A model generated the notes under the pieces. That model saw only the letters and a program-made list of their open reading frames with translations. It searched no databases and had not been told where the DNA came from. Below are positions 1-64,000 of a stretch of 64,000 nt of DNA, one piece after another (position 1 is the stretch's first letter; each line of letters opens with the position of its first letter). The DNA is from Rhizophagus irregularis (taxonomy: Eukaryota > Glomeromycota > Glomeromycetes > Glomerales > Glomeraceae). The translations under genes were made by a program, and so were the position numbers. Location of the stretch: assembly GCF_026210795.1 (NCBI RefSeq), contig NC_089438.1, positions 496,001 through 560,000 of the forward strand, read 5' to 3'.

Positions 1-2
1 CC

Positions 3-128
3 AAAGAGTCTACAAGATCAGTAATTTGTAATAGCACTAGCAATAACAAACGAAAAAAAAGACCAGTTCAACAATATAAAATTCCGTATGGTTATATTGT
101 AAAACAACTTGGAGATGTGCATCTATAA
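3..128 (+). pseudogene. Partial gene fragment, unknown family
   Basis: An open frame enters from the left edge and runs 42 codons to a stop, with a basic stretch (KRKKRP) then YGYIVKQLGDVHL. Directly after the stop another frame continues plausibly (KKTVRCEIEYIKIS, about 129-170), so this looks like a frameshifted 3' part of a gene whose start lies outside the window. I do not recognise the family. Spliced or decayed status cannot be decided from this much sequence. Confidence 0.3.
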
Positions 129-592
129 AGAAGACTGTTCGTTGTGAAATTGAATATATTAAAATTTCGTATTAAATGTGGTTCCAACTTTCAATATGTT
201 GTTTCTTCAACCAAATCTTCATCTGATGCAGCATTTAATTATGAGAGAGTATGTACGATACTGTACAAATTTTATTATGTAATAATTAATTACTAATTAA
301 TTGCAGATATTTTGGCCGCCTAGTTTTCTTGTGATTTTCAGATTGTTGTTGATGAATCAATTGCTCAAGAGGATCTATTTCTTCTGATTGACCATGTGAA
401 TCAGAATTCTCTATTGATCAGAATTCAAAATTTCACTTAAAATTTGATATGCACCATCACCACGAAAGATACACTTGTAATTTCCCTTTGCTTTAGGATA
501 ATAATGATATGCCCAGAAAAAAATGGAAAAAAAAATATTCGTATAGATACCAACTTCTTTCCCATAGACCTAAAGTTTAAAACCAATTTTTT

Positions 593-829
593 GTGTATCT
601 CCATCACCAAAATTTCTTTAAATTCGGAAAGTGTATTAGCTGGCACATCATCAAGACCTTGGCGTTGATTATATTTTTAATTATCCTAATGTGTTGTGTT
701 AAGCCTTGCGAACTTTTGAATTATTTTCCACAAGTGGAGCGCAGAAAGAAGTTATTTGGTGGAGGATTATGGGGAGGAGTATGGGGAACCATTATCATGC
801 TGATGGGTAAAAGCGTGAGCGGCTGTTGA
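593..829 (+). other. Small open frame with a hydrophobic segment, doubtful gene
   Basis: A 78-codon frame. Its middle has a hydrophobic run (LIIFLIILMCCV) and its end is glycine-rich (GGGLWGGVWG). The last 50 codons have higher G+C than the surroundings. No start context, homologue or splice partner was recognised. It may be a final exon of a small membrane protein or chance. Confidence 0.2.
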
Positions 830-1852
830 ATGAATAAAAAAATTAATAAAATTGACCATGTAATTATTTAGTTTCATATTAACTATTAGAAAAAGCTAGT
901 TTTTAAATGCTAGTACCGTGACTATATAAATCTTTACAAATAGAACGCGTTCAACTCTTGTAAAAATACAGATTTTCTTTATTGCTCTGTGAAAGAGTTA
1001 TTTGTAAGTTATTTTCAATAAAAGTTTTGGCTTATAATCGCACAGCTTTGTCATTTTCTTCACCTCCAGAATCTAATGGGTTTTTGCCGAATCTAATGGG
1101 TAAGGTGTTTTGAGGTGGTTTTGACGTATTCTAAGGGATTTAATACATTATATTTTACTTAGAAATTTTATTTTTATTTTGTTTATTGCATCCGCAAAGA
1201 TGTTAAACTATTAGAATTAGTAATTTAGGGAACCAATGATGGTCCGTAATGACGTAAAACACTAAAACTATGTACATTTTTTTTTCTTTCGTGAAAGTGA
1301 AATTTAAGTTTTTGTTTCTTATTTCTTATTAGGAATTTCTTTTATTTAACGTTATTAGTTAAAAACTTTTAGTACACAATATGTCAGTATCATAAATATT
1401 TAAATTTCCTAAAAATCTTTTTTTTCAATAAAAATTTATCGGTAATATTTAAGAATCAATTTTGTAAAAAATTAGCTGATAAACAATTTGCTATTCAGAA
1501 TGAATATTAACGCTGACCCTAAAAAAAAAATGATTCGTTCTTGTTTAATGATTCATTTAAAATTAATTTTATTCAACATCAGAAAAAGATTTTATAATGA
1601 AGATACGAACGCTTCTATTGTTTGGGATCTTATCCAGGTTAATTTTGAATTAAAGTATTTTGAAAAATTTTAAATTTACTAAAAAATTATTTCTCTTAAT
1701 AAAAATTTTATTTAGTACCAACAAATCCTTTAATTGATAAATCCGCAAAAACTGCACTTGTTGTATAAAATCTCACTCTCAAGACCACCATCACCACATT
1801 AAGTAAATGTAATCAGCCATGACGTAAAAAAATATAGAATTCGTATTTCCGA
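830..1852. other. AT-rich intergenic stretch
   Basis: Low-complexity AT-rich DNA with T and A runs. A 61-codon frame at 1488-1673 has no recognisable domain and is probably chance. The only local structure seen is a short direct repeat around 1069-1100 (ATCTAATGGG twice). Confidence 0.4.
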
Positions 1853-2740
1853 TTTGTTTTCTCTTCGTGTAAAAGAAGCTGTATTAACTACAATTATGGG
1901 TATAGCTGCCGTTGGATTTAGTGGTGTAGTGTACCATACCTGGAGAATACAAAATCACAGTTGAATTATAATATCCACTTTCTAATATTACTATTTCTTA
2001 TTGAAGGTATGAACGGCACGATATTACAATCATTTTCAAAACCCGCCTATCTTTTAAAATCAAAAATAAAAGAAGCTTATTTTGAATATCAAAAATTTGT
2101 GGTGTAATAGTAGGTGATACAGAAGGAAAATATTATTTACTGGTCGGCGAAAATGGTACAGGAAAAACTCAATGTATGTCGATAAATCATAATATTTTGT
2201 GAAGCTCGTTCGGATACTGAAATTTTTAAAACAAAATTGAATAGAGTATACTTTAGAGAAGATTACATTGATGGTTTTCAAGCTCTTGAAAGAGGTATTT
2301 AAGTCAATTAAGGTATTGTATTTTTTTCTTTCTTAGGAACTGTAAAAAAATTATAGTTATTTATTAACATCTTTTATTTAAAAGGTTTTGTGTTACTTGA
2401 TATTGAGAAAGCTTTGAATATTGTGGAAGAAGTTGCTTATAAACATAAACTTTGCTATGGACGTCCACTTATTCTTATAATAAATAACGAGTATATTTAC
2501 CGTATATTTACTGGATGAGTGTTGATTGATTTTTTCTTTAGGTATAGCAAATTGGATTTGAAATTTTTTATTTATAGGTTTTGATGATACTTTGCTTTTG
2601 GAAGTATAATTTTGGGAAGATAATCTTTTTTATAAGAAACATTTCATTAATGTTTCTTTCTCTTTACTTTTAAGTTTCAGCATCTTTCGGAATGGATGAA
2701 TATGAGAGATGATTTTTAACGTTCATTCTTTTCAGGATAC
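1853..2740 (+). pseudogene. Decayed P-loop NTPase with N-terminal membrane segment
   Basis: Fragments in several frames line up as one broken gene. At 1853-1969 is a frame SDLFSLRVKEAVLTTIMG continuing into a small hydrophobic stretch. At 2008-2100 is GMNGTILQSFSKPAYLL. At about 2140-2180 is a clear Walker A motif, VGENGTGKT. EARSDTEIFKTKLNRVYF follows at 2203-2255, then VLLDIEKALNIVEEVAYKH and a hydrophobic strand LILIINN near 2390-2490, consistent with the Walker B region. Stops and frame changes separate the pieces and no start codon is preserved. The organisation resembles membrane-anchored AAA-type ATPases common in Glomeromycotina; that link is from memory and not tested. It encodes no functional protein as it stands. 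Confidence 0.55.
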
Positions 2741-2761
2741 GAATTACGTGATTGCGAAATT

Positions 2762-3850
2762 GTGGACCAAACTTTGACTTTTTTTATTTATTATTATTAT
2801 TATATGCTTATATGTATATATTTAAGTGTTTAATAAATTTAATAAATTTAAAATTGAAATTAATATTAAAACTAAATTAATTGAAACTAAATTCAGAAAT
2901 ATCTTAGATCACAATTCGTCTTTGAAGTTTTGTGTCGATCGAATATATTATTACTATTGGTTGGATAAAGTACAGTACAAATAATATCTAAATAATACTA
3001 GTTTGAATATTACAGTCAAGCTGCGCCGAAAACATCGACCGCACCATTAGACCTATGTTCGACCTAGTCAAATTTAGGTCGAATTGTCCTATTTCCCTAT
3101 TTCGACTAATGTATATATTTCAACTTCTTTTTTTTTGTAGGAAAATCGGCCCAAACTTGGAGATTAGAGCCACAGATAAGTTTCAAAAAGGGAGATTTTT
3201 TTTCCTTTTTTTGTAGGAAATCAGCTTCAATGTGAGCGAAAATAAAATTCTGAAACTTCATAAAAAACTTTCTAGTTAAATTTAAAAAGATCGAATTTAG
3301 ATTTTTTTCTTATTTTAAAAGAACAATTTTATTTTTAATTTAAAGATTAATTTATACTTCAAATATTTTTTATTAACACAAATTATTTTTTTTTTAATTT
3401 AACATTTCGAATTATTTTTTATTAAATTTAACTTTAATGCTTCAATTCAATGACACTTAATAACCACTTGATTATTAATTCAACACTTTGAAATTTTTTT
3501 TATTTTAAAATCAAACACTTAAATTAAAATTAACAAAATTAACGAAATTTTTAATTTGATAGTTATGCTCAGATTTCCACGTGACGAATAACACAGATCA
3601 GCCAATAATTTTGTTTTCACGCTACAATAAAATATTTTGGTCAAAATTATCATATAACTGATAGCAAACTTTATTTTGGTTCTTTCAAATCATGAAAAAT
3701 ATTTTATAAGAATCATTATTTATGTAATAACCTAATAATACAGTAAAACCTAACCAGTATCTACATATATACAAAAAATTACATGTAGCTCTTATCATTC
3801 CATATGAAAAAAATATCACAGTTCAGTTTTTTTAACATCATCAATTTTAG
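2762..3850. other. AT-rich intergenic stretch
   Basis: No gene is recognised. At 3045-3110 there is a small cluster of TCGACC/GGTCGA words in both orientations, possibly an old inverted-repeat element. The rest is A/T homopolymer-rich. Confidence 0.35.
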
Positions 3851-4114
3851 ATGATACGGAAATCAATACTAAAATTGTCAACAAAGTTTCCGCACATATA
3901 TCTGAAGTTAACGATATTCACTGCAGAGATCAGCAAAATTAAGAACGAAATTTATTCTAACTTCATTGTGGAAATTAAAGCACGTGGTAACGCTTTTTCA
4001 GAGACTAATGGAATTTTTGCATCGTCCAATAATATCGCAAGTAAACTTATTAAGTTCGAAAAAACTCTGGAACAACATCATAATAACTTTTGTGGAATTT
4101 CGTCTACACATTGA
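3851..4114 (+). CDS. Hypothetical fragment, possibly coiled coil
   Basis: An 87-codon frame whose second half (IKNEIYSNFIVEIKARGNAF to FEKTLEQHHNN) has helical, charged character and moderate G+C. The ATG directly follows a TTTTAG acceptor-like sequence, so this could be an exon rather than a complete gene. A second frame over the same bases is also open for about 35 codons. No family is recognised. Confidence 0.25.
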   Translation: MIRKSILKLSTKFPHIYLKLTIFTAEISKIKNEIYSNFIVEIKARGNAFSETNGIFASSNNIASKLIKFEKTLEQHHNNFCGISSTH

Positions 4115-4358
4115 TCAATACTTCTATTGAAATTCTTCTAAATGATATGATTTAACGTCATGCAGTTGTCCAAAGATCTGACTTTGATCAACAAAATGTA
4201 ACCTCGATCTTCTTCCGAATCATCTTCTGGTTCTGGTAAGAAATAATCCTTGATAATTGCATTATACATACTAGAGACTTCCGACTAACATTTTGACTCA
4301 AGCCAAAAATTCACGAATATCTCCTTTTTCTTTATTTTATTAGGAACAGCCTCTTGAA

Positions 4359-4410
4359 TAGGGATTGGAATCGATTAACGAATCTTTGTAGATTCGATTT
4401 TTTGTTCCTT
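4359..4410 (+). mobile_element. Truncated hAT-type MITE end
   Basis: TAGGGATTGGAATCGATTAA matches the left terminus of the complete MITE at 32239-32462 at all but its last base or so, and is followed by a short GAATC/GATTC hairpin. No right end or target duplication is present, so this is a solo terminus or a deleted copy. Confidence 0.5.
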
Positions 4411-5845
4411 AAAAGATAATCCATTTTAAGCTTTAATAATTAATTCCATGATCAGTAAATATAAAATCTATTAAGAAATTATATATCTATATTACTAAAA
4501 AAAATTTGTTTGACGTTTGGGATTAATTTGAATTGTGTAACTTGAAATCCCATGCCATATAATTAAAACCCGTGACATGCCTCCGCCTGATCTATTTATG
4601 GTCAAAAACAATTTGATCCGACCGTGTGCATTCCAATCAACTAATCCAATTTCGGTTAATGAAAATTTACCTTAATCGGAATTTTTTTTTTGATTATTAA
4701 TTCGATTTCTTTCCCCCAAATTTTTATTTTTTTTTATTTTTTTTCTTTTTCTTTCAATTTTTTTGTTATTATTAAATAAAGAAATAAAATATTATATCAC
4801 AAAATTGTTTTTTTTTAAAAAAAAATCAATTAAATTGAACGCTGGATAAATAGTTGATTTTCAAAATTCATAAAAATCAAAAAAAATTATTATTTTTACA
4901 ATATTTGATAATTAATAAATTGAAGAAATTGTTGATTTAATAATAAATTTATTATAACCAAATCCATATCCGAAATTCTCTAAATAATCACCAGATTTTT
5001 AATAAAGATTTTAATTCAAATGATTTAGTTAAATTAATAATTTATCGAGTAAAATGAGTATCAAAAGAATAATAATAAATGAAATGAAACAGATTCTAAT
5101 ACAATTTAATTGTTCAAATATTTTAATATTTTTCCTAAGTTGGTTATAAGTTTAAGATTGACATAATATAAATAATAAGAAATAATTATAAAATTTATAA
5201 AATATTTGTAACATTTTCATAATATTAAAGTTTTTTTCGAAAATACTTCTAAAAAGATTAATCAATTATTATTGATAATTATTTTTTCACAATTCCTTAA
5301 TTTCATTCTACATTCAAACGTCAAATCATTAATATAAATAGCTACATTATTGTAAAATATAATTTATATAATTCATAATTCAATACATATTATTTTATTA
5401 TTTTTTGTTAACTAATTATTACCATATTAAATTCCTAAATATAAACAAAAAACTACTGTAACCATCTTTAATTTACTTAGTATTACTAAAATTTTCTATT
5501 TAATCAACGAGATAATGAAATGCAGGTCGCACTAAAAATTATGATATTAATTTATTATTTATTACCAGTTACCTTTGTTGTCATTGTAAACTAAGTATGA
5601 CCCAAATATATAAAATCTCAAAGTTTAAGAGTAAAAATACTGGATATAATTTTAAAACCTTATACGACTATCAAAAATATGAAAAAAAAAATTCAAAATT
5701 GCAACGGGAATTATCAAATTGATGCTGATCATGTAACACAAAATAATTGCATATTGTAACTTTAACATTTTAAAGCATCAATGTGAAAAATTTGATATTT
5801 CGAAATTGAAAACTCATTTTTATATTAATCATAAATTTTATATAA
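4411..5845. other. AT-rich intergenic stretch
   Basis: Very AT-rich, with long A and T runs and many short AATAAA/TTTATT words. No coding frame, RNA gene or element boundary is visible. Confidence 0.4.
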
Positions 5846-5945
5846 TCAGTCCCGGTCTGGACCGGTCCTCAAATCTCAGACCGTGAAGACCGGTCCCAAG
5901 ACCGATACAGGACCGATCTTTGCTGGGACCGATCCAACCAACTGA
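5846..5945. repeat. GGACCG/CGGTCC-rich patch, likely MITE relic
   Basis: About ten GGACCG, GACCGG or CGGTCC words sit within 100 bp, an island of G+C in AT-rich DNA. The same word dominates both termini of the hAT-type MITE at 26971-27819, so this is probably an eroded relative. Its own ends and target duplication are not recognisable. Confidence 0.45.
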
Positions 5946-5969
5946 TCCAACCCTATTTAAAATGGATTT

Positions 5970-6290
5970 ATTTTATAATATCTGGTTATCAAAATGATAA
6001 TTGGACTTTAGGGGCTTGGCGGCTTGCATATTCCAATTTGAAAATAAAAACCAGTTAGTGATAAGGCTGATGATAACAACTTGCATATGATCAAGTTTAT
6101 AATGTGTGGCTAAGTTAATAACTTTAGAGGCTTTGGCGGCTTGCTGTTTTTTCTGTGTAAAAAACCAGCCAACGGTAAGGCTGTTAAGATGCTGATTCTG
6201 TTTGATTTAGTTTATAATATCTGGTGATCAAAACAATAATTTATTTTATTAGGGCTTTAGGGGCTTATATTCCAATTGGAAATATGATTT
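5970..6290. repeat. Three-copy tandem repeat, about 115-125 bp
   Basis: Three degenerate copies begin near 5976, 6099 and 6214. Shared words are ATAATATCTGG, TCAAAA, CTTTAGGGGCTTGGCGGCTTGC and TTCCAATT. No open frame is conserved across the copies. Confidence 0.5.
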
Positions 6291-6299
6291 TTCATGTGA

Positions 6300-9200
6300 A
6301 CACGTTCAAAGTTTGAAACGTTCGAAATTTCAATATATTAACGTTTGAGGATGATCTATTCGGGCTATTGTAGTAGAAGAATAATGGTTATCCTTAATCA
6401 ATGAAAATTTATTCACTTTGGTGATCGTCTATCGATGTGTCATATATGGTTTGGTTTGTAATGCCGACAGATTTATCAATCCATAATTGATGTGGAATAT
6501 TCCCACCAGTTTAGGATTATATTTTCATAATAATTGTTACATCAATGAAACTTAATTAGTAATCATCTATTGAAATTATTCACACAAATAAGCCTCTTTC
6601 ACGGATAAAGTTTGTACAGCATTTGTACCCGATCCAAGTATTTCAGTATTGATTGTTTCTAATTTTGGTAATTGCATATATTTGTAGTACGAAAGCATAT
6701 GTTCAAATATGTTATATATATTTTTCGGTACAAAAAAAAACAAAAAAAAAGAGAATTAAAGATTGAAAATATTTTAAAAAATATTTACAAAAAATGATTT
6801 TCTCATCTTGTTCTACATTTATGGCAAATAGATTGATAAAAATTCTGACTATGGATACAAATCGGGGACACTGACCCTTTTACTCATAGATACAGGATAC
6901 GTATTAAAAAATGTAATATCCGATCAATAAACAAGTAGAATGGAACATTTTAAGTAATTCAGTTCTGTAAAAGGAATAAGATAGGGATAAAATAACCCTT
7001 TTTTTTTGTGTCATTATCAGATATTTGACGAATTTATGTACAGCCATATAAAAAAAAATGTATCTATCGTATGATTAATTTACAAATTTTTATGTTGTGA
7101 AATGCGGTAACTGTTTTTTATGTTACTGGGAAATTTTGCCACATTTAACAAGAAATAAAGCTATAGTTACAAAATTGCAATGTTTCTTTCAAGCGTAGAT
7201 TTAATAAATTTTTATTAAAAAAATTATAATAAGTTTTATATTTTTAAAAAGACATAAATAAAAAAATGGTTGCTTAGTTGTGTCCCTGATGTGGCTTCCT
7301 GACGTGGCTTGTCAATTCATATGATTGTCAAAAATGCAATGCATTTCAGGATATGATGGTACAACGCGGTTACTAAAAAAATCATAACCGATCAGCGGCT
7401 CATAGCCAACGTTATTCTTTTTTTTAAAAAAAAACATACTGTATATTCTATTACACAATGTTACCAATGGGCCGAAAAAAATTTTTTTGGGGCTGTAATT
7501 TATTTTAACGAAAAAAAAATATTTTAATTAATGTAAGAAGTTTCTGTCATTTTTAATAAAAAAAAATTTTTTTTCATTTGATATTTAATAAAAAAGATCT
7601 AAATTTTTGTTTATTTCAGCCACATCATCTGCGTATCACAAACAAGTGTTTTGTTGATCGTTTGGTCGTTTACCTGTTTATGGGATCATGAAATATTTTT
7701 GTTCAAATATAAAAGGAACCTGAAATCAGGGTATTTGTAAATTGTAATTCTATAAAAAAAATCTTTCTTTTAATTAACTAGAAAGGGAGATTTAAAGAAT
7801 ACCAACGAATTATTTGTCCATTTACCCGTTTTTTGAACAAACTACAAAAATTGGGTTCTTTTTTTTTATTAATAACCTATCAAAAATTAATTTTAAAAAT
7901 GCTTATGAGCCTATGAATATCAGGGCTCGAAAACCAAGATAGTTGAAATACAACAAATGTAACGATAATATAGACGTATTGCACAAATATATTCTAATGC
8001 CGTGGATTTTCCTAAAACGGCCCAGATTTTATGGAAGAAAAATCATGAATCTCAAAAAGTTTTAATTCAAATTTATAAAATTTCGATCAAAGATTATATG
8101 GATTTTGGATTACGCACGAGGATTAATGATTCAATTTGGAATTAAGACCGAAATTGAAGTAAACTTGTGAATATTATTACAAAAGTTTATAAAAGAAACT
8201 TCGCGATGTAACAAAATCTGTGATGGAAGCAGTGTTTCCAATTAAAAGACATTATAAAAAATTATTTGAACAAGAATTTTTTATTGAGGCTCATAGTAGA
8301 ACCTTTTAATATTTTTCCATTAAAAATATTTAAATAGATTCTTAAAAAGTTTTTTAAATAAATTTTATAAATTTTTCAAATAAATTTCTTTTAAAATATT
8401 TTTTATTTTTTAAATTATAATTATGATCAAGATCAAGATTTAATTGATTTATGGCCTGATGGCTGACACAGAGAAATTGGAACTTATGATAGCTAGTTAT
8501 TTTGCAATTTTTTTTTAAAGAAAATAAAGAAATAAAAGAAGGGAAATTTTTTTTATTTTTTAAATATTTTTATATCTTATCAATTATAAAGTTCGCAATC
8601 ATAATTAAACTCTGTTCAATAATGCCGGTCTCTAACGTAGGGGTGGATGATAATAACTATACGTAAGGGGGTTTTGACAACACTAACACTAAATCTCTGA
8701 CTAATTATTATATTCATATGATTTTCCATATTGGTAAAAATCCTCAGGTCATAAAATTCAAAGCATAACATGATACAACATATAATTTTTAATACAGATA
8801 ATAATACTCATATGACGGTAATTAATCACCTAGCCGAGTTCATATGATTTAGCAAAAATACTCTTGAAAAATTTTTTTACAAATTTTCTTCATAAAAAAA
8901 ATTAAAAAAATTTTAAATAAATACAGTACTAACCTTTGTAAGTCCGGAGCGAAAAACTAAAATCTGCAATTTCATTGGGTGACGATCACATGGCGGACAG
9001 AGAAATTCACGTAATCGTTTTTTTTTTCAATTTTCATTGATTTTGACTCGATGATCGGAATGTTCTTAAATCGGGTATATTGATTTAGACCCGGGTATTT
9101 TAATGCTATACAAACTTTGAAATAATTATAAACTTACAAAGAAGATAGTATTCAAATTACAAGTTTTAAACTTTTCTAAACGTTTATTTTTTCAAACAAT

Positions 9201-9300
9201 TTTTTTGCCGTTAATCATAATTAAAATCATATTACTTTGGATTAAAAAGAGTTTAATACATTTTCCTTCCGTTAAAACTTTTTTTTTAAAAAAAAAAAAA
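6300..9300. other. Long gene-poor AT-rich stretch
   Basis: No gene is supported. The stretch 7980-8290 has slightly coding-like composition (frame KNHESQKVLIQIYKISIKDY) but is full of stops and matches nothing I know. Around 9055-9105 there are TCGGG/CCCGG words. The rest is A/T homopolymers. Confidence 0.35.
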
Positions 9301-9304
9301 TATT

Positions 9305-10514
9305 AAAACATATCAACACAATTTCTTTCAAAATTAAGTCAAAATTATAATGAATTATTGGAAGACAATGAATATTATGATATTAAATTGAAGTTGGAGA
9401 AGATACTAATGTGAAATTTTTTCGTGCACATATGAATATTTTGTATTGCCGTTCTCCATATTTATGAAGGGTTTTGGCTTCAAATAAAAAGAATAGATAA
9501 TGTTTTAGCTCATTTTAAATTATTGAATATATCACCTGATATTTTTCAAATTATTTTTAAAGTAAAAAAAAATTATATAACATCTTAATGAATTTACCAT
9601 AATCTTAAACTGTTAAATTTTTAAAAATAATCGTTTATAATAAAGGTATATTTATGGCGGTATCCTTTCATTGGATAAACTAGACATTTCGGGGATGTTC
9701 TTAAATTCCTACTAGCTGCAGTTGAATTTCTTCTTCAAGAACTAATCGATTATTTACAAAATAATTTAATTGAAAATGAATCTCAATGGATGGAACAACA
9801 TTTTGAACTTGTTCACAGAACAAGCTTTCAAATTTACTTCTCTAACAGTAATTCAACAATTCTGCACGAACTTGATTGCAAAATTTACGGATAAAATATT
9901 TAACTCACTTGATTTCACGCCAATTCCTAAAAAATCTTTAGTTCAACTTATTAAAAGTGATTTACAAATGAAAGAAATTGAAGTTTGAGAACATGTATTA
10001 AAATGAGGTATCCTACGGAGAATACTATACAACATTTCTTACCATTTATCAGATTTTTTGTTTATCATCTATTGAATTCTTACAAAAAGTTCGCCCATAT
10101 CAAAAATTATTTAAACGTCAATTTTATGAAGATTTATTAAGTTCTTATTTGGAACCTAATAATGTATCAACCGAAAACATTTTACTTCCTAGAAATATTA
10201 AAGTTAACGATTCAAAATTTGTTAATTCAAATATTGTTTCAATTATTTCAAGATGGATCGATAAAGTGGATATTAATCATAGAGTTTCTCATTTAAGAGA
10301 ATTTTATTTACCATATAAACTTGAATTGTTACTAAGAGGAAGTCGAGATGGATTTACACCTAAAAAATTTCATACTTTATGTGATAATAAATTAAATACT
10401 GTCACCTTTATTCAAAAATTTTTTCTTAGAATAGTTAACACACAAATTTCGATACTCACAGTGTACACTAGTGAAAAATTTTATAAGTATTTTTTATGTT
10501 CTTTGCGGAAATAA
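9305..10514 (+). pseudogene. BTB-BACK-TLDc domain gene, broken
   Basis: Pieces of a three-domain protein occur in order. The BTB start is at about 9314-9420 (FLSKLSQNYNELLEDNEYYD, then a frameshift; RAHMNIL is still readable out of frame). The BACK region is at 9722-9988 (EFLLQELIDYLQNNLIENE, then after a frame change LTVIQQFCTNLIAKF and SLVQLIKSD). The linker into TLDc is at 10040-10414 (FYEDLLSSYLEPNNV, SIISRWIDKVD, LELLLRGSRDGFTPKKFHTL). Two in-frame TGA codons near 9986 and 10002 stand where Trp is expected, and there are at least three frameshifts. After NTVTFI at about 10414 the sequence departs from the TLDc family, so the C-terminal half of TLDc is missing. BTB domains bind cullin-3, and TLDc is linked to oxidative-stress proteins. 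This copy cannot make a full product. Confidence 0.7.
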
Positions 10515-11923
10515 TAATAGTACGTGCAGCCCTAGATATTATTGATCTGCGAGTTGTTGGTCGAACTTCTAGTATATTATGATAAAAAAAATGAAAAAAA
10601 AAGACAAACAATAAAAAATAAAATAAATATAAATATAAAATGAAAATAAAATAAAAAAAACATGAAAACTATGATAATAGAGAAAATTCGATTATCTATG
10701 TTAAAGTAGCTTGTTAAAAGTGAAATATATTTTTTTTTCTAACTTAGTTTTTTATGAAATCTAAAAACTCAAAGGAAGGTCAATGTAAATGTACTTTTTT
10801 TTGTAACACAAACTAATACAATTACGCGTATTCTCTTAGTACTGTACTTTAGAGATTAAAACCACTGTTCTGAGCATACCCTATTTGTATTATATTTTTT
10901 TTGTAAGTTTCAAGCATCAATAATTTTTTTATATTGAAAACTCATTTTTGTTACGTAAAAATAAAATAATTTGAAATGATTAATCACTTACCCTTCATTA
11001 GTAAGAATAGTGTTATATTATTTTTCATCGGGATAACTTTTATATTTGATGAAAAAAAAAAATAATAATAAATTATTTACTTTGCTACATGATAGGATAA
11101 TTTACAGAATGAAATTATCATTATTGTATAAAAGATAATGTTTATTAATTGCACCTTTAACATATGATACATTCACCAATAAAAAAGTGGAAAAAAAATG
11201 TTACCAAGTCAATAATGTCATTTGAAACCTCCTTTGGCTCCCTAAGGAAATTTGCATCTCCTTTAATAAAGCCTGCAGAATTATTTATACTGCGAAAATT
11301 TCAATGAAAAAATAATTGTGTAATTAATTCCTATATCTGTTCTGAGACAAATTCGGTCATCAGTAATAATAAGTGATGTATATGGTAATATATTTTCAGT
11401 AGCTTACTATAGTATATTTGCCTGTTAAATCATTAAATCAGTATTATCAGCATTACTATTAACAACACATCCATAAATTACAATGTCTTATTACGTTTCC
11501 AATAGTGTATATCCGAATGTCAATTATAAAATAATATAAATAACCTGAACTTGTTATAAATTATCAATAGTATTAATAGTATTCGTAAAAATATAAGTCA
11601 ATAAAAGTTTCAGTCAATAATATCATGCATATGACTGATCTGAAATTATATAAATAAACATAAAATTTATTTTCAAAAAAAAAAATAATAAATTTTCAAA
11701 TATAATAAATATAATTATTGTATATTAATCACAACATACTGGAATCACCACCTAAAGCAATAATATTTTAATCTTAGTGGTAAATGATTCAGTTTATTCA
11801 TAATTAGTATCTCTAGTATAACCATTAACTAGAAAAAAGAAAAAAGATAAATGCATGATATATAATATTCTTAATTTTCAAATTAATTATTTACCAAATA
11901 TTATTCCTTTTAAAATTGAAATA
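10515..11923. other. AT-rich intergenic stretch
   Basis: No gene is seen. There are A-rich purine tracts at 10585-10660 and a slightly less AT-rich patch at 11210-11300 without an open frame. The region ends at the first unit of the Tc1-derived tandem repeat. Confidence 0.35.
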
Positions 11924-13691
11924 CCAGTGATTGTAAATCTCTGCATTTACCTATTATGAAAAGAAAAATTATTAATAGTGTGCTAAATTTTTATTTAATC
12001 ATAAAGAAGACATAGCCAATTCCTCCTTTAGAATTAGCAGACTTTACTAATAACAAAGTAGGATGTTATCTGCTTGAGTTGGTTATCAAGTGAACAAGAG
12101 AAATAAAAAAAAAAGAAAAAAAAAGGGAATAAAAAAAATAAAAATAAAAATAAAATAAAAAAGAAAAAGCAGGTAATTTCAAAGGAATTACCCACTTTGC
12201 TCACCCTTACCCAACCCAAACAAATAAATCCAGTACCCTCCTAAGTAAAATTTGTGAACTCCCCGACTCAATGAGTTATCCGTTCTAATTTTGACTTAGG
12301 AAGTTACCCACTTTGCAAATAAAAAAATACACACCTCTTTTAAATTCTCTTAATAAGCCATTTACACTCATCTAGAAAATCAGTAATGCTCCATTCAGAG
12401 AATTTTCATCTGTTGTCCAGTATTTCAATACAAAATAATACTGTAATTGATAAATAATTGAATTCAATTCAATAATAAGAAATCAGATAACAAATATAAA
12501 GTATAAACATAAAAAAATTTTTCACATTTTTAATACTTGATATGCACTCTTTTTCAAGAATTCCTCTAGGAAATTTCTTTATTTCACCAGTGATTGTAAA
12601 TCTCTGCATTTACCTATTATAAGAAAGAAAAAATTATTAATAGTGTGCTAAATTTTTATTTAATGGTAAAGAAGACATAGCCAATTCCTCCTTTAGAATT
12701 AGCAGACTTTATCAATAACAAAGTAGGATGTTATTTGCTTGAGTTGGTTATCAAGTGAACAAGAGAAATAAAAAAATAAAAAAGAAAAAAAGAAAAAGGG
12801 AATAAAAAAAATAAAAATAAAACTAAAATAAAAAAGAAAAAGCAGGTAATTTCAAAGGAATTACCCACTTTGCTCACCCTTACCCAACCCAAACAAATAA
12901 ATCCAGTACCCTCCTAAGTAAAATTTGTGAACTCCCCGACTCATTGAGTTATCCGTTCTAATTTTGACTTAGGAAGTTACCCACTTTGCAAATAAAAAAA
13001 TACACACCTCTTTTAAATTCTCTTAATAAGCCATTTACACTCATCTAGAAAATCAGTAATGCTCCATTCAGAGAATTTTCATCTGTTGTCCAGTATTTCA
13101 ATACAAAATAATACTGTAATTGATAAATAATTGAATACAATTCAAAAATAAGAAATCAGATAACAAATATAAAGTATAAACATAAAAAAATTTTTCACAT
13201 TTTTAATACTTGATATGCACTCTTTTTCAAGAATTCCTCTAGGAAATTTCTTCATTTCACCAGTGATTGTAAATCTCTGCATTTACCTATTATAAGAAAG
13301 AAAAAATTATTAATAGTGTGCTAAATTTTTATTTAATGGTAAAGAAGACATAGCAAATTCCTCCTTTAGAATTAGCAGACTTTATCAATAACAAAGTAGG
13401 ATGTTATTTGCTTGAGTTGGTTATCAAGTGAACAAGAGAAATAAAAAAATAAAAAATAAAAAAAGAAAAAGGGAATAAAAAAAAATAAAAATAAAACTAA
13501 AATAAAAAAGAAAAAGCAGGTAATTTCAAAGGAATTACCCACTTTGCTCACCCTTACCCAACCCAAACAAATAAATCCAGTACCCTCCTAAGTAAAATTT
13601 GTGAACTCCCCGACTCATTGAGTTATCCGTTCTAATTTTGACTTAGGAAGTTACCCACTTTGCAAATAAAAAAATACACACCTCTTTTAAA
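11924..13691 (-). repeat. Tandem triplication of a Tc1/mariner 3' end (663 and 673 bp periods)
   Basis: Units start at CCAGTGATTGTAAATCTCTG at 11924, 12587 and 13260. The third is clean to about 13691 and then grades into the transposase relic at 13705-14570. Read on the minus strand, each of the first two units carries a copy of the transposase's C-terminal tail (frame with LSEWSI) followed by the 3' non-coding end. Each unit also contains two direct copies of a TTACCCACTTTGC motif about 115 bp apart (for example 12187 and 12304), which could be internal transposase-binding repeats like those of IR/DR-type Tc1 elements. The phenylalanine-rich minus-strand frames at 12034-12219 and 13372-13566 lie in the A-rich middle of the units and are not genes. 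Confidence 0.75.
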
Positions 13692-13704
13692 GTCTTCTAG
13701 CCAT

Positions 13705-14570
13705 TTTACACACATCTAGAAAACTGGCAATACTCCATTCAGAGAGCTTTCGTCTGTTGTCTAGTGTTTCAATACAAAATAGTGCTGTAACTTGGTAAAT
13801 AATTGCCCATAAATTTTTGATCAGATTTAAGTCAGGACCACTCTAACACTACAAAGGCTTTTGCAAGATGGCTGGTATGCTTGGGATCGTTGTCTTGTTA
13901 GAAGCGCCAATGATCACCAAGTATCTGGGAGATCTCAGGAATATGTGTACAAAGGATTTTCACATAAAATTTGGCGTTCATAATTTGTTCAAAACAAAAT
14001 ATTTTGTTTTCCCTTTCGTGCAGAAACCACCCCACGCCATAAATCTTCATACAATCTTTAGGTATAAGCCGAACCAGTCTTTCTCCTTTATACCATCGTT
14101 CAACGGTGTTTCTAAATAGTTGAAAAGCAGTTTCATCAGTAAAAATAGTTTTATCCTATCAGTTATTAATATGTTTTTTGCCCACTCCACATGCTTTACC
14201 TTGTGTGTTTCGGTCAGTATAGGGGTTGCTTTAGGCAGTCTTTTTACATAACCAATACTTGAAAGATGCCTTCCAATGGTTCTATACGATACTTCTACGC
14301 CTATATTTTCTAATTTTCTTGCCAAAGTTCTTGTGGAAAGAGAGGTATCATGCCTTACATATGACCAAGTGCATGGGAGACATTTGCGGTTATCTTTTTG
14401 GGTCTCCAGCATGCTTTATAGTCCCATTTTCTTTTAATATTTTTTATAGTATCGTAAATAGTGGACTTTGGGATGTTTGTTAACCTATGTAATTCTTTTA
14501 CACTATGAATACTGTTATTCTATAAATGTAATAAGACTTCACGAGACGTTTTTTTATTCAAAGAAGACAT
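13705..14570 (-). pseudogene. Tc1/mariner transposase, inactivated
   Basis: The ATG is at 14570 (MSSLNKKTSREVLLHL, then a stop). A helix-turn-helix region follows (LHRLTNIPKSTIYDTI), then after a frameshift STRTLARKLENIGVEVSYRT and HLSSIGYVKRLPKATP, the paired-like DNA-binding domain. The first catalytic Asp region (IFTDETAF-like) is only recoverable by changing frame near 14130. The second catalytic block QDNDPKHTSHLAKAF is intact at about 13900-13850. In the third block the sequence reads PDLNLIKNLW, so the catalytic acidic residue is Lys. Several stops and frameshifts make this copy dead. Its C-terminal tail and 3' end have been amplified in the adjacent 11924-13691 repeats. Confidence 0.8.
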
Positions 14571-15940
14571 TACGATGAGTATTTTCTTGCAAAAGGAAAG
14601 GTGTAGGTAAACACAAAGGTTGTTAAACGTAAAACATAACCATATTATTTATTATTTGTTATGTTCAGACTCTAGGGCATTTTTGGAAAGAACGTTCTGA
14701 AAAAGGGGAGTATTTTTTTTTTTTTTTTTTTGGAGAAAACTGATGGTATATATATATATTGAGTATATATACTTGTAAAAGTAAAAAATCGCGTTGTGAG
14801 TAAAAAATGATTATATCTCATGTGATTCTGCAATTGATGATGTGCTGATGTGCGGAGCTTGTATATTGCGCCCATCAATATTATCGATGTATAGATTGTA
14901 TAGTATATTAGTAATAGTTGTGGTTTTATTATATATTAAGTGGCTTAGTGATTAAATAGTATAATTTTCTGTCCGACATGATTATTTTAAATAATTGAGA
15001 CATATTGTGGGAATAGAAATAATAAAGATCGGCAAATTATCTAAATTTTTTGATTTAATTCACATTGATGCATTTTTTTTTTAAATATCACCGTAAATAT
15101 AAAATATTGTACTTTTATCAATGTATTTATTTTTTCCTTTAAATAAATCGGGCGAAAATATTTTTATCCATCTCAAGTATCATGATTAATTTCGAATATA
15201 AATATTTTTTATTTTTCTTTATAGAAAGTTTCCATGAATTTTTTTTTTACTTTGCTAAAAAGTAGAAACATCATTTTGGCATTAAATATTAGATATGAAT
15301 GAATTATTTGGATTTAAACTTTGACGTTAATTTTTTTTCGCTAAATTTTAAAGAAAACAAAGTGAAATGTTTTATTTATTACATTATATGCTTATAGAAT
15401 TTTTTTTAAAAAAAAATACTATAAACTGGTGCTGGTACTTTCGTCTTTTGAATTTTTTTGCATACTATAGACGAAGATCCAGTTATTGCTCTATTTTCTT
15501 AGTAAATAATAAAATAATTATGAGATCAATATCAAAAATATTATTAATAATAAAAAATTGTTTTATTTTACCAGTTATAAACATCAATAATTTCTTGTTT
15601 TTTAATTATTTGTATTACTATTTCCTTTTATAATCATTTTTAGGATACTATTTTTTTAATTAGTTGATTTTTTTTGTTCCTAATATTAAAAAGTAAATTA
15701 ATATTTAAAAGAGTTTTAGATGTACTAACATAATTTGATTATTGAGATCATTTATCACGAATGAAAAGAAATAATTATTATAATTCTGAAATAAGCAAAC
15801 TAATTGAAAAGGTTATGTTTGATATTTCCAAAATAAATAAATTATTACTGCTACTGCATTACGTAAAAAAGAGTATATTTTATATGAATATCAGATATGT
15901 TAATACCAACCAGAGTTCTATCACATGCTAACTAGAATCA
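14571..15940. other. Intergenic stretch
   Basis: The 5' flank of the Tc1 relic, without a matching terminal inverted repeat. There is a TA microsatellite at 14745-14760 and a T run at 14711-14731. An 88-codon AT-driven frame at 15367-15633 is judged to be chance. Nothing else is seen. Confidence 0.35.
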
Positions 15941-16090
15941 TGCCAGCTCCAGCTTTTTCATTTACGTTTATGGAATTAGCCTCAAGAAATAAATTATCAA
16001 ATTAACGTTCAAGGTTGTGGTGGCAAACACGGGCACAGCCTTACAGGATTTAAACGAGGATCAACACGTCTATTAACCAATAAATTTTGA
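15941..16090 (+). pseudogene. Short coding-like relic, unknown
   Basis: A frame MPAPAFSFTFMELASRNKLSN ends in a stop, and a second frame then reads CGGKHGHSLTGFKRGSTRLL to a stop at 16090. Base composition is less AT-rich than the flanks. The family is not recognised. It could be a frameshifted fragment of a Gly/Arg-rich protein. Confidence 0.2.
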
Positions 16091-16564
16091 AAATTTGTCG
16101 CACAATAATTCCTAAATAGGTGCTGATCGGCGGATATGGATAAACCAAATGTTTCTAATTAAAATTTTTTACATGCAATTAATTTCAGATTTCTTGAATC
16201 AAGTAATTTTTATTTTAAAATTTTTATTTATTTATATAACGACAAGCTTGTATTAGAAAGAAATATATAAATTTAAAAATTTTTAAAATTTTTAAAAATA
16301 TTTTTTTTTAATTTAAAGAATAAAAAAATCTAATTTATCATTTTGGCAAAATAGTTTGACGATTTTCAACAACTGGCTGAGACGAATTGCGAAAACTTTG
16401 TTTAAAAAAAATTATTCATTATAAAAGAAAATTTCAAATTTCAAATTTCAAGTTTAGAGTTAAGAACGTCTATTTTTCCGTAAAATAAAATCATTTGTGA
16501 CACAACATTTACACTATTTTTTTTTAAGTATAATCAGCGGCAAATAGTTTGGGATTATTGAAGA

Positions 16565-16729
16565 ATGCCAACCGAAAGCCAGCTGAAATTGGATCAGACT
16601 TTTGAAGCCCACCTAATACGAGCGTCTCACTATCGACGTGACCACATGAGTCTCACTTATGGCTTTCCTTTTAATGCCATAATTTATGGTGATGCTGGGA
16701 AGTTCGCAGTAATTATAACTGCATATTAA
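16565..16729 (+). CDS. Small ORF, 54 codons, unknown
   Basis: The ATG at 16565 opens a frame MPTESQLKLDQTFEAHLIRA running to TAA at 16727-16729. It has clearly higher G+C and more even codon use than its surroundings. No domain is recognised and there is no obvious splice partner. It may be a lone exon or a relic inserted with foreign-looking DNA. Confidence 0.25.
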   Translation: MPTESQLKLDQTFEAHLIRASHYRRDHMSLTYGFPFNAIIYGDAGKFAVIITAY

Positions 16730-16959
16730 ATAATATTAATTTTATAAATCGTATTTTGTTTTCATGTCAATTATATCGAAAAAAAATCTTTGATATATCA
16801 GATTTTCTAAATTCAAAGTCAATTTATCCTTTTTTAAGTATACCTTTAACAATTTTTAAAAAAAAAGCCTAATTCCGATCATATAATTAATCATTTAGAC
16901 AAAATTCTTTTATACAAATTTCATACAAGTATTATATTCAATCAAATTTAGAAATAGCT

Positions 16960-17690
16960 TATTTTTTTATAAAACCTTGAAACACTGGAATACTGGATTC
17001 CTACATTAATTTAATTTAGTATTGATATATCGAATATATCAAAATGAATCTAATATACTAAGAATTTATTATGTCATGTTGCATTGAAAATAGATATTTA
17101 ATACTAGATATTAAAACATAATTTGGTAACTAATTATTGTTTACATTTTAAAACCAATTACATTTTACATAAATCGTTTAATTTTCCGTATATCGAAATT
17201 TGGAATCGTCGAATAAATTGCAAGTTTAAGTAGATTTTTATGCGAAGTTTATTTTATACTGTTTTTTCTCAATATTTCTTCTTTTGTATGCGATTCTTAT
17301 TTTTTATAAAGGACGAGTTGATTTACTCATCATATTCTTCCCAAGATAAATAATAATCTTAAATGAAAAATTATAACTTCGAACAGTTAAAAATAATAAA
17401 TTTTTATCTAAATAATTGTTAAGTACGAGAATAATTTATAATTAGATTGTGGGGTTTTTAAACTTTACATAGATTATTACACAATATAAATAAAACCCTA
17501 AATTTTAATTTAACTTATATCAAATTTATTAAATATAGAAATTCGCTATCTTGGTCTTTCAACTTGATATTTATTAAAAAGATCTGTTTCTCTTAATAAA
17601 ATAATTTTGCAAGGAATAAAACTAAATTTTTTGATAACTATATAAAGATTATAATTTTTGGAAAGGTGTCAATATGTCTGTGTACCTATA
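16960..17690 (+). repeat. Array flank block, copy 1
   Basis: This non-coding block recurs at 24440-25250 and 39630-40540, and in part at 31880-32230. Shared landmarks in order are a run of ATATCGGATATATC-like words, AAGAATTTATTATGTCAT, GTTTATTTTATACTGTTTTTTCTC, TTTACTCATCATATTCTTCC and ACTTCGAACAGTTAAAAATA. In later units it lies between a UBC-BED-hAT gene and the start of the next UBC sequence, so here it marks the left end of the segmental array. Confidence 0.65.
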
Positions 17691-17726
17691 TATGGAGGAG
17701 AATTAGTTCAAGCCATGTCGAAATAT

Positions 17727-17832
17727 TACGGCACATTACACCAATTTGACATTACACCGGCGTAATATTATTTTAATATGAATCTTCGAACAAAAATTTG
17801 GTGTAATAAATTTCACCATTACACCGCCGCCA
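17727..17832. repeat. TTACACC inverted-repeat cluster
   Basis: Four TTACACC/GGTGTAA words form an imperfect inverted repeat (CATTACACCAATTTGAC against the reverse complement of AAATTTGGTGTAATAAATTT), ending in CGCCGCC. This looks like a small decayed MITE. No target duplication is convincing. Confidence 0.35.
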
Positions 17833-18299
17833 TTGTATAGTTGTAACATTATCATCACATTTAATTTGGGCCAAAAGTTAAAGGCTAAATTATTACCTTA
17901 CTACCTCATACGTATATACCCCTACGAATATACGGAAAAAATACTTAAAGGTACGATGTTGATGCAGTGATGTAAACTTTAAGAAATATCTGCATCTCTA
18001 TTCATAACCATGCTCTAATTATATAGGTAAATTTTCGACGGTATAGAAGTATATCCATTTATAATTCAAAATATTTCAACAAAATAATTATTTATTCTTT
18101 CCCTGATTGTTAGACATTACTAACTGCACTCGTAATGAAGCTACTGTAAGTCTCTAACGAATAAACTAACTTCAATCATAAAATTATTCACATGAAAATG
18201 TAATTTATACATTTTGAATGGCAATATTTTTATTTTTATAATTAATTACCTTAATTATCTTAATTATTGATTCTTAAATATCTGTTATTTATGAGTTGA

Positions 18300-18329
18300 C
18301 TAGCTGGATGCCCGCGTGAAACGCGGGCC
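18300..18329 (-). mobile_element. Helitron 3' terminus (minus orientation)
   Basis: Read on the minus strand, a near-perfect hairpin GCCCGCGTTTCACGCGGGC (18310-18328) is followed six bases later by CTAG (18300-18303) and then T. A GC-rich hairpin just upstream of CTRR is the defining 3' end of Helitron rolling-circle transposons. The element body should extend to higher coordinates. Its 5' TC end was not located, and no Rep/helicase coding sequence is visible in the window. Confidence 0.65.
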
Positions 18330-18749
18330 TGGCTAATTAAGATTATGAAAATTAGTTATAAAGTATAGAATGGTTATTAGTATTAATTTGGAAGTTTGTG
18401 GTAAATAGGGAATAATAAAGTAATAATAAATTATAAATAAAATTGCACTTAATAACTGAAATTGTATAATACATTAATAGTTATAATGATAGTTATAGTA
18501 GTTCACTGGGAAGTTAAATGTAAAACAGCGCATCGTATGCTGATCAACGTTAACAACACATCAAATTGATCAAAATAAACATCATGTATTATTATTTTAT
18601 ACAAACACAGTATTATTTTATTAATTGAATGTATTTTTACATTAACTGTTCTTCACTTCTATTATCACTAATGTAAAGAAATAAATAAAAAAAAAGTTTG
18701 TAACAAAATGGTTACAAATTTATCTATCCTCTAAATCATAAATCCAAAA

Positions 18750-19620
18750 TTCCGGTGTCTAGTAAAAACCTTTAAAAGAAGAAAAGAAAAAATGATTAGT
18801 AATTATGAAAAAGAATTTTTTTAAAAAAAATCAAAAATATAATTCAAACTAACCTTCACCCTAAAAGGTACTTCTAAAACCTAAAAAAGAGAAAAGGGTT
18901 GTTCCTTACAAAAAAAAAAAGCCAAATTAGTGATGTTTTTTTAAAGTTTAAAATTTATTTTTCAGAACTTACCCAAACTCTCAAAAATTGACCATATATA
19001 CTAAAAAAAAGAAAAGAATGAAACATCAATAATGTTTCATTAAAGAAATAATGTTAGAAAAATTTCATTTACCAAAATTTAAATCCATCCAAGGTGTCAC
19101 AAAACTGTCTAACCTACAAAATGTAAAACATGAAATGGTAGTTAACATTTCGTATCATTAATAAATAAAAAAATCAATGAAATACACTTATGAATTCCAT
19201 GTCCAGAAAGACCAAAAGAGCCACCTACAGAATGTAAAAATAAACATTAGTAACATTTTGTTAACTAACATTATGTTAAAGAAGCATTTTAAAAGAACCT
19301 ACTAAAATTTCATGCATCCAGAATCATGAATAAACTGTATAAAAAAATGAAGAAATGTGATGTTATTAAAAAAATTTTTCAAAAGAAAAAATACTCACCA
19401 TAACTCTGTTCATGTAAATTATTCCTTATTCAGTTAGTATCTAAAAAAATGAAAAATCAAACCATTAGAAATGTTTGATTAAAAGAAATGTATTAAATCC
19501 TTCCTTAATACCAAATTTCCATGCGTCTGAAGACAAACCAAGAAAACTACTGAAATCTAAAAAAAGAAATATTTTTTTTTTGTTTTTTTTTTGCTTTTTT
19601 TGCGTAGTTATTAAATACCT
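18750..19620 (-). repeat. Periodic array of splice-flanked short exon-like units
   Basis: On the minus strand eight acceptor positions recur at 19556, 19440, 19334, 19224, 19113, 19000, 18880 and 18770, spaced 106-120 bp. Seven of them head units bounded by a pyrimidine-tract acceptor (TTTTTTTAG, TATACAG or TTTGTAG) and a plausible donor (GTATTA, GTGAGT, GTAGGT, GTGTAT, GTAAAT, GTAAGT, GTTAGT). Unit lengths are 45, 42, 32, 37, 41, 28 and 27 nt (19512-19556, 19399-19440, 19303-19334, 19188-19224, 19073-19113, 18973-19000, 18854-18880). Units share a degenerate core like CTGGATGCATGAAATTTT. The unit at 19399-19440 has a stop in every frame, so as it stands the spliced product is not a protein. 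It may lie inside the Helitron ending at 18300. Confidence 0.5.
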
Positions 19621-19869
19621 GTAATTTCTGTTATTAGAAATTTTTGATTCCCCCTGATAAAATCCCAGTTCCTAAACCTTTGAGGCATTAGAAATTAAAA
19701 ATTAAATGTAAAATTTTTTTAAAAGAAAAGGATTTTTTTTTTCATGTGGGAAAATCCAAAATATTTTTTTTAAAAAAAAAAGAAAATTCGTCATATGAGA
19801 AAATCCAAAAAACTGAAATTTTTTATAAAAAAACAATGACGACTTCTAAAATGAATTTCATTGTCACAG

Positions 19870-20609
19870 TTAAATTATTTTTGTAGCTTAATAAGCTTAA
19901 TAAATTTTTTATATTATGTTTTTACATCACAATTACTAATCGGATTAGTTGCTATAAATTTGTTCTAATTCAAAATTGTATTGGGATTAGGGCTGCCCAA
20001 TTAAGCTAATTAATGGCAAATGATGCGCCACTTCGAATCCTATATAAAAATCTGTAGCACAGGACGTCAGGACGCAGACACATGATGCCGGACGATCTAA
20101 TTTAAATCCAACCTTTTTATGCAGGGTAGTCTCAACGTCTCAGTCGCACAATGCTTTTTTTTATAGATATCAGATATATCGATCGTAATTATTATTTAAT
20201 TACGTCATACGACAAAACCAGCTACAAATCCTGTATTTACGCTATTTACGCCCAAGAACGTGGTATAAATAACTCAAAAGTCTGCGCTCCTAGATCCAAT
20301 TCGTAATATCAAGGTAAAAATCTTTATAGAATAACGTAACCAAGTTATTTTTAAGATGACGCTAACTGTTAATAGAATTTATAATTGGAATGCGGCGCAT
20401 TAAAAGACGAACGATCACAGTAAAACGAAATGATATTAACCATAAAAGTTTAAAGATTCATATGATAATGACTATGAGTTTATTCATAATTTCCTTATAT
20501 TGATAATAAATTGAAAAAAAAAAATTCCCATGGCTGGGAATATTATAACAAATAATATTTAAAAGTTTCAAAATCAAATACAATATTCATTTTTTTTCCA
20601 AACGACAAA
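19870..20609. other. Upstream region of array gene 1
   Basis: A patch around 20020-20310 has higher G+C, with TCAGGACGCAGAC and GCCGGACGATC words, but no long frame. A TATATAAA word lies at 20041, far from the gene start. Nothing else is recognised. Confidence 0.3.
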
Positions 20610-23486
<2,877 letters not shown>

Positions 23487-24439
23487 AAAAGAACCTTCTG
23501 TATTTTATATTATTTTTTATTATATTATTCTTAAAAATAAATAAGCTTGAGAAATTATTGATTAACAATTACTTTTATAAATAAAATTACTTTAAACTAA
23601 CATGTTATAGTTCTTTTTCTTTTATTTTTCTTTTATTATTGCTTAGATAATATGAATTTTTTATTACCAAGCAGTTGTCAAGCATTATTTTAAAGTATGA
23701 ATGGAATGTATAAATTAGAAAGCGAAATACTTAATAATAGCATTAAGTATTTTCTGGTTTACATACACTATGGCAGTAATAATTAAAAAGAAGTTATATA
23801 ATAGTAAGCATGAAGTAGGAATAGGGGTCGTATAATTACACTGGTTGAATGATGAGGTGTCGGGTCATGACATATCGGCCAAATAATCAGAAACTCGATA
23901 TTCGGTATAATGTTATAAAGGACTAGACTTTGAGAATAAAATGGAGATATGATTGTCCTAAGAGATACATGAGACATTAAGACATGGACACAGAGCCGAA
24001 TTTCTAATCAAAGAAATGGACAAGGAGCAAATATTGATTTTTCTTAATTTTTTAATTTTTCCGAAATGTAAAGTCAAAGCTTCCTTATTAAAATTAAATT
24101 TATCTTTTCGGGTGGATATTTTCAGACATCTGTAACGAAATGAATTTATGAATTTTTTCTATATTTAAATTTCAAGTTTTAGAATAAGGATAATATTTAA
24201 GAGCGTGTTTATTTAGGTTTGTCACTTGTAACGCAGTAACTACAGCATAATGTCATTTATTTCTGCCAATCAATTGTAACAAAGTTATATCATATTTCTT
24301 TTTTAATTATGAACGTTACAAATGTTACATAAAATTAAAATTCATCGAACTCTTCAAAAAATTTTATTTTATTTAAAATCCAGTATAAGAAGAGTTTGGA
24401 TATCTTGATGTACCGGATATTTTCTCTGGAATATACTTG
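23487..24439. other. 3' flank of array gene 1
   Basis: This is homologous to the 3' flank of gene 3 (38393-39600): shared words are ATGAATGGAATGTATAAA, TTAAGTATTTT and CGAAATGAATTTATGAATTTTT. It differs by about 200 bp of unshared sequence near 23800-23980. No gene is seen, and the minus-strand frame at 23783-23977 is not supported. Confidence 0.5.
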
Positions 24440-25250
24440 TCCAATTTTTCGCGATCGCTTGTATATAATTCAGATTAATTTAATACGGAATATCGGATAT
24501 ATTAAAATGAAATTTAGATGTTTTATAATATATTAAGAATCTATTATATCATATTGCGTTTAAAACAGATATATAATATCAATATTTCAATAAATAAAAC
24601 GGCTTTGAATAAATTTCTAATTTAGTAAACCCAAGCAAGTCCCGAGTTAGGTTGATATATCTTAAATTTGAGATAAATTTGAATCATTGGTTAAATAAAT
24701 TATCAAAGAAGTTTATTTTGTGTTATTTTTCTCAAAATTCTTTTTTTATACGCACTTCTAATTTTTTTTGATAAAGAGCAAGATGGTTTACTCATCATAT
24801 TCTTCCTCTCAAAGATTGTAATAACTTTGAAGTTCGAGCGATTAAAAATAACAAATTCATTATTATTGAAACGCAAATTTATGAATCTTCAACGACTATA
24901 ATGTGAGAATAAACAGATTAAACAAAATCGGATCTTTTAAATTTTACAAGAAATTTAAATAAAAATCCTAAATTTTACATCAAATTAGTTTGATATAAAA
25001 ATTCGCTATTTTGGTGTTTCAACTCAATATTTATATATAGGAATTTTTTTTTTTAGAATATTTAATAAAATAATTTGGCAAGGAATTTTTGGATGTATTA
25101 AACTAAATTTTTTTTGAAAATTATGAATAACATAAAATTTGAGGGATTCATATTTTGAAAAAGCGTCGATATTTTTTGTTATACTTTCATCTGCAACAGC
25201 GAACGGCGCATAAGAATTCCTTTTAGATTTATTAAAATTAAACATCAAAA
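24440..25250 (+). repeat. Array flank block, copy 2
   Basis: It carries the same ordered landmarks as 16960-17690 and 39630-40540: ATATCGGATATATT, AAGAATCTATTATATCAT, GTTTATTTTGTGTTATTTTTCTC, TTTACTCATCATATTCTTCC and GGCAAGGAATTTTTGG. It is followed directly by a UBC exon scrap, as expected if the block is the ancestral upstream region of the UBC genes. Confidence 0.65.
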
Positions 25251-25257
25251 AAATTAA

Positions 25258-25440
25258 ATGTATTGAGGATGATCTTTTTCAATATTAGCAAGCGACATTT
25301 ATTTGTCTTGTAATTTTTTACATAATACTAGCGTAAAACGTTATGATTCAACAATTATTCTATTTCCTGAATACTATTTTTTAATTATGCTGTTTGTCTA
25401 TTCTCAAATGATTTATTTTCCTTGATACCATTTCTTGCGA
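25258..25440 (+). pseudogene. UBC exon 2-3 scrap
   Basis: GAGGATGATCTTTTTCA followed by AGCAAGCGAC corresponds to the DDLFHWQA segment of UBC exon 2, with a degraded donor. TTATTTTCCTTGATACCATTT at about 25408 resembles exon 3. No frame is open. This marks an extra, mostly deleted array unit. Confidence 0.5.
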
Positions 25441-25449
25441 ATTACTGTA

Positions 25450-26120
25450 CTGCAGATACCTCGAATAATACTAAATATCTGGTTTAAATATTGTACAATA
25501 CCCTGGACTCTTGTGCAATGCGGTATGGTATCTGTGAAATTATCAGTATGTAATATTTTATCGAAAATGCGCGCAGCATCAAAGAGTTGTATGCTAAAAA
25601 AATAACTAAATTAAAAATAAAATGATACTAATTATAAAGAGTTAAAATCCGTAATATGATAATCACATTTAAAAACAGGAAAATTCATTTTTAGGATTAA
25701 TTTTTATTTTTATTTTTATTTACGGGTATCAGCTTGTAACCTCCTAACTGCAATTAGATTATTACGTAAAAATTAAAAATTGAAAATTTACTACTAAACT
25801 ACCAATGCAAATAACAATCTATTCTAATCAGTGGAACAAACCATGAAGAAGACACTAAGTGGGTAATTAATGTAACAAAACATAACACCATGGCACAAAA
25901 GCCATAATATGTCCACTACGCAAAGTCCGAAAACCAAAACCCGTACCTTGCAGGTTGACTACAAAACAAATATCGCCAGCCCCTGAAAAGTAAATACCCC
26001 ACACTGTCGATAAAAATAAAATTCAACAAGTGACTATATTACCAGAGTTAATATACTACCTAAGACTAACGTAAAAAAAAACCGAAAACTTCTTTCTTCC
26101 TCTCAAGGAACCAAATTCAC
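25450..26120. other. Intergenic stretch with a less AT-rich half
   Basis: From about 25830 the composition becomes markedly less AT-rich and continues into the membrane-protein relic at 26121. Minus-strand frames here are short and interrupted. This may be the rest of that relic. Confidence 0.3.
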
Positions 26121-26428
26121 CTAAATTAATAGATAAGCGTCGCTGGACCCAAATAGCTCCAAGAATAGTATCCCGGTAAATATAAAAATCAATTGCGCGG
26201 CTAGGGCCAACTTCTTTAACGAAATAGTGCCAATCTGAACCGCAGTAAAAAACCCGTATGTGCTCAACGTAATCTCACCTGACCAAAAACTGATCACCTT
26301 ACGGTCCTTACGCCAACTCTCAAAAAGAAATGATCCCCAAACCATAGGATTATTTAAAAAAACGATACTCGTGACAACGGGAATATTCACCAAATAAAGT
26401 ATTTTGGCGCAAATAGGATAACCTTATT
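26121..26428 (-). pseudogene. Exon of an unknown multi-pass membrane protein
   Basis: The minus-strand frame runs from an acceptor-like ATAAG at about 26429 (PICAKILYLVNIPVVTSIVF) to a stop at 26121. It has hydrophobic segments near its start, in the middle (STYGFFTAVQIGTISL) and near its end (LALAAQLIFIFTGILFLELF). There is no ATG: the listed start is a TTG. The 5' part of the gene is absent because array gene 2 begins 41 bp away on the other strand. G+C is far higher than nearby DNA, so this is a genuine former exon, but the family is not recognised. Confidence 0.45.
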
Positions 26429-26608
26429 TTTTATTTTTTATTTTATTCTTTTTTTTTCTGACGAATGAAATGGCACTAAGAAGAATTAATAAAGTGCGTT
26501 TATAGCATCATTAATTTTTTCGCAAAAATTTTTTTTTACTATAAACTTTTAAGCTGAGACTTTGACAAATTAGTTACTAATTTACTGTCCTTACATATCT
26601 CCTACTAG

Positions 26609-26710
<102 letters not shown>

Positions 26711-26776
26711 TAGTTTATAAACTTTATACAAATATATAAATGATTTACTCAACTCTTTTTCTGTAACTTTGATTAG

Positions 26777-26884
<108 letters not shown>

Positions 26885-26970
26885 TAAACTATTACTTATG
26901 TGATGTTCATATTAGGTTAACTTTACAACAAGAATTTATCATCTGAATACCCACAGTGATGGAAGTGTAT

Positions 26971-27819
26971 TAAGGATGGTCATCGGTCCTACCGGTCCTA
27001 CTCGGTCCTGGACCGGTCGGTCCTGGGACTTGTAGGACCGGACCGCGGTCTTGCATTATTTTGTGGCGCAGTAGGACCAGTCCCGAGGACCGACCAGTCC
27101 TCATATCGGTCTTCATATAATAAATGATTTTTATATTGAATAAATCTATTAATCTGATGAAGGTCTTTATAAAATAATATAAAGACCGACCAATTATAAA
27201 CCAATAAACAATGACAATCACTTCTCCCCACTTGTAGAGTTGCCTGTCAAAACGCTAACTTCAAAAAAGCGTTTAAGCGGAATGTCTCGTCATCCAGTGA
27301 TCATAAAACGATGAAACCACTACCATTCGAATCGTCTCAATGAGACGTGGCTAAAACATATTTCCAGGATCGATAGATAGCCGGCAATTATTGAATTTGT
27401 TATCAAATAGTTTTGCCGATGTAATTTTTTTTTCTATCGATTATAAAATAATGATTTTGATACCATTCGACGCTTCTCATTGAGACGATTCGAATGGTGG
27501 TAGTTTCATATTTTTATAATCACTGGATGGCGAGATATCACGATTATTATCACCAATACAATAATAGTAAGTGCATGACGCATGTGATGATCATTTGTAA
27601 AAAAAAAATTTGTATATTTAAAAAATTTTTTTATTTGTAAAAAAAAAAGAAAAAAGACTGATCGGTCTTAAAAAGACTTCAGTCCTTAAAAGACCAACAG
27701 TCTTATTATATGTGATATAGGACCGAAAGACCGCGGTCCTACACTAAGACGGACCGGTCCGTCTTTTTATGGTGTAGGACCGTAGGACCGCAGTCTTTTA
27801 GGACCGATGACCATCTTTA
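26971..27819. mobile_element. hAT-type non-autonomous MITE with 8-bp target duplication
   Basis: The left end TAAGGATGGTCATCGGTCCT and the right end, read in reverse complement TAAAGATGGTCATCGGTCCT, differ at one base. AAGTGTAT flanks the element on both sides (26963-26970 and 27820-27827), an 8-bp target site duplication diagnostic of hAT transposition. Both subterminal zones (to about 27110 and from about 27660) are packed with GGACCG/CGGTCC words, probably transposase-binding sites. There is no transposase frame inside. It lies in exon 4 of array gene 2, at the codon of the E2 catalytic cysteine. Minus-strand frames across the GGACC zone are not genes. Confidence 0.9.
27281..27536. mobile_element. 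Nested inverted-repeat element inside the MITE
   Basis: A roughly 62-67 bp arm (27281-27347, containing CATCCAGTGATCATAAAACG and ACCATTCGAATCGTCTCAAT) is repeated in inverse at 27475-27536 with few mismatches, around a spacer of about 127 bp. It has the form of a long-armed MITE inserted in, or captured by, the larger hAT-type element. Its target duplication is not clear. Confidence 0.65.
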
Positions 27820-30176
27820 AAGTGTATGCCCAAATATTCTAAAAAAGAATTGGTCACCAGCGCTTACAATTTCAAAAGGTAGATCTGTTACAAGACTGTT
27901 GTAATGCTTTCTATGTAAGAGTTTAATAAACTTTTTATTATTTAAGTACTACTGTCAATTTGTTCATTGTTGACTGATCCAAACCCAGGTATATATATTA
28001 TTATACTATCATCATATTCGTCATTTCCTTGATTTATTTCTCTGATTCTTACCAATATAAGCTATTAATATTAATAGATTATCCACATGAATGTGAAATT
28101 GCTCATGTATATAAAACTGATCGCACTCGTTATGAAGCTAATTGCAGAGCATGGACTCGCGAATATGCTATGGGTAAGTATAGCTAATCTTATGACCTCC
28201 AGTTGAAGGTTTTGGAAACTCGTGCTTTTTAAAATTTTATTTTTAATGTTCTATTTCTAAAGTAAGTGCTGGTCCTTGGCATTTGGAATATTACAAAGAA
28301 GAAATAAAAGATATCAATGGTAGACGTTGCAATGTAATGATCTGTAAATTAGAAGATTCTGGTAATACACCATGTGGAAAATCTTACGCCATAAGCCATG
28401 GACAAGCAATTATTCATTTAATGAACTGTCATGACATTTATGTTAACAAATATGGAAAAGTGAGAATTACTTTTTTATTAATTATTCATCTCAAACCTAT
28501 AATGTATCATATTGTACGATTAATAATCTTTAAATTCCATTTGATAGCGCAAAATTTTCGATAAACAACAAATATTAGATGCAAATAGACATTCTGAAAT
28601 AGAACAGGAAGAATTATGGAAGATACTTACTGAATTGATAATAGAAGATTCTCAATTTATAAACGTTATTGCAAGAGAAAAATTTCGTCAATTTACTCAT
28701 AAACTTAATCCTGATTTTATTATGCCATGTCAAGAATCAGTTATCCATGCATCCTATATGTCCTCATTCTTACAACTTCAACAATTTATCAAAAATGAAG
28801 CTACGTCTATTTCTTTGGCAGTAGATATCTGGACAGCTAAAAATCGTCATGATTATTTAGGCATCAACTGCTCATTTTTGGATCAAAAGTTTGAATTACA
28901 TGAAATTACCTTAGATATTGCTGATATTACTTATTTTGAAACTCGTTATACTTCAGAACATATATTAGATGCTCTTGACGATGTGTTATCCAGATGGAAA
29001 ATTCGTGATTTAATATTCACCATTACAACTATCAATAGGAGTGATATAAAAAAGGCAATACTTGACATGGAAAAAACAAACTGGTTAGGTTGTATCGAAC
29101 ATACAATACATTTAATAATTAGAAAGGTGTTGAAACCAGCTGAAATATTAATAGCACGTGCAGAAAATTATTATGATTTTTTGAAAAAAAAAAGAATTTT
29201 TTGAAAAAGGCAAAAAAAGTATTGTAAGTACATTAATTATTTACATAAACCACTTTTAAAACTTACATTAATAATTTTATACTTATAGAATTTCTCAAAA
29301 CTTCTATACACTATTATGGATTTTCCAACATATTGGGATTATTCTAGCTCTGACACTGAAGAGTATGAGAAAATCAGGCTAACTCAAGATGAACAGAATT
29401 TGATTCGGGATCTTAAATCAATTTTATGCCCATTTTTAGAAATTGCTAAACTTTTAAGAAAAGGCAACCATTATACTTATTCTTTAATAAATCCCGCATT
29501 ACTTGAAATTAAGAATAAATTTTACTTAGAAAATGTTAATACGGTAGAAATTAATTTTGAAGATAAGGAATTAAATTTTAATACGAGAATTCAAATTGAT
29601 GAGCCTGTAAATTGTGCTGGTCTTATTGATAAAATAAATCACACCCTCTCTGCTGCTATAGATCATTACTGGAAAGTTCTCTCAGATCCGGAATTAATTC
29701 TTTATAGCCTTTTAGATCCTAGAATTAAAAGATTATCATTTGTATCCACTTCAAAAAGATATGCCGTTGAGGATTTATTGCGCAAAAAATATAGAGAAAT
29801 GAAATCAACTATGGAAACCGAAAATGATATAGATAGAAATAGGCAAAGTCAAAGGATAACAAGTTCAATCCTGGCTAATTTAAAGAAACCATCTTCTCCA
29901 GTATATTCTGATGAGGTTACTGAATATTTACTTTTGGAAGAAATTGATTTGGAAAGCAATCCATTTATGTGGTGGAAAGAAAGAAAAGAAAATTTTCCTA
30001 TTTTGTACTCTTTTGCTATGAAATACTTATCTGTTTATACAACTTCAACTGTTAATGAAAAATTGTTTTCTGATGCAAATAATTTAATTGATAAAGAAAA
30101 TTCTCATTTATTTAAATATAAGATGTTTTTAAAACAATACAATAAGAATTTAGAATCAATTAATAGTAGATCTTAA

Positions 30177-31679
30177 AAAGAACCTTGTATATTTTTAAAT
30201 AGATAGGTTAAAATTGTTGATTAACACTTGTTTTTAATAAATAAAGTTACTTTATAACAACAATATTATCTTTAGATAATCATTATAATTTTTTGTGTGT
30301 TTTTTTTTTATTTTTGTTCTGAAAAATCATATGTATTTTTTTTATTATCAAGCAGTCATTAAGCATTACTCTAAAAAATGTAAAAAAGGCGCATTCCGTA
30401 GATCTTTCCTTTTATGTATAATTTTTGATAATTCTAGACAGGAAATTATTTCCATTTTAGATACTGGCCGGCATTTTATAATTACGGCCTAAATTAGAGC
30501 TAATAGTAATTTTTTTTTTTTTTGGCTTCACATTGCCTATATGAGACTTTTCCTGGTCTTTAAAAATGATATATATATATATATATTGTAATAATGTTAG
30601 GAATTTCTTGATTTTGCATTTGTGGCTATTTTGACCGGCATTATGGCTTTGGCCATAATGTAATCAAAAAGGCGTACTTAACGATCAGCAAGTAACTTTC
30701 AACAAATGAAGTTATTGTGAGAAAAGTGAAGTGCTTTTTGTAATTTTTTTTTTATGCTCCTCTTTTTTCTTTACCTTTACATATCTTGATTTACATTATC
30801 TTGATTTACATGATACATTCAATTTCTTATCCCTTAGTGTTTTGCAGCTAAATTTGGCTGCGATTTACCACTACTGATGTGCCGATCTAAACTGTAATAC
30901 AATGAAATTCCATGGAATCCTCTGCGGAAATCCTGAAAATTCCGCGGAATTTAGAACAATGGCTATCATTTAAGGGATAACTCTTATTAATTATTATTCA
31001 TTTAATCTATTAAATAATTTCTTTTTGAACTTACTCTTTACATTACAACCATATTTATATATAGGTAAATTTTAAATTTTTATGAATTTCAAGTTTATTT
31101 TTAAATATATTGAGAAAGTTTAATGTATAATATAGATAATAAGAATTTCTTTTTTTTTTAATTATACTTTTGATAACATATACTAGAACCCTGAGCAATA
31201 CAAATATAGGTAACAAGAAAGGTCGAATTTTTATAATAGCTCTACGCGAACTCAACGTGTGACTTCACAAATTGCCCAAAAACAAGCAATCTAATCATAT
31301 GACTTTATAATATCATCAAATTTTCTCGCATTTATGATTTACAATTTTACTTGTCAACCGACCTTAACTTATTGCTAATTGACTTAATAAACTTATTTAT
31401 TTCACTCGTTTATTCTTGTAGCTATTCTCACTTCTCACTTTATATTTGGAATATTGCTTATTAATTAAATATCGGGTTCATCTATAAATTTAATTATTAT
31501 TATTTCTTTGTAATATTTTTTCTCAAACATCGGGTGAATTTTTTAATGTTTTGACTAAAAATGCGGCTCAGTATCAAAAACTATCGGATAATGTGAAGAT
31601 TTAAAATCATTCGAATTTAAAAAATTCATATGATAATTTTCACTGTTACCATATATTTTTTTTTTGAATATTTTGATGA
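30177..31679. other. 3' flank of array gene 2 and intergenic DNA
   Basis: The first 180 bp are homologous to the 3' flanks of genes 1 and 3. Homology stops near 30380, where a different, less AT-rich sequence begins (frame at 30295-30492 not supported). A perfect 9-bp-arm hairpin CATTATGGC/GCCATAATG lies at 30639-30660, and a TA microsatellite at 30569-30586. No gene is seen. Confidence 0.35.
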
Positions 31680-31880
31680 ATTGATTATACTATCATCATA
31701 TTCGGTCATTTCCTTGACTGATTTCTCTGATTCTTACCAATATAAGCTTTTTTTAATTGCAACTAATTAATTTATTCCTTTTTTATTCTTTACATATATA
31801 TTATTAGGACTTGTATAAAACATTAATGTTAATAGATGATCCATTTTTACTTGAAATTGCTCATGACTATGAACATAATT
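31680..31880 (+). pseudogene. UBC intron 5 / exon 6 scrap
   Basis: TATACTATCATCATATTCGG to CCAATATAAGC at 31687-31746 matches intron 5 of array gene 2 almost base for base. TTTACATATATATTATTAGGA at about 31790 resembles the exon 2 acceptor. AATAGATGATCCATTTTTAC then GAAATTGCTCATG at 31832-31865 is the start of exon 6 (DDP.L.EIAH). The pieces are out of order and non-coding: a collapsed array unit. Confidence 0.55.
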
Positions 31881-32230
31881 AAATTTATGATATATATAAA
31901 TGTTAATAATTATAAAACGATTATAAATTTATAAACATGAGAATAATCAGACTAGGGTTTTTTTGAACTTTACATGAAATTATTGAATAAAATCTTGAAT
32001 CTAACTATTATCAAATTTGTTTGTTCGCTATTATGGTGATCAGCTCGATATTTATTTTGGAAAGAAATTTTTTTAGGCCATTTATTTATTTTTTTTTTAG
32101 TAAAATAATTTGGCAAGGAATTTTGGAAAATTGTTCTGATAACTATGATAACTATGAATAACGTAAAAATTCGAGGATTACAATTTTTCGAAAAGGCTTG
32201 TATACAGTGACCTATCACCTGCAAACGTGA
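31881..32230 (+). repeat. Array flank block, partial copy
   Basis: It matches the second half of the flank block: TTTTGAACTTTACATGAAATTA, GGCAAGGAATTTTGG, ATTCGAGGATTACA and CAGTGACCTATCACCTG, the last also seen near 40515 in the third copy. Confidence 0.55.
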
Positions 32231-32238
32231 GTTATAAG

Positions 32239-32462
32239 TAGGGATTGGAATCGATTAATCGAAAATCGACAAAACATAGTAAAATCGATTCTCGAGAATC
32301 GATTCTCAGCAATTTTTTACATGTAAGTTAACCTCTCCGAAGTAATTTTTCATGCCGGCCAAGGGCTGATTATTTTTGCTGAAATTAGAAACTGATTCAA
32401 AGTCAGGTTGGTCGTCTATAAGAAAAATCTTGAAAAGATTCGATTTTCGATTCCAATCCCTA
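32239..32462. mobile_element. hAT-type MITE, 224 bp, with 8-bp target duplication
   Basis: The termini TAGGGATTGGAATCGA and its inverse TCGATTCCAATCCCTA are perfect. GTTATAAG flanks both sides (32231-32238 and 32463-32470). An inner palindrome GATTCTCGAGAATC lies near 32290. A truncated relative is at 4359-4410. It lies inside the flank block of the array and is absent from the other block copies, so it inserted after the duplications. Confidence 0.85.
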
Positions 32463-32589
32463 GTTATAAGGTATACTGTACCATTGTGACCAAAAATCAC
32501 AAATTATAAAAATTGAAATTTTGAAATTTTGGTGCCAAGTCCCAACGGTACACCATACAAGTTCTCCAAAGAACTTCTTTTAACTTATC

Positions 32590-32790
32590 AATAGCATTTG
32601 AGGATGATTTTTTTCATTGGCAAAAGACAGTTATTTTGTCTTATAAGTAATTTTTACATAATTTTTAAACGTAGGCGATGATGTAATTTAACTAGTATTT
32701 AATTACTTTGAGTTCTAAATAATGTTTTTTTAATTAGGCTGTTTCTCTCTTTGATATCATTTCCTGCGAATTACCTCCCGGATTTGAGTC
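32590..32790 (+). pseudogene. UBC exon 2-3 scrap
   Basis: GAGGATGATTTTTTTCATTG followed by GCAAAAGACAG corresponds to exon 2 (DDLFHWQ). TCTCTCTTTGATATCATTTCC near 32743 corresponds to degraded exon 3, with a CTGCGAATTAC tail like that at 25434. This parallels the scrap at 25258-25440, so the two are copies of the same decayed unit. Confidence 0.5.
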
Positions 32791-32799
32791 CCGCAAGTC

Positions 32800-34475
32800 T
32801 GCAATGGGTTGGGCAATCTATTTTGAATGTAAGCACGGATTTTTTTAATCGGGCTAAACTATCTTTATTTATTTTATATGTAAATACTGATATTTTCAAT
32901 AGTGAATGAATAAATTTTAATGTTTAACTAAATCATAAAAATTTATTTTAACTGGAAATCACTACCAACAAAATTTGTGCCATTATTTTTGCCAGTAAAA
33001 AGGGTGGATAAAATATTGGTTATGTATAAAAATAACACGTTAATTATTTAAAAAAATTAAACTTTATAAAATCTGTTAAAATTAGGGATAATCTTGGTTG
33101 GCATGCATAATATACAATTATTGAATAGAAGGGTAGCATATCAGTCACCAATCAAGGGCTCCGAAAGATACGAGTCGACCCGGGTTAATTTGACTCGACT
33201 TGATTTTTAGATCGGGGCAGTATTAATAATTTTAATGATCTTTTAGATTAGTTTAGACTAGCAAAGTTTTTAGCCGTATATTTAGTGTAGATACTTTATT
33301 GATACTACGTATTTTTATGTCAATCTTATGTTATTCGTGTTACACGAGTATCATAATACTAATAAAGTTTAAAAAAAAATAATTTTGATGACCTGTGACA
33401 CGTATGGCCTGACCCGACGAAGTCGGCAGTTTTTAACACTGGCCAAATTATAATATCGGCCGGAATCAACATTTTCGTTTGTTATTAATAAAAATAAATA
33501 GAAAATAAATATACTAGAACATAATAACAACTAGAACTAATGATCAAATTAAAAAGTGTATGTAAACTTTATTAACTTTTTCATTAAATATTGATATTAG
33601 CTTAATTAGTTAATTTGTATTCAATTGCTAACCTTATCATGTAAGCTTTTAAGCTTTGATTAATAAAATTTTGAATTTTATATTAATTGAATTGCTGAAA
33701 TTCACGAATTTCGTATTACATAAAATACAAAATTTGTTTTTTTATGAAATTTATTTCCGGTCCTCTGGCTCGCTCGAGACGATGCAATCAGATTATCATG
33801 TGGGTATCCGAACTTCAAAAAATTTTTCTTTTTTTTTTCAGTTTTTTAGATCATTTTTTTTTTATTAATAATATGATTTATTTTTCTCAATTTTCTTTTT
33901 TTTTTTTAATCCGATTTTTTTATACGGCTTATTTTTTTTTCGGTTTGTTCTTTTTTTATAAGCCAACATTTTTTTAAAAATTTTTATTTTTTTTTTAACT
34001 TGACTTTATTTTTATTTTTTTATTTTTCAGTTATTTTAAGTTGAATTTTTTTTTACTTATTAATTATTAATATGATAATTAGGACTAATAAAAGACTTTT
34101 TATTGTTTTTTTTTTATTATTCGTGTTTATTTATTTATAACTAACACTAATAAAAAAAACAAAAAAATTTGGTTCAAACATTAAATAAAATATTTATTTT
34201 TTTTCATTCTTTTTATATTTAAGCAAATCCCTCATTCTCAAATGAGATTTTTTTAATTCGCACAAAATCTTTTTATCATATAGTTGATAACTTGACCGAA
34301 TTTTTTTTTAAAGAGAAAAAATATAGTTTGTATAATTTACAAAAGTATGAAAATAAAAGTTAAAAATGAAGTCTTTTTACACAAAAACACAGATTGCCAT
34401 TAAGAAACAACTTTTTATTAAAACATTTAATAAGAAGAGACGAAAAATAAAATTTCGATTTCATGAAAAAGGTCA
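32800..34475. other. Intergenic stretch with a pyrimidine-rich tract
   Basis: From about 33820 to 34160 the plus strand is dominated by T runs broken by single other bases, and frames there (33656-33868, 33744-33977) only reflect this. Short GC patches at 33170-33190 (GTCGACCCGGG) and 33405-33470 (ACTGGCC and CGGCCGG) may be MITE scraps. No gene is seen. Confidence 0.35.
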
Positions 34476-34706
34476 GTGATCGACCAAAGAATGAAAAATT
34501 CCATCTTAAAGGAAATTGGAAATATGGAAAAAGTTGAAGAGAATATAACAAAAAAAGAATTAGAGAACTCAAATTTTTCGAAATCATTAAATATTTATGT
34601 AGAATCTGAAATAATAAAATTAAAGAAAAAAGCAGAAAAGATAATAATAGTGAATGATATTCAAAATGTTGTCAAAGAAAACAGCTTCATAAAAGAGAGA
34701 AATTAA
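34476..34706 (+). other. Lysine-rich open frame, doubtful gene
   Basis: A 76-codon frame rich in Lys and Glu (EKVEENITKKELENSNF) with predicted helical character. It could be a captured exon in the Helitron whose 3' end lies 338 bp downstream, or a chance A-rich frame. No homologue is recognised. Confidence 0.2.
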
Positions 34707-35010
34707 TTTGGAAAATAATTTTAATTTTTTATATCTTATTTTATTATAAAAATATTAAAAAAAATTTTATGTGATTCGATAGATTATCCTATTACTGTTT
34801 TTATAAATGCACTACAATAAAAGCGTTCAGTATAAGAATAAAATAAAATAAATTTAATTGTAAAATAAAAAAAATACTATTACAGCACATAGTCACTATT
34901 CATTTTTTTCATTATAATAATCTATAGATTGTTTTTATTCATATCTCTGCTCATTTATACAATATATTATCTGCACATAATTTATCATATATAAATATAT
35001 TGCTTAAAAA

Positions 35011-35047
35011 ACCTTAAACCCGATGCGAAGCAACGGTTCACTGCTAG
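35011..35047 (+). mobile_element. Degenerate Helitron 3' terminus
   Basis: AACCCGATGCGAAGCAACGGTT (35017-35038) is a mutated hairpin, followed after CACTG by CTAG (35044-35047) and T. The layout fits a Helitron 3' end on the plus strand, with the body to the left. The stem is imperfect and the 5' end was not found. Confidence 0.5.
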
Positions 35048-35501
35048 TTTTTATTAAAAAAAAATAATAAAAAGTTGGACTTCAAAGCACTAAAATACTA
35101 AAATAATGAAATTTTAAACGGTAAAAATGTAAACAAAAAAATCCTGGTCCGGGTCCGGGCCAGCACAACTGCCGGCACGTATATTCATATTTTACAGCTG
35201 ATTTAAAGAAATCGGAAATATTCGGTAAAGCTCAAAATAAGATGAACTCCAAAATTAGCGTATAATTAAAATTATATTGGAATAGCAGATAGTAAAATTT
35301 TACTTTAGAATCGGCCTATCGGCCGATCATTTATCCGATTCCCTAAATGGTTAAAAATTCATACATTTACATATAAGAAATCAGGAAAATTCTTTTTTTA
35401 AGATTCATTAAAAAATGATGCTCGTGATACAAATAAAGTAGTTTAGCGTAAATAAGCTTGTCAACGATAACCCCATTTTTATTTTTTTCCTGACAAACAA
35501 A

Positions 35502-38392
<2,891 letters not shown>

Positions 38393-38691
38393 AAGAAACA
38401 TTTGTATTTACATTATTTATATTATATTTCTTATAAATAGGTCTAAAAAATTATTAACAATCGTTTTTATAAATAAAGTTACTTTAAACAACATTATTTT
38501 ATAACATGTTAAAGTTCTTTTATTTTATTTTTGCTCGGATAATAAGTTATTACTAAATAGTTATCAAGCATTATTATTCTAAAGAATGAATGGAATGTAT
38601 AAACTAGAAAGCGAAATATATTCTGTTTCTTTGGAATAGAATTAAGTATTTTTTGGCCCACATACATTATGACAATAATATTTAAGTATTA

Positions 38692-38794
38692 GTTATTTAC
38701 TATTCTAGTAGAGTAGTAGTAAATAAATTGGGTGGGTTATTATTCTTCGGATGATAACCCATTTGTTTACTACGTATAGTATATAGTAAATAAC
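38692..38794. mobile_element. Small hairpin MITE, about 103 bp
   Basis: GTTATTTACTAT at the left is the inverse of ATAGTAAATAAC at the right, with a further inner pair (GGGTTATTATTC against GATGATAACCC). The homologous position downstream of gene 1 (about 23780) lacks it, so it inserted after the duplication. The target duplication is probably TA or TTA; not certain. Confidence 0.6.
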
Positions 38795-39629
38795 TTTTTA
38801 TCATCCTAGACACGGGCATCTAGTTCACTATATAATTCAGACTTTTGTGTATTTGTGTATGATGAAACTATTTTTTTCTTCTTTCCTGACTCTTGATTTG
38901 GAGGGAATGAAAGTTCATATCACTAATTGTAATGTAACTATAAATATTAGTTAAAAACTGAACGTGAATGTATTAAGATGTATTATAATATTAATAGCAA
39001 ACCAATAAAAATCAATAAATTGTAACTATTCAATTAAACTATAATTTCTATAGCTTATCATACTGATCACATAGTTTATTAAACGGCAAAAAAAAATACT
39101 AGATACTCATTAGTGTAATAGATTTATAATAAAAGAATTATTGAAATGTCAGTATTGTCGGTATAGAAATAATTTATAGCGCATAATCATTTTGGTATGA
39201 CTGTATACATGATTACAATGTTTTTTCATTAGTTTCTATTAATAGAGAATAAAGTGAAGACATGATTTTCCTAAAGAGACACACTAATCAAAAGGAGTAG
39301 ACGTATTAATTTTCTTAATTTTTTTTTATTTTTCCGAAATGCAAAAGTCCAAGCTTTTTTATTAAAGCATAAATTTTATTTTTTCGGATAGATATTTTAA
39401 TAGTTCCCAACTTCCGTAACGAAATGAATTTATGAATTTTTTTTTATATTCAAATTTCAAGTTTTAAAAATTAGGTTAAAAGCGCAACTGCGTTAAGCAT
39501 TTGTGACGCAGTAATTATAATGTCATGTGGTCTATCTATATAGTAAGTATATCATATTTACCGATCAATTGTAACCAGCACAAAGCAGCTATTTTCTCTG
39601 GAACCAACCAGTCACGATTGCTTATGTAC
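38795..39629. other. 3' flank of array gene 3
   Basis: No gene is seen. From about 39240 it is homologous to 23940-24200 downstream of gene 1 (ATGATTTTCCTAAAGAGACA, TTTTCCGAAATGCAAAAGT, GTAACGAAATGAATTTATGA). Confidence 0.45.
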
Positions 39630-40540
39630 AAATCAAATTAATTTAGTACGGATATATCGGATATATCAAAATAAATCCTAATATACTAAGAATTTATTAT
39701 GTCATATCGCGTTGAAAATAGATATATTTCAATAAATAAACACGATTTTGAATATAAACCCAAGCAAGTTCCGAATCAAGTTTATATTTTAAAACTAAAT
39801 ACATTTTATAAATCAATTCTATGGAAAAGATTTTAGAAATTATTTACATACGTCGTTACTCGTTAATTTTTTTTTTATTTCATTTATTAATTCTCTATAT
39901 CATAATTTCGAATCGTTGATTAAATAAGTTTTTCAATGTGCCAATGTACATAAATTGCAAGTTTTTTATACGGAGTTTATTTCATAATGTTTTTTCTCAA
40001 TATTTATTCTTTTGTGTGCGCTTATGATTTTTTATAAAGAGCGAGATATTTTACTCATTATATTCTTCCTTCAAGGATAAATAATAATTTTATATAAAAG
40101 GTTATAATAACTTCGAACAGTAAGAAATAATAAATTTTTATCTATATAATGTTAAATGTTAATATCGAATATTTCTAACCGAATAAAAAAACATATCGAA
40201 ATAAAATGATTATTTAACTGAATTTCTAATTGAATGAGCGGAAAGGCCTAATTAAAACACAGTATATGCGAAACGTAATTAATTTATGAACTTAACAATT
40301 ATGAAACGATTATTAATACATATTACATAATATGAGAATCAGTTTAGGGTTTTCGAACTTTACATAAATTATTGCAACAATATAAATAAATAATAAATAA
40401 AAATCTTAAAATTTTAATCTAAATTTAATTTTAATTTGGTGTGAAATTTTTGGACGAATAAAACTACCTATAACATAAAATTCGAGGGATTACATTTTCT
40501 TGGAAGGCGTCGAACAGTGTACCTATCACCTATGAACGGT
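39630..40540 (+). repeat. Array flank block, copy 3
   Basis: The most complete copy: ACGGATATATCGGATATATC, AAGAATTTATTATGTCATAT, GTTTATTTCATAATG, TTTACTCATTATATTCTTCC, ACTTCGAACAGTAAGAAATA, GGGTTTTCGAACTTTACATA and GTGTACCTATCACCTATGAA. Compare 16960, 24440 and 31881. Confidence 0.7.
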
Positions 40541-42051
40541 GAATAGTTCACTGAAGAACTTTTTCTTTTTATACACAAATATATGAATTTTTTTTTGAAA
40601 ATTGCTATATATATATATATATAAATATATATTAAATTAAGTTGGGAATTAAAAGTTCATGCATATTTTACATAATTGTTATTTTATAGATCGGTTATCT
40701 CATTATTGGATAGTAACGGGAGTTTATTACAAAAATTGCATGAACGATCTCGTCAAACCGATAATATATAAATTTGTTGTTTAAAGTTAATTTTGGATTT
40801 TAATTTTTTTTCGTAATATTGATATTGACAAAATTTTTTTGTGAGAATAGTGTGAGAATTACAATTAATTAAAAGTTTGTTAATTGCCTCCAAAATATTA
40901 TCATGAGGAGGTTCTTCATTGAGAGATAATTTACCAGCACATCACCAGACATAAAATCTGGAATCTATTTTGGGACTGAAGGATTTTTTGGGAACAAAGT
41001 AATTATTTTTAGGTTCACTACTATTGTATTATCATAATAGCAATGGTCTCTTTTATTTATCTTATTCAACAATAGAATGGATTACACAAATTAAGGTAAG
41101 TTTTGCCAGCATGATACTATATTTTAAAATAAATATCTATACTTTTTTTATGATTTATTTGTATGAGGCGTTATTAAAAAAAAGTGAAATCTTTGATATA
41201 ATTATTATTATACGACAATTTTATAGATGCATCAATTATTTATTATCAATAAATTATTAATAAACAATTACGAACTTTTTATATATTTACCCGTCCAATT
41301 TTTTTTTTTTTAAACAATTAAATGGGAAAACTTTGTGATCAAATGATGATCGCTATATCCAAGATTTTTCATCTTTTTATTGCTTTACATAACGGTAATA
41401 CTGTAATAATGGTAAAATCTCCAGATTCATTATTTAGGGAAAAAAAAAAATTTCATATTATTTATAAACGGTAATTGTAACACAACATTTGGTATTTAAC
41501 TTAATTAAGTATTTTTGCCATAGTAATTATGTACATTTATTACGTTCATGCCTATTATTTTCATCATGTTTTTTTTCAATATATATTAACCTACCGTTCT
41601 GACTGCGGACCCAGTGCATAAAGCTTGACCTTTGAAGCTTTGAAGCATATTCTAAATTTAAAAATAAACGTAAGCTTTAGCTTAAGCATGAAAAGTCTAA
41701 ACATATATTGAGTTTCATGGTTAGTACAATCGTCAAATTAATTAAGACGATACTACAAATAATTTAGATATATAGCACAGACTTTTTGACATTCTTTTCT
41801 AAAAAAATACTCGGAATGGCACAATTATATGTAACTAATAAGTAAATTAATTTAAAGAATAATTAAAATAAAAAATTGTCACTGTTGGATAGTATAAATT
41901 GTGTAATACCCTGTTTTTTTTTGGTAACCGCATTTTCATTTCTTTATTAATAATTTTTTTATTATACAGAAAAAAAACTAATTAAATATATACTCGTGAT
42001 AGTGAGTAACTTTTTTACATAATTTAGATTTTTTTTTTACTAACGAACTAA
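40541..42051. other. Intergenic stretch upstream of array copy 4
   Basis: A TA microsatellite is at 40605-40630. A 78-codon AT-rich frame at 41024-41260 has no recognisable domain. No element boundaries are seen. Confidence 0.35.
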
Positions 42052-42333
42052 ATGGCACTTAAAAGAATTAAAAAGGTGAGTCTCTATCACAAATCAGAAA
42101 AATATTTATTAGTATAAATTTATTTTTTCAACTACCGACTTAGACAAACCATTTTTCTCAACTAGGAATTGCACGACTTAGGACGTGAATCATCGTCATC
42201 TTGTAATGCTGGTCCTATCGAAGATGATCTTTTTCATTGAAAAGCGAGTTCTGTAAGTACTTTTCGGCTTATATATTAAATTTTACATATATATAGATGA
42301 ATCATTCAATTCTTTTCCTATAACTTTGATTAG

Positions 42334-42489
<156 letters not shown>

Positions 42490-42680
42490 TGATCATTTAT
42501 TTTAAATTTATTATAAATTTTGTCACGAGATTTTCTATGGAAATCATTTCTCAATTTGTTATTAAAACACCTGCTGAATTGCCTCGAAATTGAAAATCAT
42601 TTCCCTTTTTATAAAAAAATTTCCTTTTTAGTAAAAAACTCTCAGATTAATCTTATATAACTTTATGTAAAAAATGTAAA

Positions 42681-42730
42681 TGTCAATGTCAATGTCAATG
42701 TCAATGTCAATGACAATGACAATGACAATG
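42681..42730 (+). repeat. Hexanucleotide microsatellite
   Basis: About five TGTCAA units are followed by about four TGACAA units. It lies in intron 3 of array copy 4, just before the larger minisatellite, whose units carry similar TGTCAA words. Confidence 0.85.
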
Positions 42731-43034
42731 AAAAAAACTTCTAATGCCAACTTTTCGCAAAAACTCTTCCTGTGCCACTAAAAGTTCCTGTTAAATTGTT
42801 GCATCATTCAATATTTGCATAATTTCATTTTTTTGTTGATCATTAAAATTTCATAAAATATTACAAAAAAATAAAAAAATTGTAAAAAAAACGTTTCAGT
42901 GTTTTTTCATATAATATTATTAAAAAAAATGCCAAAAACTTTTTTTTTTGCATTACTATTAAGAAAAAAACGTTTTGGCATTTTTCATAAAAAAAATAAC
43001 GCAAAAATGTTTTTTCTTCATTTTTTATTTTTTT

Positions 43035-44752
43035 AACAAAAAATGTCAAGACTGACGTTTTTAATTAAAAAAAACCAATATTTTTTTGATTTTTAATAAC
43101 AAAAATGTCAAGTCTGACGTTTTTAATTAAAAAAATCATTTTTTTTTGATTTTTTAATTACAAAAACGTCAAGTCTGACGTTTTTAATTAAAAAAAACCA
43201 ATATTTTTTTTGATTTTTATTTTTTAATCACAAAAATGTCAAGTCTGACGTTTTTTAATTAAAAAAATCATTTTTTTGATTTTTTAATCATAACAAAAAC
43301 GTCAAGTCTGACGTTTTTAATCAAAAAAATCATTTTTTTGATTTTTTAATTACAATAACGTCAAGTCTAACGTTTTTAATCAAAAAAATCATTTTTTTGA
43401 TTTTTTAATTACAATAACGTCAAGTCTAACGTTTTTAATCAAAAAAATCATTTTTTTTTTGATTTTTTAATTACAAAAACATCAAGTCTGACATTTTTAA
43501 TCAAAAAAATCATTTTTTTGATTTTTTAATTACAAAAACGTAAAGTCTGACGTTTTTAATTAAAAAAACAATATTTTTTTGATTTTTAATTACAAAATGC
43601 CAAGTCTGACGTTTTTAATTAAAAAATCAATATTTTTTTTGATTTTTAATCACAAAAACATCAAGTCTGACATTTTTAATTAAAAAAAACCAATATTTTT
43701 TTTGATTTTTAATCACAAAAACGTCAAGTCTGACGTTTTTAACTAAAAAAATCAATTTTTTTGATTTTTAATTACAAAATTGTCAAATCTAACGTAAAAA
43801 ATGATTTTTTGAATCATAAAAATGTCAAATCTGACGTTTTTAATTAAAAAATCATTTTTTTTAATTTTTAATCACAAAAATGTCATGTCTGACGTTTTTA
43901 ACTAAAAAAATCATTTTTTTTTGATTTTTTAATTAAAAAACGTCAAGTCTGACGTTTTTTAACTAAAAAAGTCATTTTTTTGATTTTTTAATTACAAAAA
44001 CGTCAAATCTGACGTTTTTAATTAAAAAAATCATTTTTTTATTTTTAATCACAAAAATGTCATGTCTGACGTTTTTTAACTGAAAAAGTCATTTTTTTTG
44101 ATTTTTAATTACAAAAACGTCAAGCCTGACGTTTTTTAACTGAAAAAGTCATTTTTTTGATTTTTTAATTACAAAAACGTCAAGCCTGACGTTTTTTAAC
44201 TAAAAAAGTCATTTTTTTTGATTTTTTAATTACAAAAACGTCAAGCCTGACGTTTTTTAACTAAAAAAGTCATTTTTTTGATTTTTTAATTACAAAAACG
44301 TCAAGCCTGACGTTTTTTAACTAAAAAAGTCATTTTTTTTGATTTTTTAATTACAAAAACGTCAAGCCTGACGTTTTTTAACTAAAAAAGTCATTTTTTT
44401 TGATTTTTTAATTACAAAAACGTCAAGCCTGACGTTTTTTAACTAAAAAAGTCATTTTTTTTTATTTTTAATCACCAAAATGTCATGTCTGACATTTTTA
44501 ACTGAAAAAAACATTTTTTTGATTTTTTAATTACAAAAACGTCGAGTCTGACGTTTTTAATTAATAAAATCATTTTTTTTTTGATTTTTTAATTACAAAA
44601 ACGCCAAGTCTTACGTTTTTAACCAAAGAAATCAATTTTTTTGATTTTTAATCAAATCTAACGTAAAAAATGATTTTTTAATCATAAAAACGTCAAGTCT
44701 GACGTTTTTAATAAAAAAATCAATTTTTTTTATATTTAATTATAAAAACGTT
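43035..44752. repeat. Double-palindrome minisatellite, about 29 units of about 60 bp
   Basis: Each unit has two consecutive palindromes. The first is AAAACGTCAAGTCTGACGTTTT (arms ACGTCA/TGACGT), and the second is AATTAAAAAAATCA paired with TGATTTTTTAATT. I count about 29 units by the CAAGTCTGACG core. The six units at about 44110-44430 are nearly identical (CAAGCCTGACG), indicating recent local expansion. The array fills intron 3 of array copy 4. Two single palindromes of related sequence are at 59730-59800. Confidence 0.85.
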
Positions 44753-46074
44753 TGATGACCCGACCCAAAATTTTCAAGTCAATCTGACAGTATAATGATT
44801 ATAACTCACTAATAATTACCAAGTTACTCTAGTTATACAGTTGTAAATTTATTTTAATTACGTATTTACTCACGTATTCTACAGTTTCGTTTTATAACAA
44901 AAATCTACCATCCAAATATCAGCTTTAGTAGACTTATAATGTCGGATATTCTAATGTATTGGTCACCAGCGCTTACTATTTCAAAAGGTATATTTACTAC
45001 AAGACTGTTGCAATTCTTTTATATAAAAAATTTAATCAACTTTTTATAATTCAAGTACTATCGGTAATTTGTTCAATGTTGGCCGATCCAAACCCAGGTA
45101 TATTATTATACTGGCTATCATTACATTCGTCATTTTATTGACTGATTTAGTTGATTCTTACCAATAAACCGATCATTATTAATAGAAGAACTAATGCCTG
45201 ATACTGCTTATGTGTGTCAAGCTGACCGTAATCATTTTGAAACTATTGCTCATGATTAAGTCTTGCAAATATGCTGATAGTAAGTATAATTAATTAATAC
45301 GATCTTTAATTAAAGATTTATATGTATAAGTACTGTTTTCAAGAATTATTTATTTTGTAATATTCTCATTTCAAATAAGGTAATCGATGGTATTGGGATT
45401 ATTTCAACGAAGAAATCAAAGAAATAAAAGGTATACGTTACAAAGCAATGGTCTGTAAATTATTAAAAGATTCTGATAATACACCATGTGGAAAATCTTA
45501 CGTTATGGGTCATAGCCAACCAAGTAATGATACAAATCATGAAATAATTCATTTAATAAACTGTCATGACATTTACGTTAACGAATACGGAAAAGTAAAT
45601 CTACTTTTTTTTTATTAATTATTCATCTAAAAAAAATTATAATTATAGCATATTGATTTTAATTTTTAATTTCATAACGCAAAATTTTCAAAGAACAACA
45701 AGCAAATAGACATTCTGAAATAAAACAGGAAGAATTATGTAAAATGCTCACTGAATTGGTAATAGAAGATTCTCAATCTATAAACGTTATTACAAGATAA
45801 AAATTCCGTCAATTTATTCATAAACTTTAATCCTTTTTTCATTATGCCATGCCAGGAAACTTTAAATTCCATTATTCATGCATCCTATAACTCCTCATTC
45901 TTACAACTTCAACAATTTATCAAAATGAGCTACATCTATTTCTCTTGCAGTAGATACCCGGAAGGCTAAAAATCGTCATGATCAATTGCTCAGTTTTGGA
46001 TCAAAAGTTCGAATTACATGAAATTACCTTAGATATTGCTGATATTGCTTATTTAAACCTCCTTATACTTCAGA

Positions 46075-47134
46075 ATCAGCACATTTTGGAATTCAAGCTA
46101 CATATGAAAAAGTAAAAGAAAAATATTGGTGGAAGAATATGAAACAAGATGTAAAAAAATATGTAAAAAGTTGGTAATGGTCCTATTACATCTATCCCAA
46201 TCATATAAAAAGGTTCTTTTACTTCTATTGGATGTAATTCATGTAGTCCTTGTGGATTATTTCTTCTTTGACAATTATCACAAGAACAGAAGAAGGAAAT
46301 AAATACATAGTAGTAGCAATAGATTTCTTTACAAAATGGCCAGAAGCAAAAGCAATAAAAGAAGCAAATGCAAAAGAAATATCAAAATTCATTTATGAAG
46401 AAATAATTTGTCAACATGGATGTCCAAAGAAAATATTTACAGATAATGGATCAGAATTTAATAATCAATTAACTAAAAATCTTACAGAAAAATTTAATGT
46501 TCAACATAAATTCTCAACTCCTTATCACCCTAAAACAAATGGATTAGTAGAACGATTTAATAAAACATTAATAGAATCATTGGCGAAATTAGTAAAAGAA
46601 AAATTAACGATATACAGAAATAGAGAATATGAAGATAAAAATTGGGATCAAAGAATAGCACCAATATTGTTTGCATATAGGAGTAAAATACAAAAATCAA
46701 GTAAAATGACACCATTTTATTTGACTTATGGAAGAAAAGTAATATTACCAGACAATGAAGAAGTTAAAAGAATTACAATGATTAAAAGGATAGAACATAT
46801 AATAGAAGAATTACCAATAAAAAGATATGAAGCAAAGAAGAATATTGAAAAAGCACAAGAACAACAAAAGAAATATCATGATAAAATTGGAAAATGAAAA
46901 CAAAATTTTCAAATAGGAGATAAAGTATTATACTTTGACGCAGCAAAATACAAAACACATACAGGAAAGCTAGAAGAAAAATGGAAGGGACCATATTATA
47001 TACATGAAGTAATAATAAATGGATCATACAAAATTAAAGAATTAAATGGGAGGATTTTAAGAAGACCTGTAAATGGAGAATTATTAAAAGAATATTTTGA
47101 TAGGGAAATATTTGAACCATATATAATAATATAA
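46075..47134 (+). pseudogene. Ty3/gypsy integrase fragment with internal inversion
   Basis: This is the C-terminal part of a retrotransposon polyprotein. It begins in the integrase zinc-binding region (AHFGIQATYEKVKEKYWW at 46077). A 111-bp inverted segment follows (46172-46282). Then come the RNase-H-like core with the second catalytic Asp (IFTDNGSEF near 46435) and the Glu (HPKTNGLVERF near 46535), and the C-terminal domain (KQNFQIGDKVLYF to ILRRPVNGELLKEYF). One TGA at 46895-46897 interrupts the frame, which continues to TAA at 47132-47134. The first catalytic Asp and the zinc-finger cysteines lie in the inverted part. All upstream gag-pol is absent: the fragment abuts array copy 4 directly, so it arrived by recombination or as a truncated copy. 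Confidence 0.85.
46172..46282 (-). other. Exact 111-bp micro-inversion in the integrase
   Basis: Read on the minus strand, this segment encodes exactly 37 codons that fit the gap in the plus-strand integrase: the zinc-finger CDNC motif, a linker, and the first-Asp block IGIDVIGPLP. The codon phase is preserved on both sides. Flanking plus-strand frames are VKKYVKS on the left and RTEEGNKYIVV on the right. No duplicated or lost bases are apparent at the breakpoints. Confidence 0.85.
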
Positions 47135-47183
47135 TATGGTTGAGACCCAAGTTTGATTCTTAATTTATGGGACATAAATTTTC

Positions 47184-47530
47184 AAGGGGAGGATAAATGT
47201 AATAACTGAAAATATAATAAAATAGAATAAGGATAAATAATTAGCTGATGGATAAATAATTAACCGATGGGTAAATAATTAGCCGATAAAATTATATTTA
47301 TAGTTTAGTTTAGTGTAACAAGATAGTCATATGATAATAGATCTTTTATTTTCTTAAATTTTCTTAAATTTTTATTAGAAAAAGATAGTAGATATTAGAA
47401 ATGATTTTCTTAAAATGTACAAAAAGGGGTGGATTTCGTTAGTTCAATTTTTAGAAAATAAAAATTTTAGTTCGCCCTTAATAAAAACTAATACACTGTT
47501 TAGCCTTTTCTTATGAGAAAAGAAGACATT
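47184..47530 (+). mobile_element. Polypurine tract and 3' LTR
   Basis: AAGGGGAGGATAAA at 47184-47197 is the polypurine tract. The LTR then starts TGTAATAACTG at 47199. Inside are three short ATAATTAGCTGATGG-like direct repeats (47238-47285) and an AATAAA at about 47481. The right LTR end is not certain: a CA-ending near 47528 is possible. No second LTR is in the window. Confidence 0.6.
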
Positions 47531-47779
47531 ATTAATTTAATGTATATTGTAAATATTAAATTTGGGGAAACTATCGCAAAATTAATATTTGGGTAAGAAA
47601 TAATGTTTTTGTAATTTTTGTAACTAATTTTTATTTTAAACCAAGCATAGATATTATTTGAACTCAACACGTCAGTGGCAACATACGATAATTTATTATC
47701 CTATGGGCAGCGTGTCACAAGGTCAGCGTATTTTGAACTAAAAAAAATCATGAAAATCTTTCCTTTTTTAGATAATTTT

Positions 47780-47834
47780 TGATAATGCCAGTCAGAATTT
47801 TATTTCCTATTATAGTAACAGACTGGCATTATCA
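47780..47834. repeat. Perfect 14-bp-arm hairpin
   Basis: TGATAATGCCAGTC and its exact inverse GACTGGCATTATCA enclose 27 bp. It is too short for a usual MITE but has the same form. It may be an internally deleted element. Confidence 0.6.
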
Positions 47835-48651
47835 CAATTCCAGCCCTGAAAAAATGTGTACAGCAAATTTTTTTTCATCACCTGACCCCTATATATATAT
47901 TTCTGGGTCCTAAGTTATCTATAAAAAAACTATTGTTATTAAAAAAATTCAAAAAAAAATTTAATATATCGATCTATTATTATTCCAAAAAATTTTTTTT
48001 TATTAATTAAAAATCTCATTAATCGTAATTTATTGTTACTAAAAAAAGTAATTGATGATTAAAATTTTTTTTTTAGTTCACAATAACACTACACTAATAC
48101 TAATAAGTAAAAAAATTTAAATATAAACAAGCATAAGAATTTGTTCAAAATGCAAGGAAGGCTTTTATGGAAAATCAATTTTAGTTGTTAACGATTGTTA
48201 AAATCTGAAAGAATCTAATGCAAAAATATTAGTATAGACATACATATATACAGTATAATTTTTTTTATCAAGTACATCTATGTAAACAAAATTGGCTTTT
48301 TACATTGGTGAATTAATATTGAAGATAAAATGGTTCTTATATATTATATACGTTTTATTTATTTTTAATTTAAATATAAGTATAAAACAGTTATTTAAAT
48401 GACTTATATAAAGAACTTTCAAAAGTTTAATTATCCTTTATTGATAAAAAAAACAAAAAAAAATAAAATAAAAATACAGTTATAATTTAATAAAAAAAAA
48501 TCTCGAAATTCCTAGAACTATTAATGTTCAATAAATTCTAGAATATATATTCATATATTCATATATTTTAGTAAATATTACACTTAGTTTTATTACAATG
48601 AATCAATAGCTATTTTATGAACTGTACTATAATCCATCAATATGGTTAAAT
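47835..48651. other. Intergenic stretch, 3' side of the pseudokinase gene
   Basis: AT-rich, no gene. The 3' end of the minus-strand kinase-like gene points into it. AATAAA-like words on the minus strand occur, but no single poly(A) site can be chosen. Confidence 0.35.
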
Positions 48652-51600
48652 CTAAACTGTTGCTAAATTTTTTAATTCTTTTTTTTCTTGGTTTAATTCT
48701 AATTTCAATTCATTCAAATTCTTTCTTAATGAATTTATATCTTCTGACATCATATTAGTATTTAATTGAATTCTAGTTCCTTCCTGAGAATTAGTAGCAA
48801 ATTTAAAAATTTTGTATTTATCAAGATCAAAAGAATTCAACTTAAGAATATTTTCAGTTATGAGGCTAACTTCCAACTCTTTATTTTCCTGAACAATTTT
48901 CTTTAAGGAATAATAATTTTTGTTCAACTCTAACAATCCATCATTATATTTTACAAGAATACTTTGAAATTCTTTAGTATATTTATCAGTCAATTTAGAG
49001 GTTTTCATATCTCTAATAGAACCAATAGTATTTCTTTTCTTATTAATAGAACTTTCTAGATTATTACAGCAATTTTGTAGTTTTTTAATAGCTTCTTCTC
49101 GTAAAGTTAAGAATCCACCCTTAACTTTCAGAAAATTATTGACTTGATTGAAAATCAGTTTTTTTCTATTGGCATCATAAGAAGCTGAGGTTCTTAATAA
49201 TTCTTGTTGAAGTTCATTCATCTCTTTTTGTTTAGCATCTTTTTCTTTATGAATTTCTTTAGTATTTTTTCCAATAGTTAATTTATTTAATAATTCCTTT
49301 TCAATTTCACTCAATTCTTTTCTTTTATCTTGTAACTTTTTAATGCGCTCTTGATCAAGGTTAATCAGCTCTTGTTCTAATTCATTTATTCTATCTTCTT
49401 TAATCTGTAAGGCTTGAGTTAATTGTATTTTGATTTGTTCTTCAATAATTAATTTTTGTTCCAATTGAGCAATTTCTTTTTCTAACTTGGCTAACTTGGC
49501 TTTCAATTCAGTAGTAAACTTTTGATCTTGTAAAAGATCACTCACCATATTTTGCAATCTGATTTTTTCTTGTTTTATTTGTTCATAATTAACTTCTAAT
49601 TGCTCTTTTTGTTCAATTAAACTTTCTTTGTGAGATTTTAATTCTTGAATATTAGCTTCTGTTTGAGCTAATTTTTCTTGCAATTTAATTTCATCTTGTT
49701 TTAACTGGCTGATTTGATCTTGAACTTTCTGGTTAGTTAGTTTATTTTGTTTCAACTGTTCAGTTAAATTGATTAAAATGCCAGCTAAGTTTTGCTTTTC
49801 ATTTTGCAGGTCAATAATTTGGGTTTGTAAAATATTTTCTTTTTCTGCAAATTTGTTAATCTGTTTAGCTAAGTTAAGCCTCAGATTTTGATTATTTTGT
49901 TCAAATTCAAAATTCCTTTGCTTCAGGTTTTGATTATTTTGCTCAAATTTAAGATTCCTTTGTTGTAAATCAAATAATTCATTTTCTAACTTAAGAATGA
50001 CTTTTTCTGTTTGAGAATTTCTTTGTTGTAAATTAACTAACTCATTTTGAGAACTTTGATAATAAGTTTCAGCAATCTTTTCTAACTTAAGATTTTCTTC
50101 CTCTATTTGCTTATAACCAATTTGAAATTGATTTAATTGATTTTTAAATTGATCTTGCTTTGATTTTAATTCTTGAATAATGGTTTCTGTTTGGACTAAT
50201 TCATTTTGCAGATTATTTTTTTCTTGATTTAACTGACTGTTTTGTTTTAATTGTTCACTCAGCTTGTCAACTAAAGCTTGTTTTTCACTTTGCAGGTTTG
50301 TAATTTGGATTTGTAAAGTACTTTCTTTTTTTGCAAATTCTTCATTTTGTAAAGTTGAGTTTTGTTGTAAATTGACTAGAAATCCTTGAGAACCTTCTAG
50401 AATTTCATTTAATTCTTTACTAGTAAAATCAAGTAAATGACTTGTATAGCATGCTTTTGGATGAGATTCTACAATAAGGTTATTATGCTCAATTGGTGCA
50501 TTTATAAATTCCATAATATTATTTTTTAATTCTTCATTAATATCTTCAATTTCCTTATGCCAAGGAAGAAAAATCCAATCACCAATAATATTTAAAACTT
50601 CTTCAGAAGATGGCCTTTTTAATGGATCTTCATCCCAGCATTTTTTCATTAAATCTATATAACATTGTGGAGTATTTTCAATGATTTCAGGACGTTTACC
50701 TTTACAAATACTTAAAGCAAGTTGAAGATCATGTGCTTTATCATTAAATGGTGATATTTCAGATGTAAATTCCCACATAATTATAGAAAAACTATATATA
50801 TCACTAGCTTGTGTATAAGGTTGACCTCTTAAAATTTCAGGTGCTATAAATGGTAAAATTCCATAGATATCATTTTCTTTTAAAAAAGATTTTGTAAGTT
50901 GATACAATCCTAAATAATCACTAATAAAAATTCCATATATATTTTCTTTATATTTGTTACATAAAATATTACCATCATGGAAGTTATAATGGATAAGATC
51001 TTCTCCATGAATATTATCAAGACCCCTAATAATTTGATATAAACAAAATAATTTTTGTTCCCAATTTTTTGTTATTTCTGTTAAACATCTTTTTAAACTA
51101 TTCTTATTTGTATACTCCATTATTAATACATAATTCAAAGTATCTGGATCTTTTGTAAATCCATATATTCCAATAATTTGATTTGAATATTCGATAATTT
51201 CCCACTATAAAAAATAATATTTATTAGTAAATTAGTATAAATAAATTATAATATTAAAAAAAAGATAATATTTAATCATACTTCATTTAAAAATTCATTT
51301 AAACTTTCATCTGAATTATTAAGATAATCAAAATATTTAAAAATTACTTCAACACTATTATATTTAGCTTTATATATAGTACCAAATCCTCCTTTATCAA
51401 GATATTCAATATTTTCAAATTTATCATAAGGTATCCATTTTAATTTATTTTTGGAAATAAATTGATCCACAATTTCATTTCCACTAGTACCAAATCTTTA
51501 AATATAAAATGAAATGATATTAAAAATTAAAATTTAAAATAAAATTACAATTAAAAATTTAAATATTAAACAATATTAATTATACTTACTCTAAATAAAA

Positions 51601-54253
51601 TTATAAAAATTTAATATAATATTAATTAATTTAAATTTTAAATAAATAGTATAAAATAACTTATAACTTACCAACTAAAAAAATTTAGTAAATATTATAT
51701 AATTATAATAAATTAATTATAAAAAATATAGGATTATTATAGTTAAAAAAAAAATGCAATACTTACAAGCTAAAATATTTTAAACAAATAATTTAATTAG
51801 CCTAAATTATATGTAAATATTATATAAGTATAACAGAATTAAATAAATAACATACTTCCTATATTATTAAATAAATAATTTTTAAATAAAGAATTCAGTT
51901 AGTTTAAATTATATGTAATTATATCAATATAATAGAATTAAATCAATAACTTATAACTTACCAACTAAAAGAAATTACAAAATAATTTTTTAAATAAAGA
52001 ATTTAGTTAGCTTAAATTATATGTAAATATTATATAAATATAATAGAATTAAATAAATAACTTATAACTTACTAACTAAAAGAAATTACAAAATAATTTT
52101 TTAGATAAAGAATTTAGTTAAGTTTAAATTATATGTAAATATTATATAAATATAATAAATTGCTTACGTTCTAAAATATTTGAATAATTTTTTAAATAAA
52201 GAATTTAGTTAGTTTAAATTATATGTAAATATTATATAAATATAATAAAATTACTTACGTTCTAAAATATTTGAATAATTTTTTAAATAAAGAATTTAGT
52301 TAGCTTAAATTATATGTAAATATTATATAAATATAATAGAATGACTTACGCTCTAAAATATTTGAATAATTTTTTAAATAAAGAATTTAGTTAGTTTAGA
52401 TTATATGTATATATTATATAAATATAATAGAATGACTTACGCTCTAAAATATTTGAATAATTTTTTAAATAAAGAATTTAGTTAGTTTAAATTATATATG
52501 TAAATATTATATAAATATAATAGAATTAAATAAATAACTTATAACTTACCAACTAAAAGAAATTACAAAATAATTTTTTTAAATAAAGAATTTAGTTAGT
52601 TTAAATTATATGTAAAGATTATATAAATACAATAGAATTACTTACATCCTAAAATATTTGAATAATTTTTTAAATAAAGAATTTAGTTAGTTTAAATTAT
52701 ATGTAAATATTATGTAAATATAATAGAATTAAATAAATAACTTATAACTTACCAACTAAAGAAATTACAAAATAATTTTTTAGATAAAGAATTTAGTTAG
52801 TTTAAATTATATGTAAATATTATATAAATACAATAGAATACATACTCCCTATATTATTAATAAAGAATTTTTTAAATAAAGAATTTAGTCAGTTTAAATT
52901 ATATGTAAATATTATATAAATATAATAGGATTATTTACGTTCTAAAATATTTGAATAATTTTTTAAATAAAGAATTTAGTTAGTTTAAATTATATGTAAA
53001 TATTATATAAATATAATAGAATTACTTACGTTCTAAAATATTTGAATAATTTTTTAAATAAAGAATTTAATTAGTTTAAATTATATGTAAATATTATATA
53101 AATGTAATAAATTACTTACGATCTAAAATATTTGAATAATTTTTTAAATAAAGAATTTAGTTAGTTTAAATTATATGTAAATATTATATAAATATAATAG
53201 AATTAAATAAATAATTTATAACTTCAGTTACCAACTAAAAGAAATTACAAAATAATTTTTTAGATAAGGAATTTAGTTAGTTTAAATTATATGTAAATAT
53301 TATAAAATATAATAGAATTAAATAAATAACATACTCCCTATATTATTAAATGAATAATTTTTTAAATAAAGAATTTAGTTAGTTTAAATTATATGTAAGT
53401 ATTATATAAATATTAAGTATTACTTACGATCTAAAATATTTGAATAATTTTTTAAATAAAGAATTTAGTTAGTTTAAATTATATGTAAATATTATATAAA
53501 TATAATAAAATTAAATTAATAACTTATAACTTACTAACTAAAAGAAATTACAAAATAATTTTTAGATAAAGAATTTAGTTAGTTTAAATTTTATGTAAAT
53601 ATTATATAAATATAATAGATTAATTAAATAACTTACACCCTGTAGCATTATTAATTAATAATAAAGTAATTATAATCAATTAGATAAAATATTATAATTG
53701 TATATAAAAATTAAGTATATATAATAACTTACAATCTAATTATTTAAATAAATATTATTATTAGTTTAAATTATATATAAATACTTTTACATTAATATAA
53801 AATTAATTACTTACTTTCTATAATATTAGTACCGTAATTATTAAACAATTAATTAATAGAAAATTTAGTTATTTAAAATATCATGTAAAATACGATAAAA
53901 AAAAAAATAGCTATTAACTTACCAACTACTATAATATTATTAAACAATAAAATAAATTATTTGGTTATATAAATTATAGAAGTAAGTAATTATCATTCAG
54001 ATTATAAGATAATCTACTACTTACGAGCTAATACAGTAAAATAATTTTTAGAAATAGTTTAAAAAATTCAAATTATACGTTTATAATTTACAAGCTGTTA
54101 AATAATTTTCTTACCTTTATCTTTCTCAATTTTTGAAACTAGTTTCATTATGTTGCAAATTTGGTTTGAAAAAAATTTTAGAGCAATTTCAATTTGTATT
54201 AGATATCTATACTCATGTTATATGCTTTTACCTTTATCGTTACTTTGAGCCAT
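48652..54253 (-). CDS. TKL-like pseudokinase with long coiled coil, 5' codon-sized exon array
   Basis: The two firm exons are 51282-51495 and 48652-51204, joined in frame (FLNE|WEIIEYSNQ). The proposed 5' part is ATG at 54253 (54232-54253), 54115-54138, 26 three-nt modules and one 1-nt module (see 51590-54094), giving 964 codons including the stop. The kinase domain has a good glycine loop (KGGFGTIY, about 76-83) and the ATP lysine (VEVIFK, 95). The catalytic loop is HYNFHDGN (185-192): Asn replaces the HRD aspartate. The DFG site reads SDYLGL. APE and the DIYSF helix are kept. It is therefore probably a pseudokinase. From about residue 375 to the end is a heptad-rich Gln/Glu/Lys/Leu coiled coil of some 570 residues with internal repeats (QNNQNLKQRNFEFEQNNQ). 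The lead-in TSGNEIVDQFI is typical of Glomeromycotina kinase-like proteins. A cytoplasmic scaffold or signalling role is inference. Confidence 0.75.
51590..54094 (-). other. Array of 26 three-nt and one 1-nt acceptor/donor modules
   Basis: On the minus strand every module is a TAG/CAG acceptor, exactly 3 nt, then GTAAGT-like or GTATGT. First bases (lower coordinate) by triplet: TTG 53923, 53232, 52753, 52550, 51962, 51672; TTA 53535, 52073; AAC 53030, 52939, 52259, 52168; AGC 52441, 52350; ATC 53428, 53120; GAT 52646; GGA 53335, 52846; GAA 51856; CTT 54092, 51767; CTC 54025; AAA 53815; ATT 53733; GGT 53637. The last module holds a single A at 51590. Spacers are 64-109 nt and near-identical, with a CTAAC branch motif. 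Joined in order, in the phase set by the ATG at 54253, they have no stop and read through into the kinase exon at 51495. The reading includes ENWFNRIDQQRIGFEQQQ. The spacer from 54114 to 54095 is only 20 nt, so the first CTT may be skipped or used instead of exon 54115-54138. Confidence 0.75.
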
Positions 54254-54315
54254 TACTAAATTATTTTATTGGAATTCTTCCTAAAAAATAAGGTAAATAA
54301 ACTCCTTTATTCGAT

Positions 54316-54323
54316 TATATATA
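54316..54323 (-). promoter_or_regulatory. TATA-like element of the pseudokinase gene
   Basis: TATATATA lies 63 bp upstream of the proposed ATG at 54253. A similar CTATATATA precedes the plus-strand kinase at 60626. The position is suitable for a TATA box, but such words are common in this AT-rich DNA. Confidence 0.3.
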
Positions 54324-54639
54324 GTTGTTTGTGTAATATTAATGCAAAATGCAGATACCAATTTTCAGGTATCACTAAATAAAATACATCTTTCTTGTCG
54401 ATCATTAGCTATAAAAGAGTTAATATTTATCAATATATACAGATCACGATACAAAGTTGTTAACAATCAGATGATCTAAATTTCATAGTGTTGTTTATTG
54501 TGATTGGCCGCTGTAATAATAAGTTGTATTCCAAAAAAGGAAGGAAGTAGGTCCTAATTTGGTTAGCAAATATGGCAAAACAGGGTCCGTTTTTATATAA
54601 AATATATATAAACATAATTGAAATTTCGTTTCATTGCAA

Positions 54640-54665
54640 TGAATTTCAATTTCAATTTCAATTTC
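54640..54665 (+). repeat. ATTTCA hexamer microsatellite
   Basis: About four and a half perfect units. The frame at 54618-54806 (FNFNFNFN) is a by-product of it and is not a gene. Confidence 0.8.
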
Positions 54666-54726
54666 AATATATCAATTGATTGTTTTTTGGACAGCAGTTG
54701 TTTAAATAAATTTCGTGAATTGAAGT

Positions 54727-55910
54727 TGATCATCATTTACGTCACAGTAAGTAAAAATAATCTAAAATTGGATTCACATGTTATAAAAATTGAAACTTGT
54801 ATATAATAACTATAAATAAATTAGTTATAATGAAGGTACTTTTTTTTATTAATAAAATTGTATTTTTTTATTTGTTTGTTAATTAAATTAAAAATTGTGA
54901 TTTTTCCCATAAATTACACATTTTTTTAAGACTATTTCTATTTGTACACTACGTGTGTGTGAACACTGGTCACGTGATTATTATCATTTCGGTGATCTGC
55001 ATAAATAATTTCCTATTTTGGAAATTTGTGTAACGAATTTTCATTTTTACGGAGAAACAAAATTGCCTTTTTGGGTTGTGTAACGTTACTCTAATTTCCA
55101 AAATTGGAAATTATGGTAATTTTTGGCTGGAATTATAAAATTTGGCTGAAATTAGTAAACGTGACATATAATATGTGACAAATAAGGTTTTTCCTACTGA
55201 AAAAATTCTAAGTCCCTAGAATAAATAGTAAAAATGGAAAACTATAGGGGTGTGACATGGGTGACAAATTATAGTCACGTGATCCGTGTTTCGCACACTA
55301 GTGTATATTAAGAAATTATCTTTTTTTAATTAATAATAAATAAATTTACAAATTGAAAATCGAAAGATGATCATCATTTACGTCACAATGAAAATAATCT
55401 ACAATTAAATTCACATGTTAATATTAGTTAAAAGAACTAAAGCCCGCAATTAATGACTATAAATAAATTAGTTATAATGAAGCTACCTTTTTTTATTAAT
55501 AAAATTGTATTTTTTTATTTGTTTTTTTAATTAATAATAAAAAAAATAAATTTACAAATTGAAAATTGAAAGATGATCATCATTTACGTCACAATGAAAA
55601 TAATCTACAATTAAATTCACATGTTAATATTAGTTAAAAGAACTAAAGCCGCAATTAATAACTATAAATAAATTAGTTACAATGAAACCACCCTTTTTTT
55701 ATAGCTATAATTATAAAAGTGTGGTTTTTTTCAACAGATTATTACACTTTTTTAATAATAAAAAATAAATAAATTTACAAATTGAAAAATTGAAAGATGA
55801 TCATCATTTACGTTACAATGAAAATAAACTAAAATTGAATTCACAGGTTAGAAAATTTAAAGCCACATATAGTAACTATAAACAAATTAGTTCTAATAAA
55901 ATTACCCTTT
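54727..55910 (+). repeat. Four-copy repeat, about 120-150 bp conserved part
   Basis: Copies at about 54727-54840, 55363-55510, 55569-55700 and 55792-55910 share GATGATCATCATTTACGTCAC, AATAATCTAAAATTG, TTCACATGTTA and AACTATAAATAAATTAGTTA. The last three are tandem at about 206-222 bp. Between copies 1 and 2 (54930-55320) is a different stretch containing CACGTGAT and GTGTGTGAACACTGG, without a gene. Confidence 0.65.
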
Positions 55911-55929
55911 TTTTTATCATTTATTTAAT

Positions 55930-56520
55930 TAATAAAGTAATATTTAACAGTTAATGAGATTATGTTATTTCAATCATAAACTATTATATAAATTAATAAA
56001 TTAATTTTATTATATAAATTGTAATAAATTTTTGATAAAATCAATTTTTTTTCAATGTAAATAAATAATAAAATCGCAATTTTTCAATGAAAACTACTTT
56101 TTTTTAAATTTAAATAAATGTAATAAAATAATAAAATCATCATAATTTTGCAATAAATTGTAATAAAATCGTAATTTTTTCAATAAAATTGCATTTTTTT
56201 AAATAAATTTGATAAAAATCAAAATTTTTCATATATTAATAAATAATAAAATCGTAATTTTTTCAATGAACCACTTTTTTAAGTTTTAAATAAAATGTAT
56301 CATAATTTTGTAATAAATTGTAATAAAATCACATTTTTATTTTTTTAATAATCATAAATCATAAATAATAATAAATAATTGTAATATTATTACTTTTTTT
56401 AAAAAATAAAATATATTATAAATATATTAAAGTCATAATTTTTTTTATAAATATAAGTAATTCATTTACTTTTTTTTACTTTTATTCATTTTTCATTTTA
56501 ATAATAATCAGATTCAAAAA
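55930..56520. other. AT-rich degenerate repeats upstream of 56533
   Basis: Loose repeats of AATAAAATCGTAATTTTTCAATGAAAAC and CATAATTTTGTAATAAATTG at about 56060, 56150, 56240 and 56310. No frame. It is the presumed promoter region of the following gene, with no distinct element. Confidence 0.35.
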
Positions 56521-56532
56521 AAATTTCGAAAT

Positions 56533-57518
56533 ATGATTGCAAACATTACAACCATCGTGTATATACTCTCTGTGACTGATGAAACTATTAATAATGGTGT
56601 CTTGCAGAAAGGCATGGCTATTTCCCGAATTGATAATGAAGATGCATTTCAAATATATAAATTTTACAATTATATGACCTTAATAAATAACACAGACCTT
56701 GATTCAGATGATGGATCTAAAGTAACTTCGCCACTTAAGGCAGAAAATGTATACTTAATTACAGGAAAATTTTCAACAACTCAAGATGGTTCAATAAACG
56801 TCTCTATTACAACTAATGTACAACTCCTTATTGATAAGGAAGATATTCCTATAATAAAACCAACTGTACATCTTCTTGGAAAGACTTTGGGGTATGCAGA
56901 ATTAACAGAAAGTGGATATACTTTACAAATACAAGTAAAGCCATATTTATATATCTAAGGATCAATTTACTCCATTTACTGTAAATTTAACTCACCCACC
57001 AAATGGGCGATTTAAGAACGCGTTAACAAAAGCCAGAAAAAATTCAACAGTTCATACAACAGGAGTATTTTTTTTTGCAAAAGATCAATTATACTGTGAA
57101 ATTTTGGAATTTCAGTTTGTATCAGCAAAAATAGAATCAGATAACAGTATTGTAGTTCCATGGAAATCAAAATCTGATTCACGTAATGAAGGATCTTCAA
57201 AATCTGTTATAGAACAAAGAATTTCTCTCATACAACAAAATTCAACAACACAACCATCATTGTCAATGACACCAACTAAAAATAAATGTAAAACAAATAT
57301 GACTAAAATAGCAGATATTTCAAGATCTTTGCTATTACAAAATCAACAAAGTGATGAAATTCATGATTGTGAAACTTCTATTACAAATGAAGAAAATGAA
57401 GAAAGAATTAATGAAAATATTGAAGAAAATGAAGAGAGAAACGAAAATATTAAAAAAAAATAATACACCAAAAATTTCAAATTCAACAAGAGGTAGAAAA
57501 AAACAAAAAACTAAATAA
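56533..57518 (+). pseudogene. Hypothetical gene with two frameshifts
   Basis: The ATG at 56533 starts a well-formed, intronless frame (MIANITTIVYILSVTDETIN) of 141 codons, stopping at 56956-56958. The same protein continues in another frame from about 56955 (SKDQFTPFTVNLTHPPNG). A 4-bp TATA excess in TTTATATATCT at 56947-56955 would explain the shift. A second shift lies in the run of nine A at 57452-57460. The tail beyond it ends in a basic stretch RGRKKQKTK at 57518. The N-terminal part has beta-strand-like character, and the middle is polar and Ser/Thr-rich with an acidic Glu-rich repeat. I recall similar proteins as unnamed families in Rhizophagus but know no function. Nuclear localisation is possible from the basic tail (inference). 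Confidence 0.5.
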
Positions 57519-57554
57519 TGTTTATGAACTAACGTAACCCAGTAATAATCTTTT

Positions 57555-58170
57555 CTTTAATTTTTTTTATTATCTGTTCTTTATATTTTATATGTAATAA
57601 GTGCTATATTTATTTTTTTTAATGAAATAAAAAACATATTTTATTTTTTATGTCAAAGAAAAGTGGTTTAAAAGAAAATTTGAAGTCTACGTAAAATTTA
57701 ATTGCTGATCATGTTACACATGTCATAGATCACCTGACAAATACGAACTGTTTTTAAAATTCTTTTTTTATTATCTATTGTTTTTTATATTTTATATGTA
57801 ATAAGTACTTTATTTATTTTTCAATGAAATAAATGAAATAAAAGAAGTTGCATTTATTTTATTTTTATATCAAAGTATAATTAGTTCAAAAAAAAAAAAT
57901 TTGAAGTCAACGAAGTCAACGTAAAATTTAATTGCTGATCGTACTATTATGCATGTCATAGATCACCTGACAAATACGAACTGTTTTTAAAATTCATTTT
58001 TATTATCTGTATTTTTTATATCTTATATGTAATAAACATTATATTTATTTATTTTTTATTAAAAAAAAAATTGAAGTTATTGTAAAATTTAATTGTTGAT
58101 CCTTAATAATAATATTACAAATATATGTTATAGATCACTGATCATATATATATATACGAACTATTAAAAC
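57555..58170 (+). repeat. Three-copy tandem repeat, about 220 bp, downstream of 56533 gene
   Basis: Units begin near 57555, 57771 and 58001. Shared words are TATATTTTATATGTAATAA, GTAAAATTTAATTGCTGATC, CATGTCATAGATCACCTGAC and AAATACGAACTGTTTTTAAA. The third is more diverged. This looks like a duplicated 3' UTR and flank. Confidence 0.65.
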
Positions 58171-58246
58171 TTTCATAATAATTTGATTGCTAATAATTTT
58201 TTTAATATATTACTAACATTAAATCATAATTAATAATAAAACTGAA

Positions 58247-58377
58247 TCAGATGTCCTAAATGGGATCAAATTCAAACAATGAATTTAAATAGAGATGCAT
58301 TTAAAGTAGATCCAAATGTGATTAAAGAATATTCTCGCTTGGAACAAGTAGCATCACAACCGCTTCCTATTTCATAA
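58247..58377 (+). pseudogene. Terminal exon fragment, unknown protein
   Basis: An open frame reads RCPKWDQIQTMNLNRDAFKV and continues to EQVASQPLPIS then TAA at 58375-58377. Upstream is a stop in frame and no acceptor is clear. It has good codon character but the family is not recognised. It is probably a displaced 3' exon. Confidence 0.35.
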
Positions 58378-58488
58378 ACAAACCTAGATTGTTATCATAT
58401 AAGTGTAATAAAGCAATTAGGGGTTCTTTAAAAAAAGTGTTTATTTGACTATGCATTTATGCTCATGTTACACCTAATTCTATTTTGA

Positions 58489-58525
58489 AGGCCGCCGCCA
58501 GGCGGCCATAGTGGTACAGTTCTAG
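58489..58525 (+). mobile_element. Possible Helitron-like 3' end
   Basis: A perfect hairpin GGCCGCC/GGCGGCC (58489-58507) with a short loop is followed by 14 bases and CTAG (58522-58525), then T. The hairpin-to-CTAG distance is slightly longer than usual. It could instead be an isolated GC palindrome. Confidence 0.35.
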
Positions 58526-58529
58526 TTAC

Positions 58530-60089
58530 TTTTTTAAAATTTCACATTTCTTTTAAAAGTATCAAGCGCCAGTACAATAGTGTTCTTTGCAAATTTTGTT
58601 ATGAAGTAAGAAGGTGGGCATATAAAAAAGTCTGAGTAATTTTCGACCTTTGAAGACGGCTGCGGGTGGCGGAATGGCGCACTATATACGTTTATGGTGA
58701 CACATGTAATACCCAATGGGTAAATCTTACCACCACCCTCAGTTACACAGTGACATTTAGCATCACATTGTCACGTGATATCCGCGTTCACGTTTTTTTA
58801 TATTTATCCGAGTTATCCGAGGGACGGTTTTTTTTTTACTAGCCTGATCTCTATTTGTCACAACACCTCGGACATCATGCGGTAGTCACCGCAGTATGGT
58901 AAGATTTTTCCACTACACCTACCCTGAGAGATCAAAGGAAAAGAGTTTTTGTTGTAAGTTGTAACTACGAGACTTTTCTGCAAGGATGGGCTATATTATT
59001 TATAGATTTTAGTTTCAGTGTTTTTTTTTATTTTTTACAGATTATAGTTATTAGATTTTAATTTGCCAGAGCGAAGAGTGGAGAGTGGAGACTATATGTG
59101 ATTTATTGTCTGAAGCAAAGCGAAGGAGTGAAAAGACTATATCAGATATATGTTTATGAGCATATTGGATCACATGGCGACTGACGAAATCTGTTTGTCC
59201 ATGTCATTGAAATTTTTGGAGCACCCATGATAAAAATAGTTTACTATATCAACATCGCCTCAAAATTAATCCGGAATAGTTTTTACTTATGTAAAAAAAA
59301 AAATACTTTTAATACTTACAAATTATTATAAAGTGATAATTACTAATGAAAGAAAATAATACTATAATATGCAGTGTGTTAGAAAAATTATTCACGTGCA
59401 TGTTAGCTCAAAATAAACTCAAACTTTATATTATTTAAATTGTATAGTAAACCCGAGACCCAAGGCTACATTTTTGATATCTTTGAAATTATAAACACTT
59501 ACATTATCTTCTGAAAAAATTAGCAATAATTATTTACTTCAAGCAAAAAGCATAACAGAAAATTAAATTACATTTATGAAACATTGGTGGATTAAAATAC
59601 TTAAATATTGTTAAAAATAATGCCAAAAAATAAATATATCAAAAAAACTGCAGTAAAGACAAAATAAATTTTTATCATTTAAAGTATAAAATAAACTTGT
59701 ACGTTTTTTAATTAAAAAAATGATAAAAAGACGTCAAATTTGACGTTTTCCATTAATAAAAAACATAAAAAAACGTCAAATTTGACGTTTTTTCATTAAA
59801 AAATATAAAAAGACGTATTCAAATCTATACTTTAAAAATTTACTAGTACTATTTCATTAGAATAATATAACAATCATTATTTCTTATAAATTATAATAGC
59901 AATTGAATATCTAAAATTTTTTTATTTAATAACGATCAATCAGATGGTTGGTCAAATCAGAAGTTTTTGATTAGATACCCATTTTATATTTAATAAAAAT
60001 TTACATTTTCAAATGATCTTTTTTTTTAAGTATTTACTGATATAACAACAGTAGATTAAGCAAAATAAAATTATTATTGAAGCTATATA
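58530..60089. other. Intergenic stretch with two TGACGT palindromes
   Basis: The part 58560-58960 is less AT-rich, with a small TGCGGT/ACCGCA hairpin at 58879-58894 and repeated GGTAAATCTTACC / GGTAAGATTTTTCC words, but no frame. At 59732-59747 and 59776-59791 are two ACGTCAAATTTGACGT palindromes in the same A/T setting as the minisatellite units at 43035-44752. No gene is seen. Confidence 0.4.
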
Positions 60090-60280
60090 CACAGTGAAAT
60101 TCGATATACTGGAACCTCGATATAACGGATCATAAGTAAATTCTTGATATATCGGAATTAGGGTCTGGTCATAACGTATAATTTATTTACCTTCGATATA
60201 TCGGAATTCTTGATATAACGGATTTTTGACAAATTTTACTAATGAAACGGATGGTTCATTATATCGAATTTCACTATGTG
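60090..60280. mobile_element. Tc1/mariner/pogo-type MITE, 191 bp
   Basis: The left CACAGTGAAATTCGATATA and the inverse of the right end, CACATAGTGAAATTCGATATA, form terminal repeats flanked by TA on both sides (60088-60089 and 60281-60282). Internal CGATATAACGGA words recur. AGTGAAA..TCGATATAACG termini are typical of pogo-like elements. There is no coding content. Confidence 0.65.
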
Positions 60281-60282
60281 TA

Positions 60283-60814
60283 TGGCAGACTAATCAAAGT
60301 GCTTACATAGTAATTATGAAAGTAATATCAATAAAATCAATAAAGACTGCATCATAACAATTTTGATTAATTTAATTTTATTAATTTTATTGAAAGTATT
60401 AGAAAAAAAACTGAGAAAAATGGCTTAAATTATTTTAGAAATGATCCTGTAATAATTATGCAAAATTTTTATGATTTTTACTAATTTTATCCAATAATTT
60501 CATCCAGTCCTGGATGATCGACATTCCAGGCTGAAATTATTTTTATTTGGTTTCACTCAATTTTGATTTGTTTATTGAAAACTTCCTTTTTCTTTTATTG
60601 CCGATCAAAGTTTTATTATCCGTCACTATATATAGAATTTTTGTGGTATATCAAATTTTTGAATGTTACACATGCTGCACAAAGGTTAATTTGTGAATAA
60701 ACTTCGCAATTTTAAAAATTTTTTATGTTTTTCATTTTATTATATGGGTAACATTATCTTTGAATTTGATAGTTAAATTATAACCTACATATATATAATT
60801 CAAATTAATTTAGC
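60283..60814 (+). other. Upstream region of the plus-strand kinase
   Basis: A TATA-like CTATATATA lies at 60626-60634, 180 bp before the start codon. The rest is AT-rich without recognisable elements. Confidence 0.3.
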
Positions 60815-62625
60815 ATGGAAATATCAAAAATGAACCTTAAAGAAAAAAGAAATTTATGGAAATATGTTGATCATAATGAATATCAGGTAAACAATTCATT
60901 TTATCATATCGTAATATGATTAAATTATTGTATCTTATAATTTGTTTTTTTAATCATTTATCTCAAAGAAACATGTAACAATTTCTACTATTGGTTCAAA
61001 TATTGAATCAGCAGAAGAGGTAGATGATAAAATAATTTATATGAAAGATTTAGAAAAAAGAAAACAAGTATATGGAATATGTGGAGAATGTAATGAACCT
61101 GGCACAGGAGAAGTATGGTGTCAACCTTGTAATGCTAAAAGATTTAAGAATAACTTTAAAAATTGGACTAGTGGAAATAAAGATATTGATGAATTTATTC
61201 AACAATTACAACTTAATGCTGTACATTATAGAAATTATATTGAATGGATACCTTTTGAAAAGTTTAAAGATATTACTTATATTACCAGAGGTGGATTTGG
61301 TAAAATTTATTCAGCTGAATGGCCTGAAGGATGTATTTTTACTTGGGATATTGTAAATCAAAAATGGAAAAGATACTATAACATAAAAGTTGCATTAAAA
61401 AGCTTGGATAATTCATCTTGTATAAGCACAGAATTTTTAAATGAGGTAATTATAAAAATAGTAATATAATTATCTAAAATTTTTATTTATTTTAAGATTT
61501 CCTTTCTTTTCAATATTTTTTTTTTAGATTAAAACTCATCTTCAGATTTATCTTTGGGACATTATTCAATGTTATGGAATAACCCAAGATCCAAATACTA
61601 AGGATTATATAATGGTTTTAGCATATTGTGAAAATGGAAATTTGAGAAATTACTATATGAATAATGAATCAAATTATTTTACAAAAATTGAAGTATTAAG
61701 GCGAATTGCAAGTGGGCTTTTAGATATTCATAATTCTGGAAAGGTTCACAAAGACTTTCACTCAGGTAATATACTATACAATTTTCATACTCCATATATA
61801 AGTGATTTAGGAATGTGTCAACCAGCGTATAATGAACAATCAGTAAAAAAGAACGGAATTTATGGAGTATTACCTTATATGGCACCAGAAGTTTTACGAG
61901 GATATCAATATACAAAAGCATCTGATATTTATTCATTTGGAGTAATGATGAATGAATATATATCTGAAGAAACACCTTATAACAATATTCCACATAATCA
62001 TGCTTTAGCCATTAACATATGTAAAGGATTTAGACCAATTATTTTTGAATATACACCAAAATTACTTGCAGATTTGATTACTAAGTGTTGGGATGCTAAA
62101 GCAGAAAATAGACCGACTGCTAAAGAATTGTATCAAAAACTTAAGAAAATTAAATATTATGGTTATGATAGTGATAATGAATCTCAAATAAATGAGTATA
62201 ATGATAAAATCAAATTAAACCGAACAAGTGAAAAAAGATCTAACAACATTAAAACACATCCACAAGCAATATATACTAGTAGACTTTTAAATTTCAAAAA
62301 TCTTCCGGAACCAGTAAATTCAGGTAATTTAATTTAATTTACTTTGACAACAAAAAAAAAAAGTTTTACATTACTAATAGACTTTTTTTATAGACGCTAC
62401 TCAAACAACATTACGTAAGTAATTATTTCTATTTGCAACCAATATAATTAATAAATTCCTAATATTATGCTAATTTATAGATTCAGAATGTTTTGATTGT
62501 CAATTAGACGAATCAGGTAAGATATCTACTCTTTAGTTTTCTCTTTATTTTGTTAATACTTATTAATTTATTTATTTTTAGATTTTAATGAAATTAATCA
62601 AAACGAAGAAATTAATATTGAATGA
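60815..62625 (+). CDS. TKL-like protein kinase, six exons, complete
   Basis: Exons 60815-60886, 60969-61445, 61528-62323, 62394-62414, 62481-62516 and 62582-62625 join to 481 codons with no stop. All introns are GT..AG and 64-82 nt long. The N-terminus has a small putative zinc-binding pair (CGEC at 62-65 and CQPC at 75-78). Then comes the family lead-in FKNWTSGNKDIDEFI. Kinase landmarks are the glycine loop TRGGFGKIY (about 130-138), the ATP lysine VALK (168), the catalytic loop VHKDFHSGN with Asp259 (Lys in place of Arg in HRD), SDLGM with Asp276, MAPEVLRG and DIYSFGVMM. All core catalytic residues are present, so activity is likely. The 3' end is built from tiny exons of 21, 36 and 44 nt that encode an acidic tail ending NQNEEINIE. 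It belongs to the greatly expanded kinase family of Glomeromycotina. Substrate unknown. Confidence 0.9.
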
Positions 62626-63376
62626 TTTTTCTTCTTTTTTATAAGAATGAAGAATTTAATTTGATTAAATTACTAGTCTTTTATATTAGTTATTATTTAT
62701 GGTTTTGTATGTAATATTTTGGTTTAATAAATTAAATTAAAAATTGGTTAGCTATTAGCTGTTTCATTTACGCAAATTAATTTTATCTCTAAACTACCCA
62801 GGAAATTAGTAGTAACATTATTTTGACGCAAAATATTTAGCATATAGTACGTACTATTGAAATGCCAAATTAATCTATTAATAACTTATTTTTTTTACTT
62901 TACTATGTATAAACGAAAAAATAATTTTAAAGTTTTTACGAAAATTTTTAAGAATTTTAATTATTGAATTCTAAAATGGAGAAATTATATTAAATATTGA
63001 TAGCAAATTATCTCAAAACTTGAAACAAAAACATAAATGAAAGGATGATTAAATTAAACGACCAACAAATGAAACAAATCGAAACAAAAAGAAAGATAAA
63101 GGATCAAATGAATGAAATCATAAGCGAAACAAAAATAAAAGGTTCAAATGATAAAGTTGAATCGATAGATAAAGAAAATGTAATTGAAAAAGATATTTTA
63201 TTAAGCATAACAATAATTACGATTGATGTAATAAGATGAAGTAAAAAAATGGTGTAAAATTTTTATAGGAAAAGTTTAAATAAAGCTTATAAAGATTAAC
63301 AATATCATAAAAATGAATATAAAAATGAATTTATAGAAAGTTAAATATAAGCTTATTTATAATGTTATATTAATGC
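62626..63376. other. Intergenic stretch
   Basis: A 64-codon lysine-rich frame at 63045-63239 (KLNDQQMKQIETKRKIKDQ) is probably an A-rich chance frame. AATAAA is present at about 62725 after the kinase. Nothing else is seen. Confidence 0.3.
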
Positions 63377-63544
63377 ATGATCAAAAACCGTCAGAACGAT
63401 AACACTTTTATTGGAAGCGAGGCTATACCGGTTACTGGCCCTCCATTGATTGTCAAAAATGACCCAGACTACATGGCCCTCGGTCCTGTGAATGATGTAG
63501 TAGCTACTTCCTATCCAATAAGATATACACATACAAGATATTAA
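63377..63544 (+). CDS. Small ORF, 55 codons, unknown
   Basis: The ATG at 63377 opens MIKNRQNDNTFIGSEAIPVT and runs through PVNDVVATSYPIRY to TAA at 63542-63544. Codon use is balanced and G+C is much higher than around it, which suggests real or formerly real coding sequence, perhaps one exon. No family is recognised and no clear splice partner was found. Confidence 0.35.
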   Translation: MIKNRQNDNTFIGSEAIPVTGPPLIVKNDPDYMALGPVNDVVATSYPIRYTHTRY

Positions 63545-64000
63545 TTGGTCAAACAGTTGGTCAAGTAGTCAGCCGACATTGATCATTGGTTATACTCCGT
63601 TAACCATTGCCATCACCTAATTTTAATAAAAAAAAATAGATTAATATTTATTAAAAATGAATCAGAAAAAAGTATAATAAAAGCTTGGAGTTATAATAAA
63701 ATAAAGGATACATTATAATCTGTCTTTTAATCATCATTATTCATTAATTCACTAATGACGTTCCATAATTAGAAAGTTATTGCTAGTATTTATTGTATGA
63801 AACTAAAAAATGGTACTGTCTCGCTTGTAAGACCTAAATATTATATATCCTACGAAAAATGGTTACTGGTCTATACAATAATGTTTGCACTCGTTCATAA
63901 TCATGATTTTTACTTTTTTTGCTGCAAAGTTTAATTAAAATTGAATATTTTTATGGATTTGAATGGTTAAACATTCATGTGAGTGTAAATTATTTTAACA
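63545..64000. other. Intergenic stretch to the window edge
   Basis: The first 80 bp keep the higher G+C of the small ORF (GGTCAAACAGTTGGTCAAG direct repeat). After that it is AT-rich with no recognisable feature. Confidence 0.3.

Follow-up and report, generated by a model that had tools for sequence, protein, structure and literature searches.

A predicted pseudokinase gene of Rhizophagus irregularis with a row of 25 putative 3-nt exons

A motif scan of the window, the whole 64,000-nt stretch of DNA analysed, showed an uninterrupted row of AG-NNN-GT modules on the minus strand, running from 54094 to 51672: 27 hits, or 26 modules once an overlap at 53813 is set aside. The original prediction had described 26 consecutive modules with a 3-nt gap: all 26 motifs were confirmed, but only 25 of them (54027 to 51672) were judged to be 3-nt exons. 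The first module (54094, ACAG-CTT-GTAAAT) was rejected as an exon for two reasons: with the end of exon 2 at 54115, the intron would be only 20 nt long, and the related locus L009 has an altered donor at this module.

The acceptor and the donor of a module are 3 nt apart, that is, not directly juxtaposed. The introns between the 25 putative microexons are 79-109 nt long; the range of 64-109 nt given earlier fits the full set of 26 modules, 64 nt being the gap after the first one. The CTAAC branch motif predicted for the introns was found exactly, at most 70 nt upstream, in 15 of the 25 modules, and five others carry CTAAT. Just past the array, at 51590, lies a putative 1-nt exon, TTTATTTAG-A-GTAAGT. 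This position is the start of the range originally delimited (51590-54138), yet the exon is absent from that description.

The locus is very probably a protein-coding pseudokinase gene of 30 exons and 962 codons, in which all 25 3-nt exons and the 1-nt exon would be included, in genomic order and in phase 1 (Table 1). Every residue of the array segment would be coded across two neighbouring exons, giving a deduced N-terminal segment ALENWFNRIDQQRIGFEQQQLIGTFE ahead of FGTSGNEIVDQFISK..., and the 1-nt exon would restore the kinase frame. A protein kinase domain was found by profile (PF00069, 1.8e-26; PF07714, 3.3e-25); no Pfam match was obtained for kinase exon 1 searched alone. In the window gene HRD is replaced by HYN and DFG by DYLG, which marks the product as a predicted pseudokinase, taken to be TKL-like. 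The long tail encoded by kinase exon 2 looks like a coiled-coil.

Table 1. Proposed exons of the window gene, in order of transcription
Feature	Position	Strand	Remarks
5' coding exon 1	54232..54253	-	22 nt, starts ATG, MAQSNDK; alike in several paralogs
5' coding exon 2	54115..54138	-	24 nt, ends in phase 1
microexon 1 CTC	54025..54027	-	framework; with preceding G gives Ala
microexon 2 TTG	53923..53925	-	tandem acceptor TAGTAG; an alternative 6-nt exon, TAGTTG, would keep the frame as well
microexon 3 AAA	53815..53817	-	framework
microexon 4 ATT	53733..53735	-	framework
microexon 5 GGT	53637..53639	-	framework; ATT+GGT give a Trp codon
microexon 6 TTA	53535..53537	-	module scan
microexon 7 ATC	53428..53430	-	module scan
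microexon 8 GGA	53335..53337	-	module scan
microexon 9 TTG	53232..53234	-	module scan
microexon 10 ATC	53120..53122	-	module scan
microexon 11 AAC	53030..53032	-	module scan
microexon 12 AAC	52939..52941	-	module scan
microexon 13 GGA	52846..52848	-	module scan
microexon 14 TTG	52753..52755	-	module scan
microexon 15 GAT	52646..52648	-	module scan
microexon 16 TTG	52550..52552	-	module scan
microexon 17 AGC	52441..52443	-	module scan
microexon 18 AGC	52350..52352	-	module scan
microexon 19 AAC	52259..52261	-	module scan
microexon 20 AAC	52168..52170	-	module scan
microexon 21 TTA	52073..52075	-	module scan
microexon 22 TTG	51962..51964	-	module scan
microexon 23 GAA	51856..51858	-	module scan
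microexon 24 CTT	51767..51769	-	framework
microexon 25 TTG	51672..51674	-	framework
1-nt exon A	51590..51590	-	moves the phase from 1 to 2; three exons share one Glu codon
kinase exon 1	51282..51495	-	214 nt, FGTSGNEIVDQFISK..., glycine loop
kinase exon 2	48652..51204	-	rest of pseudokinase domain, long tail, stop codon

The array region gives a strong tandem repeat signal. Since duplication relates the modules to one another, the 3-nt gaps found 26 times, which had been considered beyond chance, are not independent events, and the case for exons rests instead on frame and stop-codon tests. The claim held in that a comparable scan found no other chain of at least three modules in the whole window, on either strand, and that two chained modules occur 365 times in the genome, the reversed pattern 0 times.

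A genome scan for the acceptor-NNN-donor pattern, an idea already contained in the original prediction, found many matches. Two module forms gave 3,178 matches against 140 for the reversed controls: TTTTAG-N3-GTAAGT was found 1153 times (reversed control, 96) and ATATAG-N3-GTAAGT 2025 times (reversed control, 44). With a spacing of 4 nt, TTTTAG-N4-GTAAGT matched only 43 times, the control 142 times. Exact end signatures that include the 1-nt exon numbered 91 in the genome (17 + 74), and their reversed controls 0. These counts indicate that the window array is not unique and that there is a large family of such genes; for Rhizophagus irregularis, 2,533 kinase genes have been reported (PMC10234402).

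Arrays were present in all 14 relatives picked by the kinase exon alone, by hand, from places spread through the 150 scored of 3601 candidates; another 14 loci were taken from the listed places of the two-module chain search, on C1-C6. At one place examined (L043) the kinase is contiguous and free of an array. Among 29 loci, an exon length of 3 nt accounted for 827 sites and 685 chained pairs; there were 25 sites of 1 nt, 7 of 6 nt and 6 of 0 nt, and only 0-2 at each remaining length up to 12 nt. The family shares a common start, A-L-x-N/D-W, with CTC at the head of the kept triplets in 14 of the 29 loci, and a common end, mostly F followed by E-F/Y-G; the middle differs from gene to gene.

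The 5' exons end in phase 1 at each of the 11 loci, out of 29, where they were found by regex. For the kinase exon, phase 2 is the sole open phase at all 23 loci resolved. The 1-nt exon A, present in 26 of the 29 loci, bridges the two. At the window locus, direct joining of the phase-1 5' exons to 51495 leads to a stop after 17 codons, and in 23 of 23 resolved loci the same junction leads to a stop after 6-17 codons. The frame thus fails without the 1-nt exon, which is kept in relatives; the 3-nt exons have AG and GT flanks and keep the frame.

When the triplets of the 29 loci were joined in phase 1, 2 stops were found at 836 adjacent-triplet junctions, compared with 34.0 +/- 4.5 expected from shuffled order; the lowest count among 2000 shuffles was 18. 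Joining in phase 2 gave 138 stops (104.3 expected from shuffles), and in phase 0 triplet order has no bearing on stops, so that this phase provides no order test. With the framework triplets removed, 1 stop remained at 595 junctions (21.3 expected), and the loci chosen by kinase exon alone had 1 at 385 (13.7 expected). The phase, the order of the triplets, the avoidance of stops and the lengths of the modules are directly observed in the DNA, and they support the proposal that each module would add one codon's worth of sequence, joined in order.

Before these counts, pairs of modules were discarded if their intron fell outside 55-130 nt, and of overlapping hits less than 40 nt apart only the stronger was kept; the leading CTT ahead of CTC and one TAT hit in L007 were also removed. 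Two TGA triplets were retained (L009 and L012), the one in L009 being a parser overlap. L018 and L020 each contain an in-frame stop, formed where AGA follows ATT; either locus may be a pseudogene, or may skip a module. Some modules of L013 and L016 have lost the acceptor. In L018 and L025 a further exon is possible, since more than 300 nt separate exon 2 from the first kept module, and the parse of the L022 array does not reach the kinase exon.

In 192 near-identical module pairs, chosen for similar flanks, differences affect 119 of 576 triplet sites (20%) and 230 of 11520 sites in the flanking introns (2%). With a less biased choice, based on the far left intron only, the exon differed at 90 of 453 sites (19.9%), the near left intron at 60 of 1812 (3.3%) and the right flank at 282 of 2718 (10.4%), the last value being inflated by indels because the comparison was ungapped. 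This excess change, which peaks at the three exon bases, could be due to a local mutation process at the acceptor-donor junction of real exons, and not to selection. We know of no mutator aimed at such junctions. Moreover, the residues formed are non-random when compared with shuffled order (Trp, Asn, Phe and Asp up; Val, His and stops down; skip-one control, -2.5 to +2.1 sd), although conserved framework codons contribute to this bias. We consider a purely mutational origin of the diversity unlikely.

Acceptor and donor classes share 1.125 bits across the exon and 0.09 bits across the intron, the latter small but above the shuffled maximum of 0.038 bits (466 of 906 modules classed on both sides, in classes defined by eye). 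Since splice-site types are linked across exons and hardly across introns, one-codon cassettes seem to shuffle in the DNA. Block duplications are seen as exact repeats: 12 triplets in L029, 6 in L017 and 5 in L023. When the window array was compared with eight relatives, shared runs of variable triplets stayed close to the shuffled level (longest, 4), so that positional homology of the arrays could not be used.

The original prediction suggested that, by skipping modules, the locus could produce many one-residue variants of the protein's N-terminus; on this reading the modules are real exons whose inclusion is random or regulated. All modules being 3 nt long, the frame would survive any skip, and a message with all modules skipped and the 1-nt exon kept would also be in frame. 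However, stops were depleted 17-fold at adjacent junctions and not at skip junctions: skip-one joining gave 24 stops (28.2 +/- 4.0 expected) and skip-two joining 35 (26.2 +/- 3.9), or 18 against 18.1 and 21 against 15.9 with the framework removed. Skipping as the purpose of the array was therefore unsupported, and such a generator of isoforms seems improbable. What selection protects is ordered full inclusion, as the depletion is confined to adjacent junctions; with stops at just 24 of the 776 skip-one junctions, the data would hardly reveal selection against rare skipping. The sequences place the diversity between genes, in the DNA.

A non-coding AT-rich minisatellite within one long intron, with splice-like motifs arising by chance and a kinase spliced or started otherwise, would fit the tandem repeat signal and the duplicated modules, but is very improbable: unit order depends on the reading frame, and such a repeat gives no reason for the avoidance of stops in codons formed from triplets that lie some 90 nt from each other, for the concentration of excess change on the triplet itself, for the 1-nt exon that exactly bridges the frame, for the recurring first and last triplets, or for the stop within 6-17 codons that follows direct joining of 5' and kinase exons in all 23 resolved loci.

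No retrocopy of the spliced message was found among the twelve places read, namely eight kinase exons and four junction matches. The eight kinase exons, which have long open frames, were rejected as retrocopies, the long frames being open intron. Two junction patterns gave 36 matches at up to 3 mismatches and 13 at up to 2; four of the 13 were opened, and none of the 36.

For the ordered array of one-codon exons, we suppose that splicing would proceed stepwise, since 3 nt of exon leave no room for the complexes of both splice sites at the same time; with each round, the exon would grow until it abuts the strong donor that follows. The near-identical introns could provide homology for unequal exchange or conversion, by which whole one-codon cassettes would be gained, lost or swapped without a break in the frame. 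Diversifying selection on the triplets would then generate a fast-changing surface, most likely for the recognition of self/non-self or of a partner. Tentatively, and as a possibility somewhat short of probable, we propose that the array encodes a hypervariable recognition segment, one codon per exon, in which the intron halves serve as homology tracts for in-frame insertion, deletion and swap of residues, creating a repertoire of recognition pseudokinases. Such a repertoire could be used between hyphae and nuclei (self/non-self) or towards plant or microbial partners, and might still be changing between nuclei of one mycelium.

If this organization is real, a protein segment spread over dozens of consecutive exons of one codon each would test the lower limit of exon size as well as the fidelity of splicing, with 29 introns in the window gene alone, and single-residue cassettes shuffled through introns would be a route to protein diversity. 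The N-termini of a sizeable group of kinases (91 exact end signatures) may be absent from gene models or wrong in them, and would become candidates for a system of recognition in arbuscular mycorrhizal fungi.

In agreement with the original prediction, which knew of no described system of this form, a literature search, with preprints outside its scope, found no description of arrays of 3-nt exons. A 3-bp exon is spliced into human RPS24, among three microexons of that gene (PMC11162997, PMC12686416); the fungal genes differ in their rows of 3-nt exons and in forming a family with variable triplets, neither of which is seen in those accounts of RPS24 as consulted. The Xlr2 gene of Trichoderma has a very short exon in a filamentous fungus as well, but a single one, of 20 nt, used as a switch; functional microexons in filamentous fungi were undescribed before it, according to the same source (PMC11121469).

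The 1-nt exon resembles that of Fusarium CYP621A, one per gene in 20 orthologues and confirmed by reads (PMC12940212), in being needed for the frame and argued from relatives. It differs in ending a 3-nt array, in occurring in many paralogs, in belonging to a codon split over three exons and in being predicted from the DNA.

In Drosophila recursive splicing, acceptor and donor are juxtaposed and a long intron is removed stepwise; in the fungus the two sites are 3 nt apart, and stepwise removal would be a putative parallel. At Drosophila ratchet points, in long introns, exons look like zero-nucleotide exons and, in the material cited, most cryptic exons are skipped (PMC8605326), whereas in the fungus 25 steps would each leave behind 3 coding nt, with introns of 79-109 nt.

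The MEG family of Schistosoma mansoni, hard for automatic annotation, comprises 35 genes for secreted proteins with 10-20 exons per gene, mostly of 15 bp (6-81 bp by the text of the source, 3-81 by its abstract), and introns of 100 bp to 5 kb (PMC10526429). The fungal genes lack the 15-bp exons and the introns of up to several kb: their row is all 3 nt (25 exons in the window gene), with mutually homologous introns of about 90 nt, and is joined to a pseudokinase, the deduced protein starting with MAQSNDK and the kinase domain following. As far as the MEG source goes, the two systems share rows of very short exons in multiples of three (mostly so in MEG) and a variable gene family.

A motif scan of the window identified 26 minus-strand modules in which an acceptor AG and a donor GT lie exactly 3 nt apart. 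The original prediction took all 26 as candidate one-codon exons; 25 were retained as such (54027 to 51672, minus strand, spacing 79-109 nt), and the module at 54094 was discarded because its implied intron would be 20 nt long. When these were joined to the flanking exons, the resulting 30 exons gave a single open frame of 962 codons. The pseudokinase label originally given to this gene is fair, since in the last exon, which carries the Pkinase profile match, the HRD motif is replaced by HYN and the DFG motif by DYLG. At 53923-53931 (minus strand) a tandem acceptor, TATAG-TAG, precedes the triplet TTG; a possible alternative exon of 6 nt, TAGTTG, would be in frame as well.

Features annotated in the window
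Feature	Position	Strand	Remark
5' exon with ATG	54253-54232	-	short, upstream of array
Second short 5' exon	54138-54115	-	upstream of array
1-nt exon	51590	-	directly after the 25 triplet exons
Kinase exon	51495-51282	-	downstream of array
Last exon, long	51204-48652	-	matches Pkinase profiles
Tc3-type transposase HTH	14047-14415	-	PF01498
hAT-type transposase C-terminus, PF05699	22581-23486	+	open frame just upstream
hAT-type transposase C-terminus, PF05699	29289-30176	+	open frame just upstream
hAT-type transposase C-terminus, PF05699	37511-38392	+	open frame just upstream
Integrase core domain	46247-46897	+	PF00665, PF13683; probably from a retroelement

Scanning both strands of the window revealed no further chain of three or more modules. 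A second kinase domain (61528-62337, plus strand; PF07714, 1.3e-34) has no such chain nearby. Repeats of about 59 bp containing the inverted motif ACGTCAAGTCTGACGT form a long array at 43021-44652, and a repeat array at 59693-59816 has a GACGTTTTT-like stretch in common with it.

The array is a member of a family and not an isolated oddity. The genome scan for repeated modules that had been proposed bore this out: a pattern of two chained modules had 365 matches, and the reversed pattern none. TTTTAG-N3-GTAAGT matched 1153 times (reversed control, 96), TTTTAG-N4-GTAAGT 43 times (142) and ATATAG-N3-GTAAGT 2025 times (44), single-module counts that include matches outside arrays, some of those listed being solitary. 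Two pattern forms joining the 1-nt exon to the start of the kinase exon gave 17 and 74 matches, with none for the reversed controls. Besides the window locus, 14 loci were fetched via the array pattern and 14 via the kinase exon alone, the latter hand-picked and spread down the 150 matches listed. All 14 kinase-picked loci contained arrays, of 12 to 53 parsed modules each, although the array of one (L022) was not traced as far as the kinase exon. Parsed arrays ranged from 10 to 56 modules in the full set of 29 loci; low counts partly reflect incompletely fetched loci or interrupted chains, and a small number of the leading hits could be false positives.

Of the acceptor-donor distances measured at good donors in the 29 loci, 827 (685 chained pairs) were 3 nt, 25 were 1 nt, 7 were 6 nt and 6 were 0 nt, every remaining length up to 12 nt occurring at 0-2 sites; half of the loci were discovered by a 3-nt pattern, the kinase-picked half independently of it. 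In the first 15 loci, the nearest AG before GTAAGT or GTATGT lay at 3 nt in 407 of 431 cases, at 1 nt in 18, at 2 nt in 2 and elsewhere in 4. We infer that the triplets are spliced, and that the introns would be removed stepwise, 3 nt being too small for both splicing complexes; the strong donors (GTAAGT in 740 of 906 modules) are consistent with this order. Some modules have a GC donor, GCAAGT (L005 between 1208 and 1374; L012 between 3640 and 3855; L015 between 4501-4693 and 5237-5429). Some array introns of L005, L012, L013, L014 and L017 carry insertions that extend the intron to about 160-250 nt, with the adjacent modules intact.

Three frame references, namely the 5' exons, the triplet junctions and the kinase exon, agree with the triplets being joined and translated, as judged from DNA. 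The 5' exons ended in phase 1 in 11 of 11 loci (of 29) where the regex found them; in L018 and L025 the first retained module lies over 300 nt from these exons, and an additional exon may be present in between. In phase 1 a codon takes one base from the end of a triplet and two from the start of its neighbour, which lies some 90 nt further along the DNA. These junctions contained 2 stops in 836 adjacent pairs, versus 34.0 +/- 4.5 by within-locus shuffling, which never gave fewer than 18 in 2000 shuffles. The exceptions were ATT-AGA in L018 and L020. When six triplets at the start and three at the end of each array were left out, 1 stop remained in 595 pairs (21.3 expected). The two sets, reached by different discovery routes, were concordant: 1 stop in 385 pairs versus 13.7 expected for the kinase-picked set and 1 in 451 versus 20.2 for the other. 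Phase 2 showed no avoidance (138 stops versus 104.3 shuffled). Triplet order is uninformative for phase 0, and stop triplets were nearly absent (2 in all, at least one a parser overlap).

The kinase exon was open in phase 2 only, in 23 of 23 loci with a resolved acceptor; the regex left the acceptor unresolved in L007, L008 and L009. In 26 of 29 loci the missing base is provided by a 1-nt exon, A, that lies after the array and before the kinase exon; in the window the codon G-A-A is split across three exons. No 1-nt site was seen after the parsed array in L012, L014 and L022.

Module skipping had been suggested as a possible source of one-residue variants. In the shuffle test, no stop avoidance was seen at skipped junctions two, three or four triplets apart: in all 29 loci, 24 stops were found versus 28.2 expected (two apart) and 35 versus 26.2 (three apart); without the framework, the recurrent triplets at the array ends, the counts were 18 versus 18.1, 21 versus 15.9 and, four apart, 20 versus 14.2. 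This argues that selection acts on the complete product with its triplets in order; products of skipping may be made, yet they would not be the ones selection protects.

The array segments frequently start with A-L-x-N/D-W and end with F, then E-F/Y-G; they are high in Arg, Asp, Trp, Asn, Phe and Leu and low in Cys. Enrichment by more than 3 sd over shuffled order was seen for Trp, Asn, Phe and Asp, and depletion by more than 3 sd for stops, Val and His, other residues shifting less, in a test that includes framework codons (skip-one control, -2.5 to +2.1 sd). The N-terminus is MGQC in L017, L018 and L025 and MGQS in L007, reminiscent of an N-myristoylation signal. In L043, a kinase without an array, CGECNEPGTGEKWCQTCNAKRLKENFKFWTSGNKIIDEFI forms one uninterrupted run, so the array seems to occupy the position of a Cys-rich stretch in this relative, and L043 may represent the ancestral form.

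In 192 near-identical within-locus module pairs, 119 of 576 exon bases differed, versus 230 of 11520 in the 60 flanking bases. For pairs selected on the far left intron only (n=151), differences numbered 90/453 in the exon, 60/1812 in the near left flank and 282/2718 in the right flank, the last an ungapped comparison inflated by indels. The near flank was identical, with at most one right-side change, in 92 of the 151, and 21 of these 92 had a different triplet. Of 906 modules, 466 were assigned both an acceptor-side and a donor-side sequence type, and the two types went together across the exon, sharing 1.125 bits (at most 0.032 after shuffling); across the intron, in 435 pairs, the link was slight, at 0.09 bits (at most 0.038 after shuffling). 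The simplest reading of this linkage is exchange inside introns: a cassette of half intron, codon and half intron would move as a unit, with breakpoints in the introns. Exact repeats spanned 12 triplets in L029, 6 in L017 and 5 in L023. Between the window and eight relatives, the longest common run of variable triplets was 4, even though one of the eight, L019, has a kinase exon with 94% protein identity to that of the window. The triplets may be under diversifying selection, and these kinases may have a role in recognition. Among fungi, hypervariability is reported for recognition genes of a different kind (PMC10197012).

A literature search, with preprints and most subscription papers outside its scope, returned no account of such arrays, and an unseen report is possible. 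The nearest described systems found are schistosome micro-exon genes (PMC10526429), Drosophila ratchet points (PMC8605326), the 1-nt exon of Fusarium CYP621A (PMC12940212) and single 3-nt exons such as that of RPS24 (PMC11162997, PMC12686416). What distinguishes the present array from these four systems, as far as those descriptions go, is its rows of one-codon exons.
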